A stretch of 64,000 bases of DNA from Citreicoccus inhibens. GTDB taxonomy: Bacteria > Myxococcota > Myxococcia > Myxococcales > Myxococcaceae. The stretch lies in contig NZ_JAHNZT010000004.1 of NCBI RefSeq assembly GCF_019039035.1, forward strand, positions 186,001 through 250,000, in the 5' to 3' direction. Shown one piece after another: positions 1-64,000 of this stretch (position 1 is the first letter of the stretch; every line of letters begins with the position of its first letter). Both the position numbers and the translations under genes were made by a program. Under the pieces are notes generated by a model. The model had not been told where the DNA came from. It was given only the letters and a program-made list of their open reading frames with translations, and did no database searches.

Positions 1-97
1 GGCCTACGCGGCGTCGGACGAGGACCTCGCTCCGCTGCACGGGCACCCCGCGTTCGAGTCGTGGCTGGCGGAGCTGCGCGCCTCGCGTGCGTCCTGA
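1..97 (+). CDS. C-terminal end of an upstream protein (partial, unknown)
   Basis: An open frame runs in from the window edge (first complete codon at base 2) to a TGA at 95-97 and gives about 31 residues ending SWLAELRASRAS. The codons have strong GC third positions like the real genes here. The short aromatic/leucine tail resembles the last helix of TPR-type or kinase-TPR proteins common in myxobacteria, but this is too little to assign a family. The start lies outside the window. Confidence 0.5.
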   Translation, partial: AYAASDEDLAPLHGHPAFESWLAELRASRAS

Positions 98-202
98 ACC
101 GGGGCGGGCGCGGAGCACCTCGCCGCACTCGTTCCCACACTGAGCGGCGTGGGCCCGCCGTTCTCTGGCCCTCAGCAGACACCCGGTTAGAGTCCGCGCG
201 CC

Positions 203-826
203 GTGACGCCGCCCTCGCTGCAACCTGGAATCGAGCCCGTGCGTACCGGAAGAATCCCGGCGCGCGAGGGTGCGGCCGACGAGTCCGATGAGGCGTTGAT
301 GGCGAGGTTCTGTCAGGGAGAGGCCGCGGCGTTCGATGCACTCTTCCTGCGCTATTCGCGCCCCGTCCACGGCTACCTCACGCGGGTGACGGGCAGCGCG
401 GCGGTCGCGGACGACCTGGCGCAGCTCACGTTCCTGTCCCTGGTGCGCGCGCGGGGCCGCTTCCAGGCGGGCTCGCGGGTGAAGCCGTGGCTGTACGCCA
501 TCGCCACCAACGCGGCGAGGGACCACCAGCGCCGCGGGCGCCGCCCCGAGGAGCTGACCTCCGAGGGGGAGCTGCCCAGCACCATCCCCGCCGACCTGCC
601 CGCCCCGCGCGACGCGGGCCTGGAGCGGACCGTCCAGCGCGCCCTCGCCCAGCTTCCCGAAGGACAGCGCCTGCCCATCCTCATGCACCGCTTCGAGGGC
701 ATGGGCTTCGCGGAGATCGCCGAGGTGCTCGGCCTGACCGAGAGCGCGGTGAAGGTCCGCGCGCACCGGGGCTACGCGCGGCTGCGCGAGCTCCTGGCCG
801 GCCTGCGCGACGAGGTGGCGCCATGA
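203..826 (+). CDS. ECF-family RNA polymerase sigma factor
   Basis: This 207-residue protein has the two-domain layout of extracytoplasmic-function sigma factors. Region 2 spans about residues 29-110, with the DDLAQLTFLSL and WLYAIATNAARDHQRR segments for core and -10 binding. Region 4 spans about 142-197, with the helix-turn-helix FAEIAEVLGLTESAVKVRAH. It should direct RNA polymerase to a small stress regulon. The GTG at 203 is used because the only in-frame ATG (299) would cut into region 2. No clear Shine-Dalgarno is visible. The last four bases (ATGA) overlap the start of the membrane protein at 823, so the two are translationally coupled and that protein is the obvious anti-sigma partner. 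The stimulus is unknown. Confidence 0.93.
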   Translation: MTPPSLQPGIEPVRTGRIPAREGAADESDEALMARFCQGEAAAFDALFLRYSRPVHGYLTRVTGSAAVADDLAQLTFLSLVRARGRFQAGSRVKPWLYAIATNAARDHQRRGRRPEELTSEGELPSTIPADLPAPRDAGLERTVQRALAQLPEGQRLPILMHRFEGMGFAEIAEVLGLTESAVKVRAHRGYARLRELLAGLRDEVAP

Positions 827-1587
827 CGCCCGAGTGCGAGCAGGTCCTGGACCTTGTGGGCGAGCCCCTCCCCGCCCCGCTGGCCGCGCACGCCGCCGCC
901 TGCGGGGACTGCCGCGCGCTGAGGGAAGGCTTCGGCGCGCTGGAGGCCCCGCCTTCATCAGCGCCACCGGCCTTGGAGTCCGCGCGACGACTCGCCCTGG
1001 CGGAGTTGGCCGCGAGCCCTCGCCCCACGCCGTGGTGGCATGAGCTGGCGCTCCTGCTGGCCGTGGATGCCGCGGTCGTCGCGGCGGGCTTGCTGGCGCT
1101 GGGGCGCAAGGGGCTCGTGCTCAACGCCGCGCCCGCTCCGGTGGTGCTGACCCTGGCGCTGCTGCTCCTGCTGGTCGTGGGCGGCGGCGCGCTCCTGGCG
1201 CTGGCTCCGCTGCGCCGGCCTCGTCCGTGGGGGGCGTTGGGCCTGGGCGTGGCGGGGCTCGCGGTGGCCCAGGTGCTGTGCGGCTCGGGGCTCTCGCATC
1301 GGCCGCTCCTGTCCGGAACGCTCCGCTGCCTGGGCCTGGAGGTGGGGATGTCCGTGGCGCCGCTGGCCGTGGCGATGGTGCTGCTGCGGCGCGCGGCCTT
1401 CACGCCGGGGCGCGCGCTGGCGGCCGGGTTGTCCGCCGCGGGAGCGGGCCTCCTGGTGCTGCACCTGCACTGCCCCACTGGAACGGTGGCGCACGTGCTG
1501 TGGGGCCATGTGGCGCCCTGGCTCGCGTTGGCGGGGCTGGCGGTGCTCGTACGCTCGCGGATGGGCTCGCGCAGCTACGCGCCGTGA
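823..1587 (+). CDS. Membrane anti-sigma factor, DUF1109/NrsF-like
   Basis: The product has 254 residues. A short cytoplasmic N-terminus carries a zinc-finger-like H-x3-C-x2-C motif (His23, Cys27, Cys30), as in ZAS anti-sigma domains. About six hydrophobic helices follow (roughly 75-93, 106-129, 137-153, 173-188, 197-215, 226-243). The C-terminal LHCPTG...H..WGH pattern matches the DUF1109/NrsF type of anti-sigma factor. It probably holds the ECF sigma factor encoded immediately upstream inactive at the membrane. The start ATG lies inside the sigma stop (ATGA overlap), which fixes the start. Membership in DUF1109 is inferred from the motif pattern and the gene pairing. Confidence 0.8.
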   Translation: MTPECEQVLDLVGEPLPAPLAAHAAACGDCRALREGFGALEAPPSSAPPALESARRLALAELAASPRPTPWWHELALLLAVDAAVVAAGLLALGRKGLVLNAAPAPVVLTLALLLLLVVGGGALLALAPLRRPRPWGALGLGVAGLAVAQVLCGSGLSHRPLLSGTLRCLGLEVGMSVAPLAVAMVLLRRAAFTPGRALAAGLSAAGAGLLVLHLHCPTGTVAHVLWGHVAPWLALAGLAVLVRSRMGSRSYAP

Positions 1588-1588
1588 G

Positions 1589-1614
1589 CCCGGGGCGACG
1601 GACTTCGCCCCGGG
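1589..1614. terminator. Candidate bidirectional terminator
   Basis: A perfect 9-bp stem (CCCGGGGCG at 1589-1597 with CGCCCCGGG at 1606-1614) encloses an 8-base loop. It sits between the convergent anti-sigma gene and the peroxiredoxin gene. There is no U-tract, which is common in high-GC genomes, so it is a candidate only. Confidence 0.55.
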
Positions 1615-1629
1615 GGCTCCCGCGTTCCG

Positions 1630-2067
1630 TCAGAGCTGCTGGAGCGCTTCCTGCGGGAAGGCCCGCGCGTCCACCTTCGGGTACCACGCCTTCACCTTGC
1701 CGTCCGGCCCGATGATGACGCCCACCCGGCGCGCGTTGGCCGCCGAGGCATCATCCGCCGCGCCATAGGCCCGCCCCACCTTGCGGTCCGTGTCGCAGAG
1801 CAGCGGGAAGTTGAAGCTGAACTTCTCCGCGAAGGCCTTGTTCTCCGCGGGCGTGTCGAAGCTGATGCCCAGGATGACCGCGTCCTTCTGCGCGTACGTC
1901 GGCTGGTGGTCCCGGAAGCCGCAGCCCTCGGCGGTGCAGCCCGGGGTATCCGCCTTCGGATAGAACCAGAGCACCACGTTCTTGCCCCGGTAGTCCGCCA
2001 GCCGATGCGTTCTTCCGGTGTGGTCCTGGACGGTGAAGTCCGGGGCCGTGTCTCCTGCCTTGAGCAT
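1630..2067 (-). CDS. bcp: Thioredoxin-dependent peroxiredoxin, Bcp/PrxQ family
   Basis: The product is 145 residues, close to the usual Bcp length. It carries the thioredoxin-fold start APDFTVQDHTG and the active-site block PKADTPGCTAEGCGFRD near residues 38-54. The peroxidatic Cys lies in PGCT and the resolving Cys five residues later in GCGF, which is the atypical 2-Cys PrxQ arrangement. It should reduce hydrogen peroxide and organic hydroperoxides in the cytoplasm using thioredoxin. The ATG at 2067 is chosen because it begins the conserved MLKAGDTAPDF N-terminus; the frame is open further upstream but that part is not conserved-looking. It is transcribed alone, convergent with the sigma/anti-sigma pair. 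Confidence 0.93.
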   Translation of the reverse strand: MLKAGDTAPDFTVQDHTGRTHRLADYRGKNVVLWFYPKADTPGCTAEGCGFRDHQPTYAQKDAVILGISFDTPAENKAFAEKFSFNFPLLCDTDRKVGRAYGAADDASAANARRVGVIIGPDGKVKAWYPKVDARAFPQEALQQL

Positions 2068-2264
2068 GCGACGCCTCGCTCGCGTGGCGGCCCGGAGCCC
2101 CGCCCCGCCTGGTGTCCGCTGACTCCCCGGGACGCCCCTCGTACCACGCCCACCTCGCCGCCCCGCCGGGAACACCCGGTCGAACCGTGGCGTGGGTGGC
2201 AACCGACCGGCCCCATCACCAAGTCACTTGAAGCCGCCGTGTTCCTGGCTTAGTGGGAGCACAA

Positions 2265-4379
2265 ATGAATGTCGATGAACCTCCGCCGGACCCGCGCGCT
2301 CGCCTGCGCGCCCTGCGGATCCGCCTCCGCTCGGACCTGAGGCGCTTCACCCACGCCGCGCTCCAAGCCTCCAACCGTCTTCGCCTCCCGGGTCCCTCCG
2401 TGCTGCCCATCGCGGGCGCGGTGGTGGGGCTCTACAGCGGGCTGGCCGCCGGCATCTTCGCCAACCTCATCGGCGTGGTGAGCGGCGTGGCCTTCGGGGC
2501 CGCGGACCTGGCGCACACGCTGCGCCCGGGCTCGCAGCAGCTGCGCTCGCTGGTGGAGGCGTTCTCCCAGGCGAGGTGGCACTTCGAGTACATGCTGGTG
2601 GGCGCGCCGCTCGCGTTGGGCGCCCTGGCGGTGGCGCGGGTCATCGAGCCGGGCGGCCCCCGTGACGAGGTGAAGCGCCGGCTGCGGCTGCTCTCGCTGC
2701 TGACGCTGGGCGCCCTGTCGCTCTACTACCCGCTGGTCGCGCTGGCGGCCATCAACAGCGTGTTCGGCCACTCGCACGACCTGCCGAGCCTGCTGCCCAC
2801 GCTGCCGTGGTGGGTGATGTTGCTGTCCCCCATGCTGGGCGGGCTCGCGGTGGGGCGCCTGCTGCGAGACAGGCCGGAGACGCACGGCCACGGCGTGCCC
2901 GAGGTGGTCCGCGCGGTGAAGAGCGGCGCCAACATGGTGCCCGCGGACCGGGGCCTGCTGAAGCTGATTGCCTCCGCCATCACCATCGGAAGCGGTGGCT
3001 CGGGCGGGCGAGAGGGGCCCATCGTCTATGGCGGCGCGGCGTTCGCGTCCACGGTGGGCCGGGTGCTGGGCTTCAGCCGCAAGGAGCTGTCCATCCTGCT
3101 GGCGTGCGGGGCGGGCGCGGGCATCTCGGCGTCCTTCAACGCCCCCATCGCGGGCGCGGTGTTCGCGATGGAGATCATCCTGCGCGAGTTCGAGCTGCGC
3201 GTGTTCTCGCCCATCATCCTCGCCAGCGTGGCGGGGACGCTGGTGAGCCGGGGCGTCCTGGGCGAGGCGCCCATGATTCACCACGTCGACTACGAGCTCA
3301 TCAGCGGCGCCGAGGTGTTCGCCTACGCGGGCCTGGGCATCGGCTGCGGCCTCCTGGCCTTCGCGTTCGTGCGCATGCTGCACGGGGTGGAGCACTTCTT
3401 CCACGGGCGGATGGGGGGACGGCTGTCACCGTGGCTGGGCGCCCGTCCGCTGCCGCAGCGCGCGGCCCTGGGCGGCCTGTGCGCGGGCCTGCTCGCCATG
3501 GTGAGCCCCACGGTGTGGGGCAGCGGGCACGACTACATCAACCTGGCGGCGGTGGGAAAACTGCCCTTCTTCTTCCTCGTCACCGCGTGCGCGCTGAAGC
3601 TGGTGGCCACCTCCATCACCATCGGCTCGGGGGGCTCGGGCGGGACGTTCTTCCCGGCGGCCGTCATCGGCGCCATGGCGGGCGGCGCGTTTGGCACGCT
3701 GGTGCACTACGTCTTCCCCGCGAGCACCGGCCCCAGCGGGGCCTACGCCATCGTCGGCATGGGCGGCGCGGTCGCGGCGCTCACCCGAGGCCCGCTCACC
3801 GGCATGATGATGCTGTACGAGCTGAGCGGGAGCCACGACATCATCCTGCCGCTCATGGTGACGTGCACCATCGCGTCCGCGCTCTGCCACTACCTCACCG
3901 AGCGCAAGGCGCCCAAGGACCAGAGCGACCAGGACCTGCTCCAAGCCACGCCCGTGCGCGCGCTGATGGCCGAGCAGGTGCCCGTGCCCGCGGGCACGCC
4001 GCTGCGCCCCCTGACGGACCTGCTGCTCACCGCCGAGGCGGGCACCCTCCCCGTGCTCGACACCGAGGGCCGCGTCTACGGCACGGTGCAGGTGGAGCAG
4101 CTGCGCGAGGTGTGGCGCGACGAGTCCGTCTATCCGCTGCTCGTGGCGAGTGACCTGGCGCGCAAGCTGCCCTCGCTCGCGCCGGACACGGACCTGGCGC
4201 AGGCGCTGCGGATGATGGACCAGGAGGACGTGGACGCCCTGCCGGTGAGCCGAACGCCCGGCTCCGACACGTGCGGCCTGCTCACCCGCGCCGCCGTGCG
4301 CCGCTTCCTCTTCGCGCACCACACCCGGGCCCACGCACACGGGGACGCGCCCATCACTCCGGCCGAGGCCCGTCACTGA
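2265..4379 (+). CDS. ClC-family chloride channel or antiporter with CBS domains
   Basis: This 704-residue membrane protein belongs to the voltage-gated ClC family. It carries the selectivity-filter-like blocks IGSGGSGGREGP (about residues 240-252) and IGSGGSGGTFFPAAV (about 452-466), about ten or more hydrophobic helices, and a cytoplasmic C-terminal tail with two CBS repeats from about residue 560. CBS pairs usually bind nucleotides and gate transport. I use the ATG at 2265 rather than the GTG at 2253 because GGGAG lies five bases upstream of it. It should move chloride, possibly in exchange for protons, across the inner membrane. A giant HEAT-like gene begins 49 bp downstream in the same direction and may be cotranscribed. 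Confidence 0.92.
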   Translation: MNVDEPPPDPRARLRALRIRLRSDLRRFTHAALQASNRLRLPGPSVLPIAGAVVGLYSGLAAGIFANLIGVVSGVAFGAADLAHTLRPGSQQLRSLVEAFSQARWHFEYMLVGAPLALGALAVARVIEPGGPRDEVKRRLRLLSLLTLGALSLYYPLVALAAINSVFGHSHDLPSLLPTLPWWVMLLSPMLGGLAVGRLLRDRPETHGHGVPEVVRAVKSGANMVPADRGLLKLIASAITIGSGGSGGREGPIVYGGAAFASTVGRVLGFSRKELSILLACGAGAGISASFNAPIAGAVFAMEIILREFELRVFSPIILASVAGTLVSRGVLGEAPMIHHVDYELISGAEVFAYAGLGIGCGLLAFAFVRMLHGVEHFFHGRMGGRLSPWLGARPLPQRAALGGLCAGLLAMVSPTVWGSGHDYINLAAVGKLPFFFLVTACALKLVATSITIGSGGSGGTFFPAAVIGAMAGGAFGTLVHYVFPASTGPSGAYAIVGMGGAVAALTRGPLTGMMMLYELSGSHDIILPLMVTCTIASALCHYLTERKAPKDQSDQDLLQATPVRALMAEQVPVPAGTPLRPLTDLLLTAEAGTLPVLDTEGRVYGTVQVEQLREVWRDESVYPLLVASDLARKLPSLAPDTDLAQALRMMDQEDVDALPVSRTPGSDTCGLLTRAAVRRFLFAHHTRAHAHGDAPITPAEARH

Positions 4380-4428
4380 CCAACCGCGTCATGTCAGGAA
4401 GTCGAGAGAGCAGGCATCCTGCGCGGCC

Positions 4429-7400
4429 ATGTCCGACGCCGCCCTGCGCGCCCTGCACACCGAGCTGTCCGCCCTCCACCACGATGCCCGCGTGCGACGG
4501 ATGGTCGAGCTGGGGCGCGGGGCGAGGACGCGAGAGGCGGACCGCACCCTGCTCGACACGCTGAGCCAGGGCGCGGCCTACGAGCGCCGGCTCGCGCTGA
4601 GCGCCCAGTTCACCTGGAGGGACGGGGGCCGCGTGCTCCGAGCCACCGCGGATGTGTCCTCCCGCATCCGCGCCCTCGCGTTCCTGCTCGTTCCGATGGT
4701 GTGCGACGACCTCCAGGCGCTGGAGGCCCTCAAGATGGCGTACGCGATGCGCCGCGAGGGGCAGCTGCTCCTCAGGCTGGTGGAGCGACAGCGACAGGGC
4801 GTCATCGATGCGTACCTCGACTGGTTGATGACCCAGCCCGGCGTCCACGGCTTCGCCGATGTCGTCCCCCTCGCTTCCGCCTCGGGCCTGCGCAAGCACC
4901 TCCCCCACGCGCTGGAACGTCCGAGCCGCCGCTTCTGGACGCGACTGGCGCGCTTCGCCCCCACCACCTTGGGCGACGTGCTCGCCGAGCGGCTCCGCGC
5001 GGTGGAGGGCGTGCCGGATCCGGTGACGCGCCAGCTCCTCGACGCCTCGCTCGCGCGCGTCGCGGACCAGGCGCCCGCGGCGGGCCTCACGCTCGCCGAG
5101 TTGCTGCTGTCCCGCGGCGTCCATCCGTCCACGTCCACCTGGAGGCGACTGGCGGAACATCAGCCCCGGCAGACCGTGGCCCTGTTGCAGCGGCATGCGT
5201 CCGCGCTCACACCGGCGAACCTCTTCGCGCGCCACGTGCGGGCGCTGGACGTCGCGTCCCTCCAGTGGCTCGTCATGCACCGGCCCGACTCGCTCGGTGA
5301 GGCCGAGGCGTTGCTCAAGAAGGTGACCGAGCCCGAGCGCGTCACCCTCGCCGAGGCGTGGTGCGCCGCGGTGGACCTCGCGCCGGCCTGGGGCACCGAG
5401 TTGCTGAAGCGGATTCCCGAGGGCGCGGAGCGGGACCGCGTCCACGCGCGCTGGAGCCGCGCGTCACAGGACGCCGATGGCAGCATCGCGCTCGATGCGC
5501 TGGAGGCCCTGCCCGAGCCCCTGCGGGAGCGCGAGGCGCGCCGCCATCTGCGTGACGTCGTGGCCTTGGCGACGCAGCCGACCCGCCGCATCGCCTACGC
5601 GCGGTTTCTCCCCTGGGAGGAAGCGCTGTCCGCACTCCAGACCTATCTGGGCCATCCGGAGGGAGGGGTGCGCGGCACGGCCCTGGAGGCGGCCCTGGCC
5701 ATCCCGGGCCTGCGTCCGGACGAGCCCGCGGTGGCGGACGCCGCGTTCGCGATGGTGCTGGCGCGCAAGAACGAGCAGGACCCCGTGCGGCGCGTGATGC
5801 TGCAAGCGCTCGCGAGTTGGCCCCGCCAGGTCTTCCGTCCCGAGCACACGCAGGCCATCGGCCAGCTGCTGCGGGACGCGCTCGATGCCGCCGACCTGTC
5901 CATGGAGTCCGCCAACAGCGCGGAGCGGCTCCTGCTGCGCACCTTCCGGCTGGATGCCGAGTGGGGCGCGGGCTGGCTGGCGACCCTGATTCAAGAACGC
6001 GGGGGACTCCAGGACCCACGCCTGGGTGACCACTTGACCGATGACGAGGTGCGCATCGCGGCGCCGCAGCTGCTCACCATCGCCAAGACCTGGGCCGACC
6101 AGAGGCGCGGTGACGCCATCCTCAGACTGTCCGAGAGCCTGGGCTCACGCGCCGCGCTCGTGCCGGGGATGTCGCAGATGCTCGAAGCCATGCGCGACCT
6201 CACGGGTTCGCACAGGTTCGCCCTGGGCATCATGCGGTGGATGGCGAAGTGCGACCGCCCCCGCTTCGTGGCGGGACTGGGCGCGGTGATGCGGCGCTGG
6301 TTCGACAAGGGCTGGGAGAGCGACATCGTCGAGCTGGCGGCGAACGAGCAGCGGGAGCAGGAGCTCCACCCGGAGCTGCTCGCGGCCCTGGAGCGCGTCG
6401 CGCTGCGCCTGGGCGACCCCTCGGAGAGCGCCCTGGGGTTGCTGCGGCGCCGCGCGGTCCGGACCTTCGACGCACTGCTCCCCCGCTTGTTGAAGCAGGA
6501 CGCCAGCGCCATCCACGCCCACGTCGTCCGCACCTACCTGCACCGGCGACGACAGGACCTGCTGGGGCCGTACCTGAGTGCCCCCGTCATCCGGGGCAAG
6601 TTCACCCTGGGCGACTCGCGCTGGCTGCTGCCCTTCGAGCAGGGCTTCTTCCGGTGGACCGCCACGCAGTGTGCCGCGTACTCCGGAGCGCTCGCGGAGG
6701 TCTGCGCGGATCCCCAGCGCGACACGCCGACGCTGCTGAGCGCGGTGGCGCGGATGGCGGCGCTCGACTGGGGGCCCATGGAGGGCTTGTGCGCGCTCGT
6801 GGGTGACCCGCGACCGGTGGTGCAGGAGCGCGCCCTGCGGGTGCTGGCGCGCTGTGACCAGGGCCAGGGCGTGCCCACGCTGCTGCGCAGCCTGGAAGGG
6901 GGCCTCGCGCGCATCGCCATCTACGGCCTGCGCCGCGCCTTCAACGGGATGCCGCCCGCGCGGGTGGCGGCCTTGTTGGCGGATGTCCCGCTGACCAAGG
7001 TCACCGTGGCCAAGGAAGTGGTGCGCCTTCTGGGGGAGCTGCGCTCGGACGCCGCCTACGCGCGCCTCGTCGACATGGATGCACAGCCGCTTCACCGCGA
7101 TGTGCGCATCGCCCTGCTTCGCGCCCTGTGGGACCACCTGGACCGCGAGCCGACCTGGGCAATCCTCGAACGAGCCGTCACCGGCAGCGACCTCGTCATG
7201 GCCGCGCGCGTGGGAGACATCCCGGCCGACCGGCTGACCGCCGAGTCCGACCGGCGCCTGTCCGCGCTGCTCGCCCGGGTGTTGGCGCGCCCCGAGCCGG
7301 AAGCCCGCATCGAGTTGCTGAAACGGGCGGCCTCCCTCGCCGTCAGGGACCGGGAGTTCGTGTTCCTGGATGCCTGCGGCGCGCGGATCGCATCGCCCTA

Positions 7401-7998
7401 TGACGACGAGGTGCGGGCCGCCACGAACGCGCTGCTCTTCCGGTGTGACGAGCGCACCATCGCAAGGCTCGAGCCGCACCTGGGCGCGACCCGCTCGGAC
7501 CTTCGCGCGCTGCACGTCGCCACGAACCAGGTGCTGGGGGTCATGAAGAACTGGCGCCCCGTGGTCACCGAGGCCGCGCGAATCGCCGAGCGCGTGGTGA
7601 GCGACGACCCGCGGCTCGTGGCGCTCCGCGTGCGCTGCGCCGCGGCGGGACTGGAGCCTCTCGACTTCGCCGCGCGCATCGCGGAACTGGGGGAGGCGGC
7701 CCTGCTCGATGCCAACGCGCTGGAGGCCTGCCATGGCGAGGTGGAGCGGCTCCCGCTCGAGACCCTGGAGCCGGTCGGCGCACGGCTCCGCGCCAGCGCC
7801 AGCGCGCAGGCCCGGCGCGTGGCGCTGTGGTGCCTCGTGCGAGACGCGGGGCCTCAGCGTGGATGGACGCCCGAGCGGCTCGCCGCGCTCGAAGCGCTTC
7901 AGGCGGACGCGTCACCGCTCGTGTCCGGAGCCGCACAGTTCGTGTTCCCGCCGCGCGAATTGATTTCCCCCGCACGCATGAATACGCCGAACGCCTGA
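4429..7998 (+). CDS. Very large alpha-helical repeat (HEAT-like) protein
   Basis: The product has 1189 residues and no signal peptide or membrane helix. It is rich in Leu, Ala and Arg and made of repeated amphipathic helix pairs separated by Asp/Pro turns, as in HEAT-repeat solenoids. Examples are the stretches ending RVLARCDQGQGVPTLLRS (about 800-825) and those around residues 420-470. I see no catalytic motif. Such proteins act as scaffolds or docking surfaces. The gene follows the ClC gene by 49 bp. It ends just before a small convergent gene whose stop is 11 bases further on. The function is unknown and the HEAT assignment rests on helical periodicity read by eye. Confidence 0.8.
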   Translation: MSDAALRALHTELSALHHDARVRRMVELGRGARTREADRTLLDTLSQGAAYERRLALSAQFTWRDGGRVLRATADVSSRIRALAFLLVPMVCDDLQALEALKMAYAMRREGQLLLRLVERQRQGVIDAYLDWLMTQPGVHGFADVVPLASASGLRKHLPHALERPSRRFWTRLARFAPTTLGDVLAERLRAVEGVPDPVTRQLLDASLARVADQAPAAGLTLAELLLSRGVHPSTSTWRRLAEHQPRQTVALLQRHASALTPANLFARHVRALDVASLQWLVMHRPDSLGEAEALLKKVTEPERVTLAEAWCAAVDLAPAWGTELLKRIPEGAERDRVHARWSRASQDADGSIALDALEALPEPLREREARRHLRDVVALATQPTRRIAYARFLPWEEALSALQTYLGHPEGGVRGTALEAALAIPGLRPDEPAVADAAFAMVLARKNEQDPVRRVMLQALASWPRQVFRPEHTQAIGQLLRDALDAADLSMESANSAERLLLRTFRLDAEWGAGWLATLIQERGGLQDPRLGDHLTDDEVRIAAPQLLTIAKTWADQRRGDAILRLSESLGSRAALVPGMSQMLEAMRDLTGSHRFALGIMRWMAKCDRPRFVAGLGAVMRRWFDKGWESDIVELAANEQREQELHPELLAALERVALRLGDPSESALGLLRRRAVRTFDALLPRLLKQDASAIHAHVVRTYLHRRRQDLLGPYLSAPVIRGKFTLGDSRWLLPFEQGFFRWTATQCAAYSGALAEVCADPQRDTPTLLSAVARMAALDWGPMEGLCALVGDPRPVVQERALRVLARCDQGQGVPTLLRSLEGGLARIAIYGLRRAFNGMPPARVAALLADVPLTKVTVAKEVVRLLGELRSDAAYARLVDMDAQPLHRDVRIALLRALWDHLDREPTWAILERAVTGSDLVMAARVGDIPADRLTAESDRRLSALLARVLARPEPEARIELLKRAASLAVRDREFVFLDACGARIASPYDDEVRAATNALLFRCDERTIARLEPHLGATRSDLRALHVATNQVLGVMKNWRPVVTEAARIAERVVSDDPRLVALRVRCAAAGLEPLDFAARIAELGEAALLDANALEACHGEVERLPLETLEPVGARLRASASAQARRVALWCLVRDAGPQRGWTPERLAALEALQADASPLVSGAAQFVFPPRELISPARMNTPNA

Positions 7999-8008
7999 CC
8001 CGCGCCCG

Positions 8009-8236
8009 TCACCCCGCCCTGCGCGCGGACGCCTGCGCCGAGCGACGCGGCGTCGGTGCCACCGTCGATGGCTCGCCGGGCCCCATCCGGTCCGGCAACC
8101 ACGCCACGGAGTCAGGCAGCGTGGCGGGCTTGCGCTTCGCGGAAGCCCGCCTCCTCGGCTTGCGCACCACGGCGTTGCCCTTGCGAGCGGGAGCGGGCCA
8201 CACCGACACATCGAGCCAGAACAGCATCCACAGCAT
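8009..8236 (-). CDS. Small basic protein of unknown function
   Basis: This 75-residue frame begins MLWMLFWLDVSVWPAPARKG. That is a tryptophan-rich hydrophobic stretch of about 13 residues followed by a strongly basic, proline/alanine-rich tail. The ATG at 8236 is preceded by a near-perfect Shine-Dalgarno, GAGGAGG, five bases upstream (8242-8248 on the plus strand), and the codons favour G/C at the third position. These are the reasons for calling it a gene. It may be a small membrane-associated peptide. I recognise no family. Confidence 0.5.
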   Translation of the reverse strand: MLWMLFWLDVSVWPAPARKGNAVVRKPRRRASAKRKPATLPDSVAWLPDRMGPGEPSTVAPTPRRSAQASARRAG

Positions 8237-8453
8237 CACGTCCTCCTCGGGCCCCGCGCACGCGGAAGCCACTCCAGGGCACTCGCCCCAGACACGGCGC
8301 CTACCTTGCGCTTGAGCTGTGACAGCCTTGTGTCAGCTATCCGCGACGTCGGTTCCTCTCCGTGTCGCCCTCACGAAGTCCTTGTCGCCAGCGCATCCGG
8401 CGCGGTGTGCTGCCGGCGTGTCCTCGTCCGCCGCGACCGCCGCCGCTCTCCCG

Positions 8454-9392
8454 ATGAAAGACCACGCCCTGGAGGAAGACCCCGAGCTCGAGCGCGAGGC
8501 CCTTTTCCGCAAGCTCGCGCATGCCGCCGAGCAGCTCCGCCCGGAGCGGACTGGGAGCGTGAACCTCTGTGACACGCCCCTGGCGCGGCTCGGCATCTAT
8601 GTCGCGTGGAACCGCGAGCACTTCCGCCACCTGGACTTCACGCGCCCGCTGCTGGCCATCGTCTGCCGCGGCCACAAGGACGTGCGCTACAAGGGCCACC
8701 GCTTCGAGGTCCCCACCGGGAGCGCGCTGGTGCTGCCCGGCCCCATGGGCCTGAGCATCACCAACGTTCCTCACGAGGGCGAGTACCGCGCCTTCGTCAT
8801 GGACGTCTCGCCCGAGGTGGGCGCCCAACTCCAGCAGCATCACCCCTCGCTGTGCGTGTCCCCCGCGTTCGGTGCCTTCTCCGCGGACCGGCCCCATGTG
8901 ATGAAGCCGAACCGCTCGACGCTGCTGGCCCTGCTGCACTACTGCCAGAGCATCCCCGAGGTGGAGACCCACGCCACCGTGCTGCGGCACCGCCTGGAGG
9001 ACGTGCTGCTGAGCCTGTCCGTCCAGTACCGAGGCCTCTCCGAAGAGCCCGCGCCCCGCTCCCACTTCCGCCAGGACCCCATCCTCGCCGTGCGCCAGTG
9101 GCTGCGCCGGGGACTCGCGGAGACGCCGCGCGCCACGCATGTGGCCCGCCAGTTCGGCGTGAGCGAGGCCACGCTGCGCCGTCAGCTCTCGTCCCAGGGC
9201 ACCACGCTGCGCCAGCTCCTGCTGGAAGAGCGCATGTCGCTGGCCCACTCGCTGCTGGCGGATTCGCGGCTCGCCATCTCCGAGGTGGCGCAGCGCTGCG
9301 GCTACACCTCGCCCGCGAAGTTCAGCCGCCAGTACCGGCACTGGGCCGGAGTCCCGCGCACGCGAGCGAGAGCGGACCGGGCACATCTTTGA
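8454..9392 (+). CDS. AraC-family transcriptional regulator
   Basis: The product has 312 residues. The N-terminal half (about 40-150) is a cupin-like sensing or dimerisation domain. The C-terminal 100 residues hold the two helix-turn-helices of AraC/XylS regulators: one around ATHVARQFGVSEATLRRQL, and the second ISEVAQRCGYTSPAKFSRQY with the conserved GY.S...FSR..R signature. It should bind DNA and activate nearby or distant genes in response to an unseen ligand. I choose the ATG at 8454. The frame is open from a GTG at 8319, but those 45 extra residues look like non-coding sequence. A hairpin follows the stop. Confidence 0.88.
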   Translation: MKDHALEEDPELEREALFRKLAHAAEQLRPERTGSVNLCDTPLARLGIYVAWNREHFRHLDFTRPLLAIVCRGHKDVRYKGHRFEVPTGSALVLPGPMGLSITNVPHEGEYRAFVMDVSPEVGAQLQQHHPSLCVSPAFGAFSADRPHVMKPNRSTLLALLHYCQSIPEVETHATVLRHRLEDVLLSLSVQYRGLSEEPAPRSHFRQDPILAVRQWLRRGLAETPRATHVARQFGVSEATLRRQLSSQGTTLRQLLLEERMSLAHSLLADSRLAISEVAQRCGYTSPAKFSRQYRHWAGVPRTRARADRAHL

Positions 9393-9393
9393 G

Positions 9394-9421
9394 CGGTGCG
9401 GGAACACGCGCCCACGCACCG
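9394..9421 (+). terminator. Candidate terminator after the AraC gene
   Basis: A 7-bp perfect stem (CGGTGCG at 9394-9400 with CGCACCG at 9415-9421) has a 14-base loop and is followed by TTT. It lies directly after the regulator stop codon. Confidence 0.4.
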
Positions 9422-9480
9422 TTTCCTAGAAGTCCCTCCACGCGACGCCGACTTCCCGGCGGAGCGCTCCAGGGATTTCC

Positions 9481-10395
9481 ATGCGCACCTCTCATCTCCT
9501 CTGCTTCACGCTGCTGGTCGCGGGCTGCGACGACTCGAAGCCCACGCCCCCGCCTTCGCTGCCCTCGCCCATCGTCCTCCAGGGCTTCTCTTCTCCGGAG
9601 TCCGCGCTTCACGACCCCGAGGCGGACGTGTACCTGGTCAGCAACATGGCGGGGAGCCCGCTCGTCGCGGACGACAATGGCTTCATCTCGCGCATCTCGC
9701 CGGACGGCACCGTCCTGAACCTCGCGTGGATTGACGGCCGCAGCGCCGACGTCCACCTCGATGCCCCCAAGGGCATGGCGCTCGCGGGCGACGTGCTCTA
9801 CGTCTCCGACATCACGGTCGTGAGGCGCTTCGATCGCCACACCGGTCGGCAGCTCAGCGACGTCACCATCGACGGCGCCACGTTCCTCAACGACCTGGTC
9901 AGCGCGCCGGATGGCTCGGTGTACGCCTCCGACATGGGGTATCGCGACAACGGCGGCGCCTTCGAGCCCACCGGCACCGACGCCATCTATCAAATCAAGC
10001 CGGACGGCTCCGTGCGCACGGTGGCCAAGGGCGAGGTGCTCGGCCATCCCAACGGCGTCGAGTGGAAGGACGGACTGCTCGTCGCCACCATGGGCACAGG
10101 CGACGTCTACCGGCTCTCCGCCGATGGCACCCGGAGCGCCGTGCAGCACATGCCTGCGGGGCAGCTCGATGGAATCGTCGCGTTGGCGGATGGACGCCTC
10201 GCCATCACCAGTTGGGACGCGGGTGACCTGCTCGTGGGCCGAGAGGGCGGCACCTTCACGGCCACCGCGACCCAGCAGATGGGCATCGCGGACCTCGGGC
10301 TGGATGCACGCCGTCAGCGGCTGCTGCTTCCCCTGCTGATGGACAACACGCTGCGCATCGAGTCCGTCGACACGGCGCTCACCCTCGCGCACTGA
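9481..10395 (+). CDS. SMP-30/gluconolactonase-like beta-propeller lipoprotein
   Basis: The product has 304 residues. A short signal peptide ends in the lipobox LVAGC (Cys16), so it should be a lipid-anchored periplasmic or outer-membrane protein. The body has repeated propeller blades typical of SMP-30/NHL proteins, with DG-rich turns such as SAPDGSVYASDMGY and HPNGVEWKDGLLVATMGTG. Relatives hydrolyse lactones or bind sugars, but the catalytic metal ligands cannot be fixed by eye here. It is probably a single-gene unit, with a hairpin between it and the convergent peroxiredoxin. Confidence 0.82.
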   Translation: MRTSHLLCFTLLVAGCDDSKPTPPPSLPSPIVLQGFSSPESALHDPEADVYLVSNMAGSPLVADDNGFISRISPDGTVLNLAWIDGRSADVHLDAPKGMALAGDVLYVSDITVVRRFDRHTGRQLSDVTIDGATFLNDLVSAPDGSVYASDMGYRDNGGAFEPTGTDAIYQIKPDGSVRTVAKGEVLGHPNGVEWKDGLLVATMGTGDVYRLSADGTRSAVQHMPAGQLDGIVALADGRLAITSWDAGDLLVGREGGTFTATATQQMGIADLGLDARRQRLLLPLLMDNTLRIESVDTALTLAH

Positions 10396-10410
10396 GGGTC
10401 GGGTGCACGG

Positions 10411-10446
10411 GGCACACCCGGGCGCGCGACCTGCGCCCCGGGTGCC
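10411..10446. terminator. Candidate bidirectional terminator
   Basis: GC-rich inverted arms (GGCACaCCCGGGcGC from 10411 and GCGCCCCGGGTGCC to 10446) can form a stem with one bulge around a short loop. It lies in the 68-bp gap between two convergent genes. Confidence 0.45.
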
Positions 10447-10463
10447 TTGCGCACGGGGCCCGG

Positions 10464-10997
10464 CTACTTCGTCCCGGCGTCGCTGGGGATGAAGGCGGGC
10501 GCGGCGGCGGGCTTGCGCAGCGGGCACGCGGTGATGGCGCCCGTCGGGTCGACGGCGTCACCGCCCGAGTCCACCTTGAGAATCTTGCGGCCCTCGCCCA
10601 CGGTGAACGTGTAGCGCTTGGCCAGCGACAGCACGGGCATCTTCACGTCGTACGCGCCGACGACCTTCCCCTCGGGGTCCGGGATGAACGGGAACGGCGC
10701 CTTCAGCTCCGTCTTGAAGCGCGTGAGCGTCTCCGCGTCGTCCATGGAGATGGCGAGCACCTGGCCCTGGAGCTTCTCGACCTCGGTGTAACGGTCCTTG
10801 TAGGCCGTCAGCTCCTTCGTGCAGCCACTCGTGAAGGCCTTGGGGAAGAAGGCCACGATGACCGGGCCCTGCTTCACCATCTCCGACAGCGTGTGCACGG
10901 CGCCGGTGGTGTCCTTCACCGTGAAGTCCGGGGCGACTTCGCCCACCTGGGGAATGGCCGCGCTGACCAGCCCCGCCACGAGCAAGGGAATGAGCAT
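10464..10997 (-). CDS. Exported peroxiredoxin, AhpC/TSA family
   Basis: The product has 177 residues. The N-terminus [16 protein letters not shown] looks like a signal peptide, followed by a thioredoxin-like peroxiredoxin fold ([11 protein letters not shown]). The active-site region is [14 protein letters not shown], with a single clear peroxidatic Cys in SGCT. A second Cys near the C-terminus (ITACPL) could resolve the disulfide. It probably removes peroxides outside the cytoplasm. The ATG at 10997 is preferred because it starts the signal-like segment; no strong Shine-Dalgarno is seen. It lies 51 bp downstream of the SsnA-like amidohydrolase gene and may share its transcript. Confidence 0.85.
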
Positions 10998-11048
10998 GGC
11001 GCGGACTTGAAGGCGTTCCCGCGCGGATTGCAAGCCGGCCCGAGGGCG

Positions 11049-12335
11049 CTAGCCCGCTTCCGCCATGCGGCCCCACACGGACGCGGCGGCCTCGCGCGCC
11101 TGCTCGGCCACCACCGTGGGGTTGACCGACAACGGCCGACGCGCCCACACGCGCCACACGCCATCCACCATCACCGCCTCCACGTGGCGACTGCCGAGTC
11201 CGTACACCACGTGCCACGCGAGGTTGCCCGCCGCGAGCGGCGTGGGCGGCTGGTAGTCCAGCACCAGCAGGTCGGCCAGCGCGCCCTCGCGCATGGGCCC
11301 GATGGCCGCCTCGAACACCTGCGACGCCAGCCGGTGCCCGTTGGTGAGATAGCGCAGCACGTCGATGGGCTGGCCCGCCTCGCGCGAACGCAGATAGGCC
11401 GCCTGCGCCTCGGCGAAGAGGTCCGCCGAGACGCCATCCGCGCCCAGCGTGGCCCGCGCGCCGAACTTCAGCGCGGGCGCGTAGCCCACTTCCAGCCCTT
11501 GGTTGGAGCGCGGCGTGTGGACAATCCACGAGCCCGTCGCGATGACCTGCGCGAGGTCCGCCCACGCCAGGTGCCCCACGTGGGCCAGCAGCGTGCGCGG
11601 CGAGAGGAGATTCGCGTTCAGCAGCCGCGCCACGGGCGAGGCCCCATGGCGCTCCATGGAGAGCCGCTCGTCGAGCGGGTCCTCCGCCAGCGGCACGTGC
11701 AGCCCGGTGCCCGTGGCGTGCAGCGCCTCGGTCAGCCCTTGGAACGCGTCATCGGACAGCGTGAAGCTGGGGCCGGCGCCCACCTGGCCTCGGAAGCGGC
11801 CCTTGGCCTTCTTCGCGAAGCTGACCGTCTCCTCCAGGCCCTCCTCGCGCCCGACCGCGCCCACGCGGTCCGTCACCGCGTAGGACAACACGCCGCGAAC
11901 ACCCACCTCGTGGAGCCCGCGCGCCAGCCGCACCAGCGAGCCCGTCACCGCCTTCGGGGAGGAGTGCAGGTCCAGGAGCGTGGTGGTGCCGCACTGGAGC
12001 GCCTCCAGGCCGCCCGCGGTGCCGGCCACCTGCACCGCGTCCAGGTCCAGCGCGTTCTCGTAGCGCCAGCGCACACGCTCCAGGGACTCTTGATAGGTCT
12101 CCAGGGCGGGCTGCGGCATGCCCCGCCCGAGCATCATGTGCAGCCGGTGGTGCGCGCTCACCAGCCCCGGGAAGACGAGCTTGCCGGACAGGGCGACGAC
12201 CTCGTCGTCCGGCCCCGGCTGGAGGTCCGGACCGCGCGCCGCGATGCGGTCTCCTTCGATGCGAAGGTCCACGCGCTCCACCAGCGCGGGTTCCAGCTCG
12301 ACGACGTATCCACCCTTGAGGACGGTGCCCAACAT
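11049..12335 (-). CDS. SsnA-type amidohydrolase with altered metal ligands
   Basis: The product has 428 residues and matches the SsnA branch of the amidohydrolase superfamily along its full length. It has the N-terminal beta strand domain (VLKGGYVVELEPALVERVD), the TIM-barrel region, the NPRSN-like segment HTPRSNQGLEVGYAP, and LGADGVSADLFAEAQAAYL near the end. Family members usually bind a metal through an HxH pair after the first strand, a third His (HIHAAED in E. coli SsnA), a fourth His and an Asp. Here the first motif reads AHHRLH, so the second His is Arg. The third motif reads LHVPLAED, so that His is Pro. The fourth His (LLAHVGH) and the Asp are kept. It may be inactive or have a changed role. 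The start is uncertain: GGAGGG abuts the ATG at 12335, so the next codon, TTG, may be used instead. Confidence 0.8.
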   Translation of the reverse strand: MLGTVLKGGYVVELEPALVERVDLRIEGDRIAARGPDLQPGPDDEVVALSGKLVFPGLVSAHHRLHMMLGRGMPQPALETYQESLERVRWRYENALDLDAVQVAGTAGGLEALQCGTTTLLDLHSSPKAVTGSLVRLARGLHEVGVRGVLSYAVTDRVGAVGREEGLEETVSFAKKAKGRFRGQVGAGPSFTLSDDAFQGLTEALHATGTGLHVPLAEDPLDERLSMERHGASPVARLLNANLLSPRTLLAHVGHLAWADLAQVIATGSWIVHTPRSNQGLEVGYAPALKFGARATLGADGVSADLFAEAQAAYLRSREAGQPIDVLRYLTNGHRLASQVFEAAIGPMREGALADLLVLDYQPPTPLAAGNLAWHVVYGLGSRHVEAVMVDGVWRVWARRPLSVNPTVVAEQAREAAASVWGRMAEAG

Positions 12336-12740
12336 CCCTCCAGCAGACGCAGCGACTGAGTGCCTGACGGTCCCCGCCCCCGAGACCCAAACGGAATGCG
12401 CCGACGTTAGCACTCCCCCCGAGCCCTGGCGCGCACTGGAAGGGAGTGCACCCACATGCGGCGCGGCCACGACCCTCGGTGTGCGCAACGCACGTGTCAC
12501 GTCCCCATCGCAGGGGGTCGCTTCCGCCCCGGTGCCCCATCCATCCAGGCGGGGAGGCGGGACCTCGCGGCGCGTCCGGCCACCGAGGCGAGGGGTGATC
12601 CACGCGCCGCCGCGAGGGAGCGGGGCAGGTTCAGGCCGCCGGGGAGCGTGTGGGCCTCGCGCCTGGCGACAGAGCGAACGTTCGAGCCGTGCAGAAGGAG
12701 ATTGGGAAGCGGAGCCGCTGCTACGTAGACTGCCGCCACC
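12336..12740. other. Intergenic region between divergent genes
   Basis: These 405 bases separate the amidohydrolase and the Ser/Thr kinase, which are transcribed away from each other, so two promoters should lie here. I see no convincing gene: the short open frames lack ribosome binding sites. A 10-bp palindrome CGAACGTTCG lies at 12675-12684, about 57 bases before the kinase start. The region is GC-rich and has no evident -35/-10 pair. Confidence 0.5.
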
Positions 12741-14846
12741 GTGGAGCCGTCGGAGCAGAGCCTGTATTGGGTGGGCCGCTACCGCCTGAGCGCGCGAATC
12801 GCGACGGGCGGCATGGCCGAGGTGTACCTGGGCCGCCGCATCGAAGAGGACGGGCGGCATGGTCCCGCGGTCGCGGTGAAGCGGCTGATGCCGCACCTCG
12901 CCTCGGACCGCCGCATCGTGCAGATGTTCCTCAACGAGGCGCGCATCACCGCGCAGGTTCGCCACCCGCACGTCGTCACCATCCTGGAGCTGGGCATGGA
13001 GGGCACCGAGCCCTTCATCGCCATGGAGCTGCTGGAGGGGCGCTCGTTCGCGGAGGTGCGCCAGGAGGCCGCCGAGCGCGGGCAGCGCGTGCCGCTGGGC
13101 CTGACGCTGCGGGTGCTCGTGGATGCGTGCCGGGGACTGGACGCCGCGCATCGCGCCGTTGACGAGAGCGGTCGCCCGCTGCGCATCGTCCACCGCGACT
13201 TCACGCCCGACAACATCCACGTGGGCACCAACGGCGCGGTGAAGGTCATCGACTTCGGCATCGCCAAGGCGGACGCGCTGGGCTCGGGCACCGAGCCGGG
13301 GACGCTCAAGGGCAAGTTCTTCTACATGTCGCCGGAGATGATCGCCGGCCGCCCCGTGGACCACCGCGCGGACATCTTCGCCGCGGGCGTCATGCTGTAC
13401 GAGCAGCTCTGCGGGCGGCGGCCCTTCACGGGCATGAACGCCGAAGAGGTGCTCACGCGCATCGCCGAGGGACGCCCGCGCCCGCCCACCGCGTTCGACC
13501 CGTCCGTGCCTCCCGCGCTGGAGATGGTCTGCCTCACCGCGCTCGCGCGTGACCCGGCCGCGCGGTTCGACAGCCTCCAGTCCTTCATCGAGGCCCTCGA
13601 GTCCATCGGCGGTCAGGCCGAGGTCGCCACGCCCGCGCAGGTGGCCGCCTACGTGGACGTGCTGTTCCCGCCCGGCACGGACCCCAAGCGACTGGCGCTG
13701 CGCCGGGCACGGCTCGCGGACCCATCCCACTCGGGGACGCCGCCGAATCAGGGCGTCGTGCCTCCCAGCTATGCGGCGACGGTCCCCGCCGCGGTGCTTC
13801 CGCCGCCGGATGTCGCGGCCGCGCCTCCACCCGAGCCCTCCGCCTCGCCGCGCGCGGCGTCGCCCTCGCGCATCGAGGACGCGCCCGCCGGGGAGTCATC
13901 GCGGGGACGCGGCAGGCGCGTGGCGGGGGTGCTGGGTGGGTTGCTCCTCGTGGGTGCGTTGGGCGGCGGCGCGACCTGGTACCTCCGCCGGCCAGGAACG
14001 CCTCCCACCGAGAAGCTCGCTCGGGCCGAGGCGGCCACCACTCCCGAGACGCGCGTCGCCGCCCTGAATGGGCTGGGGACGGACGCCCGCGCGACCGCGG
14101 CGGAGCTGGCCCGGGCGAGCGCGCTGTTGCTGGCATCCGGTGCGCACGCGAAGGCCCTCGAGCTGGCGGATGCCTATGCCGCGCGCTTCCCACAGGACGT
14201 GGAGGCACATCTGCTCGCCGCGCGCGCGGCCACCGAGCTGCGCATGGGCAAGCGCGCCGAGCACGCCCTCGACGTGGCGGCCTCGCTGGCGCCCAAGGAC
14301 CTCCGCGTTCCCCTGGCGCTCACCGAGCTGCGCGAGCGCCAGGGAGATGTGCCGGGCGCGCTGGCCACGCTGGCGAAGGCCTACGCCCAAGCGCCGAACC
14401 ACTCCGACGTGGCGCCGCGCTACGGACGCATGCTGTCGCGCGCGAGCCGACTGGACGAGGCCGCGACCGTGCTCTCCAACTGGACGCGCGAGCACGAGGA
14501 CCCCGAGGCGCTCGCGGAGCTGGGCTTCGTGCGCTTCCGCCAGGAGCGCGTGGACGACGCGGCGGCGCTGCTGAAGCGGGCCGTGCGAAAGGCGCCGCAG
14601 CTGGCCGAGGCGCACTACTACCTGGGCGCGGTCCTCTTCCGTCAGGGCGACGCCAGCGGCGCCGAGCGCGCCTATCGAGAAGCGGATCGCCTCGCGCCGC
14701 AGGATCCGCGAGCCCTGGCGGCGCGGTGCCAACTCCACGCCCACGCGGGAGACGCCGCCGCCGTGGCCGAGGCCAAGCGGGCCCTCACCGAGCGCTTCCC
14801 CGCGCGCGCGGAGGCGCTGTCCGCCGAGTGCAAGGCGGGGAACTGA
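12741..14846 (+). CDS. Membrane Ser/Thr protein kinase with TPR-rich C-terminus
   Basis: The product has 701 residues. The kinase domain spans about 13-290: the ATP-binding Lys47 in VAVKRL, the catalytic loop HRDFTPDN with Asp153, the DFG motif near Asp171, and the MSPEM activation-segment end. The usual catalytic-loop Lys (HRDLKPxN) is Thr here, a change also seen in other myxobacterial kinases. A proline/serine-rich linker follows, then one membrane helix at about 392-412, then TPR-type helix pairs from about 440 to the end, predicted to lie in the periplasm. It probably passes an envelope signal or scaffold state to cytoplasmic substrates. The start is GTG at 12741. A degenerate 72-bp tandem repeat follows the gene. 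Confidence 0.92.
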   Translation: MEPSEQSLYWVGRYRLSARIATGGMAEVYLGRRIEEDGRHGPAVAVKRLMPHLASDRRIVQMFLNEARITAQVRHPHVVTILELGMEGTEPFIAMELLEGRSFAEVRQEAAERGQRVPLGLTLRVLVDACRGLDAAHRAVDESGRPLRIVHRDFTPDNIHVGTNGAVKVIDFGIAKADALGSGTEPGTLKGKFFYMSPEMIAGRPVDHRADIFAAGVMLYEQLCGRRPFTGMNAEEVLTRIAEGRPRPPTAFDPSVPPALEMVCLTALARDPAARFDSLQSFIEALESIGGQAEVATPAQVAAYVDVLFPPGTDPKRLALRRARLADPSHSGTPPNQGVVPPSYAATVPAAVLPPPDVAAAPPPEPSASPRAASPSRIEDAPAGESSRGRGRRVAGVLGGLLLVGALGGGATWYLRRPGTPPTEKLARAEAATTPETRVAALNGLGTDARATAAELARASALLLASGAHAKALELADAYAARFPQDVEAHLLAARAATELRMGKRAEHALDVAASLAPKDLRVPLALTELRERQGDVPGALATLAKAYAQAPNHSDVAPRYGRMLSRASRLDEAATVLSNWTREHEDPEALAELGFVRFRQERVDDAAALLKRAVRKAPQLAEAHYYLGAVLFRQGDASGAERAYREADRLAPQDPRALAARCQLHAHAGDAAAVAEAKRALTERFPARAEALSAECKAGN

Positions 14847-15165
14847 GCGCGCACCGCACACGGGCGAGACGCACCACGCAACGCGGGCGCTCCGCCTCAG
14901 CGTCGCGCCCCAGGTGGGAGTCGCACCGCACGCGGGCCTGATGTGCCTCGCAACACGGGCGCCCCGCCTCGGCGCCGCGCCCTCGACGACCAGGGAGCGG
15001 TTGGCCTGCTCGACACACCCTGTGGAGCGTCCAGCGGCGGACGGTGCTTTCACGCACCTCACCCTGTCCCCTGTCCGACACGCGCGCCTCCCGTTGCACG
15101 GGGGTGGTCCACCGCGCAAGGGGGACCGGGTGCATGCCGGCACGCCAGGAGATAAACCGGAGCCC
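14847..15165. other. Intergenic region
   Basis: These 319 bases between the kinase and the esterase hold the 72-bp tandem duplication and presumably the esterase promoter. Long open frames on both strands here are by-products of high GC and have no supporting start signals. Confidence 0.5.
14851..14994. repeat. Imperfect tandem duplication, 2 x 72 bp
   Basis: Two adjacent 72-base units (14851-14922 and 14923-14994) share GCACCGCAC.CGGGC at their starts. They also share a 33-base block (14878-14910 against 14950-14982) with four differences, all transitions. They lie just after the kinase-TPR stop, with no open frame in common use. They may be a decayed duplication or paired structural elements. 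Confidence 0.6.
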
Positions 15166-16179
15166 ATGCGTACCCTTCGCGCCGCCCTTGTCGTCAGCTT
15201 CCTCGGAACCCTGGCCGCGTGCTCGGACTCTCCCGGCACGCCGTCGGATCCACCAGACTCGGGAGTGGTGCGCAACGGCGACGTCGCGCCTCCGGATCGC
15301 ACGAGCTGCACCGGGCTCACCCAGGGCCCCGGCACCATCGAATCCACGGTGCAGAGCGGAGGCCGGACGCGGAGCTACACCGTGCACGTGCCGCCGGGCT
15401 ACGACGCCACCCGGCCCACGCCCGTCATCTTCGCGTTCCACGGCTTCACCTCGAACCGGACGGAGATGGAGCAACTCACCCAGCTCTCCGCCCTGGGCGA
15501 CACCGAGGGCTTCATCACCGTGTACCCGATGGGGCTCGACGCACACGACGTCTTCGGCGTGAGCGGTGTCGATGCGGGCACCACCAGCTGGAACGCGGGC
15601 GGGGCCTGCTGCGGGCCCGCGCAGATCGCCAACGTGGACGACGTGGGCTTCGTGGACGCCATGCTCGCGGACCTCGACACGAAGGTGTGCGTGGATCCGC
15701 GCCGCACCTTCGCCACCGGATTCTCCAACGGAGCGTTCTTCGCGTACCGGCTCGCCTGTGAGCGCGCCCAGCGCTTCGCCGCCATCGCGCCCGTGTCCGG
15801 CATGCTGGGCGTCATGCCTTGCGCGCCCTCGCGGCCCGTGCCCGTGCTGCACTTCCACGGCACCGCGGACGCCACCATCGCCTTCGACGGCGGCACCGTG
15901 GCCTTCGCCACCGCGCCCTACCCGTCCGCCCCGGACTCGGTGCGGACCTTCGCCGAGCGCAATGGCTGCAAGGGCCCGCTCCAGCAGACCTACTCCAAGG
16001 GAGACAGCACCTGTGAGGCGTACACCGGCTGCACTCCCGACAGCGCCACCGCCAGCCTGTGCACCATCCAGGGCGGCCAGCACGCGTGGCCCGGCCAGCC
16101 GCTCTACAACAACGGCACCCGCAACCTGGATGCCTCGCGCGAGCTGTGGCGCTTCTTCCAAGCGCGGCCCCGGCCGTGA
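15166..16179 (+). CDS. Exported esterase lipoprotein, PHB-depolymerase/feruloyl-esterase type
   Basis: The product has 337 residues. The signal peptide ends in the lipobox LAAC (Cys19), followed by a Pro/Ser/Asp-rich linker. The alpha/beta-hydrolase domain contains the oxyanion strand VIFAFHGFTSN, the nucleophile elbow GFSNGAFF (Ser in G-x-S-x-G) and a late GGQHAWPG that supplies the His. Relatives (LpqC/feruloyl esterase/PHB depolymerase) cleave polymer or plant-derived esters outside the cell. Several Cys pairs (GGACCGP, TGCTPDS) suggest disulfides. The ATG at 15166 follows AGGAG about a dozen bases upstream and begins a textbook signal peptide. Its last bases overlap the next gene's GTG, so the two are cotranslated. 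Confidence 0.88.
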   Translation: MRTLRAALVVSFLGTLAACSDSPGTPSDPPDSGVVRNGDVAPPDRTSCTGLTQGPGTIESTVQSGGRTRSYTVHVPPGYDATRPTPVIFAFHGFTSNRTEMEQLTQLSALGDTEGFITVYPMGLDAHDVFGVSGVDAGTTSWNAGGACCGPAQIANVDDVGFVDAMLADLDTKVCVDPRRTFATGFSNGAFFAYRLACERAQRFAAIAPVSGMLGVMPCAPSRPVPVLHFHGTADATIAFDGGTVAFATAPYPSAPDSVRTFAERNGCKGPLQQTYSKGDSTCEAYTGCTPDSATASLCTIQGGQHAWPGQPLYNNGTRNLDASRELWRFFQARPRP

Positions 16180-16931
16180 GGCCGCGCGCGCGCGCTGTCA
16201 TCATCAACGCGGATGACCTGGGCTACGACCCCGCGGTGACACGCGGCATCCTCCGCGCACTGCGCGAGGGCATCGTCACCTCCGCCACCCTCCTGGTGAA
16301 CACGCCGTGGTCCGCCCAGGCCGCGCGCGACGCGCGAGGGCTGTCCGTGGGCCTGCACCTGAACCTCGCGCGAGGCACGCCCGCGTGGAGCGCCTTCCCC
16401 ACCGCGCTCCTGAATGACGGCCTCTTCGACGAGTCCCGAGCCCCCACGCTGCCTCCGGACGTGGCGGAGGCCGAGTGCCTCTCCCAGCTCGAACGCTTCC
16501 ACGCCCTCGCGGGCCAGCGCCCCACCCACGTGGACGTGCACAAGCACCTGCACCGCCACCCCGGCGTGCTGGAGGGGCTCATCCGAGCCGCGCGAGCCAC
16601 GGGGCTCCCCGTGCGCGCGCTCGACCCGGCCATGCACCGCGCCTTCGCCTCGCGAGGCGTGGCCTCTCCGTCCCACTTCCTGGGTGAGACGGGCGCCACC
16701 GCGCACTGGACGTTGGAGCGACTGGAGGCCACGGTGAGCGCGCTCCCCGCCGAGGGCATCACCGAGCTGATGTGCCACCCCGGCTTCGCGCCCGAACAGG
16801 TCAAGAGTCGCTACGCCGAGCAACGCGAGGTGGAGCTGGCCACCTTCCTCCACCCACGCGCCAGCCAGGCCCTGGCGCGCGCGGGCGTGACGACGGTGGA
16901 CTTCCGCGCCCTCACTGCCGAGGCGCGCTGA
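16176..16931 (+). CDS. YdjC/ChbG-family carbohydrate deacetylase
   Basis: The product has 251 residues. It shows the YdjC family signatures: NADDLG near the N-terminus (metal-binding Asp), [19 protein letters not shown] (metal-binding His) and ELMCHPGF near the C-terminus. Characterised members (ChbG) remove an acetyl group from chitin-derived or related N-acetyl sugars. The GTG at 16176 overlaps the esterase stop codon (GTGA), so translation is coupled, and the pair may work together on acylated polysaccharide fragments (inference). Its 3' end overlaps the convergent histidine kinase gene by 20 bases. Confidence 0.9.
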
Positions 16932-18828
16932 CCGGCTCCACGTCCGCGTGGGACACCCCCGAGGCCGCGCGCCAACGAGGCTCCAGGGCCAGCACGTTGC
17001 GAACGCGCGCCACCAGCTCGTCCGGGCTGTAGGGACGCGTGCACAGCGAGGCGTCCTCCTGCGCCCACCAGGGTCGCGCATCCCCGGCCAGGAGGATGGG
17101 CACCGGCCGGGCGCGTGGCAGGGTGGCGAAGGTCTCCAGGAAGACGCCCACCTGTCCGTGCGCGGCGCTGGTGGACAGCACCACCAGGTCCACCGGCAGG
17201 TGCGTGGCCCGGCGCAGCGACTCCGCGCCGTCATGCACCGTGAGCACCTCGAAGCCCTCCGCGCGCAGCACGCGCTCGGCCACCGCCTCCTGGGTCGCGT
17301 CCTCGTCCAGCAGCAGCACGCGCCGAGGCAGCCGCTTCACCTCGTGCGGCGGCATGCGGGGCAGGCACACCGTGAAGGTGGAGCCCTCGCCCTCCGCGCT
17401 CGTCAACGACAGCCCACCGCCGTGCATCTTCGCGATGGAGTGGCTGATGAACAGCCCCAGCCCCAACCCGCCGAAGTTGCGGTGCGACACGTTGCGCGCC
17501 CGATAGAAGCGCTGGAACACCTGGGACTGGTCCGCCCCTGGAATGCCGATGCCTCGGTCCTGCACGTGGATGCGCGCCTCGCCCGCCAGCCGGTCCACCT
17601 TCACGCCGATGGACTCGCCCGCCGGGCTGTACTTGTGCGCGTTCTCCAGCAGGTTCACCAGCACCTGCTCCAGCCGGTCCCTATCCCCCAAGACCCAGAC
17701 GCACTCGCGCGGCACTTCCACGGAGAAGGGCCGCTCGAAGGCGTGGCGGAAGTGGTCCACCACCTCCGCCACCAGCTGCCCCATCTCCAGCGGCGCGAGC
17801 TGCAACGCCAGGCGCCCCAGCTCCAACCGGCTGGCGTCCAGCAGGTCGTCCACCAGGCCCCCCAAGCGGTCCACCTGCCGCTTGGCCTTGAGCACGCCCG
17901 CCAGCTCCACCGGCTGCCCCGCGGCGAGCCTCCGCTCCATGGAGTACAGGCCGAGCTTCAGCGGCGTCAGCGGCGTCTTCATCTCGTGCGAGGCGATGGA
18001 CATGAACTCCTCGCGCACCCGCAGCGCCGCCTGCGCCTCGCGCAAGAGCCGCGCGTTCTCCACCGCCACCGCGAGCTGGTTGGCCGCGGCGCTCCACAGC
18101 TCCAGCTCGCGCACCGAGAAGGACGTGCCCTGCTCCTTGTAGAGCAGCAGCAGCCCCACCGTGCGGCGCGGCGCGCACAGCGGCACCGCCGCGAAGATGG
18201 AGCCCATCGCGTCGCCGTAGCCCCGCTGGATGCCGAGCTGCGGCTGGCGCGTGGCCAGCGCCTGGCGGAACGGATCATCCGCGGGGTCGAAGGTGTCCTC
18301 CGGCGCCTCCGAGCCCGCCAGGTCCGACACCGCGCCCCGGCGCAGCGGCTGCCCGTCCTCCTCGGAGAGGAACACCTCGGCCCGCCGCACCTGGGCGCAG
18401 CGCACCAGCGCCACCACCGCGGCGGCGCACACGCTGTCCACCTCCAGCGACTCACCCACCGCGCGGGCAATCTCCTGCACCGCCTGCGAGAAGGCGCCCT
18501 CGTCATCCACCCCCGAGGGCTCCATCACCAACCAGGAGCCCGCCGGCTCTCCCACCCGCGTGGGCCACACCTGCACGCGCACCTGCCGCAGCGCCCGGGT
18601 GATGACGTGCCCGGAATGCGAGTGCCCCTCGCGGATGGCCCGCTCCACGGCGTCCAGGCTCCGGCCGCGCTCCAGCACCTCCAAGAGACCGCCGCCCGGA
18701 CGCAGCTCCACGCCCGTCTTCGCGGCGAAGCCCTCCTCGCACCACTGCACCCGCAGGTCCGGCCCCACGCGCACCATGGCCTGGGGCAGACCCGCGAGGA
18801 CGTCCTCGATGTCGTGGGGGAGCGGCAT
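16912..18828 (-). CDS. Hybrid histidine kinase (PAS-GAF-HisKA-HATPase-pseudo-receiver)
   Basis: The soluble product has 638 residues. In order: a PAS-like region (about 8-100), a GAF domain (about 115-265), a HisKA domain with phosphoacceptor His281 in [11 protein letters not shown], and an HATPase_c domain with an intact N box ([11 protein letters not shown]), DRGIGIP and [11 protein letters not shown] receiver-like domain runs from about 515 to 625. This receiver keeps the acidic pocket (LLLDEDA), but the phosphoacceptor Asp position reads VVLSTSAA (Ser) and the conserved Lys is Arg in CTRPYSP. The receiver is therefore probably not phosphorylated. No transmembrane segment is seen. The partner response regulator is not in the window. 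Confidence 0.92.
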
Positions 18829-18856
18829 GCGCGACGGAAAAGGGAGGAGGGGGCGA

Positions 18857-18915
18857 GCGCTGGATTATGGCCCCTCGGCCGACCGCGGAACTCGCCTCGC
18901 ACTCCAATCCAGCGC
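18857..18915. repeat. Spaced 10-bp perfect inverted repeat
   Basis: GCGCTGGATT at 18857-18866 is matched by AATCCAGCGC at 18906-18915, with 39 bases between. It lies in the divergent region between the histidine kinase and queF and may be an operator pair or the base of an RNA structure. Confidence 0.5.
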
Positions 18916-19026
18916 GTTGGACGCCCGCGGCGTTGGGCCGCCAACACACGCGAGGGGTCAGCAGCCAGGGAGCCGACGGTGGGGAAAGGGATGCAATGGC
19001 CCAGGCGTGTGCTAGACGACAGCCGC

Positions 19027-19383
19027 ATGCCTTCCCAGCCGTCCAAGGACCTCCAGACGTTCCCCAACCCGGCCCCCGAGCGCGACTATGAAATCGCCTT
19101 CGACTGCCCGGAGTTCACCTGCCTGTGCCCCATGACGGGCCAGCCGGACTTCGCGCGCTTCACCATCAAGTACGTGCCCGACCAGAAGTGCGTGGAGCTC
19201 AAGAGCCTCAAGCTCTACATGTGGGCCTACCGCAACGAGGGCGCGTTCCACGAGAAGGTGACCAACACCATCGCGGACGACATCATCCGCGCCATCCAGC
19301 CGCGCAAGCTCACGGTGGTGGGCGACTTCTTCGTGCGCGGCGGCATCGGCACCATCGTCACCGTCACGCACGAGAAGAAGTAG
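19027..19383 (+). CDS. queF: NADPH-dependent 7-cyano-7-deazaguanine reductase (QueF)
   Basis: The product has 118 residues, the size of the single-domain (YkvM-type) QueF. It carries the catalytic Cys in [14 protein letters not shown], the substrate/NADPH motif [13 protein letters not shown], and the conserved FFVRGGIGT near the end. It reduces the nitrile preQ0 to the amine preQ1 in the cytoplasm, a step in making the tRNA base queuosine. No other queuosine gene is adjacent and I found no preQ1 riboswitch in the leader. The ATG at 19027 matches the family length. It converges on a small membrane-protein gene. Confidence 0.95.
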
Positions 19384-19402
19384 GACGCGAGGGCCCGCGT
19401 CC
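19383..19402. terminator. Candidate bidirectional terminator
   Basis: A perfect 7-bp stem (GGACGCG at 19383-19389 with CGCGTCC at 19396-19402) has a 6-base loop. It starts at the last base of the queF stop codon, between convergent genes. Confidence 0.45.
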
Positions 19403-19408
19403 CGCGGC

Positions 19409-19606
19409 TCACTCCTCCGTCTTCTTCATGATGTCGTCGGCGCCCTTCTGGAGCTCTCCGCCCAGTCGGTCAGCCGCCTTGTGCACGTTCTCCAGCTGCC
19501 GCGCGGCGGCAGCCTGGGGATCCGTCCGGGCGGGCCGGTTCATCACGTACCAGACGGCGCCCAGCACCACGCCCAGGCCCACGACGAAAGTGACGATGCG
19601 TCCCAT
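19409..19606 (-). CDS. Small single-pass membrane protein
   Basis: The product has 65 residues. One hydrophobic helix (VTFVVGLGVVLGAVWYVM, about 5-22) is followed by a charged amphipathic tail rich in Ala, Lys, Asp and Glu. Its length and pattern resemble YtxH-like or other short envelope proteins. The ATG at 19606 has AGGAG a few bases upstream. It starts 20 bp after the stop of the upstream Ser/Thr kinase gene, so it is probably cotranscribed and may be a substrate or anchor partner of that kinase (inference). No specific family is recognised. Confidence 0.72.
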   Translation of the reverse strand: MGRIVTFVVGLGVVLGAVWYVMNRPARTDPQAAAARQLENVHKAADRLGGELQKGADDIMKKTEE

Positions 19607-19626
19607 GGAATTCTCCTTGTCCCGCC

Positions 19627-20808
<1,182 letters not shown>

Positions 20809-20991
20809 AACCCGTGTGTCATGACCGGCGCGCTACACTCGAAAGACCATGCGCCGTACCCACCCGCTCCTCCCGCGCGTCTCCCTCGGAGCCCGCCGCA
20901 CCGACCCACGCATGCCTCCACCCGGGTCGCACAAATTCCATGACAGCAGCAGGCCCGCCGGGCACGCGCCGCGGCGCCAGGAGGACCGCGC

Positions 20992-22110
20992 GTGAGTTCC
21001 GCCGTGCCCCCTGACGCACTGCCGCTTCCGTCGCCCACCGCGGACAGCCCGGACTTCACCCTGCTGGACGGGGGGGCCCAGGCCTATCCGCGCATGCTGG
21101 AGGCCATCGCGGGCGCCCAGCGACGCGTGCACCTGGAGGTCTACGCCTTCGAGCGCGAGGGCGTGGGCTCGCGCTTCGTGGCCGCGTTGATCGCGGCGTG
21201 CCGGCGCGGCGTGGACGTGAAGGTGGTGGTGGATGGCTGGGGCAGCGTGAACAGCAGCCACCTCTTGTCGGCGGAGCTGCGCGACGCGGGCGCGCGGGTG
21301 CGCGTCTACAACCCGCTGACGTCGTTCTTCACCGGTCGCGCCTGGCGCAACCACCGCAAGATCCTCCTCGTCGATGACGCGGTGGCCTTCCTCGGCGGCA
21401 TCAACATCGGGGACGACTACGCGGCGCATGGAGACGACCCGGGGTGGGCGGACCTGGCGCTGGAGCTGCGCGGAGACATCTGCCAGCAGCTCGGGGCCCA
21501 CCTGGACGCGGGCACGTCCGAGCTGACCTCGGGGCCAGTGAGCGTGTTCCTCTCCGGCTTCGGCGGCGGCCACCGGCTGCGCAAGCGCTACCTGTCCGCC
21601 ATCGAACGCGCGACCCAGGAGGTCATCCTCGCGCACGCGTACTTCCTGCCGGACAGCGCCTTCGTGAAGGCCTTGAAGCGCGCGGCGCGGCGGGGCGTGA
21701 AGGTGTCGCTGCTGTTGGCCGGGCGCAGCGACGTGGTGTTCGCCCGCGCGGCGACCATGCGGCTGTACCACTCGCTGCTGAAGTCCGGGGTTCACATCCA
21801 CGAGTGGACGGCCTCCACGCTGCACGCGAAGGCCGCGGTGATGGATGGCTGCACGGTGCTGGTGGGCAGCTTCAACCTGGATCCGCTGTCGCTGGTGAAC
21901 CTGGAGACGCTGGTGGAGGTGAAGGAGGCGGGGATCGCGGCCCAGGCCACCACGTGGCTCACGCAGCACGTGGCCCGCGCCCGCGCCGTCACGCTGAACG
22001 AGTGCGGTCGCTCCCGCCTCCAGCGCTGGCTGCTGGATGTGGTGGGGCTGACCGTGGCGCGCCTGGCCGAGCATTTCGCGAACTTCGTCGGCCGGCGCCG
22101 GGTGCGCTGA
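20992..22110 (+). CDS. Phospholipase D-family cardiolipin synthase-like protein
   Basis: The product has 372 residues and two HKD motifs: NHRKILLVDD (about residues 121-130) and LHAKAAVMDG (about 275-284). These two halves form one active site in the PLD superfamily. The segment HLEVYAFEREGVG and the later GSFNLDPLS also match bacterial cardiolipin synthases of the ClsB/ClsC type, which lack N-terminal membrane helices, as this protein does. It probably condenses phospholipids to cardiolipin or transfers phosphatidyl groups at the inner membrane. The GTG at 20992 is fixed by AGGAGG seven bases upstream. It is followed by a same-strand coiled-coil gene. Confidence 0.9.
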   Translation: MSSAVPPDALPLPSPTADSPDFTLLDGGAQAYPRMLEAIAGAQRRVHLEVYAFEREGVGSRFVAALIAACRRGVDVKVVVDGWGSVNSSHLLSAELRDAGARVRVYNPLTSFFTGRAWRNHRKILLVDDAVAFLGGINIGDDYAAHGDDPGWADLALELRGDICQQLGAHLDAGTSELTSGPVSVFLSGFGGGHRLRKRYLSAIERATQEVILAHAYFLPDSAFVKALKRAARRGVKVSLLLAGRSDVVFARAATMRLYHSLLKSGVHIHEWTASTLHAKAAVMDGCTVLVGSFNLDPLSLVNLETLVEVKEAGIAAQATTWLTQHVARARAVTLNECGRSRLQRWLLDVVGLTVARLAEHFANFVGRRRVR

Positions 22111-22286
22111 CGCGTCCCGGGAGAGCGAGGCGCCCGGCCCTCCGCGCGCACGCCGTCCGCCGACCCGGGAGTCCCGAGCGCCACGACGTCCGGATGCGCT
22201 CGGCATGAAGCGGCCTCACCCTTCCTCGGGCACGCGCGCCTCGCCACGGCCACGGCCGGTCGGCGCGCCAGCGGGAGGACGAGGCC

Positions 22287-22880
22287 ATGACCGAGCAAGA
22301 GGCGTACCTGCGGAAGCTGGAGGCGGAGAAGCAGCAGCTGTCCGCGCGCATCGACGAACTGAGCGCCCAGGCCGACATCGAGCGGACGGATGAGGCCCTC
22401 GCCGAGCTCACCGGCGCCCGCCAGCGTGAGCAGGACTTCGACCGCGAGCTGGCCGCGCTGAGGCAGGCGGATGCGCAGGACTTCCAGCGGCTGAAGGACG
22501 GCCTGGAGCGGCTCCGCACCCGCACCGATTCGTTTCTCCGGAGCGCGGAGTCCCGCGCCAGCGCCTTGCGCGAGGGCTACCGACGCAAGCGGGAGGCCGA
22601 GCTGCGACAGCTGGGCGCGCAGTTCGACGCGCACACCGCCGCCCTGCGCCGCACCCGCGCCGAGGACGCCCTGCTCACCCGACGCGAGGTCGAGTTCTTC
22701 CGGCAGGGCTTCCTCACCACCAGCGACCTGCTCCAGCGGCTGGGCAGCGCGCGGGGCAAAGGCTGGGCGGAGACTCGGGCGGAGTACGAGCGCGCGTGGA
22801 GGGAGCTCCAGGAGTCCTCGCGGCGGATTCGCGCCGACGCCTTGGCGCGCGAAGCCGAGCCTCCTTCCGCGCACTCCTGA
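22287..22880 (+). CDS. Coiled-coil protein of unknown function
   Basis: The product has 197 residues, highly charged, with long heptad-like stretches of Glu, Leu, Arg and Ala from residue 3 to about 140 (for example LRKLEAEKQQLSARIDELSA). It therefore probably forms an elongated coiled coil. No signal peptide, membrane helix or catalytic motif is visible. A GGGAGG-type ribosome binding site precedes the ATG at 22287. It stands 176 bp after the cardiolipin-synthase-like gene and 121 bp before ppx, in the same direction. The function cannot be inferred. Confidence 0.8.
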   Translation: MTEQEAYLRKLEAEKQQLSARIDELSAQADIERTDEALAELTGARQREQDFDRELAALRQADAQDFQRLKDGLERLRTRTDSFLRSAESRASALREGYRRKREAELRQLGAQFDAHTAALRRTRAEDALLTRREVEFFRQGFLTTSDLLQRLGSARGKGWAETRAEYERAWRELQESSRRIRADALAREAEPPSAHS

Positions 22881-23001
22881 GCTCCGAGGGAGCGGGCGCG
22901 GAGTTCACGCGGCTGTCACGGGAGCGACCCGCCCCGGAGCGAGCGAGAATGGAACCGCTGCGCTCGGGCGTTGTGAGGCCCTAGACTCCGCGCGCGACCC
23001 A

Positions 23002-24525
23002 ATGCCTGCTCCCTCCACCAAGCCCCCTCACCATCCCGTCCTCGCCGCCATCGACGTGGGCACCAACGCCGTGCGCCTGGAGCTGGCGCGGCCCGACGCG
23101 GACGGCGCCCTGGAGACGCTGCACCAGGAGCGAGACCCCATCCGCCCCGGGGAGGGCGTCTTCGCCACCGGCCTCATGCCGGCGGAGACCGCCGATCGCC
23201 TGCTCTCCACGCTGCGGCGCTACGCCGCGCTGTGCCGGCGCCACAAGGCCCAGGTGCGCGCGGTGGCCACCAGCGCCCTGCGCGAGGCGCGCAACCGCGA
23301 GGACATCGTCCGGCGCGTGCACGAGGAGGCCGGGCTCCACCTGGAGGTCGTGAGCGGCAAGGAGGAGGCGCGCCTCATCTGCCTGGGCGTGCTGCACCGC
23401 AAGCCCGCGTCCACCCGCTCGCTCCTCGTGGACATCGGCGGCGGCAGCACCGAGGTCGCCACCGCGGTGGGCGAGCGACCCGACAACCTCTGGAGCCTCG
23501 CGCTCGGCTCGGTGCGGCTCACCGAGGTGTTCGACGCCTCCCGCAAGGTGACGCCCAAGCAGCTGCGCCTGATGCGCAGCTTCGTGTCCGAGGTCCTGCG
23601 CAAGACGCTGCCCGCGGACCTGCCCCCGCTGCCCAAGGTGGCCCTGGGCTCCTCGGGCACCATCAACGCGGTGGTGTCCTTCGCGGCGGGAGAGAACGGC
23701 GGCAACGCCACCGCGCGCCAGCTCACCCAGGCGGTGGAGACGCTGGCGGACCTGACCCCGGAGCGGCGGCGCAAGCGCTTCGACCCGCGCCGCGCGGACA
23801 TCATCACCTCCGGCGCCGTCATCCTCGAAGGCGTGGTGAAGCACCTGGGCGTGGACTCGGTGAGCGTGGTCAACCGCGGCCTGCGAGACGGCCTGCTGGT
23901 GGACCTGCTCTACCGTCAGGACGAGACGCGCGACGACCACAGCCTCGCTGACGCGGCGCTCGTCATCGGCCGGCGCTTCCTCTTCGATGAGAAGCACGCC
24001 CGGCAGGTGGCGCGGCTGGCGCTGGCCCTCTTCGATGACCTCGCGGCGCTGCACCAGCTCCCGCTGTCGGCGCGGCCCCATCTGGAGGCGGCGGCGCTGC
24101 TCCATGACATTGGCAACGCGGTCAACTACGAGCGCCACCACAAGCACACGTACTACCTCATCCGCAACGCGGACATCCCCGGCCTCGCGGATGGCGAGCG
24201 CGAGGTGATTGCCCGCGTCGCCCGCTACCACCGCCGCAGCCCGCCCGACCCACGACACTCGGGCATGGAGGGCCTCACCCCGGCCGAGGTCCGCACCGTG
24301 CGCAAGCTCGCCACGCTGCTGCGCGTGGCGGACTCGTTGGACCGCAGCCACCACCAGCCCATCAAGGCGCTGAAGGCCAGCCACGGGCGAGACGGCGTGG
24401 CCATCCACCTCACCACGCGCCAGCCCGTGGACCTGGAGCTGTGGAACGTGGAGCGTGAGGTGCTGCCCTTCCGCCGCGTCTTCGGCAAGCGCATCTCCTT
24501 CCACGTGCACCACCCCCAGCGCTAG
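23002..24525 (+). CDS. ppx: Exopolyphosphatase / guanosine pentaphosphate phosphatase (Ppx/GppA)
   Basis: The product has 507 residues. The N-terminal two-thirds is an ASKHA-fold phosphatase with AAIDVGTNAVRLELA, VATSALREARNRED, LLVDIGGGSTEV and LGSSGTINAV. The C-terminal third is an HD-type domain (AAALLHDIGNAVNYERHHKH, then YHRRSPP). This is the long Ppx/GppA architecture, which splits inorganic polyphosphate and may also convert pppGpp to ppGpp, so it bears on starvation signalling. The ATG at 23002 gives the expected length. Same-strand neighbours are separated by more than 100 bp, so it may have its own promoter. Confidence 0.93.
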   Translation: MPAPSTKPPHHPVLAAIDVGTNAVRLELARPDADGALETLHQERDPIRPGEGVFATGLMPAETADRLLSTLRRYAALCRRHKAQVRAVATSALREARNREDIVRRVHEEAGLHLEVVSGKEEARLICLGVLHRKPASTRSLLVDIGGGSTEVATAVGERPDNLWSLALGSVRLTEVFDASRKVTPKQLRLMRSFVSEVLRKTLPADLPPLPKVALGSSGTINAVVSFAAGENGGNATARQLTQAVETLADLTPERRRKRFDPRRADIITSGAVILEGVVKHLGVDSVSVVNRGLRDGLLVDLLYRQDETRDDHSLADAALVIGRRFLFDEKHARQVARLALALFDDLAALHQLPLSARPHLEAAALLHDIGNAVNYERHHKHTYYLIRNADIPGLADGEREVIARVARYHRRSPPDPRHSGMEGLTPAEVRTVRKLATLLRVADSLDRSHHQPIKALKASHGRDGVAIHLTTRQPVDLELWNVEREVLPFRRVFGKRISFHVHHPQR

Positions 24526-24667
24526 CGCCGCCCGTCCCCCTGGACGCCGTCCGACGGGGAGGCCCGCGCGCGTTGCCCCCCACCCCCGCCATGTCCAGCG
24601 TCCGAGGCGCGGGGCTCGCCATGAGCCCCACGGTCCTCGGAGTGGCCCCTCGGGCCAGGAGCGCGCG

Positions 24668-25882
24668 ATGAAAGCGGTGGTCTTTCATGGAGTGGGCGAC
24701 ATCCGACTGGACGACGTGCCCGAGCCGCGCCTCGAGCAGCCCACCGACGCCATCGTCCGGCTGAGCGCGAGCGCCATCTGCGGCACGGACCTGCACATGA
24801 TTCGCGGCACCCTGCCGGGGATGACGCCGGGCACCATCCTCGGGCACGAGGGCGTGGGTTACATCGAGGCGCTCGGCGACGACGTGCGCAACTTCGACGT
24901 GGGCGACCGCGTGGTCATCCCGTCCACCATCGCCTGCGGCAACTGCGTGTACTGCCGGGCCGGCTACACCTCGCAGTGCGACGTGGCCAACCCCCACGGC
25001 TCTGGCACGGCCTTCTTCGGCGGTCCCGAGTCCTCGGGCAGCTTCCCCGGCATGCAGGCCGAGAAGGTGCGCGTGCCCTTCGCGAACGTGGGGCTGGTGC
25101 GCGTCCCCGAGGGCGTCAACGACGAGCAGGCCATCCTCATCTCCGACATCTTCCCCACCGGCTACATGGCCGCGGAGCTGGCCGAGGTGACCCCCGGCGA
25201 CACCGTGGCGGTGTTCGGCGTCGGGCCCGTGGGGCTGTTCGCCATCGCCAGCGTGAAGCTGATGCACGCCGGCCGCGTGTTCGCCATCGACTGCCATCCG
25301 GACCGCCTGGACCTGGCCCGGGCCCAGGGCGCGGAGGTCATCAACTTCGACAAGGAGGACCCGGTGGTGGCGCTGCGGCGGCTCACCGGGGGCATCGGCG
25401 TGGACCGCGCCATCGACGCGGTGGGAATCGACGCCGTGCATCCGCACCACGGCCCCGGCGGCCTGAAGGCCCGAGCGGACAAGGCCGGCTTCCAGCAAGA
25501 GCAACGGTCCACCACGCCCCACGCGAAGCCCTCGGGCGCCAACTGGGTGCCAGGGGACGGACCTTCCCAGGCGCTGCGCTGGGCCGTCGCCGCCCTGGCC
25601 AAGGCGGGCACCCTGTCCATCATCGGCGTCTACCCGGAGACCGCGCGCAGCTTCCCCATCGGCGAGGCGATGAACAAGAACCTCACGGTCAACATGGGCC
25701 ACTGCAACCACCGCCCGTACATCCCCCGGCTGCTGGAGCTGGTGCGCTCGGGCGCGGTGGACCCGACCTCGGTCCTCAGCCACGTGGAGCCCATGACGGG
25801 CGCGCTCGAGGCCTACCGCAACTTCGACCTGCGAAAGCCGGGCTGGGTGAAGGTGGAGCTGGAGCCCATGCTCTCGCAGTAA
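24668..25882 (+). CDS. Zinc-dependent alcohol dehydrogenase (MDR superfamily)
   Basis: The product has 404 residues. The catalytic-zinc region is CGTDLHMIRG with GHEGVG. The structural-zinc lobe is ACGNCVYCRAGYTSQC, giving the classic four Cys. The Rossmann motif VAVFGVGPVGLFAIAS is intact. The insertion after residue 260 and overall length resemble the glutathione-independent formaldehyde dehydrogenase/threonine dehydrogenase-like branch, which uses NAD. The substrate is not predictable from sequence alone. The ATG at 24668 begins the conserved MKAVVFHG and has AGGAG just upstream; the frame is open earlier but not conserved. It converges with the SDR gene with only 22 bp between. Confidence 0.92.
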   Translation: MKAVVFHGVGDIRLDDVPEPRLEQPTDAIVRLSASAICGTDLHMIRGTLPGMTPGTILGHEGVGYIEALGDDVRNFDVGDRVVIPSTIACGNCVYCRAGYTSQCDVANPHGSGTAFFGGPESSGSFPGMQAEKVRVPFANVGLVRVPEGVNDEQAILISDIFPTGYMAAELAEVTPGDTVAVFGVGPVGLFAIASVKLMHAGRVFAIDCHPDRLDLARAQGAEVINFDKEDPVVALRRLTGGIGVDRAIDAVGIDAVHPHHGPGGLKARADKAGFQQEQRSTTPHAKPSGANWVPGDGPSQALRWAVAALAKAGTLSIIGVYPETARSFPIGEAMNKNLTVNMGHCNHRPYIPRLLELVRSGAVDPTSVLSHVEPMTGALEAYRNFDLRKPGWVKVELEPMLSQ

Positions 25883-25904
25883 CAGGGTGCGCCGACCGGA
25901 GGCG

Positions 25905-26585
25905 TCACGCGGCCTTCGGCAGGGACGGCTCCGGGCCCGTGCCCGAAGGCAGGGCCTCGGCCTGCTGCTCCACCACCCCGACCAGCCGCGCCGCCACGCC
26001 GTCCGGGCACATCCGCACGTCCAGCTCCGCGGGGTCCACGGAGAGGAAGCGCACCCCGGTGCCCTCCAGCTCGGCGGCCCAGAGGCGGCCCAGGTGCTCC
26101 AGCGCCGCCCTGGACACGCCCGCAGCGCCCCAGCGCGGCTGCACCACCGCGCCCGAGGACACGTGCACCACCAGTCCCCGCCCTCGCCGCACCATGGCCT
26201 TCGCGATGGCCTGGGTGATGCGGAACGACCCCATCACGTTCGTCTCCAGCACGCTGGTCAGGTAGTCGCCCGCGGTGTCCAGCAGCGGCGACAGCGGCGT
26301 GCGCCCCACGGTGCTCGGGGTGTGCACCATCACATCCAGCGGGCCCACCAGCGACGTCGCCACGCTCACCAGCGGCTGGACCGCTCCCGCGGCGGCCACG
26401 TCAGACACCAGCCCGTACACCTCCAGGCCCTCTTCGCGCAGGGGATGGAGCGCGGCCTCCAACGCCTGCCCATCCTGCGCCACGCCCACCACGCGAACCC
26501 CGCGCCGCGCCAGGGCGCCCACCAAAGCCAGCCCGAGCCCTCGGCTTGCGCCGGTCACCAGCGCCGCAGTTCCTACGAGTCTCAT
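25905..26585 (-). CDS. Short-chain dehydrogenase-like protein lacking the YxxxK pair
   Basis: The product has 226 residues with a normal SDR N-terminus (ALVTGASRGLGLALV, the TGxxxGxG NAD(P) motif), then DVMVHTPS in place of NNAG, and LETNVMGSF. The active-site strand keeps VHVSSG (Ser), but the Tyr-x-x-x-Lys segment reads AGVSR: the Tyr is Ala and the Lys is Arg. Classical SDR catalysis should therefore be lost, and the protein may bind a cofactor or act as a regulator instead (inference). The ATG at 26585 has GGAGGT six bases upstream. It is divergent from the XRE-cupin regulator across an 86-bp gap. Confidence 0.85.
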   Translation of the reverse strand: MRLVGTAALVTGASRGLGLALVGALARRGVRVVGVAQDGQALEAALHPLREEGLEVYGLVSDVAAAGAVQPLVSVATSLVGPLDVMVHTPSTVGRTPLSPLLDTAGDYLTSVLETNVMGSFRITQAIAKAMVRRGRGLVVHVSSGAVVQPRWGAAGVSRAALEHLGRLWAAELEGTGVRFLSVDPAELDVRMCPDGVAARLVGVVEQQAEALPSGTGPEPSLPKAA

Positions 26586-26653
26586 GCGAACACCTCCGGA
26601 CGCGAGACGCATTACCTCAGGCCTGCCCATTCGTTGGAACGCGCGCCATTCCT

Positions 26654-26668
26654 TTGGCAGATTGCCAA
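26654..26668. promoter_or_regulatory. Palindromic operator candidate TTGGCA-gat-TGCCAA
   Basis: A perfect 6-3-6 palindrome ends three bases before the ATG of the XRE-cupin regulator, in the divergent promoter region with the SDR gene. Two copies of CCATTC (26627-26632 and 26646-26651) lie 19 bp apart just upstream. The position suggests autoregulation by the regulator. Confidence 0.55.
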
Positions 26669-26671
26669 TAC

Positions 26672-27235
26672 ATGAGCGACACCGAAGAGGACCTGGCGGG
26701 CCGACTGGCACGCAACATCCGAACCCTGCGCGAGCGCCGCGGCGCCACCCAGGCCCAGCTCGCGAAGCTGGCGAACGTGCCTCGGGCCACCTGGGCCCAC
26801 CTGGAGTCTGGCGCCGCCAATCCCACCCTCACGGTGCTGCACAAGGCCGCGGCGGCCCTCCAAGTCTCCTTGGAGGAGCTGCTGGCCCGGCCCCGCGCGA
26901 ACGCCCGGCACTACCCACGCGAGAGCCTGCCCGTGCGCATGCGCGGCGCCGGCATGCTGCGCAAGCTCCTGCCGGATCCGCTCCCCGGCATGGAGTTCGA
27001 CCGGGTGGAGCTGCCCCCCAAGGTGCGCCTCACCGGCGTGCCGCACACCGCCGGGACGCGCGAGTACCTCGCCTGCGAGTCCGGCGAGATGATCCTCGTG
27101 GCCAGCGGGGAGCGCTTCGTGCTCGCGCCCGGCGACGTCGTCGTGTTCCGGGGCGACCAGAAGCACTCCTACGAGAACGCGGGCGCACGCACGGCGGTGG
27201 GCTACTCCGTCGTGCTGCTGGCGCCCCCCAGCTGA
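26672..27235 (+). CDS. XRE-family regulator with C-terminal cupin
   Basis: The product has 187 residues. An N-terminal helix-turn-helix of the Cro/CI type (IRTLRERRGATQAQLAKLAN and PRATWAHLESGAANPTLTVL, about 13-60) is followed by a cupin barrel (about 105-183) with GEMILVASGERFVLAPGDV. Regulators of this build (PuuR/SutR-like) sense small molecules and control adjacent transport or catabolic genes. The ATG at 26672 is preferred; the frame extends upstream through the promoter but without conserved sequence. The divergent SDR-like gene is the likely target. Its 3' end overlaps the convergent hydrolase gene by 34 bases. Confidence 0.9.
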   Translation: MSDTEEDLAGRLARNIRTLRERRGATQAQLAKLANVPRATWAHLESGAANPTLTVLHKAAAALQVSLEELLARPRANARHYPRESLPVRMRGAGMLRKLLPDPLPGMEFDRVELPPKVRLTGVPHTAGTREYLACESGEMILVASGERFVLAPGDVVVFRGDQKHSYENAGARTAVGYSVVLLAPPS

Positions 27236-27981
27236 GCGAGGAACGCGTCCAGCGCGGCGTTCACCGCCTCGGGCGCATCCAGTTGGACCCAGTGCCCCAC
27301 GCCCTCCATGGGCCGCGACGGCAGGTCCGCCACGAGCCGGTGATACGAACCCGGCGCGTCGTTGAACCGCGTGACGACGCTCAGCCGAGGCCCCCGGTAG
27401 CGCTTCAGCGCCGCCACCGGGTCGAAGGTGAGCAGCGCCCCCAGCGGTCCACGCACCGCCTCGCGCGGGGTCCGCCGCAGGTCCGCCACGATGCGCGCCC
27501 GCACCTCGGGGCGCGAGTCCGCGAGCATCGGTGACCAGAACTGCTCCACCACCTGCGCCCAGTCGTCCGAGGCGAGCGCGGCCATGAGCCCCTGGGCCTG
27601 CTCGGGCGGCATGTCCCGACCGTCCGAGGCCGGGTCGAGGAGGAACAGCCCGGCCACCGCGCCCGGGTGCGCGGCGGCCTGGGCCACGCACACCGCCCCG
27701 CCCAGGCTGTGCCCCACCAGCACGTAGCGCGTCAGGCCCAAGCCCCGCACCACCGCCTCGACGTCCTCCGCGAGCGCCTCCACCGAGTAGCGCCCATCCC
27801 AGGACAGCGCCGAGCGCCCATGCCCACGCAAGTCCAACGCGATGGCCCGCTGACGCCGGCGCAGGTGCGCGAGCTGCGCCGCCCAGTGCCCGGTGTTGCC
27901 CGCGCTGGCGTGGACGAACACCACCGGCACCCCACCCTTTCCCCCGTCGTCCACGTACAGCGCTCCCACGGGCCCTTGCAT
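27202..27981 (-). CDS. Alpha/beta hydrolase
   Basis: The product has 259 residues with the alpha/beta-hydrolase core: the oxyanion segment VVFVHASAGNTGHW, the nucleophile elbow VGHSLGGAV (Ser about 93), an Asp after LSVVTRFND, and the catalytic His in GVGHWVQLD. No signal peptide is seen, so it is cytoplasmic. The substrate is unknown; relatives act on esters, lactones or enol-lactones. The ATG at 27981 is supported by GGGAGGG five bases upstream. It is divergent from a WYL-domain regulator across 86 bp that hold a perfect palindrome, so that regulator probably controls it. Confidence 0.9.
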   Translation of the reverse strand: MQGPVGALYVDDGGKGGVPVVFVHASAGNTGHWAAQLAHLRRRQRAIALDLRGHGRSALSWDGRYSVEALAEDVEAVVRGLGLTRYVLVGHSLGGAVCVAQAAAHPGAVAGLFLLDPASDGRDMPPEQAQGLMAALASDDWAQVVEQFWSPMLADSRPEVRARIVADLRRTPREAVRGPLGALLTFDPVAALKRYRGPRLSVVTRFNDAPGSYHRLVADLPSRPMEGVGHWVQLDAPEAVNAALDAFLAQLGGASSTTE

Positions 27982-28049
27982 GACATCCCTCCCAAGTCGC
28001 TGGCGCGCGGCAGTGCGCGTCCAACGCCGCATTGAGTACGGGCCATCCC

Positions 28050-28064
28050 TGACAGAAACTGTCA
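28050..28064. promoter_or_regulatory. Palindromic operator candidate TGACAG-aaa-CTGTCA
   Basis: A perfect 6-3-6 palindrome lies three bases before the ATG of the WYL regulator and between it and the divergent hydrolase gene. It is a strong candidate binding site for that regulator. Confidence 0.6.
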
Positions 28065-28067
28065 CCA

Positions 28068-28793
28068 ATGGTTCGGACCGAGCGGGTGATGGGACTGTTG
28101 GATTTCTTGCGCGGGCGCGAGGCCACCCCGGTCGCGGAGATTGCCTCCGCGCTGAAGGTGAGCGCCCGAACGGTGCACCGGGACCTCGCCACGCTGCGCG
28201 GCATGGGACACCCCATCGAGAGCGACCCAGGGCCCGGCGGAGGCGTGCGCCTGGAGGGCGCGCGCGGGGTCACCGCCGTGCACCTCTCACCGGAAGAGGT
28301 GACCTCGCTGTGGCTGGCCGCGAGCTTGTCGGCCACGGCCACCGGGCTGCCCTGGAGCCGGAGCACGCGCTCGGCGCTCCACAAGCTGTTCGCCAGCGTG
28401 CCCCGCGAGAGGGCCCGCCACCTGCGCGCCCTCTGCGAGCGCGTGGTCGTGGGACGCCCCGCCTCCTCGCGCGTGCTGGCGGAGGTGGGACCGCCCTCGG
28501 AGGAGCTGCTCGGCGTGTTCGAGCGGGCCTTCGCCGCGCAGGTGTGCCTGTCCTTCGACTACCGGGACCGCCATGGCCAGCCGAGCCGACGCTGCGTGGA
28601 GCCGCACGGCCTGCTGGTGGAGGCCCCCGTCTGGTACGTGCTCGCGCTGGACGTCGAGCGGGACGCGGCGCGCATGTTCCGCATGGACCGCATCTCCCGG
28701 CCCCGGCTCGTCCTCGAGCGCCCCTTCGTGCCCGACTTCGAGGGCCTGCGCGCCCGAGCCCTGGCGCAGCGCGAACCGCCAGCGCCGGGTTGA
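28068..28793 (+). CDS. HTH-WYL (YafY-type) transcriptional regulator
   Basis: The product has 241 residues. The N-terminal winged helix (MGLLDFLRGREATPVAEIA and VSARTVHRDLATLRGMGHPI, about 8-65) matches the HTH_11/DeoR-like domain. The C-terminal half (about 135-225) is a WYL domain, with the FDYRDRHGQPSRRCVEPHGL stretch and APVWYVLALDVERDAARMFRMDRI. WYL domains bind nucleic acid or small ligands and tune the regulator. The probable target is the divergent alpha/beta hydrolase and the gene itself, through the palindrome beside the start codon. Nearby downstream genes are on the other strand. Confidence 0.9.
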   Translation: MVRTERVMGLLDFLRGREATPVAEIASALKVSARTVHRDLATLRGMGHPIESDPGPGGGVRLEGARGVTAVHLSPEEVTSLWLAASLSATATGLPWSRSTRSALHKLFASVPRERARHLRALCERVVVGRPASSRVLAEVGPPSEELLGVFERAFAAQVCLSFDYRDRHGQPSRRCVEPHGLLVEAPVWYVLALDVERDAARMFRMDRISRPRLVLERPFVPDFEGLRARALAQREPPAPG

Positions 28794-28799
28794 GCGCGG

Positions 28800-29576
28800 C
28801 TACTCCAGCCCCGCGTCCGTCATCACCCGCGCGCCCTTCTGCCGCTGCGTAAGGGGGCGATAGCGCCGGGCCACCAGCGTGCTCAGCTTGAAGGGCAGGT
28901 CCCGCTCCCGCTCCACGCGCTCGGCCCGAGCCACCAGGGCCGCCTTGGAGTAGCGCTCCGGCCGCTCCAGGCCCACGAGGATGCGGTTCGTGGTGGGGGG
29001 CACCTCGAAGACGGACACGCCGTGGAAGCTCACCTGGTAGGTGCGCACCATGGCGGCGTAGTGCGGGTTGGCGGCGGACTCCCACAAGTTGCCCACCACC
29101 GCGCCGTTGCGAGCCAGCCGCGCCCGCGTGGCGATGAGGAACTCCCGCGTGGCGAGGTGACGCGGGATGTTCTCCGCGTCGAACGCGTCCAGGATGATGA
29201 GCCCGTATTCGGGCCCCTCGGCGTCCATGAAGGCCCGGGCATCCGCCACGTGCACGCGCAGCTGCGAGTCCTCCTGGAAGCCGCAGTACGTCTTCGCCGC
29301 GTCGACGACCTCGGGGTCGTTGTCCACCACGTCGATGTGGACCTCGGGCAGCACCGCGCGCAGGAACATCGGGATGGCCCCACCCCCCAGCCCCACCACG
29401 AGCACGCTCTCGGGCTCGGGCACGAAGGCCAGGCCCACCATGGCCATGCGCGTGTAGGGCAGCTCCAACCGCAGCGGCTCGCCGGGACGCACCGTGCTCT
29501 GCCGCGCCCCGCCCTCGCTGAGCCGCAGCGAGCGACGCCCCTCGTCGTCCTCGGTGACGATGACGCGCGAACTCAT
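28800..29576 (-). CDS. Spermidine-synthase-like protein (methyltransferase fold)
   Basis: The product has 258 residues from the ATG at 29576. It has the Rossmann-type motif VLVVGLGGGAIPMFLR, the acidic strand end DVVDNDPEVVDAAK and the segment YGLIILDAFDAENIP, as in spermidine/spermine synthase and related aminopropyl- or methyltransferase proteins. Many such bacterial homologues are not true spermidine synthases, so the reaction is left open. It lies 7 bp downstream of the 2OG-Fe(II) oxygenase gene. An alternative ATG at 29594 would overlap that gene's end. The two are probably cotranscribed. Confidence 0.82.
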   Translation of the reverse strand: MSSRVIVTEDDEGRRSLRLSEGGARQSTVRPGEPLRLELPYTRMAMVGLAFVPEPESVLVVGLGGGAIPMFLRAVLPEVHIDVVDNDPEVVDAAKTYCGFQEDSQLRVHVADARAFMDAEGPEYGLIILDAFDAENIPRHLATREFLIATRARLARNGAVVGNLWESAANPHYAAMVRTYQVSFHGVSVFEVPPTTNRILVGLERPERYSKAALVARAERVERERDLPFKLSTLVARRYRPLTQRQKGARVMTDAGLE

Positions 29577-29583
29577 GGCGTGC

Positions 29584-30222
29584 TCAGCCGGCATCGCGCC
29601 CGTAGTACCACGCGGTGAGCGCCAGCCGGGGAACGTGCGTGGGCAGCACCTCGTGCTCCAGCCGCTCGCTCAGGAACACCACCAACGTGTCGAGCCGGGG
29701 CGGCACCTCCACGGGGTCCTCGCCGTCCGGATACAGCCGGAGCTGGCCCCCATGCGCGGGCTTCCAGTCCGAGTTGGCGTACCAGATGGCCGTGGCCCGC
29801 CGGTTGGACTGGCCCGGAAAGGCGTCCAGGTGCCGAGCGTAGCGCGCGCCTCCGCCGGGGTAGCACGCGAGCTGGAGGTCGAAGCGGCCCAGCCCCAGAT
29901 AGGCGCCGGAGGACAACGCCTCGCCCAACGCCTGAAATCGCTCCCACAACGTCCCGAGCGCCGAGCCCGACTGGGGCAGCACCCAATCCACATGGTCTCC
30001 TCGCACGTGTGAATCCACCGTGCGGTCCGCGCCGCGCCGGATGCCTGCGGGATGCAACGTCCCCGCGGACACCCGAGCGCGTGCCTCATCTTGGACCGAG
30101 CGCGCCTCGACCTCTCCGAGGAGCGACGTCCGCAGGAAGTAGCCGCGCGCGCCCAGCGCCTCGACCTCCGCGTCCGTCAGCTCCACGGGCAGGGCCCCAG
30201 GGCCCCCCCACTGTCTGTGCAT
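29584..30222 (-). CDS. 2-oxoglutarate/Fe(II)-dependent oxygenase (prolyl 4-hydroxylase-like)
   Basis: The product has 212 residues with the double-stranded beta-helix fold. The iron ligands are His and Asp in RHLDAF and the distal His in LEHEVLP. The 2-oxoglutarate-binding Arg is probably in PRLALTAWYYG near the C-terminus. The closest architectural match is the P4Hc family that hydroxylates proteins or small molecules using O2 and 2-oxoglutarate. The ATG at 30222 begins MHRQWGGPG; the frame is open far upstream but antisense to another gene. It forms an operon with the spermidine-synthase-like gene, so both may act on one pathway (inference). Confidence 0.88.
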   Translation of the reverse strand: MHRQWGGPGALPVELTDAEVEALGARGYFLRTSLLGEVEARSVQDEARARVSAGTLHPAGIRRGADRTVDSHVRGDHVDWVLPQSGSALGTLWERFQALGEALSSGAYLGLGRFDLQLACYPGGGARYARHLDAFPGQSNRRATAIWYANSDWKPAHGGQLRLYPDGEDPVEVPPRLDTLVVFLSERLEHEVLPTHVPRLALTAWYYGRDAG

Positions 30223-30276
30223 GAATGCACACGCTGCCCCAGACGCCCGTCCGTGGGAAGCGGATACACTGCGCGG

Positions 30277-30891
30277 ATGGCGCGCCTCTCGCGAGTCCTC
30301 AGCGTCCTCGCCGCCGCGGTGCTCGGCGCGGCGGGCACATGGCTGCTCCTCCGTCCGCCCTCGCCTTCGCTGCCGGACACCCCCTCGGTGGTGCAGCAGA
30401 TGCGCGACGTCGCGCGCCTGGAGACGCTGGACGTCTCCCTCTACAAGAAGGTCGTCTTCACGCCCCAGCCCGAGGCCCAGGACGCGCTCTGGAAGGACGT
30501 CATCGCCTGGGCGCGCTACACGCTCCAGGACCCGCACGGCCGCGCCATCGTCTTCGCGGACGCGCACCTGGGCTTCGACTTCCAGCGCTTTGGCCCGGAG
30601 AGCCTCCGCGTCACCGGCACCCGCGTGGACGTCGTCCTGCCGCCCTTGGAGGTCCAGGTTTCGCTGCGGCCCGGCGAGACGGAGATCATCGACTCCAACC
30701 TGGACAGCGCCCAGACGGCCGAGCTGCTGGAGAAGGCCCGCCTCGCCTTCGAGCGCGAGGTGCGCGAGGACGCGCGCCTCCAGGAGCGTGCCCGCCAGTC
30801 CGCGGAGCGCGCCCTGCGCGCACTCCTCGTCACCCTGGGCTACCGAGAGGTGCGCTTCGTCGACCGCCTGCCCCTGGGCACGGCCGGCTGA
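30277..30891 (+). CDS. DUF4230-family membrane-anchored protein
   Basis: The product has 204 residues. An N-terminal membrane anchor (about 4-25) precedes a domain that starts VVQQMRDVARLETLDVSLYK. This is the characteristic opening of DUF4230 proteins, whose members are single-pass proteins of unknown function. The body alternates beta strands (VDVVLPPLEVQVSLRPGE) and a charged C-terminal helical region. The ATG at 30277 starts the anchor; upstream codons in frame are not conserved. It ends 4 bases from the stop of the convergent TPR-DUF1444-like gene. Confidence 0.8.
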   Translation: MARLSRVLSVLAAAVLGAAGTWLLLRPPSPSLPDTPSVVQQMRDVARLETLDVSLYKKVVFTPQPEAQDALWKDVIAWARYTLQDPHGRAIVFADAHLGFDFQRFGPESLRVTGTRVDVVLPPLEVQVSLRPGETEIIDSNLDSAQTAELLEKARLAFEREVREDARLQERARQSAERALRALLVTLGYREVRFVDRLPLGTAG

Positions 30892-30895
30892 AGCG

Positions 30896-32155
30896 TCACG
30901 CGCGCGACAGTCCGTCCGCGGAGAGCCGGAACAGGCCCGGGATGCCGTCCGGCGCATGCCCCAGGCGGAGGAGCGCCTCGCGCGAGGCTTCGTCCGACTC
31001 GCGGCACACCAGCACCAGCTCACGCCGCCCCAGGCTCACCTGGAGCGGCCCCTCTCCGGCCTGGGACACCACGCGGCGCCACTGCGCGCGCGTCAGCAGC
31101 CGCGCGCCGTCGTGCCCGTCTCCCTCGGCCACCGCCCAGAGTCCGGTGAACGCTTCGGCCTGGCGCACCTCGCCCTGGTCGATGACCACCGGGTGCACCG
31201 GCGCGGGGCGCGCCTCCAGGTTGCGCCAGGCCGCCGCGTCCACCGCGTCCGCCGTCAGCCCCGCGCCCTCCAGCGCGGACGTCGGCAGGTAGCGCACGAA
31301 GTCCGCATCCTCCAGCACGTAGAATACGTCCAGGCCCGCGGGCCCCGGCCGGTGCAGCGCCCCCACCGCGCCCGCCGGGAAGTCCGCCGGACGCAGCACC
31401 GGACGCAGGCGCGCCTCGAGCCGCGCGTCCGCCTCCCCCAGCTCCGAGGACAACCCACCCAGCCGCGCCGCGAGCGCGTCCACGTAGGCCGTGAGCCCTC
31501 GCGTCCCGGGCGCCTCGCGATACGCGCCATAGAGCGAGCCCAGGTCCACCCGTCCCACGCCGCCCGTCGCGAGCTTGAGCAGGAGGTCCTTGCCCTGTCG
31601 GCGGAAGGCCACCCCCGCGCGCCCCAGCGCCGCGGCCAGCGCGGCGGTGAACTCCGGGCGCAGCACCTGCTCCTGCGGCGTGGGGGGCGGCGGAAGGTCC
31701 ACCGCCTCCAGCTCCTCCTTCAACAGCCGCGTCTCCGCGTCGAACGGGTCGCGCGCGAGCGCATCCGCCACGTAGGCGCGGGCGCGCTCGGCCTCGCCCC
31801 GACGGAGCGCGAGCACCGCGAGCACCTTGAGCACCTCCGGGTCATCCGGCCCGAGCGCCATCGCGTCGCGCAGCTCCACCTCCGCGTCGCCGTGCCGCTC
31901 CAGCCCGAGCAGCGCGCGCGCCAGCCCCAGCCGCACCGGGATGTCGCGCGGGAAGTCGCGGCGCAGGGCCTCCAAGAGCGGCAGGGCCTCGCGCTCGGCG
32001 CCCGCGTTGACGAGCGCGTGGGCCACCACGAGCCGAGGCGTGGGGCCGCTGCCCATCCGAGCCGCGTCGCGCAGCGCGACCAGCTCCGCGTCGGCCAGCA
32101 CGGCGCCGGACTCGACCTTGCGGCGCAGGTGCTCCAGTTCCAGGGGGGACGTCAC
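30896..32155 (-). CDS. TPR protein with C-terminal DUF1444-like domain
   Basis: The product has 419 residues. The first 150 residues form TPR-type helix pairs (for example LVNAGAEREALPLLEALRRD and DDPEVLKVLAVLALRRGE). From about residue 165 to the end it resembles DUF1444/YtpQ proteins, with the segment FVRYLPTSALEGAGLTADAV followed by an invariant-looking A..NL and VIDQGE. The molecular role is unknown. The GTG at 32155 begins the first helix. It starts 10 bp after the hybrid kinase gene ends, in the same direction, so the two probably form an operon. Confidence 0.78.
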   Translation of the reverse strand: MTSPLELEHLRRKVESGAVLADAELVALRDAARMGSGPTPRLVVAHALVNAGAEREALPLLEALRRDFPRDIPVRLGLARALLGLERHGDAEVELRDAMALGPDDPEVLKVLAVLALRRGEAERARAYVADALARDPFDAETRLLKEELEAVDLPPPPTPQEQVLRPEFTAALAAALGRAGVAFRRQGKDLLLKLATGGVGRVDLGSLYGAYREAPGTRGLTAYVDALAARLGGLSSELGEADARLEARLRPVLRPADFPAGAVGALHRPGPAGLDVFYVLEDADFVRYLPTSALEGAGLTADAVDAAAWRNLEARPAPVHPVVIDQGEVRQAEAFTGLWAVAEGDGHDGARLLTRAQWRRVVSQAGEGPLQVSLGRRELVLVCRESDEASREALLRLGHAPDGIPGLFRLSADGLSRA

Positions 32156-32165
32156 GGCGCGGACT

Positions 32166-34205
32166 CTAGTGGGGGGCCTCGGCCCCGCCCAGCCCCGGGT
32201 CCGCGTCCGGAGGCTGCGGCGCGCCCTGCCGCCCGAGGAAGTCATCCAGGGCGCCCACGTCGATGGGCTTGCGGAACACCGCGTCCACCAGCGCGAGGCT
32301 GGCGCGGTTCTGTCCTCGCACGTCCATGCCCGTGACGATGGCCAGCAGCGCCTGGGGCGAGCGCTCGCGCAGCGCCTTCGCCAGCTCCCAGCCGGACATC
32401 TCCGGCATCACCGCGTCCAGCAGCGCGGCGTCAAAGCGGCGCCGGTCCCACAACTGGAGCGCCACCGCGGGGCTGTGGGCCACCTGCACGTCGTAGCCCT
32501 CCTCGGTCAGCACCTCGGCCATCATCCGCGCGTTGTCCAGGTCGTCATCCACCACGAGCACGCTGCGCGTCTGCTGGAAGCGCCGGTTCGGCTCCGGCCG
32601 GGTCTCGCCCTCGGCGGCGGGCGCGGAGGTGGGCGCACGCGCCTCCGTGACGCGCGGCAGCCGCACCACGAAGGCCGCGCCCGGTCCGCGCTCGGAGTTC
32701 TCCGCGGACAGCTCACCGCCCCAGCGCTGCACCTGCGCGCGCGCCACCGCCAGGTAGAGCGAGAGCTGGGGCGCCCCCGGGTCGCGGCGCAGCGGATCAA
32801 ACAGCCGAGCCAGCTCGTCCACTTCGTAGGGCGGCCCCTGGTCCTCGATGCGCAGGGACAGCCAGGCGTCACCTTCGCGCCGCGTGGAGACGTGCAGCGT
32901 GCCACCGTCCTCCATGCGGTCGCGCGCGGACAACAACAGGTTCACGATGAGCTCGCGGAAGAAGCCCGCGTCGGCGCGCACCTCGCCCGGGCCCCGCAAG
33001 TCCAGCTCCACGTGGACGGGGTGGTCGCGCTGCTCCAGCTCGCCGCGCGACAGCTCCAGCGCCTCGCGCACCGTCTGGTCCACCGGCACGTCGGACAGCC
33101 GCTCCTCCGTGCGCTGGACGTTGAACTCCTGGAGCCGCGCCACCAGCTCGCCAATCTGCCGCACCGTCTTGTCGAGCGCCTCCAGGTGCTCGGGCTTGTA
33201 CTCGCGCTGCAAGAGCGTGATGCGCAGCCTCAGCACGTTGAGGAAGTTGTTGAGCGCGTGCGCCGCGCCGCTGGCCAACTGCCCCAGGGCCTGCTGCCGC
33301 GTGCGCCGCAACAACTGGCCCTGGAGGCGTCGCAGCTCGTCGTGCGCGCTCTCCAGCGCCTTGGTCTTGTTGACGGACTCGGTGCGGTCCGTGAAGGTCT
33401 GGATGACGCCAGCCAGCTCGCCCTCCTCTTCCCAGACGGGCGTGGCGGACAGCTCCAGGGCGGCCTCCTCGCCGTCGGGCCGCTCCACCCGCATCATCAC
33501 CCCGCGCACCGGGCCGTGCTCCCTGAGCGCGCGCAGGTACGGCATGTCCTGCGCGTGGAACGGCTCGTCGGACGGGTGGCGCGCGTTGACTTGAGACAGC
33601 ACGGGCGCCATCGAGATGACGGGCCGCGCGCCCACCACCGCGCGCATGGGCACGCCCATCAGTCGGCTCACCGGCGGCGTGACGAAGGACACCGTGCCGT
33701 CCACCTCGGCCAGGAGGATGCCCACGTCCACGTGGTTGAGCACCGACTCCATCACGGCGGCTTCGCGAAAGCGCACCTCCTCCGTCTTCAGCACGCGCGC
33801 GTAGGACGCCTGTGCGGACGCGTCCGCCTCCCACACCAGCTCGGACACCAGCTCCGCCACGTGCGAATCCAACCGCCCGTTGCGCCGCGCGTAGACGTAG
33901 AAGATGACCTCCGCGAGCGACTTGAACTCGCGCGTGAGGTCCTCCGGTTCGAAGTTCTGTTCGTACCGGTAGGCCCCGTGCGAGCGCACCACCTCCGGCC
34001 ACAAGCGGATGGCGTCCTCGCCCCGGTCCTTGAGCAGCCGGGCAAGCTCGGTCAGCAGCCGTCGCAGCGGCGCGCGCAGGTCCTTGCCGGGGATGTCCAC
34101 TTCGTACGTCTCCGCGCGCAGGCGCTTGGCCCACAGGCGGGTGATGCGCTCGAGTTCCGTGTCGAGCAGCTCGCGGAGGGCGACGATGGCGTTGGCGGAG
34201 GGCAC
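32166..34205 (-). CDS. Hybrid histidine kinase with degenerate ATPase domain and intact receiver
   Basis: The soluble product has about 679 residues. A helical N-terminal domain (1-130) and a PAS domain (about 150-275) precede a HisKA domain with His316 in ASGAAHALNNF. The HATPase region is unusual: the N-box Asn reads NLLLSARD (Ser), the G1 box reads EDQGPPYE, and the glycine-rich G2 box (GxGLGL) is replaced by LSLYLAVARAQ. ATP binding may be lost or weak. The receiver (about 550-665) is intact, with VVDDDLD, phosphoacceptor Asp in LLDAVMPEMSG, and FRKPID. The GTG start at 34205 is uncertain, with no clear Shine-Dalgarno. Confidence 0.85.
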   Translation of the reverse strand: MPSANAIVALRELLDTELERITRLWAKRLRAETYEVDIPGKDLRAPLRRLLTELARLLKDRGEDAIRLWPEVVRSHGAYRYEQNFEPEDLTREFKSLAEVIFYVYARRNGRLDSHVAELVSELVWEADASAQASYARVLKTEEVRFREAAVMESVLNHVDVGILLAEVDGTVSFVTPPVSRLMGVPMRAVVGARPVISMAPVLSQVNARHPSDEPFHAQDMPYLRALREHGPVRGVMMRVERPDGEEAALELSATPVWEEEGELAGVIQTFTDRTESVNKTKALESAHDELRRLQGQLLRRTRQQALGQLASGAAHALNNFLNVLRLRITLLQREYKPEHLEALDKTVRQIGELVARLQEFNVQRTEERLSDVPVDQTVREALELSRGELEQRDHPVHVELDLRGPGEVRADAGFFRELIVNLLLSARDRMEDGGTLHVSTRREGDAWLSLRIEDQGPPYEVDELARLFDPLRRDPGAPQLSLYLAVARAQVQRWGGELSAENSERGPGAAFVVRLPRVTEARAPTSAPAAEGETRPEPNRRFQQTRSVLVVDDDLDNARMMAEVLTEEGYDVQVAHSPAVALQLWDRRRFDAALLDAVMPEMSGWELAKALRERSPQALLAIVTGMDVRGQNRASLALVDAVFRKPIDVGALDDFLGRQGAPQPPDADPGLGGAEAPH

Positions 34206-34310
34206 GCTCAGGCAGCAACGTGTGCACGGCGGCTCGGGCGGGCCACCCATGCGCCCGCTCGCCCGCTCATGGCCTGGGCCCCCGCCCGCCGCCACCTTTC
34301 GGGCGACCGC

Positions 34311-35111
34311 ATGCCAACGAACGACCGAAGACAGGACGACCTGGAGCAGCCCCTCTTGTCGGAGCAGTCCATGGCCCAGCTCTATCGGGGGGAGCTGAGC
34401 CGCTCGGACACCTGGCGCACCCGCCTGGACACGACGACGAACTGGGCCCTCACCACCACGGCGGCGGTCATCTCGTTCGGCTTCGCGTCCCCGGACAGCT
34501 CCCACGTCACCTTCCTGGTGGGCATCTGGATGGTGGTGTCCTTCCTGCTCATCGAGGCGCGGCGCTACCGCTACTACGACCTGTGGAACCGCCGCGTGCG
34601 CCTCCTGGAGGACGGCTGGTGGGCGCCCATGCTCCGGCGCGAGCCCGTGGACCCGGACGCGCTGCGCGAGCTGGCGGTGGAGATGTCCCGGCCGCAAATC
34701 CAGCTCTCGCTGTCGTCGGCCATCGCCACGCGGCTCAACCGCGCCTACGGCCCCATCCTGATGGTCCTGCTCGTCACCTGGTTCTTCAAGGTGTACAGCC
34801 ACCCGAGGCCCCCGGACTCGCTCGAGGAGTTCCTCGACCGCGCCCACGTGGCGTGGATACCGGGGGTGGTGGTGATGGGCACCCTCATCGTCATCACCCT
34901 GGCGGCGGCGTACCTGTTCCTCGCCTCGCTCTTCATCCGGGCGCCCCTGGGCGAGCTGCGCACCCGCCCTCGGGGCCGGCGCGCCGCCCTGTGGGAGTCC
35001 TTCTACCGGCCCTATGCCATCCACCATCGGCGCCGGACGCGGCGTCCCCCCGTGGCGCCCCCCGGCCCGCCCGCGCCCCGCCCGCCGTCTCCCCCGCTGT
35101 TCGAGCCGTAG
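34311..35111 (+). CDS. DUF2270 integral membrane protein
   Basis: The product has 266 residues. The segment LYRGELSRSDTWRTRLDTTT followed by NWALTTTAAVISFGFA, then IEARRYRYYDLWNRRVRLLE, is the DUF2270 signature. About four membrane helices are visible (roughly 45-62, 66-82, 140-157, 183-205), with a Pro/Arg-rich cytoplasmic tail. The function of the family is unknown. The ATG at 34311 is used; the same frame is open for over 800 codons upstream, but that part is antisense to the histidine kinase gene and not conserved. Confidence 0.85.
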   Translation: MPTNDRRQDDLEQPLLSEQSMAQLYRGELSRSDTWRTRLDTTTNWALTTTAAVISFGFASPDSSHVTFLVGIWMVVSFLLIEARRYRYYDLWNRRVRLLEDGWWAPMLRREPVDPDALRELAVEMSRPQIQLSLSSAIATRLNRAYGPILMVLLVTWFFKVYSHPRPPDSLEEFLDRAHVAWIPGVVVMGTLIVITLAAAYLFLASLFIRAPLGELRTRPRGRRAALWESFYRPYAIHHRRRTRRPPVAPPGPPAPRPPSPPLFEP

Positions 35112-35246
35112 CCCCCAGCCGCCCTGGCGGGCAGGCCCCAGCCCGCTGACGGACGCCGCCCGCGTTCATGGCGGCCATGTCCGAGGCTGAAGCCCGCGCG
35201 GATTCCTCCTTCCGGGGGCGGTGCTTTTGTGCTGTGTACCCCCGCC

Positions 35247-36251
35247 ATGGCGAACACGCGCACTGTGACAATCATCAATGGCGACGGCATCGGCCCCGAG
35301 GTGACGGCGGCCACCCTCCGCGTCCTCGAAGCGCTCAAGGTCCCGCTCGAGTTCGAGTTCAAGGACGCCGGCAGCGAAATCGTGGCCAAGTTCGGCACCA
35401 ACCTCCCGCACGAGACGGTGGAGGCGGTCCTGCGCAGCGGCGTCGCGCTCAAGGGCCCCACCGGCACCGTGGTGGGCGGCGGCCTGCCCTCCGCGAACGT
35501 GGGCCTGCGCAAGCGGCTGGACCTCTACGCGTCCCTGCGCCCCGTCAAGAGCGTGCCCAACGTGAAGACGCGCTATGACGGCGTGGACCTCATCGTCGTG
35601 CGCGAGAACACCGAGGACCTCTACGCCGGCCTGGAGCACATCATCGTCCCGGGCGTCGTCGAGTCGCTGAAGATCATCACCGAGAAGGCCTCCACGCGCA
35701 TCGCCCGCTTCGCCTTCGAGTACGCCAAGAAGGCCGGTCGCAAGAAGGTGTCCGCCGTCCACAAGGCGAACATCATGAAGCTCTCGGACGGCCTCTTCCT
35801 GGACTGCTGCCGCAAGGTCGGCCGTGAGTTCCCGGAGATTCAGTACGAGGAAGTCATCATCGACAACCTCTGCATGCAGCTGGTGAAGGACCCGACCCGC
35901 TTCGACGTGCTGGTGACGGAGAACCTCTACGGGGACATCGTCAGCGACCTGTGCGCCGGACTGGTGGGCGGCCTGGGCCTGGTGCCGGGCGCGAACATCG
36001 GCGAGCGCACCGCCGTCTTCGAGGCCGTGCACGGCACCGCCCCGGACATCGCGGGCAAGGGCATCGCCAACCCCACCGCGCTGATGATGTCCGCGGTGAT
36101 GATGCTGGACTGGATGGACCTGCGCGAGGAGTCCAAGCGCATGGCCAACGCCATCCTCAAGGTCTACGGCGACGGCAAGGTGCGCACCGGCGACCTGGGC
36201 GGCGGCGCGACCACCCGCGACTTCACCGACGCCGTCATCGCCGCGCTGTAA
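35247..36251 (+). CDS. NAD-dependent isocitrate dehydrogenase (decarboxylating DH family)
   Basis: The product has 334 residues and is a full-length member of the isocitrate/isopropylmalate dehydrogenase family. It has the N-terminal INGDGIGPEVT, the substrate loop LPSANVGLRKRLDLYASLRP, VRENTEDLYAG (the variant typical of isocitrate-type enzymes rather than LeuB), the Lys/Asp region HKANIMKLSDGLF, and HGTAPDIAGKGIANPTA for cofactor binding. It should oxidise isocitrate to 2-oxoglutarate with NAD in the TCA cycle. Homoisocitrate dehydrogenase is the main alternative. The ATG at 35247 begins MANTRTVTI. Its stop codon abuts the stop of the convergent SUI1 gene with no gap. Confidence 0.9.
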   Translation: MANTRTVTIINGDGIGPEVTAATLRVLEALKVPLEFEFKDAGSEIVAKFGTNLPHETVEAVLRSGVALKGPTGTVVGGGLPSANVGLRKRLDLYASLRPVKSVPNVKTRYDGVDLIVVRENTEDLYAGLEHIIVPGVVESLKIITEKASTRIARFAFEYAKKAGRKKVSAVHKANIMKLSDGLFLDCCRKVGREFPEIQYEEVIIDNLCMQLVKDPTRFDVLVTENLYGDIVSDLCAGLVGGLGLVPGANIGERTAVFEAVHGTAPDIAGKGIANPTALMMSAVMMLDWMDLREESKRMANAILKVYGDGKVRTGDLGGGATTRDFTDAVIAAL

Positions 36252-36632
36252 TCAGCCGACGGTGACGCGGCGCACCCCCCGCGCTTCGAGCAGCGCGGGG
36301 AGTCGCTCCCGTTGATCGCCCTGGAGGACGAGCGTCCCGTCCTCCAGCGCGCCCCCGCAGCCCAGCGAGCCCTTGAGCGCCTTGAGCCACACCTCGAGCT
36401 GCGCCTCGGGCAGACCGAGCTGCTCCACCACCGTCACTTCCTTGCCGCCCCGCCCCTTGCGCTCCATGCGCACCACGGCGCGCGCGGGCCCCTTGGGCTC
36501 GGGCTTCGCCGCGGCCGGCTTGGGCGCGGGGCCGGTCGGCAGCGCGGCGCGCTGAGCGGCCAGCGCGGCGAACGGATTGTGGAAGGGCGCCGCGGGTGCC
36601 GGCGCCTCATCCTTCTTGTCGCGCTTGCCCAT
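36252..36632 (-). CDS. SUI1/YciH-family translation initiation factor-like protein
   Basis: The product has 126 residues. A Pro/Ala/Lys-rich, probably disordered N-terminus (1-60) precedes an SUI1 (eIF1-like) domain with VVRMERKGRGGKEVTVVEQL and LKGSLGCGGALEDGTLVLQG. Bacterial YciH proteins of this type influence start-codon discrimination on the 30S subunit. The ATG at 36632 has no clear Shine-Dalgarno. The VKOR-DsbA gene ends 11 bp upstream in the same direction, so it is probably the last gene of a cupin-VKOR-SUI1 transcript. Confidence 0.88.
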   Translation of the reverse strand: MGKRDKKDEAPAPAAPFHNPFAALAAQRAALPTGPAPKPAAAKPEPKGPARAVVRMERKGRGGKEVTVVEQLGLPEAQLEVWLKALKGSLGCGGALEDGTLVLQGDQRERLPALLEARGVRRVTVG

Positions 36633-36643
36633 GCGACAGCGGC

Positions 36644-38041
36644 CTAGTGGCCGTGGCCCTCGTGGCCCGAGGGCTCGCCGGACATGAACACGCGCGGCGG
36701 CGGCAGCACCTGGAACTCGGGGGCGTTGGCGTTCCCACCCGCCAGCACGAGCGCGTAGAGCAGCGCCGGAGCAGGCGGCACCACGCGGCCGTTCACGACC
36801 ACGAGCGGGGTGCCCTCCAGGTTGAACTTCATCGCGGCCTCCACGTCCGAGCGCAGCTTGCCCAGCGTCTCCGGGCTCGCCATGCACGCGTCCAGCTGCA
36901 TGCGCGACATGGAGCCCGACGAGGCGATCTGCACCACGTTGTCCGTGTCCAGCATCGCCTGGGCGTTGAAGAGCTTCTCGCGCAGCTCCCAGAAGTCCGG
37001 CGCGCTCTCCAGGCACACCTGGGCCTTGGCGGCCTGGCACCGCACGCTCGGCGCGTCCGGGCCTCGGCGCGGCATGGCCGGGTTGCACATGCCATCCAGC
37101 GGGAACTGACGGGCCTCCACCGACACGGAGCCCGCCGGCACGCGCTTCTTCAGCACGGCCAGCTCCTCCACCAGCGCCTTGCAGTGGGGGCACTTGCTGT
37201 CCGTCCACTCGACAATCTTCACGGGCGCGTCCGCCGGACCGTACAGGCGACGCGGCGGCGTGGAGAACGGCTGCGGCGTGGCCGCGCGGTACTGCGCGAG
37301 CGCGTCCGACAGGCCCTGGCGCTGCTCCACCGTGAGGCTCCCCAGGAGCAGGTCCAGCGTCAGCGGCGTGGTGGCCGCGGCGCTCGAACCACTCTCGGAC
37401 GAGGACGCCGTCGTGGGCGGGAGGATGACCCCGGGCTCCGAGGCCTTCGGGGTGGCGCTGCCCGGCAGCAGGGTGACGATGAACGCGGCCACCGCCATTC
37501 CCACCGTCCACTTCAACGCGGGCGCCAGCTCCCCGGCGCGCGGCATCACCGGCGCGGGCAGACCGCGCCACGCCACCGCGACGAAGGCGAGCACCAGCAC
37601 GTAGGTGCCCAGACAGGTGAGACACAGCGCGCCCACCTGCGCGCTCGCGGCGGCGAACGTCACCACGGAGACGACGCCCGCGGCGGCCACCAGGCGCAAG
37701 CCCACGGCGGCCGGGCGCACGTCCCGACCCGCGCGGGCCCACACGAGGTACAGCGACGCGAGCCCCACGGCGACCAAGCCCCACACGAGCCCGAGGCCCG
37801 CCACGGGCATGCCGAGCAGCTCGTGCACGCGGCTGGCGAACGGCGAGTTCCACACCGTCTCGCAGTTGACGTGCTCGGAGATGCCGCAGACGGTGCTGCC
37901 GCCCTCGCGGAGGGTCAGCAACTGCGTCCACTGGAAGAGGGACAGGACACACTCGGCGACCCCGAGCAGCAGCAGCAAGGACGCGCCGCGCGTGGGGACG
38001 GAGGGAGTCGGTGGGGCCTTGGCTGGGGCCTTCTGGCTCAT
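36644..38041 (-). CDS. Vitamin K epoxide reductase - DsbA fusion
   Basis: The product has 465 residues. The N-terminal half is a VKOR domain with about four to five membrane helices, loop cysteines 52 and 60 (VCGISEHVNCETVW) and the active-site CLTC (140-143). After a Ser/Thr/Pro linker, the C-terminal half is a periplasmic thioredoxin-like DsbA domain with CPHC (284-287) and a cis-Pro in EGTPLVVVNGR. The protein ends in a His-rich tail. Such fusions make and pass on disulfides to exported proteins using quinone, replacing DsbB-DsbA. Its ATG overlaps the stop of the upstream cupin gene (ATGA), so translation is coupled. Confidence 0.93.
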   Translation of the reverse strand: MSQKAPAKAPPTPSVPTRGASLLLLLGVAECVLSLFQWTQLLTLREGGSTVCGISEHVNCETVWNSPFASRVHELLGMPVAGLGLVWGLVAVGLASLYLVWARAGRDVRPAAVGLRLVAAAGVVSVVTFAAASAQVGALCLTCLGTYVLVLAFVAVAWRGLPAPVMPRAGELAPALKWTVGMAVAAFIVTLLPGSATPKASEPGVILPPTTASSSESGSSAAATTPLTLDLLLGSLTVEQRQGLSDALAQYRAATPQPFSTPPRRLYGPADAPVKIVEWTDSKCPHCKALVEELAVLKKRVPAGSVSVEARQFPLDGMCNPAMPRRGPDAPSVRCQAAKAQVCLESAPDFWELREKLFNAQAMLDTDNVVQIASSGSMSRMQLDACMASPETLGKLRSDVEAAMKFNLEGTPLVVVNGRVVPPAPALLYALVLAGGNANAPEFQVLPPPRVFMSGEPSGHEGHGH

Positions 38042-38364
38042 ACGTGCTCCGGAGGAGGGGTCATCAGGACGAGGAGGCGGGCGGGTTCCGGGCCGTCATT
38101 GGCGACCCCGTGCTCCGCGCCCGCGGGGGCGAAGACCGAGGCGCCGGGCCCATGGGTCTCTTCCTCGGTGCCCACGCGAAAGCGACACCGGCCCTCCAGG
38201 ACGACATAGACCTTGTCGGAGCTGGTGTGCCGGTGGGGCTTCTGCGACTGGCCCGCGGCCAGGCAGTAGACATCCAGGAGGAAGCGCCCGGACTGGAAGA
38301 CGGCGTGTTTCTGGAGCTTCTCCAGGGAGAACCCCTGGAAGGACGACAGGTGCTTCACATCCAT
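38038..38364 (-). CDS. Small cupin-domain protein
   Basis: The product has 108 residues, almost entirely one cupin barrel. The metal-type motif is KPHRHTSSDKVYVVLEG (two His) and a later His is in GAEHGVAN. There is no DNA-binding domain or signal peptide. Single-domain cupins bind metals and small ligands or act as isomerases or oxygenases, and the role here is open. It is the first gene of an apparent operon with the VKOR-DsbA fusion (four-base overlap), hinting at a redox or quinone link (inference). Confidence 0.87.
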   Translation of the reverse strand: MDVKHLSSFQGFSLEKLQKHAVFQSGRFLLDVYCLAAGQSQKPHRHTSSDKVYVVLEGRCRFRVGTEEETHGPGASVFAPAGAEHGVANDGPEPARLLVLMTPPPEHV

Positions 38365-38402
38365 CGTGGCAAACGCTCCTTCGCCTCTATATAGCGACGG
38401 AC

Positions 38403-39479
38403 ATGGAACCGCTGTCGCTGCATTTTGTTCACGAGCGGGCCGGGGCCCGCTTCTTTTCCGTGGGCGGCCGCGAAGCAGTGGCCGGGTATGGGGACGACGT
38501 GGGCGCCGAGTATCGCGCGGCCCGCGACGCCGTGGGGCTCCACGATGCGTCCTACCGCGAAATCCTCCGGATAACCGGGGAGGACCGCGCCTCCTTCCTG
38601 CACGGCATGGTCACCCAGGAGGTGAAGGGCCTCCCGGTCGGCTCGGCCGCCTATGCCGCCCTCATCACCGTGAAGGGGGCCATGGTGGCGGACGCCCGCA
38701 TCCTCAAGCGGGAGGACGACCTCGCCCTGGACACCGAGCCCGGCCTGGGCGCCAAGGTCCGGGAGTTCCTGGAGAAGTACCTCATCTCCGAGGACGCCGA
38801 GCTGCACGACGCCACGGCCGAACTGGGGTGGCTGCGGCTGCTCGGCCCCCGGACACCCGCGGTGCTGACCGCCGCCCTGGGCGCCCCGTTCGAGCCCCTG
38901 GCGCACCAGGCGAGCCGGACGGCCACGCTGGGCGGGCAGGAAGTCCGGCTGGTGGGCAACACGTCGCTGGGCGCCTCGGACGTGGACGTGCTCGTCCCGC
39001 GCGCGGGGCTGGAGGCGGTGTGGACGGCGCTGACTGAAGCCGGCGCGGCCCAGGGCATGCGCCCGCTGGGCTTCGAGGCGCTGGAGCTGCTGAGGGTGGA
39101 GGCCGGGGTGCCTCGGTATGGCCAGGACATGGTGGACACCACCATCCCGCTGGAGGCCAACCTCACCCACGCCATCTCGTACAACAAGGGTTGCTACATC
39201 GGGCAGGAGGTCATCGCCCGCGCCACCTTCCGCGGACACATGAACCGCAAGCTGGCGGGGCTGTTGCTCGGCGAGGCGGACGTGGCGCCCGGCACCGAGC
39301 TGCGCCGCGGCGGCAAGAAGGTGGGCTGGGTGACGTCCGTCGTGCGCTCGCCCACGCGGGGACAGCGGGTGGCGCTGGGCTACGTGCACCGGGACTCGCT
39401 GGAGCCCGGGACGGAGCTGACCCTCGCCGAGGGCCCTGCCACGGCCACCGTCTCCACCCTGCCCTTCCCGCCGGGGTAG
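38403..39479 (+). CDS. ygfZ: YgfZ/GcvT-type folate-binding protein for Fe-S cluster maintenance
   Basis: The product has 358 residues in the aminomethyltransferase fold. The decisive motif is KGCYIGQEVIARA (about residues 262-274), the Cys-containing signature of YgfZ that separates it from glycine-cleavage GcvT. The N-terminal GLHDASYREILRITGEDRAS and a C-terminal barrel with GWVTSVVRSPTRGQ also fit. It uses tetrahydrofolate in the repair or assembly of certain Fe-S enzymes in the cytoplasm. The ATG at 38403 begins MEPLSLHFVH; the longer open frame upstream is not conserved. The downstream lipoprotein gene is 10 bp away, so the two are probably cotranscribed. Confidence 0.92.
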   Translation: MEPLSLHFVHERAGARFFSVGGREAVAGYGDDVGAEYRAARDAVGLHDASYREILRITGEDRASFLHGMVTQEVKGLPVGSAAYAALITVKGAMVADARILKREDDLALDTEPGLGAKVREFLEKYLISEDAELHDATAELGWLRLLGPRTPAVLTAALGAPFEPLAHQASRTATLGGQEVRLVGNTSLGASDVDVLVPRAGLEAVWTALTEAGAAQGMRPLGFEALELLRVEAGVPRYGQDMVDTTIPLEANLTHAISYNKGCYIGQEVIARATFRGHMNRKLAGLLLGEADVAPGTELRRGGKKVGWVTSVVRSPTRGQRVALGYVHRDSLEPGTELTLAEGPATATVSTLPFPPG

Positions 39480-39489
39480 ATTCGGCCTC

Positions 39490-40296
39490 ATGGCCACCTC
39501 CTCGTGCTCGCTCCCGCGCCCGCGCTGGCTGCTCGCCGCGCTGGCGATGCTGTCGCTCACCGGCTGCTTCGACATGGTGGAGGACGTCTGGCTGCACTCG
39601 GACGGCTCGGCGCGCGTGCGCGTGGACCTGAGCATGCCCCGAGCGCTCCTGCCGCTGGCACAGGCTGGCGCAGAAGAGCCGATGGCGCGCCTGAAGGGAC
39701 GCACCCAGGCCGCCGAGGTCCGGCTGAAGAATGACCCGGACCTCTCCCACTTCGAGCTGACCTACACCGAAGAGGGAGCGCTGCTCCACGTCATCTACGA
39801 CCTGACCGTGAAGGACGCCACGCGGCTGTCCACGCTCCAACAGCGGGCCCTGGACGTCGCCACGACGGAGGAGCGCGCGCAGCTCGGCGGATTGTGGGGG
39901 CTGCGCATCGAGAAGCCGTCGAGCGGAGAGGCCCTCTTCGTGCAGCGCTTCGAGCCAGACCAGCCCAGCGCGCGGGTGGACACCGACCTCGCGGACGCGG
40001 CGGCGAAAGAGTTGGGGCACCGGTTGGCGCTGGCGCTCTTCGCGGACCACCACGTCACGGTGAGGGTGCACGGCGAGAGCATCGGCGAGACGAACGGCAC
40101 GGTGAACCCGCAGAAGGACTCGGTGGAGTGGAAGATGCCACTGGCGGACTTCGTGAACGGCAACAATCCGGGCCGAGAGCTGCGCGCCGTCGTGTACACG
40201 GGGGCGCCCGCGTGGCTGTGGCCGCTCGTCATCGGAGTGCCGCTGGCGACACTGGGACTCGCCATCGCCTCGGTCCGTCGCAGGCGCGCGCCGTAG
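39490..40296 (+). CDS. Lipoprotein with C-terminal membrane helix, unknown function
   Basis: The product has 268 residues. The signal peptide ends in the lipobox LTGC (Cys26). A soluble domain follows, and one membrane helix lies near the C-terminus (about 240-260) with a basic RRRR tail. The repeated strands around DMVEDVWLHSDGSARVRVDL resemble LppM-like or other myxobacterial lipoproteins of unknown role. Having both a lipid anchor and a C-terminal helix suggests an inner-membrane location with a periplasmic domain. It follows ygfZ by 10 bp. Confidence 0.8.
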   Translation: MATSSCSLPRPRWLLAALAMLSLTGCFDMVEDVWLHSDGSARVRVDLSMPRALLPLAQAGAEEPMARLKGRTQAAEVRLKNDPDLSHFELTYTEEGALLHVIYDLTVKDATRLSTLQQRALDVATTEERAQLGGLWGLRIEKPSSGEALFVQRFEPDQPSARVDTDLADAAAKELGHRLALALFADHHVTVRVHGESIGETNGTVNPQKDSVEWKMPLADFVNGNNPGRELRAVVYTGAPAWLWPLVIGVPLATLGLAIASVRRRRAP

Positions 40297-40305
40297 GCCG
40301 ATGAA

Positions 40306-40320
40306 GCATGCGGCGCATGC
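40306..40320. repeat. GCATGC-ggc-GCATGC inverted repeat
   Basis: Two GCATGC hexamers, each itself palindromic, are separated by three bases just after the lipoprotein stop, in the convergent gap before the chromate transporter. The pair could form a short hairpin. No further evidence of function is seen. Confidence 0.3.
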
Positions 40321-40471
40321 ACGTCAAGCCCAGATGCCCCTCCGCTACGTGAGGCGAGCTGCCGCTCCGAACGTCCCGCCAGACCGAGCCGCATCTCGCT
40401 TCGCAGCCGAGCGCTGGGCCTGACGCCTCACCGGCGCCGCGCGCTCCACGCCACGACTCGAAGCGCCACGC

Positions 40472-41656
40472 TCAACCCGCCACGAGCATCCCCACCGCGC
40501 CTCCGCCGAGCACGAGCCACGCGGAGTTGATGCGGAAGCGAAGCAGCAACACGGCGGACACCACCGAGAGCGCCACCGTCCATCCATCCACCAGCGCCGA
40601 GCGCCCGAGCTGCCACGTCACCAGCGCCATGAGCGCGAGGGACGCGACGTTGACACCATCGAGCACCGCGCCCGCCGCCCATGAACGCCGCAGCCGAGGC
40701 ACCAGCGGACCACTCACCGCGACGAAGAAGAACGACGGCAAGAAGATGCCCAACGTGGCCACCGCCGCACCGGGCGCACCGCCGAGCACGTAGCCGATGA
40801 ACGTCGCCGTGGTGAACACGGGCCCAGGCGTCACCTGCCCCACCGCCACCGCATCGAGAAGCTGAGCCTGGGTGAGCCAGCCCCAGCGCTCCACCAGGTC
40901 CGAGCGCAGGAAGGCCAGCAGCACATATCCGCTGCCGTAAAGGACCGAGCCCACCTTGAGGAAGAACAGGAACAGGCCCTGAAGGCTGAAGGGAGTCGCG
41001 AGGGCCGCCACGCCCGAGGGCACCACGGGCCACAGCGGGACCAGACTCGCCAGCGAGGACGGAGTCCCCTGCTTCCACCGAGTCATCGCGCGAGCCACGA
41101 GCACGGCAAGTCCCGCGAGCAACAACACAAGCAGCTCGTTGACGCCCAGCGCGCTCGCAATCACCGCACCCACGCCCAGCCCCGCGAGCCCGGCGGCCTT
41201 CACGGTGGAGCGAAGCAGGCCCCACAGGGCCTGGAGCACCACGGCGATGATGACGGGTTTCACGCCATACAGCAGCGCGTCCGCGCGCGGCAGACTGCCG
41301 AACCGCACATAGGCCCAGGCAATGCCCGAGACGATGAGCGCGGCGGGAAGGATGAAGCAGGCCCCCGCCACGATGAGCCCAAGCCACCCCGCGCGCCGAT
41401 GTCCGAGGTGGATGGCCAGCTCGGTGGAGTTCGGGCCCGGGATGAGATTGCAGGCACCCAGCAGGTCCACGAACTCCTCGCGCGACAGCCAGCGACGGCG
41501 GCGCACGACCTCGTCCTCCATCATCGCGATGTGCGCCGCGGGGCCACCGAAGGCGGTGGTCCCCAGGCGAAGGAACAGCAGGGCCAGCTCCGCGAGCGCG
41601 GGCCCCCGAGCGTGCGGCGCCTCGGGCTCGGAGGAAGGTTCGCGCGGCTGAGTCAT
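40472..41656 (-). CDS. chrA: Chromate transporter, CHR family (two-domain)
   Basis: The product has 394 residues, the length of two-domain ChrA proteins. The first CHR domain has FLRLGTTAFGGPAAHIAMME and LGACNLIPGPNSTELAIHLG. The second has FLKVGSVLYGSGYVLLAFL and AVGQVTPGPVFTTATFIGY, showing the internal repeat. About ten membrane helices are present. The family expels chromate and may take part in sulfate-related transport. It is the last gene of a probable three-gene unit: the upstream gene ends 10 bp before its ATG at 41656. No chromate sensor is adjacent. Confidence 0.93.
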   Translation of the reverse strand: MTQPREPSSEPEAPHARGPALAELALLFLRLGTTAFGGPAAHIAMMEDEVVRRRRWLSREEFVDLLGACNLIPGPNSTELAIHLGHRRAGWLGLIVAGACFILPAALIVSGIAWAYVRFGSLPRADALLYGVKPVIIAVVLQALWGLLRSTVKAAGLAGLGVGAVIASALGVNELLVLLLAGLAVLVARAMTRWKQGTPSSLASLVPLWPVVPSGVAALATPFSLQGLFLFFLKVGSVLYGSGYVLLAFLRSDLVERWGWLTQAQLLDAVAVGQVTPGPVFTTATFIGYVLGGAPGAAVATLGIFLPSFFFVAVSGPLVPRLRRSWAAGAVLDGVNVASLALMALVTWQLGRSALVDGWTVALSVVSAVLLLRFRINSAWLVLGGGAVGMLVAG

Positions 41657-41666
41657 CCGCCGGACC

Positions 41667-42230
41667 CTACCCGCGTTCCTCCGCCGCCTTCAGCAACGGA
41701 TGGACGACATCGCCCGCCGACGACAGCGGCGCACAGCGTCCGCGGCCAAGCCGCCAGGCCAACCCAAGCGCCGGCAACGCGAGCAGGTCCGTCACATCCA
41801 TCACATGCGAGACCGGCCGCACCGAAGGCCGAGGCTGACCCACGCCCCAGGCGCGAACAGCCCGAACCGGCCACTGCATGCCCCCGAGCCCCCAACGCCA
41901 ACCCTCCGCCGCGAGCCGAGACACCTTGGTCGCGGAGAAGCCGAGCCCCGCCGCCAGGATGCAACCCCAGAGCACATGCCGCGAAGGATGGAACTCCCCC
42001 TTCACTCCAGCGCGAGCCACTTCCCAGAGGGCCTGAAGCAGCAGTGGGAACATGACGAGCCCCGCCACATCCGACAGCTTCCCGGTCCACCACGACGGCC
42101 AACGGGCCTTGAAGACATGGTCATTGAGGACGAGCACGCCCACGGCCAGCAGCATGCCGGGATGCAACAGCATGCTGCCGGGAAAAGGACGCGAAGAGGC
42201 CGTCGCATGATGGCGCGGCGGATGGCTCAT
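41667..42230 (-). CDS. Multi-pass membrane protein of unknown function
   Basis: The product has 187 residues with about four hydrophobic segments (around MLLHPGMLLAVGVLVLNDHV, LSDVAGLVMFPLLLQALWEV, the HVLWGCILAAGLGF stretch and a weaker one near 140-160) and a short cytoplasmic tail. The motif WWTGKLSDVAGL is distinctive, but I cannot link it to a named family. The ATG at 42230 overlaps the upstream lipoprotein's stop (ATGA), so translation is coupled. It is the middle gene between that lipoprotein and the chromate transporter. Confidence 0.75.
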   Translation of the reverse strand: MSHPPRHHATASSRPFPGSMLLHPGMLLAVGVLVLNDHVFKARWPSWWTGKLSDVAGLVMFPLLLQALWEVARAGVKGEFHPSRHVLWGCILAAGLGFSATKVSRLAAEGWRWGLGGMQWPVRAVRAWGVGQPRPSVRPVSHVMDVTDLLALPALGLAWRLGRGRCAPLSSAGDVVHPLLKAAEERG

Positions 42231-42856
42231 GGCTCGAACACGCCCACCGCGAAGTCTTCGGGCATGGCGGGGTGACCATCGACATGCACGTTCGCCAGCA
42301 TGTCCCATTCGATGTCGACAGTGCCCTCGGCGACGCCGCGCTCCAGTTCGAAGCGAACGGTCATCGGAAAGGCACACGGCGCAGCCTCATTCGAACGACA
42401 GTCCGGCGGAGATGACACGAAGGCGCGCTCGCTCAGCGTGACTGTCTCGCCCGGCCCACCGAGGGTGACCGCCGAGCCCAGCAACGGAGGAGAGCTCCCG
42501 GGCTGCTCCAACACCACCCGCAGCCAGGGGCGCGCGGACTGGGAGGGATTCGTCGGAGTCCAGCGCGCGGTGGCTCGGACTTGGAGCGCCCCCTCGACCC
42601 GTCCGAAGAGGTTCTCCTTCGAGGAGACCTGCACCACGACATTCCGGGTGACACTCGGCTCCTGGGACGTGAGCTGCACGGGGGTGCCGGTGCGCGGGGG
42701 TGAAAAGATATCGGGGGACGAAGGCGCGGAAGTGGCAACCACGCTCGCGCACGCCACCAGCAACGCGAGTCGCGCGGCCCAGGGGTGCGCACGAGGAGGG
42801 ATGAACGAACGCAGGGACTGCGGAATCACCTGAAACGACGGCCTCGTGTCTGACAT
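42227..42856 (-). CDS. Predicted lipoprotein of unknown function
   Basis: The product has 209 residues. After a 29-residue basic N-region comes a hydrophobic stretch ending in LLVAC (Cys36), a plausible lipobox. The rest is a beta-rich exported domain with two further Cys (PPDCRSN and APCAFPM) that may pair. It is the first gene of the unit that includes the membrane protein (four-base overlap) and the chromate transporter. The ATG at 42856 gives a weak GAGG ribosome site. No known family is recognised. Confidence 0.7.
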   Translation of the reverse strand: MSDTRPSFQVIPQSLRSFIPPRAHPWAARLALLVACASVVATSAPSSPDIFSPPRTGTPVQLTSQEPSVTRNVVVQVSSKENLFGRVEGALQVRATARWTPTNPSQSARPWLRVVLEQPGSSPPLLGSAVTLGGPGETVTLSERAFVSSPPDCRSNEAAPCAFPMTVRFELERGVAEGTVDIEWDMLANVHVDGHPAMPEDFAVGVFEP

Positions 42857-43104
42857 TGCCTCGGCTGGACCTTTCCCCGAGAGCCCCATGGCCGCCCCCG
42901 AGCACCACACTGAAGTCATCGCGAGCGAGCGCGCGCTCCGGGCCCGTAGCAAGTCAGGTGCCACCTCGCGCCCACAGATGGCCAGCAGTCCCGAGCCTCC
43001 CAGCACGCCCAAGTCGCGACACCCATGTCATGGAATCGAATCCCTCGCGAAGCCCAGTCGGCGGACCTCGACGCTCTGGCCCAGCCACCGGCCCAGGCGA
43101 TACC

Positions 43105-44403
43105 TCAGGTCGAGATCCGAAGCACCGGCAGGCCCGCGTAGTGGTCGACGACATCGCGCCCGATGCGCGCGATGTAGCCATCAGGGCGAACGAGCACCTT
43201 CGAGTCCCCGCGCGACAGCAACGTCGCCCCGGGATGACGGAGCACATCGAAGACACGCTGCCCATTGGGCAATCGCCCATCCGGCATGCGGTCACCGGGG
43301 TGAAGCTCGCCCACGGGTGCGCCCGACGAGAGAGCACTCTCCCGATAATGAAGCCCGAGCTGATTCGTCAGAGCGCCGCGCTTGAGCGAGCGATTCACAT
43401 ACAACGTGCGACTCAGGTTCAAGACAGCAGCGGCAACAGGGAGTCGCTCGGCCTGATAGCTGTCGAGAATCGAGTCCGGGCCGCCACGCAGTGCCCATGC
43501 GAGCTTCCACCCAAGATTCCACGCATCCTGAACACCCGTGTTGAGCCCTTGGCCGCCCGTGGGCGGATGCAGATGCGCCGCATCACCCGCGAGGAAAACG
43601 CGCCCCCCCCGATAGCGCTGCACCATGCGAGCCTGCGGGGTGTAGCTCGATGACGTGAGCACCTCGGTGACGCGGCACTTGCTGACGGACTCAATGAGTC
43701 CCGCCACGTCCTCCACCTTGGCGCACGTCACCTGGAAGAAATCGGAGTGCGGCATCGGGCACAGCCCGAGCATGCCGCCTCGAGCCCAGGGCCAGACATG
43801 CCAGTCCTCGCGAGACAACCCCTCGACCTTCACATCGCCGACGAGCAGCGTCTTGTCCTCCACGGTGGAGCCCACCAGCCCGAACCCCAGCGCCTTGCGG
43901 ACGGCGCTCCGTCCCCCATCGCAGCCCACGAGATAGGCACACCGGACGAGCACACCCTCCGAGAGCGCCACCTCGACCCCGTCGTCGCGCTGGACGAACG
44001 ACTCGAAGCGGCGGCCGTACTCCACTGAGACGCCCAATTCGGCGAGGCGCGCGCGGAGCACGCCTTCCGTCTTGAACTGCGGCACTTGCAGCAGGTTGGG
44101 ATACGGCGTCGCCGCAGTAGGCGCGTGACGAGTCCCGAGCGAGCCGCCGCGAAAACTGAACGGACCGAAGTGGAAGCGCAGGCGCTGGTAGAGACCACCC
44201 GCCTTCGCAATCTCGGGCATCACCCCAAGCAGGTCGAAGATCTCCTGAGTGCGAGGCTGAATCCCCTTCCCGCGAGAGCCACGGGAAGGCTCCACGGCCG
44301 CATCGACGATGCGCACCCTCACGCCCCGCCGAGCCAGGTCCACGGCGAGCGTCAGCCCCGTAGGCCCCGCGCCGACGATGAGCACCTCTTGTTCGTACAC
44401 CAT
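43105..44403 (-). CDS. FAD-dependent aromatic-type monooxygenase
   Basis: The product has 432 residues of the flavoprotein hydroxylase group (PheA/PHBH family). It has the FAD-binding GxGxxG in LIVGAGPTGLTLAVDLA, the DG motif YLVGCDGGRSAVRKALG and the GD motif VFLAGDAAHLHPPTGGQGLN. It should hydroxylate an aromatic or polyketide-like compound with NAD(P)H and O2. The ATG at 44403 (MVYEQEVLIVG) is preferred because GAGG lies nine bases upstream; two other ATGs lie 9 and 15 bases further up. It is divergent from a TetR regulator with only about 21 bp between start codons. Confidence 0.9.
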   Translation of the reverse strand: MVYEQEVLIVGAGPTGLTLAVDLARRGVRVRIVDAAVEPSRGSRGKGIQPRTQEIFDLLGVMPEIAKAGGLYQRLRFHFGPFSFRGGSLGTRHAPTAATPYPNLLQVPQFKTEGVLRARLAELGVSVEYGRRFESFVQRDDGVEVALSEGVLVRCAYLVGCDGGRSAVRKALGFGLVGSTVEDKTLLVGDVKVEGLSREDWHVWPWARGGMLGLCPMPHSDFFQVTCAKVEDVAGLIESVSKCRVTEVLTSSSYTPQARMVQRYRGGRVFLAGDAAHLHPPTGGQGLNTGVQDAWNLGWKLAWALRGGPDSILDSYQAERLPVAAAVLNLSRTLYVNRSLKRGALTNQLGLHYRESALSSGAPVGELHPGDRMPDGRLPNGQRVFDVLRHPGATLLSRGDSKVLVRPDGYIARIGRDVVDHYAGLPVLRIST

Positions 44404-44431
44404 ACGAATCATCCTCATCGTACGATGTACG
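44392..44431. promoter_or_regulatory. Nested palindromes in the monooxygenase-TetR divergent region
   Basis: Three inverted repeats are packed here: TTCGTA-N5-TACGAA (44392-44408), CATCGTACGATG (44416-44427) and CGTAC-gat-GTACG (44419-44431). They cover both start codons and share a TACG core, as expected for a TetR operator that shuts down both promoters. Confidence 0.6.
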
Positions 44432-45114
44432 GAATGCAAGGACGGTCGAAGAAGCGAGCGAGGAAGCAGGAGGCGACCCAGTCCATCTGGACACGCGAGG
44501 AGCCAGGCGCAAGGCAGCCCAAGCTCTCGCGAGCGAAGATTGCGGAGGCGGCCATCGCCATCGCGGACACCGAGGGCTTCGACGCGGTGAGCATGCGAAG
44601 CGTCGCTCAGCGACTCGGAGGCTCGACGATGAGCCTCTACTACTACGTGAAGACCCGAGCCGAGCTGTTGGCCCTGATGGACGACGCGTTGATGGGGGAG
44701 CTGTTGCTGCCCACTGTGAGCAAGAAGGGCCCACAAGCCCTCCTCGACATCGCGCTCGGCACGGCAGAGATGTTGCGGAGACACCCCTGGGCACTGGTGG
44801 CGATGCGAGGAGCGCCGCCAGGCCCCAACGCGCTCCGCCACGCGGAGCAGTGTCTAGAAACCCTGGCCGAAACAAAGCTCTCCGCGAAGGAGAAGCTGAC
44901 GCTATTGGCGATGGTGGACGACTATGTCTTCGGCCACGCCCTCCGAGAAGCCGAAACACAGACCCCAACGGACGAAGCCCTCGCCAAGAAGTTGCTGGCG
45001 ACAGGAGACTTCCCAAGGCTCGAAGAGACCTTCCGCCACGGCAAGCCAACCCCCGACCCCAAGCGCCTCCGCCGAGGACTCGAAGCCCTCATCCGACTGT
45101 CCCTCCCAATCTGA
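44425..45114 (+). CDS. TetR-family transcriptional regulator
   Basis: The product has 229 residues. A basic N-terminal arm (KKRARKQ) precedes the TetR helix-turn-helix (LSRAKIAEAAIAIADTEGFD and MRSVAQRLGGSTMSLYYYV, about 33-82). A helical ligand domain of the TetR_C type follows. The divergent flavin monooxygenase is the likely target, and a drug- or aromatic-like ligand the likely inducer (inference). The ATG at 44425 has no Shine-Dalgarno and lies inside a palindrome. A leaderless transcript or the ATG at 44434 are alternatives. AT-rich sequence begins after its stop. Confidence 0.88.
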   Translation: MYGMQGRSKKRARKQEATQSIWTREEPGARQPKLSRAKIAEAAIAIADTEGFDAVSMRSVAQRLGGSTMSLYYYVKTRAELLALMDDALMGELLLPTVSKKGPQALLDIALGTAEMLRRHPWALVAMRGAPPGPNALRHAEQCLETLAETKLSAKEKLTLLAMVDDYVFGHALREAETQTPTDEALAKKLLATGDFPRLEETFRHGKPTPDPKRLRRGLEALIRLSLPI

Positions 45115-45506
45115 CCAAAGGGGCGAGCGCTCAGTCGCACGAATCCCAACAGAGCTTCTCAGGCTGGGGGTTCAGAAATTACTTATCTGCTTTCGCCTTG
45201 AGAGCGCAGCCACAGAGAAAACCCTGAAACTTCACATCTCGAGCACACAATCCAAAACCACCAGGAGAGAGACGCCAACCAAAGCGTTCGCCCAAGCGAC
45301 ATTTACCAGTCACACCAATAAACAACCTGACAAACCTGTCACCCGTACAATAGAGGCGACTCCACCTCTCTCCAGAGCAAGAGCATCAGCCCCGCCCAGC
45401 GGCACACTACCCACACATCAATGAGGTCACGGAGCGGCAAGTAGTAATACATGCCAACCTTCTTCACTTTCATCCCCGGCCAACAAGTTCGGCGGCGCCC
45501 CTACTC
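45115..45506. other. AT-rich intergenic region
   Basis: These 392 bases, between TetR and the immunity gene, are noticeably richer in A and T than the rest of the window, suggesting foreign or decayed DNA. A 5-4-5 inverted repeat TGACA-aacc-TGTCA lies at 45328-45341. A 44-codon minus-strand frame (45339-45473) with one hydrophobic stretch starts 33 bp after the immunity gene but has no good ribosome site. I do not call it a gene. Confidence 0.5.
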
Positions 45507-45857
45507 TCACCCCAAGAGCCCCGTCCCCCATCGCAGCAAGAGAGACTCCAACTTTTGCTTGTCTTCAGGGTGCTCTCGAACGTGCGCTCGGCAGGCCTCA
45601 ACCAGAAACTGCCGAAAGACAGGACAACCCGCAATCACGACGTCCTCATACAAGGAAAAACGTACACCATCAAAGCGAGGCTCGCCGGGATCAAGGTCTC
45701 CAGGAAAATCGCAATCTACACCATCGAGACCTCTCCCCACTCCATTCAGCAATCCCTCAATCACGTCCACAAACTCGCCCGCGCCAATCGCATTAAAGAA
45801 CGCCTGCATAGGAAAAAGTGGATCGAAATCTGAAACAATCGAAATTCGCTTATCCAT
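45507..45857 (-). CDS. Probable CdiI-like immunity protein
   Basis: The product has 116 residues, acidic, with no signal peptide. It begins MDKRISIVSDFDPLFPMQAF and carries the patterns PRFDGVRFSLYEDVVI and RQFLVEACRAHVREHPEDK. These resemble cytoplasmic immunity proteins for ribonuclease toxins of the CdiI type (family match inferred by eye). The ATG at 45857 lies 8 bp after the toxin stop codon, in the same direction, which is the classic toxin-then-immunity order. It should bind and block the toxin domain encoded upstream so that the producing cell is protected. Its base composition is more AT-rich than that of core genes. Confidence 0.72.
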   Translation of the reverse strand: MDKRISIVSDFDPLFPMQAFFNAIGAGEFVDVIEGLLNGVGRGLDGVDCDFPGDLDPGEPRFDGVRFSLYEDVVIAGCPVFRQFLVEACRAHVREHPEDKQKLESLLLRWGTGLLG

Positions 45858-45865
45858 TCCGACTC

Positions 45866-47152
45866 TCAAAAATCAGGGAAGAAGCTCCTCACCGCACCTG
45901 AATCATCAAGATACCCCCGCATCCTAATGCCTTCTGGAGTTGTCCCGGACCATTCACGAGAAAGACGCCCCTCAGCCTGCGCCTCTGCCGCTGCCTGTCT
46001 ACCCCACTGCAGATACTGCTCATTCGAAATCACCTTCGGGTCATAAACCGTCTTCTCGAATATTTTCGCCTTCCACGTTCCCGCTGGCTGTCCAGCAGCA
46101 TCCAGTGCGGCCACTTGATAGTGTACTCGCTGAACGCCCTGGATAGTCGGGTGAGCCTCCGTCTTCACAATATTAATCTCCTTCGAATACTTCATAAACT
46201 CTTCAAGGCTATGCGCCCCGCCAATCCCTTTCTTGCGGTCGACAGCAAAGTCTCTTTCAATAATATGTTTTTCATAGTCCGCACGAATACGAACAAATCC
46301 CCTTCCGGCAAGACTGAAATCACTCGACTCTCGCGCAGCACGGCTTTCGTTCAGGTTCGCCAGCAACCGCTCTCTCATCGCGTGCTGTTCGAAATTACTG
46401 GCCTCTCGTGCAGCGCGACTCTCCGCCAAGCTAGATAGAATTCGCTCACGCGGGGAGAGAGCTAGTCGCGCCTCAGCAAGCAATGCCTCCCGAGCCATCA
46501 CAGCACGGTATGACTGCCGAGAGTAACCCAACATAACAAGGTTGAAACCCGTCAGCCCGCACGACATCGTGGCCCCATCGTCCCTGGAGATGTCGTCCCC
46601 ACACTTGTAGGCAATTACAAAAGTATTCGCCATCCCCAGCGCGCTAGCCGTTACCGGATCGACAATCTGTTGATCACCCGGGTTGTGGCCCTTGGAACTG
46701 AGGAGGGAGACCCCAGCCCAAACCATCATCCCGGTCTTTGACAGAAACGCAGGGGAAGTGACAGCTGCTATGTAGCCTGTCTTGATGGCGCATGCAGTCT
46801 CACTCCCAGCGACGCAATCATCCCGCATTGCAGCGAAACCAGCGTTCAGGCAACTACTAGGCCCCCCAGCACACGCATTCTGGAGGTCTGGCGGCAGGAA
46901 CTGATTGCCGTACCCATCATTCGCTGCCCGGCCATCCGGGTCCGTGTACCGAAGCGGATTGACGTGGGCATAAGTCCAGGGATGCAACCCAATGGGGTTC
47001 TGAAGAAGTTTCTGGCGCTGGAGAATGTCGCCAAGCAACGGGTCCTCCGAGAGGAACCGGCCAGTGCCGGCGTCATACCAGCGCGCAAAGACAGACAGCG
47101 GCATCAGCAACAGCAGCGCTACTAGCCAACGGGCTCCTACTACACGCCTCAC
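45866..47152 (-). CDS. Exported mini-RHS protein with C-terminal EndoU/CdiA-CT-like toxin
   Basis: The product has 428 residues. Residues 1-24 form a Sec signal peptide ending SVFA, joined directly to the last fragment of an RHS core (RWYDAGTGRFLSEDP at about 25-39 and YAHVNPLRYTDPDGRA at about 61-76). A linker with hydrophobic segments follows, then a two-copy 22-residue repeat (about 233-281). The C-terminal domain (about 285-428) has His296 in YEKHIIER, His314 in GGAHSLEEF, and EKTVYDPKVISNEQYLQWG and GYLDDSGAVRSFFPDF near the end. This is the pattern of EndoU-like/CdiA-CT nuclease toxins. The large RHS shell is missing. The GTG at 47152 overlaps the upstream stop (GTGA) and follows GGAGGAGG. 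An ATG at 47197 is less likely. Confidence 0.75.
   Translation of the reverse strand: MRRVVGARWLVALLLLMPLSVFARWYDAGTGRFLSEDPLLGDILQRQKLLQNPIGLHPWTYAHVNPLRYTDPDGRAANDGYGNQFLPPDLQNACAGGPSSCLNAGFAAMRDDCVAGSETACAIKTGYIAAVTSPAFLSKTGMMVWAGVSLLSSKGHNPGDQQIVDPVTASALGMANTFVIAYKCGDDISRDDGATMSCGLTGFNLVMLGYSRQSYRAVMAREALLAEARLALSPRERILSSLAESRAAREASNFEQHAMRERLLANLNESRAARESSDFSLAGRGFVRIRADYEKHIIERDFAVDRKKGIGGAHSLEEFMKYSKEINIVKTEAHPTIQGVQRVHYQVAALDAAGQPAGTWKAKIFEKTVYDPKVISNEQYLQWGRQAAAEAQAEGRLSREWSGTTPEGIRMRGYLDDSGAVRSFFPDF
46375..46453 (-). repeat. First copy of a duplicated 22-residue coding repeat
   Basis: Within the mini-RHS toxin gene, the segment encoding RERILSSLAESRAAREASNF is followed about 26 codons later by a second copy reading RERLLANLNESRAARESSDF. 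Both predict charged helices just before the toxin domain. Confidence 0.6.
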
Positions 47153-48324
47153 TTGCCTCCTCCTTCGTCCAGGTCCAACGGCTGAAGTTTTGCGCATTTA
47201 TTACCAGGCGCGGGGCCGCAAACGTTTGCACACACACTCAAAACAGACCCAGGGTCTCGTCTGGCACGCTCAAAAAGGAATGGATCTGCCGCGAGTGCAA
47301 ACTGGATAGGTCGCCCCCCCGGATTGAATAGGGAGGAGACATCAAATGGTTCGGGTGGCGGCTTCTTGGCCCCCACCTCGGTGCCTCCCATTTTGGACAC
47401 CCTTGTCCAGTAATCCTGAACCAAGGGATGTGGAGCGCCTAGCCGAGTAGCTTTCTGACTGTAGACCAAGGCGCGGCGTGCATCATCCTTCACCCTGGGC
47501 GTCTTGTGGGGAGGAATCCTCCCACCCGGCGATTGGACAGACACCCGCATGGCCGCCAGATAATTAAAGACCAATGCCAGGTTCCAATTCGCCGTAATGC
47601 TGCGCGGATGAACCGTAAGGGCCAACTCGGACAGACGCGCTCCAAGCCCCACGTTCCAGTCATTCACGAGACGCGCGGCTACTTCAGCAATGAGCGCCCC
47701 TAGAAGCTCTCTCTTGGAAAGAGAGCGCATCATGGCGCCAGAGGAGACCGCCTCTGACGGGACTTCCAAGTCTTGGATGATGCGCTCGTCACTTGCCTCG
47801 CCCCCGCCGGAGGTGGCCTCGATGTTGGAGCGGTACGAGCCCTCCTGGTAGCGCAGGAAGAAGTGCTGCGGAGCTTCCACGATGGCCACCGGATAGTCCA
47901 GACGCTCCGCCACCACGAACCAGAGGACAGGCAGCGAGACACAGTTGCCCTTCTTCGTGGCCAACAGCCGCCACAGCGACGAAGCGTCAAGCCGCCGCCC
48001 CATTGGGTCGTCTTTGTCGTAGGTGAAGCCATTCTCCCGGAAGAGGACTTGGTTGATGGCGCGGATGCGGTAATCCGGGTCCGTCCGGGAGCCCACCAGG
48101 GTACGCACCTGTCCCGCCAGCAAATCGATACGCCGCCGCCCCTCAACAACGTCCGTGTCAGCGTCCACGAAGGTACCCAAGCGCAGTGCTGCATCACCGA
48201 TGTTGAGCCTGTCCTCCGGAAGCGAGAGCAGTGCCCGGACCACGTGCACCATCGGCGGCTCCTCGGACGCCATCGCTGGCAACGAGAAAAGTAGGACTAC
48301 GGCGAGAATACGCGCTCGGGCCAT
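47149..48324 (-). CDS. Exported transglutaminase-like (SirB1-type) protein
   Basis: The product has 391 residues. It has a Sec signal peptide (AVVLLFSLPAMA, about 8-19). The central domain has the papain-like Cys in KKGNCVSLPVLWFVVAERL and the His in VEAPQHFFLRYQEG, as in SirB1/transglutaminase-core2 proteins. The C-terminal part has TPR-like helices and a Cys-rich tail (SVCANVCGPAPGNKC). Whether it crosslinks, cleaves or only binds proteins is unknown. GGAG precedes the ATG at 48324 by five bases. Its stop codon is part of the GTGA that starts the mini-RHS toxin gene, so the two are translationally coupled, and it may assist export or maturation of the toxin (inference). Confidence 0.75.
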   Translation of the reverse strand: MARARILAVVLLFSLPAMASEEPPMVHVVRALLSLPEDRLNIGDAALRLGTFVDADTDVVEGRRRIDLLAGQVRTLVGSRTDPDYRIRAINQVLFRENGFTYDKDDPMGRRLDASSLWRLLATKKGNCVSLPVLWFVVAERLDYPVAIVEAPQHFFLRYQEGSYRSNIEATSGGGEASDERIIQDLEVPSEAVSSGAMMRSLSKRELLGALIAEVAARLVNDWNVGLGARLSELALTVHPRSITANWNLALVFNYLAAMRVSVQSPGGRIPPHKTPRVKDDARRALVYSQKATRLGAPHPLVQDYWTRVSKMGGTEVGAKKPPPEPFDVSSLFNPGGRPIQFALAADPFLFERARRDPGSVLSVCANVCGPAPGNKCAKLQPLDLDEGGGK

Positions 48325-48724
48325 GAAATCTCCGGCTGCGTTCTACTATGTGCCTCCTGTTTGTTTGAAGGACGTACCGGATGACAGGCTGGTCATGGAC
48401 ACGACCGTCCAGAAGCGCAGATCCTCGATTTCACGACACGCTGAAACAAGAGGCGCCCCTATCGCGAATAGCGGCCCTGCAGTGATGCGTCGTGTGATGC
48501 CGCAGCCCGGAAAGCAGAGCAACGGGAACGAGAACGACTGAGGGAGGCGAGCGTCACACCTCCAGGTTCACGCCAAGCAGAGAAGGGCGTAACAGAATCC
48601 CCAACTGAGCCCCGCCGGATTCGCCGGCCGTCAAACATCGTCTGAAGGTGACTCGCTACGTCTTCCTCCAAGGACCCACGCGGAGGAGAACAGGACGCCA
48701 CACCTGTGCCTCCCCCATCCCAGC
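48325..48724. other. Intergenic region upstream of the toxin operon
   Basis: These 400 bases separate the start of the transglutaminase-like gene from the end of the SRPBCC gene. They should contain the promoter of the toxin operon. A weak 5-bp hairpin (GCCGG/CCGGC, 48614-48628) is visible. Open frames on both strands lack start signals, so I call no gene. No insertion-sequence ends are evident. Confidence 0.5.
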
Positions 48725-49303
48725 TCAGTGACCGCTCGCGCGTGACTCGGCGGAAGCCACGGCGTGCTTGGCCATGTCCTCGAGTCCGGCGGCACCGAGG
48801 CGCGCGAGTCCTTCCTCGAAGTTCTTCCCCTGCATGCTGTCTACGTCCAGCAGCACCGTGAACGCCTTGCCCATGAAGCCGTTGTCCCCCTCCATCCGCC
48901 AGGTCACCTTCGTTCCCTTCCCGTCCGGCACCAGGAGGAACACCGCGTAGCTCGTGGCCGAAAACGGCTTCAAGAACACCATCTCCACCCGCACCCGCTC
49001 CTCGGGCAGGCTCTCCTGGATGGTCAGCCGCCCCTCGCCCATCTGGTTGTTTCCCTTCCACGCGTACCGCGCCCCCACCCCCGTCGGCGCCCCATCGATG
49101 CGCCGCTCCGCGTTCGGGTCCAACTTCTCGAAGGGCGACCACCGGCCCCACTGGTGGAAGTCATTGAGCAGCGTGAAGACGACGGACGCGGGCACCGGCA
49201 GATGCGCGGTCCGCTCGATGCGGAACGCCGCCGGACGCGTGGCGACAAACACGATGAAGCCGACGACGAGCACCGCGAGCGCAATGAGGATGTACGAGGC
49301 CAT
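48725..49303 (-). CDS. SRPBCC-family membrane-anchored protein
   Basis: The product has 192 residues. An N-terminal membrane helix (YILIALAVLVVGFIVFVA, about 4-21) is followed by a START/Bet v1-like fold typical of the polyketide-cyclase/SRPBCC family (for example FTLLNDFHQWGRWSPFEKLD and VTWRMEGDNGFMGKAF). These proteins bind hydrophobic ligands in a deep pocket. The ATG at 49303 has GAGAG upstream. The gene stands alone, 128 bp after the maleylacetoacetate isomerase-like gene ends. The ligand is unknown. Confidence 0.85.
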   Translation of the reverse strand: MASYILIALAVLVVGFIVFVATRPAAFRIERTAHLPVPASVVFTLLNDFHQWGRWSPFEKLDPNAERRIDGAPTGVGARYAWKGNNQMGEGRLTIQESLPEERVRVEMVFLKPFSATSYAVFLLVPDGKGTKVTWRMEGDNGFMGKAFTVLLDVDSMQGKNFEEGLARLGAAGLEDMAKHAVASAESRASGH

Positions 49304-49431
49304 GGGAGTCTCTCTTTCGTGGGGAGAGCCGAAGCGGGCTTCCATCCCGACAACGAATGAGGATTCGGTGGATCGACACGGCCCGCATTTTTCGGCCTGC
49401 GGGCCGTGCCACGGGGTTTTCGCCCCTCGGA

Positions 49432-50084
49432 CTACGCCGGCTGCGCGTCGGGCTGACGGTCCGGATGCGCCGCCTGGAAGGCCGGGAGCGCCTCACACGC
49501 GGCCTCGATGCGCAGCAGCGTGGGGTACTGCGCCACGTCCACCGCGAAGCGCCGCGCGTTGTAGAGCTGCGGCACCAGGCAGATGTCCGCCAACGACACC
49601 GAGTCTCCCACACAGAAGCGACCCGCCCACGGCTTCACCGTGGTCTCCAGCGCCTCCAGGCCGCGCCCAATCCAATGCGCCGCCCAGGCCCGCTCGTCCG
49701 CCTTCAGCTCGTTCTTCAGCTTCTGGAGGACCGACAGGTTCTGCAACGGCTGGATGCCCGAGTTCACCATCTCCGCGAGCATCCGCACCCGGGCCTTCAA
49801 CAGCAGGTCCTCGGGGAACAACGAGGGCTGCGGCACGCGCGCGTCCAGGTACTCCAGGATGGGGAGCGACTGGGACAGCCGCCGCGTCTCGCCATTCTCC
49901 GTCCACTCGAGCGTGGGCACCGTGCGCATGGGATTGAGCGCGCGGTACTCGGCCGTGTTCTGCTTGCCCCCATCCTCCATGAGGTGCACGGGGATGTACT
50001 CGAAGGACAGGCCCTTGAAGTGCAGCCCCACCCGCGCCCGCCAGGACGCCGAGGAGCGCCAGTAGCTGTAGAGACGCAACCCCT

Positions 50085-50088
<4 letters not shown>
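49432..50088 (-). CDS. maiA: Maleylacetoacetate isomerase (zeta-class GST)
   Basis: The product has 218 residues with the glutathione-transferase fold. Its N-terminal motif SYWRSSASWRARVGL corresponds to the zeta-class SSxxWRVR signature, with Ala in place of the usual Cys. The later CVGDSVSLADICLVPQLYNA is also diagnostic. It isomerises maleylacetoacetate to fumarylacetoacetate using glutathione, in tyrosine/homogentisate breakdown. Its ATG overlaps the stop of the upstream fumarylacetoacetase-family gene by four bases, so the two consecutive pathway steps are made together. Loss of the Cys need not end activity, since the nearby Ser residues are kept. Confidence 0.92.
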
Positions 50089-51065
<977 letters not shown>

Positions 51066-51374
51066 TGCCGGGCTCCCTGGCGGCCAGGAGAAGTAGCGGC
51101 GGCCGCCGCGTGCGCCCCGGCTTTTCGTCCGGGGGGCGGGGGGAGTCAAGCGTTCGCATGGGCATGCCGCACCGAGTCCACGCGCATCCCACCTCCAAGC
51201 AGCCACGCGGGCCGTCCGCGCCCCGGCTCGTCCGCGGGGACAAGGCAGCCAGGCACACCCACCCGGTCGTCGCGGACCGCGTCCGTTGCCGGACGGTGAC
51301 GGGCATTCCCAGCATGAAGGCGGCGGCCATTTCGCGCCCAGGCACCCGCCGCGCTCGCGGCGACCGGAGGAGCC
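51066..51374. other. Intergenic region between divergent genes
   Basis: These 309 bases lie between the fumarylacetoacetase-family gene (minus) and the glutaminase (plus) and should hold both promoters. A CCCCGG/CCGGGG hairpin with an 8-base loop lies at 51115-51134, about 50 bases from the TTG start. No gene is supported. Confidence 0.5.
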
Positions 51375-52508
51375 ATGACGAGGACGATGAGCCAGCGGTG
51401 GAAGCAGGGAGCGGTGCTCGGTGGCGTGCTGTGGCTCATGGGCCTGCCCGCGAGCGCGCTGGCGCTCGCCCCCCAGGCCGACACCTCGGCATCGTCGGCG
51501 AAGCACGAGGCCGCGATGCAACGCGCGGACCTCACCGACGAACAGGCGCGCAGCGCCATCCAGCACGCGCACGACCAGTTCCGCTACGTGAAGGAAGGCA
51601 AGAACGCGGATTACATCCCGTTCCTCGCCCAGGTGAACCCGGACTACTTCGGCATCGTGATTGTCACGGTGGATGGGCGCGTCTTCGAGGTGGGGGACAG
51701 CCAGCAGCCCTTCGCCATCGAGTCCGTCTCCAAGCCGTTCACCCTGGCGCGCCTGCTCCAGGACGTGGGCGCGGAGACGGTGGAGACGAAGATTGGCGCC
51801 AACGCCACGGGCGCGCCCTTCAACTCCATCACCGTCATCGAGGAGAACAAGGAGGCCAAGCGGCCGCCCGCGGGCAACCCGCTGGTGAACGCGGGCGCCA
51901 TCGCGTCCGTGAGCATGGTGCCGGCGGGCAACGCCGACGAGCGCTGGGCCCGCATCCTCGGCACCTACAACCTGTTCGCCGGGCGCAACCTCTCCGTGAA
52001 CCAAGAGGTCTATCGCTCCGAGTCGGACACCAACACGCGCAACCGCGCCATCGCGTGGCTCTTGAAGTCCTATGACGTCATCCCGGGCGACCCCATGGAG
52101 GCCTTGGACATCTACACGCGGCAGTGCTCGGTGGCCATCACCGCCAAGGACCTGGCCGTGATGGGCGCCACGCTGGCCAACGGCGGCGTGAATCCCCTCA
52201 CCGGCAAGCGCGTGATTGACGAGAAGAACGCGGAGAAGGTGCTGTCGCTGATGCTCACCACGGGCCTCTATGAGAACTCGGGCAAGTGGTCCTTCGATGT
52301 GGGCCTGCCCGCCAAGAGCGGCGTGGGCGGCGGCATCGTCGCCGTGGTGCCGGGGCGCTTCGCCATCGCGACGTTCTCACCTCCGCTGGATGAGGCGGGC
52401 AACAGCGTGCGCGGCCAGAAGGCCGTGCAGTCCATCGTGGATTCGATCGGCGGCGACGTCTTCAACGACCATGCGCCCGGCACCGGACAACCCGCGGCCC
52501 GGCCCTGA
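51375..52508 (+). CDS. Exported glutaminase (GlsA/serine-dependent family)
   Basis: The product has 377 residues. A Sec signal peptide (LGGVLWLMGLPASALA, about 16-31) precedes a full glutaminase domain with the catalytic Ser and Lys in IESVSKPFTLARLL, GNPLVNAGAI, and the conserved AKSGVGGGIVAVVPGRF. The enzyme turns glutamine into glutamate and ammonia. Bacterial members of this family are usually cytoplasmic and about 300 residues, so the export signal is unusual and suggests extracellular or periplasmic glutamine use. CGGAGG lies just before the ATG. A serine peptidase gene follows after 98 bp. Confidence 0.92.
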   Translation: MTRTMSQRWKQGAVLGGVLWLMGLPASALALAPQADTSASSAKHEAAMQRADLTDEQARSAIQHAHDQFRYVKEGKNADYIPFLAQVNPDYFGIVIVTVDGRVFEVGDSQQPFAIESVSKPFTLARLLQDVGAETVETKIGANATGAPFNSITVIEENKEAKRPPAGNPLVNAGAIASVSMVPAGNADERWARILGTYNLFAGRNLSVNQEVYRSESDTNTRNRAIAWLLKSYDVIPGDPMEALDIYTRQCSVAITAKDLAVMGATLANGGVNPLTGKRVIDEKNAEKVLSLMLTTGLYENSGKWSFDVGLPAKSGVGGGIVAVVPGRFAIATFSPPLDEAGNSVRGQKAVQSIVDSIGGDVFNDHAPGTGQPAARP

Positions 52509-52606
52509 CCGGCCCAGGCCCGCGCGGTTCCCCCGGGGATGGGGTTTGCGTCACAGTGTCGGGCGGGTGGTCCCCGCCGCCCGATACCCCATCGCCCGGA
52601 GTCCGC

Positions 52607-54535
<1,929 letters not shown>

Positions 54536-54553
54536 CCCCCTGGCGCAAGGCGA

Positions 54554-54588
54554 AGCGGTGGGCAACGCATCTTTCGTCGCCCACCGCT
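54554..54588. terminator. Candidate bidirectional terminator
   Basis: A perfect 10-bp stem (AGCGGTGGGC at 54554-54563 with GCCCACCGCT at 54579-54588) has a 15-base loop. It sits in the 68-bp gap between the S9 peptidase gene and a convergent small gene. Confidence 0.6.
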
Positions 54589-54603
54589 CGCCCCGTCTAC
54601 GAC

Positions 54604-55011
54604 TCAGACGCGGAGCGGGTTCACCGCTTCCGGGCACTCCCAATACGTGTACTCGCACACGGCTCGGGAGGGATCGCACGGCACCTGGAGGATGGTGACG
54701 AGCTCACAGGGGTGACGCGGAGCCTTCGCCTCACCCGTCTGGCGCGTGCGGCTGCCGCTCGCCGCGCCCTCCGATGCATCGGTTCCGTGAGCGTCAGGCC
54801 CACGGGCTTCAGGCGCGAGCGGAGGTGGAACGACCTCCGCGTGGTTGCCTGTCTGTCCACTTCCCTGGGAGCGCCCCTTGCCCTTGCGAGAGGCCCCCCG
54901 CGCTTCCTGCCTCGACTCCCCCGACGGTGGTACCGACATGGACGACACCACCGGCAGGAGTCCCGGCGCCGCACCCAGCATCGCGCCGAGGACGTACAGC
55001 CTGGTTCTCAT
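54604..55011 (-). CDS. Small exported Cys-containing protein, unknown
   Basis: The product has 135 residues. It has an N-terminal signal peptide (YVLGAMLGAAPGLLPVVSS, about 6-24), a middle region rich in Gly, Ser, Arg and Pro that is probably disordered, and a C-terminal segment with four Cys (CELVTILQVPCDPSRAVCEY, then WECPEA) that may form two disulfides. GGGGGT precedes the ATG at 55011. No family is recognised. It is a single gene. Confidence 0.65.
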   Translation of the reverse strand: MRTRLYVLGAMLGAAPGLLPVVSSMSVPPSGESRQEARGASRKGKGRSQGSGQTGNHAEVVPPPLAPEARGPDAHGTDASEGAASGSRTRQTGEAKAPRHPCELVTILQVPCDPSRAVCEYTYWECPEAVNPLRV

Positions 55012-55219
55012 GAAACCCCCTTGCCGGCTTCGACCGCCCGCGCACGCCATGGCGCACGGGGCCCGATCGAACGGCAGCGACGAGGGTCGCCGGTGGGTCT
55101 GACATTCCTGCCCTCCAGGACAACACGGACACCGGGCAGGCACGAAGGAATGACACACGCCGGTATCCGATGACGGCCCCAGCGGGTACGATGCCCGCCC
55201 TCTCTGGAGCCGTAATCGA

Positions 55220-55594
55220 ATGCCATTTCAGATCCACGTCCACCCGCCGCGCATCCTCGAGGTCATCTATCCCGCGGAGGTCACCGCGGAGGACCTGGCC
55301 GAGTACGAGAAGCAGCTCAAGGGGGTCATCGCGAGCCTCGGCGGTGATTGGTCCGCGCTGGTGGACCAGTCGCAGCTTCGGGTGATGCCCTCCAACGTGG
55401 TGGGCGTGATGGCGAACCTGAATGCCTACGCCCAGCTCCACGGCATGCAGCGCTCGGCGCGCGTGGTGAGCGACCCGTCCAGCGGCCTCCAGGCGTGGCG
55501 CATGACGAAGCGGGCCATGCTCAACATCCCCGCCCGCACGTTCCAGACCCGCGCCGAAGCCCTCGAGTGGCTCCAGAACCCCGACGCGGACTGA
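55220..55594 (+). CDS. Small STAS/SpoIIAA-like protein
   Basis: The product has 124 residues with alternating strands and helices, no signal peptide and no membrane segment. The order and spacing (ILEVIYPAEVTAEDLAEYE, DWSALVDQSQLRVM, then a helix and a basic TKRAM segment) resemble the SpoIIAA/STAS-like fold seen in many myxobacterial hypothetical proteins. Members of that fold bind partner proteins, and no partner is evident here. The ATG at 55220 fits the fold start. serA follows after 136 bp. Confidence 0.7.
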   Translation: MPFQIHVHPPRILEVIYPAEVTAEDLAEYEKQLKGVIASLGGDWSALVDQSQLRVMPSNVVGVMANLNAYAQLHGMQRSARVVSDPSSGLQAWRMTKRAMLNIPARTFQTRAEALEWLQNPDAD

Positions 55595-55730
55595 GCCCCT
55601 CTTCCCCATGGGGACGGCGCCGCCCACTGTCCCCGGGCGAGCACGTCCCCTGTCCTCCCAGACGACCTCTCAACGGCCCCGTCCAAGCGAGGCTTGACAG
55701 CCCGCAGGCCGCCATCTAACGCACAGCGCC

Positions 55731-56978
55731 ATGAGCACATCCGGTTCGTCGCCGCAGCGTCCCATCAGCAAGAAGGGTCCCTTCCGCGTCCTGCTGCTGG
55801 AGAACATCCACGTGTCGGCGCAGGAGATGTTGTCCGCGGAGGGCCTGTCGGTGGAGCGGTTGTCCGCGGCGCTCAAGCCGGAGGAGCTGGCGGAGCGGCT
55901 GCAGGGCGTGCACCTGTTGGGCATCCGCAGCAAGACGACCATTCCGCCGAGCGTTCTGGCCAAGGCCAAGGACCTGCTCGCGATTGGCGCGTTCTGCATC
56001 GGCACGAACCAGGTGGACCTGCCGGCGGCCAATCAGCACGGCGTCCCGGTGTTCAACGCCCCGTTCAGCAACACGCGCAGCGTGGCGGAGATGGTGTTGG
56101 CGGAGGTGGTGGTGCTCACGCGCCAGCTCTTCGACCGCAGCCGCGAGGTGCACACCGGCCAGTGGCGCAAGGTGGCCACGGGCAGCCACGAGGTGCGCGG
56201 CAAGACGCTGGGCATCATCGGCTATGGCCACATCGGCTCGCAGCTCGGCGTGCTGGCCGAGTCCCTGGGCATGCGCGTGCTGTACTACGACGTGATGACC
56301 CGGCTGCCCTTGGGCAACTCGCGCCCGGTGGCCACGCTGGCGGAGCTGTTGGGCCAGTCCGACTTCGTCACCCTGCACGTGCCGGCCACGCCCTCCACGC
56401 ACATGATGATGGGCGCGGAGCAGTTGGCGCAGATGAAGCCGGGCGCGTGCCTCATCAACGCCAGCCGCGGCACGGTCGTGGACATCAGCGCGCTGGCGCA
56501 GGCGCTGCGCTCCAAGCACCTGAGCGGGGCCGCGGTGGACGTCTATCCCGAGGAGCCCGAGGGCAACTCGGACGGCTTCGTCACCGAGTTGCAGGGCCTG
56601 TCCAACGTGGTGCTCACGCCGCACATCGGCGGCTCCACCGAGGAGGCGCAGGCGTCCATCGGCAAGGAGGTGGCCACGTCCCTGCTCAAGTTCTTCAAGT
56701 CCGGCGCCACCACGGGCGCGGTGAACTTCCCCAACGTGGAGAACCCGCTCATCCCCGGCACGCACCGCATCCTCAACGTGCACCGCAACACGCCAGGCGT
56801 GCTGCGTGACATCAACCGCATCGTCTCGGACCTCAACGCCAACATCCACGCGCAGGTGCTGAGCACGGACTCCAACATCGGCTACCTGGTGATGGACCTG
56901 GACCAGGACGTGTCCCAGCAGGTGTGCGAGGCCATCGCCAGCCTGAGCACGGACATCAAGACGCGCATCGTGTCCTGA
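55731..56978 (+). CDS. serA: D-3-phosphoglycerate dehydrogenase
   Basis: The product has 415 residues, close to the E. coli-type SerA length. It has the NAD motif KTLGIIGYGHIGSQLGVLA, the substrate Arg in LINASRGTVVDISAL, the catalytic His in TPHIGGSTEEAQ, and a C-terminal ACT domain (about 345-415, HRNTPGVLRDINRIVSDLNA) that normally binds serine for feedback inhibition. It oxidises 3-phosphoglycerate to 3-phosphohydroxypyruvate, the first step of serine synthesis. The ATG at 55731 leaves a short extra N-terminus before the conserved core. It converges with an FAD-linked oxidase gene 19 bp away. Confidence 0.95.
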   Translation: MSTSGSSPQRPISKKGPFRVLLLENIHVSAQEMLSAEGLSVERLSAALKPEELAERLQGVHLLGIRSKTTIPPSVLAKAKDLLAIGAFCIGTNQVDLPAANQHGVPVFNAPFSNTRSVAEMVLAEVVVLTRQLFDRSREVHTGQWRKVATGSHEVRGKTLGIIGYGHIGSQLGVLAESLGMRVLYYDVMTRLPLGNSRPVATLAELLGQSDFVTLHVPATPSTHMMMGAEQLAQMKPGACLINASRGTVVDISALAQALRSKHLSGAAVDVYPEEPEGNSDGFVTELQGLSNVVLTPHIGGSTEEAQASIGKEVATSLLKFFKSGATTGAVNFPNVENPLIPGTHRILNVHRNTPGVLRDINRIVSDLNANIHAQVLSTDSNIGYLVMDLDQDVSQQVCEAIASLSTDIKTRIVS

Positions 56979-56997
56979 CGTCCGCGCGCGAACGGGC

Positions 56998-58401
<1,404 letters not shown>

Positions 58402-58467
58402 GGCGCAGGCGTATTTCACGCATCGCGCCATGACAAGCCCGAGGGTGACGGGGCCAGGGTGGCCTGA

Positions 58468-59061
58468 CTACCTGGCGCCGCTCGACCGCTGCGACCGGCA
58501 CCACGCGCTCGCGCCGAGGGCGGTGCGCTCCAGCAGCTTCCGCAGCCGGGCCACGGGCTCGGGGGGCGCGGGGGCCTTATCGTCCCAGACGAACTCCACC
58601 TCCACGGTCCGCATCCCCGCCGTCACGGTGAAGTCCTCCTGGAGGCGGTACTCCGGGGTGTTCACCCGGACCTTGGGCAGGCAGGGCCAGGTGCGCGCGG
58701 AGGCCTTGCCCCGGGAGTAGCGCAGCGGCCCCTCGGGAAGCTGGGGGAGGAGCGCGGCGATGGCCGCGGCCCGCGCCGGGTCGTCGTCCAGTCGGACGGC
58801 CTCTGGCGCGTGGAAGTTGTGGTTCTTCACCGACACGTCCTTGATGGAGCTGGAGTCGGGGTCGGACGCGACGACGAGCGTGACGTGGTCCTCACTCACG
58901 CCCGAGGAGGACTCACGGACGAGGGACGTACGATACTCCACCGCCCAGAGCAGCTCCGGCGCGGGCTCCGCGTGGGCCGGACTGCCCAGCAGCAAGCCGG
59001 ACACGAGCAGCGGGGCCCACTGCGACAACGACTTCACCCAGACCCTGATTCGTCCTCGCAT
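58468..59061 (-). CDS. Exported protein of unknown function
   Basis: The product has 197 residues. A Sec signal peptide (WAPLLVSGLLLGSPAHA, about 15-31) is followed by a beta-rich domain with two Cys (TWPCLPK and SAWCRSQ) that could pair. The N-terminal mature part LLWAVEYRTSLVRESSSGVS is not a motif I recognise. It starts 10 bp after the DUF4255-like gene in the same direction, so the two are probably cotranscribed. Confidence 0.72.
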   Translation of the reverse strand: MRGRIRVWVKSLSQWAPLLVSGLLLGSPAHAEPAPELLWAVEYRTSLVRESSSGVSEDHVTLVVASDPDSSSIKDVSVKNHNFHAPEAVRLDDDPARAAAIAALLPQLPEGPLRYSRGKASARTWPCLPKVRVNTPEYRLQEDFTVTAGMRTVEVEFVWDDKAPAPPEPVARLRKLLERTALGASAWCRSQRSSGAR

Positions 59062-59071
59062 CCGGAGCGTC

Positions 59072-59767
59072 TTAGCACCCGGGCCCGTCCTCCTTCATCG
59101 GGACGCGGATGAGCAGCGGCTGCGTGCCCGTGGCCAGCGCCTCCTCGCCCACTGCGAGCAGCTCTCCTCGAGCCCGCACCTCCAGCCGCCCGAGCGCCGC
59201 GGCTGGGGGCACTTGAGGAAAGCGGAAGCAGCCCCGCGCGTCCGTTCGCGTGCTCAAGCGCAGCGTGGGCAGCTCCACCAGGGCGCCGGGAATGGGCTCG
59301 TCCCCAGGCCCCACCACGCGGCCTTGGAACGTCTCGTCCGGCGCGGAGGCCACGACCACGGGGAAGCCCGCCCGGCGAGGGGCCGTCTCCTGCCGCTCCT
59401 TGCGCACCGGAATGCGCAGGCGGAATCCCGGGCGCGGCGGCACGCGCAGCCCAGCCCACACCGCCGCGGCCACGGGCGCCAGGTCCACCTCGAACTCCGA
59501 CTCCTGCATGGCCGCGAACACCAGCTCACCGAGCAGCCGATGCGCGGCTTCAGGTGAGGCCGCGCCCGCGGTCACCAGGTAGCAGACCGAGAACTGCAGC
59601 GGCGCACGCCGGCCCGTGCGAGCCGCCGGCGCGGGCGCCAGCTCCAGCAGATACAGGCAGACGCCGCGCTCCAAGGCCTCGCGGTCCGGCACGCCCAGAT
59701 GCACGGGGGCATCCAAGGCAATGCGGCCCACCCACGCCTTCAAGCGTTGATCGACCTCGTCGATCAT
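59072..59767 (-). CDS. DUF4255/Pvc16-like protein with a carboxypeptidase-regulatory-like domain
   Basis: The product has 231 residues. The first 130 residues (MIDEVDQRLKAWVG, VCLYLLELAPA, LQFSVCYLVTAGAASPEAAH) follow the pattern of the DUF4255/Pvc16 N-terminal domain, a cap component of extracellular contractile injection systems. From about 150 on comes an Ig-like CarboxypepD_reg-type fold (FQGRVVGPGDEPIPGALVEL, TRTDARGCFRFPQVPP). No sheath, tube or baseplate gene lies in the window, so it is an orphan. The ATG at 59767 has GAGGG five bases upstream. The assignment is by eye and moderate. Confidence 0.6.
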   Translation of the reverse strand: MIDEVDQRLKAWVGRIALDAPVHLGVPDREALERGVCLYLLELAPAPAARTGRRAPLQFSVCYLVTAGAASPEAAHRLLGELVFAAMQESEFEVDLAPVAAAVWAGLRVPPRPGFRLRIPVRKERQETAPRRAGFPVVVASAPDETFQGRVVGPGDEPIPGALVELPTLRLSTRTDARGCFRFPQVPPAAALGRLEVRARGELLAVGEEALATGTQPLLIRVPMKEDGPGC

Positions 59768-59913
59768 CCAGTCCCTCGCATCCCGGGCCGCCTCTCCGGA
59801 GCGCCCCGTGCCGCCCACGTCACTTCTTCACCAGCAACGCACCTTCGCATCCCCTCCCGCCCACGCCCATGGCCCTCCAGGATTATCATGGAGTTCTAGC
59901 TAAGACAGTTGTG

Positions 59914-59964
59914 CGGGTTTCCACAGGCCCAGGTGGGAGACCGAACACCCACCTGGGAAACCCG
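59914..59964. promoter_or_regulatory. Long bulged hairpin upstream of the outer-membrane-type gene
   Basis: CCCAGGTGGG (59928-59937) pairs with CCCACCTGGG (59948-59957) around a 10-base loop. The stem is extended by CGGGTTT (59914-59920) with AAACCCG (59958-59964), leaving a 7-base bulge on one side. It lies between divergent genes, 75 bases before the outer-membrane-type start, and may be a leader structure, small RNA or terminator. Confidence 0.55.
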
Positions 59965-60038
59965 TGGGCGTCGCTTCTCTTTCACCGGGCCTTCCGCGAA
60001 TGATGCCCCCTGGGCCGGAAACCAGTGGAACGACATCC

Positions 60039-60671
60039 ATGATGATGATGGGCATACCTCCAGAAAGACGACGCAGTCCCCTTCGACTCGCGCGGCCGGT
60101 GGCGGTGCTGTTGGGCGTGTTGACATTGGGCCTGAGTGCACAGGCCCAGGCCCAGGAGGGCGGGGGCGGGCAGTACAAGCTGGGTTTGCTGGTGGACGCG
60201 GGGGCGCCTCACGGGGTGGGCGTCTCGGCGGTGGTGAAGCCAACGCCGTGGCTGCGGTTGCAGGCGGGTCCCACGACGAACTCGCTCAGCTTCGGCCTGC
60301 GGGGCGGGGTGAGCGTGCTGCCCCTGCAGACCTTCATCTCGCCGTCCATCAACGCGGAGGCGGGGCACTACTTCGGCTCGGACTACAACGACGTCATCGA
60401 CTGGTTGGGCCGCACGCCCGGGCCAGCCACGGCGGGCATCCGAGACGTCGCCTATGACTACGTGGGCGGCAGCCTCGGCCTGGAAGTGGGCGCGGCCAAC
60501 CGCTTCAACTTCTTCCTGCACCTGGGCCTGAGCTACGTCGCGCTCAACGTGAAGGACCCCACGCCGCTCCTCCAGGACGCGACGAACGACGACAGCGTCA
60601 CGGCCGGACCGCTCCACGTGCGCGCCACCATTCCCTCGGTGAAGCTCGGCTTCATCTTCTACTTCTTCTGA
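60039..60671 (+). CDS. Outer-membrane beta-barrel-type protein, unknown
   Basis: The product has 210 residues. A signal peptide (VAVLLGVLTLGLSAQAQA, about 20-37) precedes a Gly-rich protein with alternating strand patterns (YKLGLLVDAG, SFGLRGGVSVLPLQ, GGSLGLEVGAANRFNFFLHL). It ends in VKLGFIFYFF, a C-terminal aromatic typical of barrels inserted by BamA. The start is uncertain because four ATG codons follow one another from 60039. A lipoprotein gene follows by 17 bp and may be its partner. No specific family is recognised. Confidence 0.72.
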   Translation: MMMMGIPPERRRSPLRLARPVAVLLGVLTLGLSAQAQAQEGGGGQYKLGLLVDAGAPHGVGVSAVVKPTPWLRLQAGPTTNSLSFGLRGGVSVLPLQTFISPSINAEAGHYFGSDYNDVIDWLGRTPGPATAGIRDVAYDYVGGSLGLEVGAANRFNFFLHLGLSYVALNVKDPTPLLQDATNDDSVTAGPLHVRATIPSVKLGFIFYFF

Positions 60672-60688
60672 GCCAGGAGCCTCCCGCC

Positions 60689-61234
60689 ATGCGCATTCCT
60701 TCCTATCGGGCGCTCCTGCTGTGCGCCGCGCCGTTGCTCGTCACGGGCTGCGACTCGCTCTTCACCCTCGAAGTCGAGGCCGAGGAGATCTGCAAGACCC
60801 AAGCGGACGTCTCGTTCCCCGCCGCGCCCTCGGGCACCGCGAGCGTCCAGCAGACCCTCTCCCTGCCCCTGGGAGACTTCGCCGAGCCGCTGCCCGAGGA
60901 CGTCGAGGTGACGTCCGCGCTGCGGCTCAAGACGTTCGAGGTCGACGCCAACACGGACCTGAGCGGCATCGAGCGCGCCACCGTGTCCTTGCGCAAGCCC
61001 GGCTCCGACGAGGTCATCCTCGTGGGCGAGTACCGCCGCTCCGGCACCGGCCCCGTGCGGCAGATCCGCCTGACGGGCGGCGGCGCGGTGGACGTGCTGG
61101 ACCTGGCCAAGCAGAGCAACCTCGACTTCGTCTTCGACGCGAAGGGCTCGCTGCCGTCCACCCAGTGGACCGCCAACATGAAGGTCTGCGCCGCCGTGAA
61201 GGCGCGGGCCAACTACTTCAACCTGCTGTTCTGA
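60689..61234 (+). CDS. Lipoprotein of unknown function
   Basis: The product has 181 residues. The signal peptide ends in the lipobox LVTGC (Cys21). A beta-rich domain follows with one further Cys pair (EEICKTQ and MKVCAAVKAR) and the repeated strand segment ATVSLRKPGSDEVILVGEY. AGGAG stands before the ATG at 60689. It follows the barrel-type gene by 17 bp in the same direction, so the two probably form an envelope operon. Confidence 0.78.
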   Translation: MRIPSYRALLLCAAPLLVTGCDSLFTLEVEAEEICKTQADVSFPAAPSGTASVQQTLSLPLGDFAEPLPEDVEVTSALRLKTFEVDANTDLSGIERATVSLRKPGSDEVILVGEYRRSGTGPVRQIRLTGGGAVDVLDLAKQSNLDFVFDAKGSLPSTQWTANMKVCAAVKARANYFNLLF

Positions 61235-61284
61235 CCGTTCGCGCGCCCGGCGCCTCGCTCGTTCGAGGCGCCGGGGCGGCGCGC

Positions 61285-61770
61285 TCAGGACGCCGCCGCC
61301 GCGGGCTGCACGCCGAGGAACTCGCGCCGCGTCCCCATCACATGGTCGAAGAACGGGTGCGTCACGCACCAGTTCGCGTTCTGGTCGCGGCCCATGTGGT
61401 GATCGTAGTGCCAGGGCAGGTGCGCGCGCGCCCACGCCGGGTCCAGGTGCGCGCGGCGGTGCACGCGGTAGTAGTTCGCGGCGCAGGCCCACACCGTGCC
61501 CACGAAGAAGGGCGCCACGGGGAACAGGGGCGCGTGGGCCAGGGCCAGCACCGCCAGGGCGAGCAGCTCCTTGGTCTGCGCGGACCACGTCCACAGCGAG
61601 CGCAGGTACTGGTCATCCAGCATGTCGTGGCGGCGCGACTTCTGGTGGTGCTCGTTCCAGTGGAAGCTCCAGATGCTGCCCTTGCGCCGCCCCAGCCCGT
61701 GGAGCACGTGCTTGTGCAGCACCCATTCCCCGAAATTGGAGTACGCCCAGCCCAGCGGGATGCCAATCAT
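61285..61770 (-). CDS. Fatty-acid/carotene hydroxylase-superfamily membrane protein
   Basis: The product has 161 residues. It carries the histidine boxes of the di-iron fatty-acid-hydroxylase/beta-carotene-hydroxylase superfamily: HKHVLHG, HWNEHHQKSRRH, HRRAH and HYDHHMG. Two to three membrane segments are present. It should hydroxylate a lipid or carotenoid substrate at the membrane. GGAGAAGG lies upstream of the ATG at 61770. It is divergent from a TetR regulator across 98 bp that hold a TGAC-N6-GTCA palindrome, which suggests repression by it. Confidence 0.85.
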   Translation of the reverse strand: MIGIPLGWAYSNFGEWVLHKHVLHGLGRRKGSIWSFHWNEHHQKSRRHDMLDDQYLRSLWTWSAQTKELLALAVLALAHAPLFPVAPFFVGTVWACAANYYRVHRRAHLDPAWARAHLPWHYDHHMGRDQNANWCVTHPFFDHVMGTRREFLGVQPAAAAS

Positions 61771-61816
61771 GGCCTTCTCCGGCGGGCCGCCCGGCCGACG
61801 GCCCAGCAATAAACAA

Positions 61817-61830
61817 TGACTATTTGGTCA
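61817..61830. promoter_or_regulatory. TetR operator candidate TGAC-N6-GTCA
   Basis: TGACtatttgGTCA lies within an unusually AT-rich stretch (61808-61843) between the divergent hydroxylase and TetR genes. Its opposite-strand reading, TGACCAAATAGTCA, has the shape of many TetR-family operators. Confidence 0.55.
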
Positions 61831-61868
61831 CTCTTTTTGTATCCCGTGACGCGCTGGAGTGCAAACCC

Positions 61869-62561
61869 ATGGCGACCCTGAAGCGGCCGGGCCCACGCGG
61901 CGGGCCCCGAGACGTCAACCGGAGGGAGCGGACCCGCGTGCTGGAGGACGCCGCGCTGCGGCTGTTCCTCGAGCGAGGCCTGGACGCGGTCACCATCGAC
62001 GACATCACCCAGGCGGCGGGGGTGGCCAAGGGGACGTTCTACCGCTACTTCGAGGACAAGGCCGCGCTGGTGGACGCGCTGCTGGCGCCGGTGCGCGAGG
62101 CCCTGCTGGAGGGGCTGGAGGTGTGCGGACGCGCGCTGGTGGCGGCACGGGACGTGGAGACCATGTTCGAGGCGTACCGGGCGATGGCGGCGGTCATCGC
62201 GGGCGCGCTCTTGCAATACCCGAGCGTGGTGCGGCTGTACCTCCAGGAGTGCCGAGGGCCGGCGGTGGGGGCGCGGCAGAAGGTGGTCGCGCTGGCGAGG
62301 CAGGTGGCGCACCACGCGGTGGACATCACCCAGAAGGCGCACACGCACGGGCTCCTGCGGCCCATCCGGCCGGCGGTGAGCGCGCTCGCGGTGGTGGGCG
62401 CGGTGGAGCGCCTGCTCCTGGCCGTGCTGAGCGAGGAGGACGCAGGGCTGGGCAATCCGCTGGAGATTCCGGACGCGCTCACCACGCTGGTGCTGGACGG
62501 GCTGCGGAGGCCGGGGGGGCCCGCGCGCCGGAAGTTGGACGGGGAGCCCAAGCGCCCGTAA
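61869..62561 (+). CDS. TetR-family transcriptional regulator
   Basis: The product has 230 residues. The N-terminal TetR helix-turn-helix (RVLEDAALRLFLERGLDAVT and ITQAAGVAKGTFYRYFEDKA, about 21-66) is followed by a helical ligand domain. The divergent fatty-acid-hydroxylase-type gene is the likely target and a lipid the likely ligand (inference). The ATG at 61869 begins MATLKRPG; a frame extending to 61824 would run through the operator. The lytic transglycosylase gene follows by 10 bp and may be cotranscribed. Confidence 0.88.
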   Translation: MATLKRPGPRGGPRDVNRRERTRVLEDAALRLFLERGLDAVTIDDITQAAGVAKGTFYRYFEDKAALVDALLAPVREALLEGLEVCGRALVAARDVETMFEAYRAMAAVIAGALLQYPSVVRLYLQECRGPAVGARQKVVALARQVAHHAVDITQKAHTHGLLRPIRPAVSALAVVGAVERLLLAVLSEEDAGLGNPLEIPDALTTLVLDGLRRPGGPARRKLDGEPKRP

Positions 62562-62571
62562 GGGTGGGCGC

Positions 62572-63480
62572 GTGGGACACAAGCGAGCCCGGGGCGGGTT
62601 CCAGATTCCAGGGTGGGCGTGGTGGCTGGTGCCGTGCGTGTTGGCCCCCGTGGTGGTGCTCAACCTGCTGGTGGCCTGGCTGGGTGACACGCGGGTGCCG
62701 CTCCTGTCCTTCGACTTCCTGGCGACGAAGGCGCGGGCGCTCGGGGCGTATGCGCAGCATCGTCCGTCATGCGTGCTGGATGAGCATCCGCCGCTGGAGC
62801 CGCTCGTGGTGGCCGCGGAGCGCCGGCACGGCATTCCGACCGGGCTGCTCCAAGCGCTCGTGCAGGTGGAGTCCGAGACGCACACGCATCGCATCTCCGC
62901 GGCGGGAGCGATGGGGCCGGGGCAGCTCATGCCGGACACAGCTCGGCACCTGCGGGTGGAGGACCCGTTCGACCCGGGTCCCGCCATCGAGGGCAGCGCG
63001 CGCTACCTGGCGGAGCAACTGCGTCGCTTCGACGACGTGCGGCTGGCGGTCGCGGCGTACAACGCAGGTCCGGGCGCGGTGAACGGACACGTGCCCCACA
63101 ACGGAGAGACCGAGTTCTACGTGGCGAAGGTGATGACCGCGTACGCGCACCTGCGTCCGCCCCCCGCGCCCGCGGCGAGGCCGCCCCTGCGAGTCGCGGA
63201 CAAGCGAGACGCGCCGAGCCCCGTCGCGAGGACAAAGCCCGAGCCCGCCCCGCGTCCGCAGCCCGTGGCCGAGCGCCCCGCCCGCCCCCCACCGCCACGA
63301 AACCAGAAGGTGGCGCAGCAGCCCTCACGCAAGGCGACGCCGTCGACAGCGCGGTCTCAGCACACGGTCCAGCGGGGCACACCTCGCCCCCCCGTTGCGC
63401 GTGAGCGCGTTCCGGCGAAGCCAGCGGTGCGGGACGACGCACCCAAGAAAGCCTCGGCGCACGCGACTCGCGGCGCCTGA
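62572..63480 (+). CDS. Membrane-anchored lytic transglycosylase (SLT domain)
   Basis: The product has 302 residues. One N-terminal membrane anchor (about 14-38) precedes an SLT/lysozyme-like domain (about 80-190). The catalytic Glu is in LVQVESETHTH, followed by AAGAMGPGQLMPDTA and the conserved AVAAYNAGPGAV. The last 110 residues are a Pro/Ala/Arg/Lys-rich tail that probably spans or binds the cell wall. It cleaves peptidoglycan glycan strands to 1,6-anhydro products. The start is GTG at 62572, 10 bp after the TetR gene. Confidence 0.92.
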   Translation: MGHKRARGGFQIPGWAWWLVPCVLAPVVVLNLLVAWLGDTRVPLLSFDFLATKARALGAYAQHRPSCVLDEHPPLEPLVVAAERRHGIPTGLLQALVQVESETHTHRISAAGAMGPGQLMPDTARHLRVEDPFDPGPAIEGSARYLAEQLRRFDDVRLAVAAYNAGPGAVNGHVPHNGETEFYVAKVMTAYAHLRPPPAPAARPPLRVADKRDAPSPVARTKPEPAPRPQPVAERPARPPPPRNQKVAQQPSRKATPSTARSQHTVQRGTPRPPVARERVPAKPAVRDDAPKKASAHATRGA

Positions 63481-63560
63481 CCGTCCGCGGTTCGCCGTGG
63501 GCTCACCCAACAGTTCTTCGAGACGTAGCGCCCCAGGGAGCCTCGTCACGCCAATGACAA

Positions 63561-64000
63561 TCACACCGCGGGCAGCCTGCGCATCCAGTCCGCGATTCCC
63601 TGACCGATGGCGTGCGGGTGGTCTTCCTGGATGAAGTGCAGCCCCCGCCCCAGGTCGATGACCTCCAGGTGCGGCAGGTGTTCGCGGCACCAGGCCACCA
63701 GCGGCGGTGGCACGAGCACGCCGGGCTCTACGGCGAACAGCAACTTGGGCAGCGGCGAGTGACAGAGGGCGTCTCGATATCGCTCCACAATCCTCGCCAC
63801 GTCCACGGGGTGTCCCGCGACGGGAATCTCGCGCGGCCAGGCCAGCGTCGGCTTGCGTGAGGTCCGGTCCGGGAACGGCGCCCGGTAGTGCGCCATCTCG
63901 GCCGGCGTCAGTCCTCTCACCACCGAGCCCGGTAGCACCTGCTCCACGAAGATGTTCTGGTCGAGCACGAGGTCCTCACCCACGCCCGGGTCTCGGAAGC
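63561..64000 (-). CDS. Haloalkane dehalogenase-family alpha/beta hydrolase (5' end cut off)
   Basis: The frame is open to the window end, so only the C-terminal about 146 residues are seen. The pieces FRDPGVG, LDQNIFVEQVLPGSVVRGL, PFPDRTSRKPTLAWPREIP, LLFAVEPGVLVPP and the catalytic-His segment GLHFIQEDHP match the C-terminal half of LinB/DhaA-type haloalkane dehalogenases. That family removes halide from haloalkanes using an Asp nucleophile, which lies outside this window. An ATG at 63983 exists but would start far inside the fold. Its real start is beyond base 64000. Confidence 0.85.
   Translation of the reverse strand, partial: FRDPGVGEDLVLDQNIFVEQVLPGSVVRGLTPAEMAHYRAPFPDRTSRKPTLAWPREIPVAGHPVDVARIVERYRDALCHSPLPKLLFAVEPGVLVPPPLVAWCREHLPHLEVIDLGRGLHFIQEDHPHAIGQGIADWMRRLPAV

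What the first reader, a model, noticed from the sequence alone, without database searches (positions are those of the whole stretch)
44392..44431. Three overlapping TACG palindromes fill the 21-bp gap between a flavin monooxygenase and TetR
Start codons only about 21 bp apart leave no room for two standard promoters plus leaders. The palindromes cover both starts, suggesting leaderless or overlapping divergent transcription with the operator inside the coding starts.
Basis: partly seen in the sequence, partly recalled or inferred. Interest (0 to 1): 0.52.

Follow-up and report, generated by a model that had tools for sequence, protein, structure and literature searches.

The report
Operators overlapping two divergent start codons
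A repressor gene and the enzyme gene it probably controls are read in opposite directions from about 40 bases of DNA that appear to hold two repressor-binding sites, the promoters and both start codons, and the same layout recurs in related genes from several bacterial phyla, so it looks like an unusually compact form of a familiar switch.

Summary
The palindromes are real, but they are two operator copies, not three: CGTAYNNNRTACG at 44394-44406 and 44419-44431, 25 bp apart; the 9.05-Mb genome has only four such sites. They separate a flavin monooxygenase gene (FMO, minus strand) from a SimR-like TetR gene. I compared 20 related loci from four phyla (not all independent). In 20 of 20 the tetR start lies 2-3 nt after the second operator, a TAnnnT box ends 6-7 nt before that start, and no Shine-Dalgarno motif is seen: the published signature of a leaderless gene. 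Orthologs also place the real tetR start at 44434, so the gap is 30 bp, not 21. In 15 of 18 FMO loci the FMO start codon lies inside the first operator. In 17 of 20 a TTGACA or TTGCCA box for the divergent gene lies antisense over tetR codons 1-3, where synonymous codons are biased. The window's own FMO promoter match is poor and an SD-like GAGG precedes its start, so leaderless FMO is unsettled here. No transcript or binding data. New variant of a known kind.

The parts
44392..44408 (.). Operator 1, TTCGTACACCATACGAA; its centre holds the FMO start (ATG 44403, GTG 44400)
   Evidence: 1 mismatch to TTCGTACNNNGTACGAA; core conserved in 20 of 20 loci, second half GTAC in 16 and ATAC in 4
44417..44433 (.). 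Operator 2, ATCGTACGATGTACGGA; ends directly before the tetR ATG 44434
   Evidence: core GTACNNNGTAC in 20 of 20 loci; 25 bp from operator 1, 24-27 bp in 19 of 20 loci
44421..44426 (+). Proposed tetR -10 element TACGAT, inside operator 2, 7 nt before ATG 44434
   Evidence: TAnnnT 6-7 nt before the tetR start in 20 of 20 loci; T at the last position is not demanded by symmetry (20 of 20 in op2, 9 of 20 in op1)
44434..45114 (+). TetR-family repressor gene (SimR-like, TetR_C_1), start ATG 44434 preferred over ATG 44425
   Evidence: Pfam; SimR 5.8e-28; start by orthologs
43105..44403 (-). Flavin monooxygenase gene, 432 aa, start ATG 44403 (or GTG 44400)
   Evidence: FAD_binding_3 1e-70; PRK06184 486.6 bits; length
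44413..44416 (-). SD-like GAGG before the FMO start, overlapping the place of the -10 box of orthologs (GAGGAT, 44411-44416)
   Evidence: only window and L003 have it, 2 of 18 FMO loci
44434..44439 (-). TTGCAT, at the place where orthologs have the FMO -35 box TTGACA or TTGCCA, antisense to tetR codons 1-2
   Evidence: 3 of 6 matches here; TTGACA in 13 and TTGCCA in 4 of 20 loci

Best explanation
An autoregulated divergent repressor/enzyme switch folded into about 40 bp. Two dimers of the SimR-like TetR protein bind two 17-bp palindromes (TTCGTACNNNGTACGAA type) whose centres are 25 bp apart. Operator 2 contains the -10 element of tetR, and transcription starts at or one base before the tetR ATG (44434), so the repressor mRNA is leaderless and weakly translated. 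Operator 1 contains the FMO start codon. In most relatives the FMO promoter (-35 over tetR codons 1-3 on the other strand, spacer through operator 2, -10 between the operators) would start the FMO mRNA only a few nt before its start codon. The promoters overlap, so RNA polymerase can use one at a time, and bound repressor blocks both. A ligand, perhaps an aromatic compound that the monooxygenase modifies, would release the repressor. Shown by sequence: operators, spacing, start positions, lack of SD, conservation. Inferred: binding, repression, transcript ends, ligand.
For: Operator pair far above chance. Pair kept in 20 of 20 compared loci, spacing 24-27 bp in 19. tetR start 2-3 nt after op2 in 20 of 20, with an in-frame stop just upstream and no other start between in 14 of 20. 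TAnnnT 6-7 nt before it in 20 of 20, control 1 of 27; SD 0 of 20, control 19 of 27. Third centre base of op2 is T in 20 of 20, in op1 in 9 of 20. FMO start inside op1 in 15 of 18. TTGACA/TTGCCA in 17 of 20; TAnnnT 17-18 bp on in 15 of 20, shuffles mean 1.61, largest 8 of 5000. Ser2 TCA 13 of 13 against 9 of 128 elsewhere; Ala2 GCA 4 of 4 against 12 of 151; Arg3 AGR 7 of 7 against 10 of 114. SimR is the nearest solved relative and binds a 17-bp site as a dimer (PMC4150764, passages).
Against: No transcript or binding data. The window's own FMO promoter is poor (TTGCAT 3 of 6, GAGGAT) and an SD-like GAGG precedes the FMO start. No -35 box for tetR is seen in any locus: at most 3 of 6. L004, a 53% relative, has neither operator nor FMO. 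L044, L047 and L048 have FMO starts outside op1. L030 has an ambiguous start. The 20 loci are related, so counts are not independent.
Confidence: 0.7

Rival explanations
1. Only tetR is leaderless in this genus; the FMO has a normal leader with the SD-like GAGG (44413-44416), made from a promoter inside the tetR coding region.
For: GAGG and AGGA lie before the FMO start in window and L003 only, 2 of 18; the orthologous -35/-10 are degenerate there. In L048 the FMO starts well outside op1.
Against: GAGG coincides with the place of the -10 box, so it may be chance; the consensus scan found no other promoter in 44200-44700, though that scan is strict.
Confidence: 0.4
2. tetR starts at ATG 44425 or has a short ordinary leader; its -10 lies in the inter-operator segment and may be shared with the FMO (a bidirectional promoter).
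For: Both ATGs are in frame in window and L003. Hexamers 14 nt before the start average 3.2 matches to TATAAT, the second-best place after 3.4 at 6 nt; L036 has a full TATAAT there.
Against: TAnnnT at 14 nt in only 1 of 20 loci against 18 of 20 at 6 nt; no SD in 20 of 20; orthologs lack any start at the 44425 place.
Confidence: 0.17
3. The palindromes are coding-sequence or chance repeats without regulatory role.
For: Part of op1 encodes the FMO N-terminus, so protein constraint could keep some of it.
Against: Rarity; the same motif precedes TetR relatives without an FMO match beside them (L046, L049, L021, L030, L050).
Confidence: 0.03

Closest known systems
SimR/simX of Streptomyces antibioticus (SimR structures 2y2z, 3zql)
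   Same: Nearest solved relative of the TetR here; divergent target; two operators between the genes; dimer on a 17-bp site (PMC5812520, passages and section 9 part 1; PMC4150764, passages)
   Different: Target is an efflux pump, and the intergenic DNA is 138 bp (PMC3511530, passages). SimR operator letters could not be read here, so sharing of the GTAC half-site is not tested
acuR-acuI-dddL of Rhodobacter sphaeroides
   Same: TetR-family repressor gene with 5' end mapped exactly at its AUG, no SD, operator overlapping the promoter (PMC3017554, section 7)
   Different: Not divergent; the repressor heads the operon; different operator
tetR of Tn1721 and lambda cI, leaderless repressor mRNAs
   Same: Leaderless repressor message, low translation (PMC3017554, passages; reference title in PMC7148126)
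   Different: Divergent partner with start codon inside an operator is not described in what I read
Bidirectional promoters of E. coli (Warman and colleagues)
   Same: Divergent starts a few tens of bp apart (PMC12825309, passages)
   Different: There a shared -10 element serves both strands, with starts most often 18 bp apart, also 10 or 23; here two separate -10 boxes are predicted and start codons are 29-34 bp apart in 15 of 16 listed loci

Membership tests
TetR family, TetR_C_1 (SimR-like) | TetR_N helix-turn-helix and TetR_C_1 ligand domain | tested here: met
   28.2 bits (cut-off 24) and 46.5 bits (cut-off 21); SimR 5.8e-28 over residues 16-172
TetR family, TetR_C_1 (SimR-like) | Ligand-released binding to a palindromic operator | not testable with these tools
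   Palindrome pair present and conserved; binding not measured
Divergent TetR-target repression pair (200-bp rule, PMC3511530) | Divergent neighbour less than 200 bp away | tested here: met
   30 bp between start codons
Leaderless gene (TANNNT about 12 bp upstream of the start, PMC3160421) | TANNNT at about -12 and no SD | tested here: met
   tetR: 20 of 20 loci; control 1 of 27
Leaderless gene (TANNNT about 12 bp upstream of the start, PMC3160421) | Primary transcript begins at the start codon | not testable with these tools
   No RNA data
Bidirectional promoter with shared -10 | One symmetric -10 serving both strands | tested here: inconclusive
   Separate boxes are the better fit: TAnnnT 18 of 20 at 6 nt against 1 of 20 at 14 nt
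Rifampin monooxygenase | Reaches the curated family score | tested here: not met
   231.8 bits against a cut-off of 800 (NF033145); works like a group A flavin hydroxylase by FAD_binding_3

The most novel reading that the evidence does not exclude
The 40-bp segment is a self-contained regulatory cassette that travels with the repressor gene: it brings two operators, two overlapping promoters and both start codons, so that the divergent target (an FMO in most loci, a DrrA-type exporter ATPase in L046) receives its start codon and first residues (MYE) from the repressor's operator, and both mRNAs are leaderless or nearly so.
Probability: 0.4. Interest if true: 0.62.

Novelty: new variant of a known kind. 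Interest (0 to 1): 0.45.

Why it matters
Leaderless repressor genes and overlapping divergent promoters are each known. A conserved unit that superimposes operators, promoters and both start codons would show how far a bacterial switch can be compressed, would make it testable whether a weakly translated leaderless repressor mRNA is selected for, and would supply a short, portable ligand-responsive part. It also warns that start-codon calls next to such operators are easily wrong.

Tried and rejected
The consensus promoter scan at 44200-44700 found nothing; its rule is too strict for these sites, so I did not use it as evidence against them. SimR's operator letters were sought and not found; my memory that they resemble TTCGTAC is not used. 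The paired operator with the tetR ATG was not found in viral contigs (0 stretches). Closest plasmid TetR proteins are under 60% identical in 47 of 47 records, so no recent plasmid copy was seen. The two other genomic CGTAYNNNRTACG sites lie inside the span of long ORFs, so no second target is proposed. Rejected: a tetR start further downstream (no fitting start codon in the orthologs with short N-termini); TTGACA as part of the operator (op1 lacks it in the matching flank). The tree groups the 20 proteins apart from 8 outgroups (99/99) but has many open forks and long outgroup branches; mixing of Acidobacteriota and Pseudomonadota rows is not taken as proof of transfer (several are MAGs). One search prints simple products as p values; I do not use them, because the loci are related. 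Searches for a printed description of such a doubly compact divergent unit: (listings, open-licence papers only); none seen, which is weak evidence.

Full report
What is there. On the minus strand is a 432-aa flavin monooxygenase, FMO (FAD_binding_3 1e-70; NCBIfam PRK06184 486.6 bits, cut-off 476; its best solved relatives are rifampin monooxygenases and polyketide oxygenases). On the plus strand is a TetR-family regulator (TetR_N and TetR_C_1) whose best solved relative is SimR (5.8e-28). The window has 2 such sites against 0.01 expected. The 9.05-Mb genome has 4, the other two inside the span of long ORFs. The pair occurs in 3 of 195 genomes of the phylum, the reversed control in none.

Sample. 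I compared 20 loci: the window, L003 (same genus, 94% identical TetR) and all 18 loci with at least 42% identity (L032-L049), from Myxococcota, Acidobacteriota, Pseudomonadota and Actinomycetota as their titles say. Left out of the counts: L004 (53%; neither operator nor FMO, so a counterexample), the 8 loci L050-L057 with 41% or less, and the distant family hits L005-L031. The 20 TetR proteins form one group against 8 outgroups (99/99). They are not independent: window and L003 are near copies, and L037, L038 and L041 are close.

Operators and starts. Op2 has GTACNNNGTAC in 20 of 20; op1 has it in 16 of 20 and ATAC as second half in 4. Spacing is 24-27 bp in 19 of 20. In Minicystis (L032) the site on the tetR start is 115 bp from op1, with a further site between them. 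The tetR start codon follows the op2 core by 2 nt in 18 loci and 3 nt in 2. In 14 of 20 an in-frame stop lies just upstream with no other start codon between. This supports ATG 44434 in the window and a gap between start codons of 30 bp; it is 29-34 bp in 15 of the 16 loci listed, and 119 bp in L032. The FMO start codon lies inside the op1 core in 15 of 18 FMO loci; L044, L047 and L048 are exceptions.

tetR looks leaderless. A box TAnnnT ends 6 nt (18 loci) or 7 nt (2 loci) before the tetR start in 20 of 20; no other distance up to 30 nt has more than 4. This is the described mark of bacterial leaderless genes (PMC3160421, passages). The T that completes the box is the third centre base of op2, which symmetry does not demand: T in 20 of 20, against 9 of 20 in op1. 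GAGG, GGAG and AGGA are absent from the 20 nt upstream in 20 of 20. As a control, 27 annotated CDS of a Granulicella plasmid stretch had SD in 19 and the box in 1. Two distant relatives with the same operator type, L050 and L062, seem to have ordinary leaders with an SD when read by eye; L030 has several possible starts, one of them close to its operator, and stays open. So the compact form may belong mainly to this group of 20.

The divergent promoter. On the other strand TTGACA (13 of 20) or TTGCCA (4 of 20) lies at a fixed place over tetR codons 1-3; 15 of 20 loci have TAnnnT 17 or 18 bp further on, against a mean of 1.61 and a largest value of 8 in 5000 shuffles of the gap. The tetR codons fit a constraint at DNA level: Ser2 is TCA in 13 of 13 (9 of 128 Ser elsewhere in those genes), Ala2 is GCA in 4 of 4 (12 of 151), Arg3 is AGA or AGG in 7 of 7 (10 of 114). 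A general A-bias of early codons could add to this; the Granulicella control has TCA in 0 of 5 Ser at codon 2, a small number. From the -10 end to the op1 centre codon is 9-11 nt, which would give FMO leaders of a few nt. In the window and L003 this promoter is poor (TTGCAT, GAGGAT) and the GAGG there could be an SD, so the FMO side is open here. For tetR no -35 box is seen in any locus (at most 3 of 6); a TG before the -10 (TGG in 12 of 20) may compensate in many relatives, but not in the window.

A swapped target. In L046 (Conexibacter) the divergent gene is not an FMO but a DrrA-type ABC ATPase (TIGR01188 333.6 bits, cut-off 312.45) next to an ABC-2 permease; its frame opens at an ATG inside op1 and reads MYE like the FMOs. 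Its ABC domain begins only near residue 40, so a later start is possible.

Mechanism. Most likely, repressor dimers on both sites block two overlapping promoters; ligand release lets polymerase take one promoter at a time; the leaderless tetR mRNA keeps repressor low. Low translation of leaderless repressor messages is described for acuR and Tn1721 tetR (PMC3017554, passages and section 7; a title in the reference list of PMC7148126). Binding, repression, ligand and transcript ends are inferred. The ligand as an aromatic compound is a guess from the enzyme class.

Known or new. Divergent TetR-target pairs under 200 bp usually mean repression, and gaps down to 0 bp occur (PMC3511530, passages). 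Leaderless repressors and bidirectional promoters are known. I found no printed case with both start codons inside or against paired operators (listings; open-licence papers only). I call it a new variant of a known kind.

Noticed in passing
L053 2959-2994 (also L052, L054, L055, L056): Distant TetR relatives of Propionibacteriaceae carry a different palindrome (TTCTTACGACGTAAGAT or TTCTTAGTCTGTAAGAT) just before the TetR match, twice in L053 and L054, 19 bp apart.
   Followed up: no
L062 1501-1537: A CGTACNNNGTACG pair, 24 bp apart, between a TetR_C_1 regulator (start 1478, minus) and a 162-aa ORF at 1621 (plus) in another genome of the family.
   Followed up: partly
L032 2873-3004: In Minicystis a third operator copy sits on the GTG start of tetR, 115 bp from op1, as if the tetR module had been moved away from the FMO module.
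   Followed up: partly
L047 2970-3031, L048 2922-2983: Two Actinomycetota loci have three operator copies in a row, with the FMO start outside op1.
   Followed up: no
L046 1036-2945 (minus): A DrrA-type ABC ATPase and an ABC-2 permease replace the FMO beside the same operator pair.
   Followed up: partly
window 45866-47197 (minus): An ORF with an RHS-core-like stretch near its start (motif recalled, no search done).
   Followed up: no
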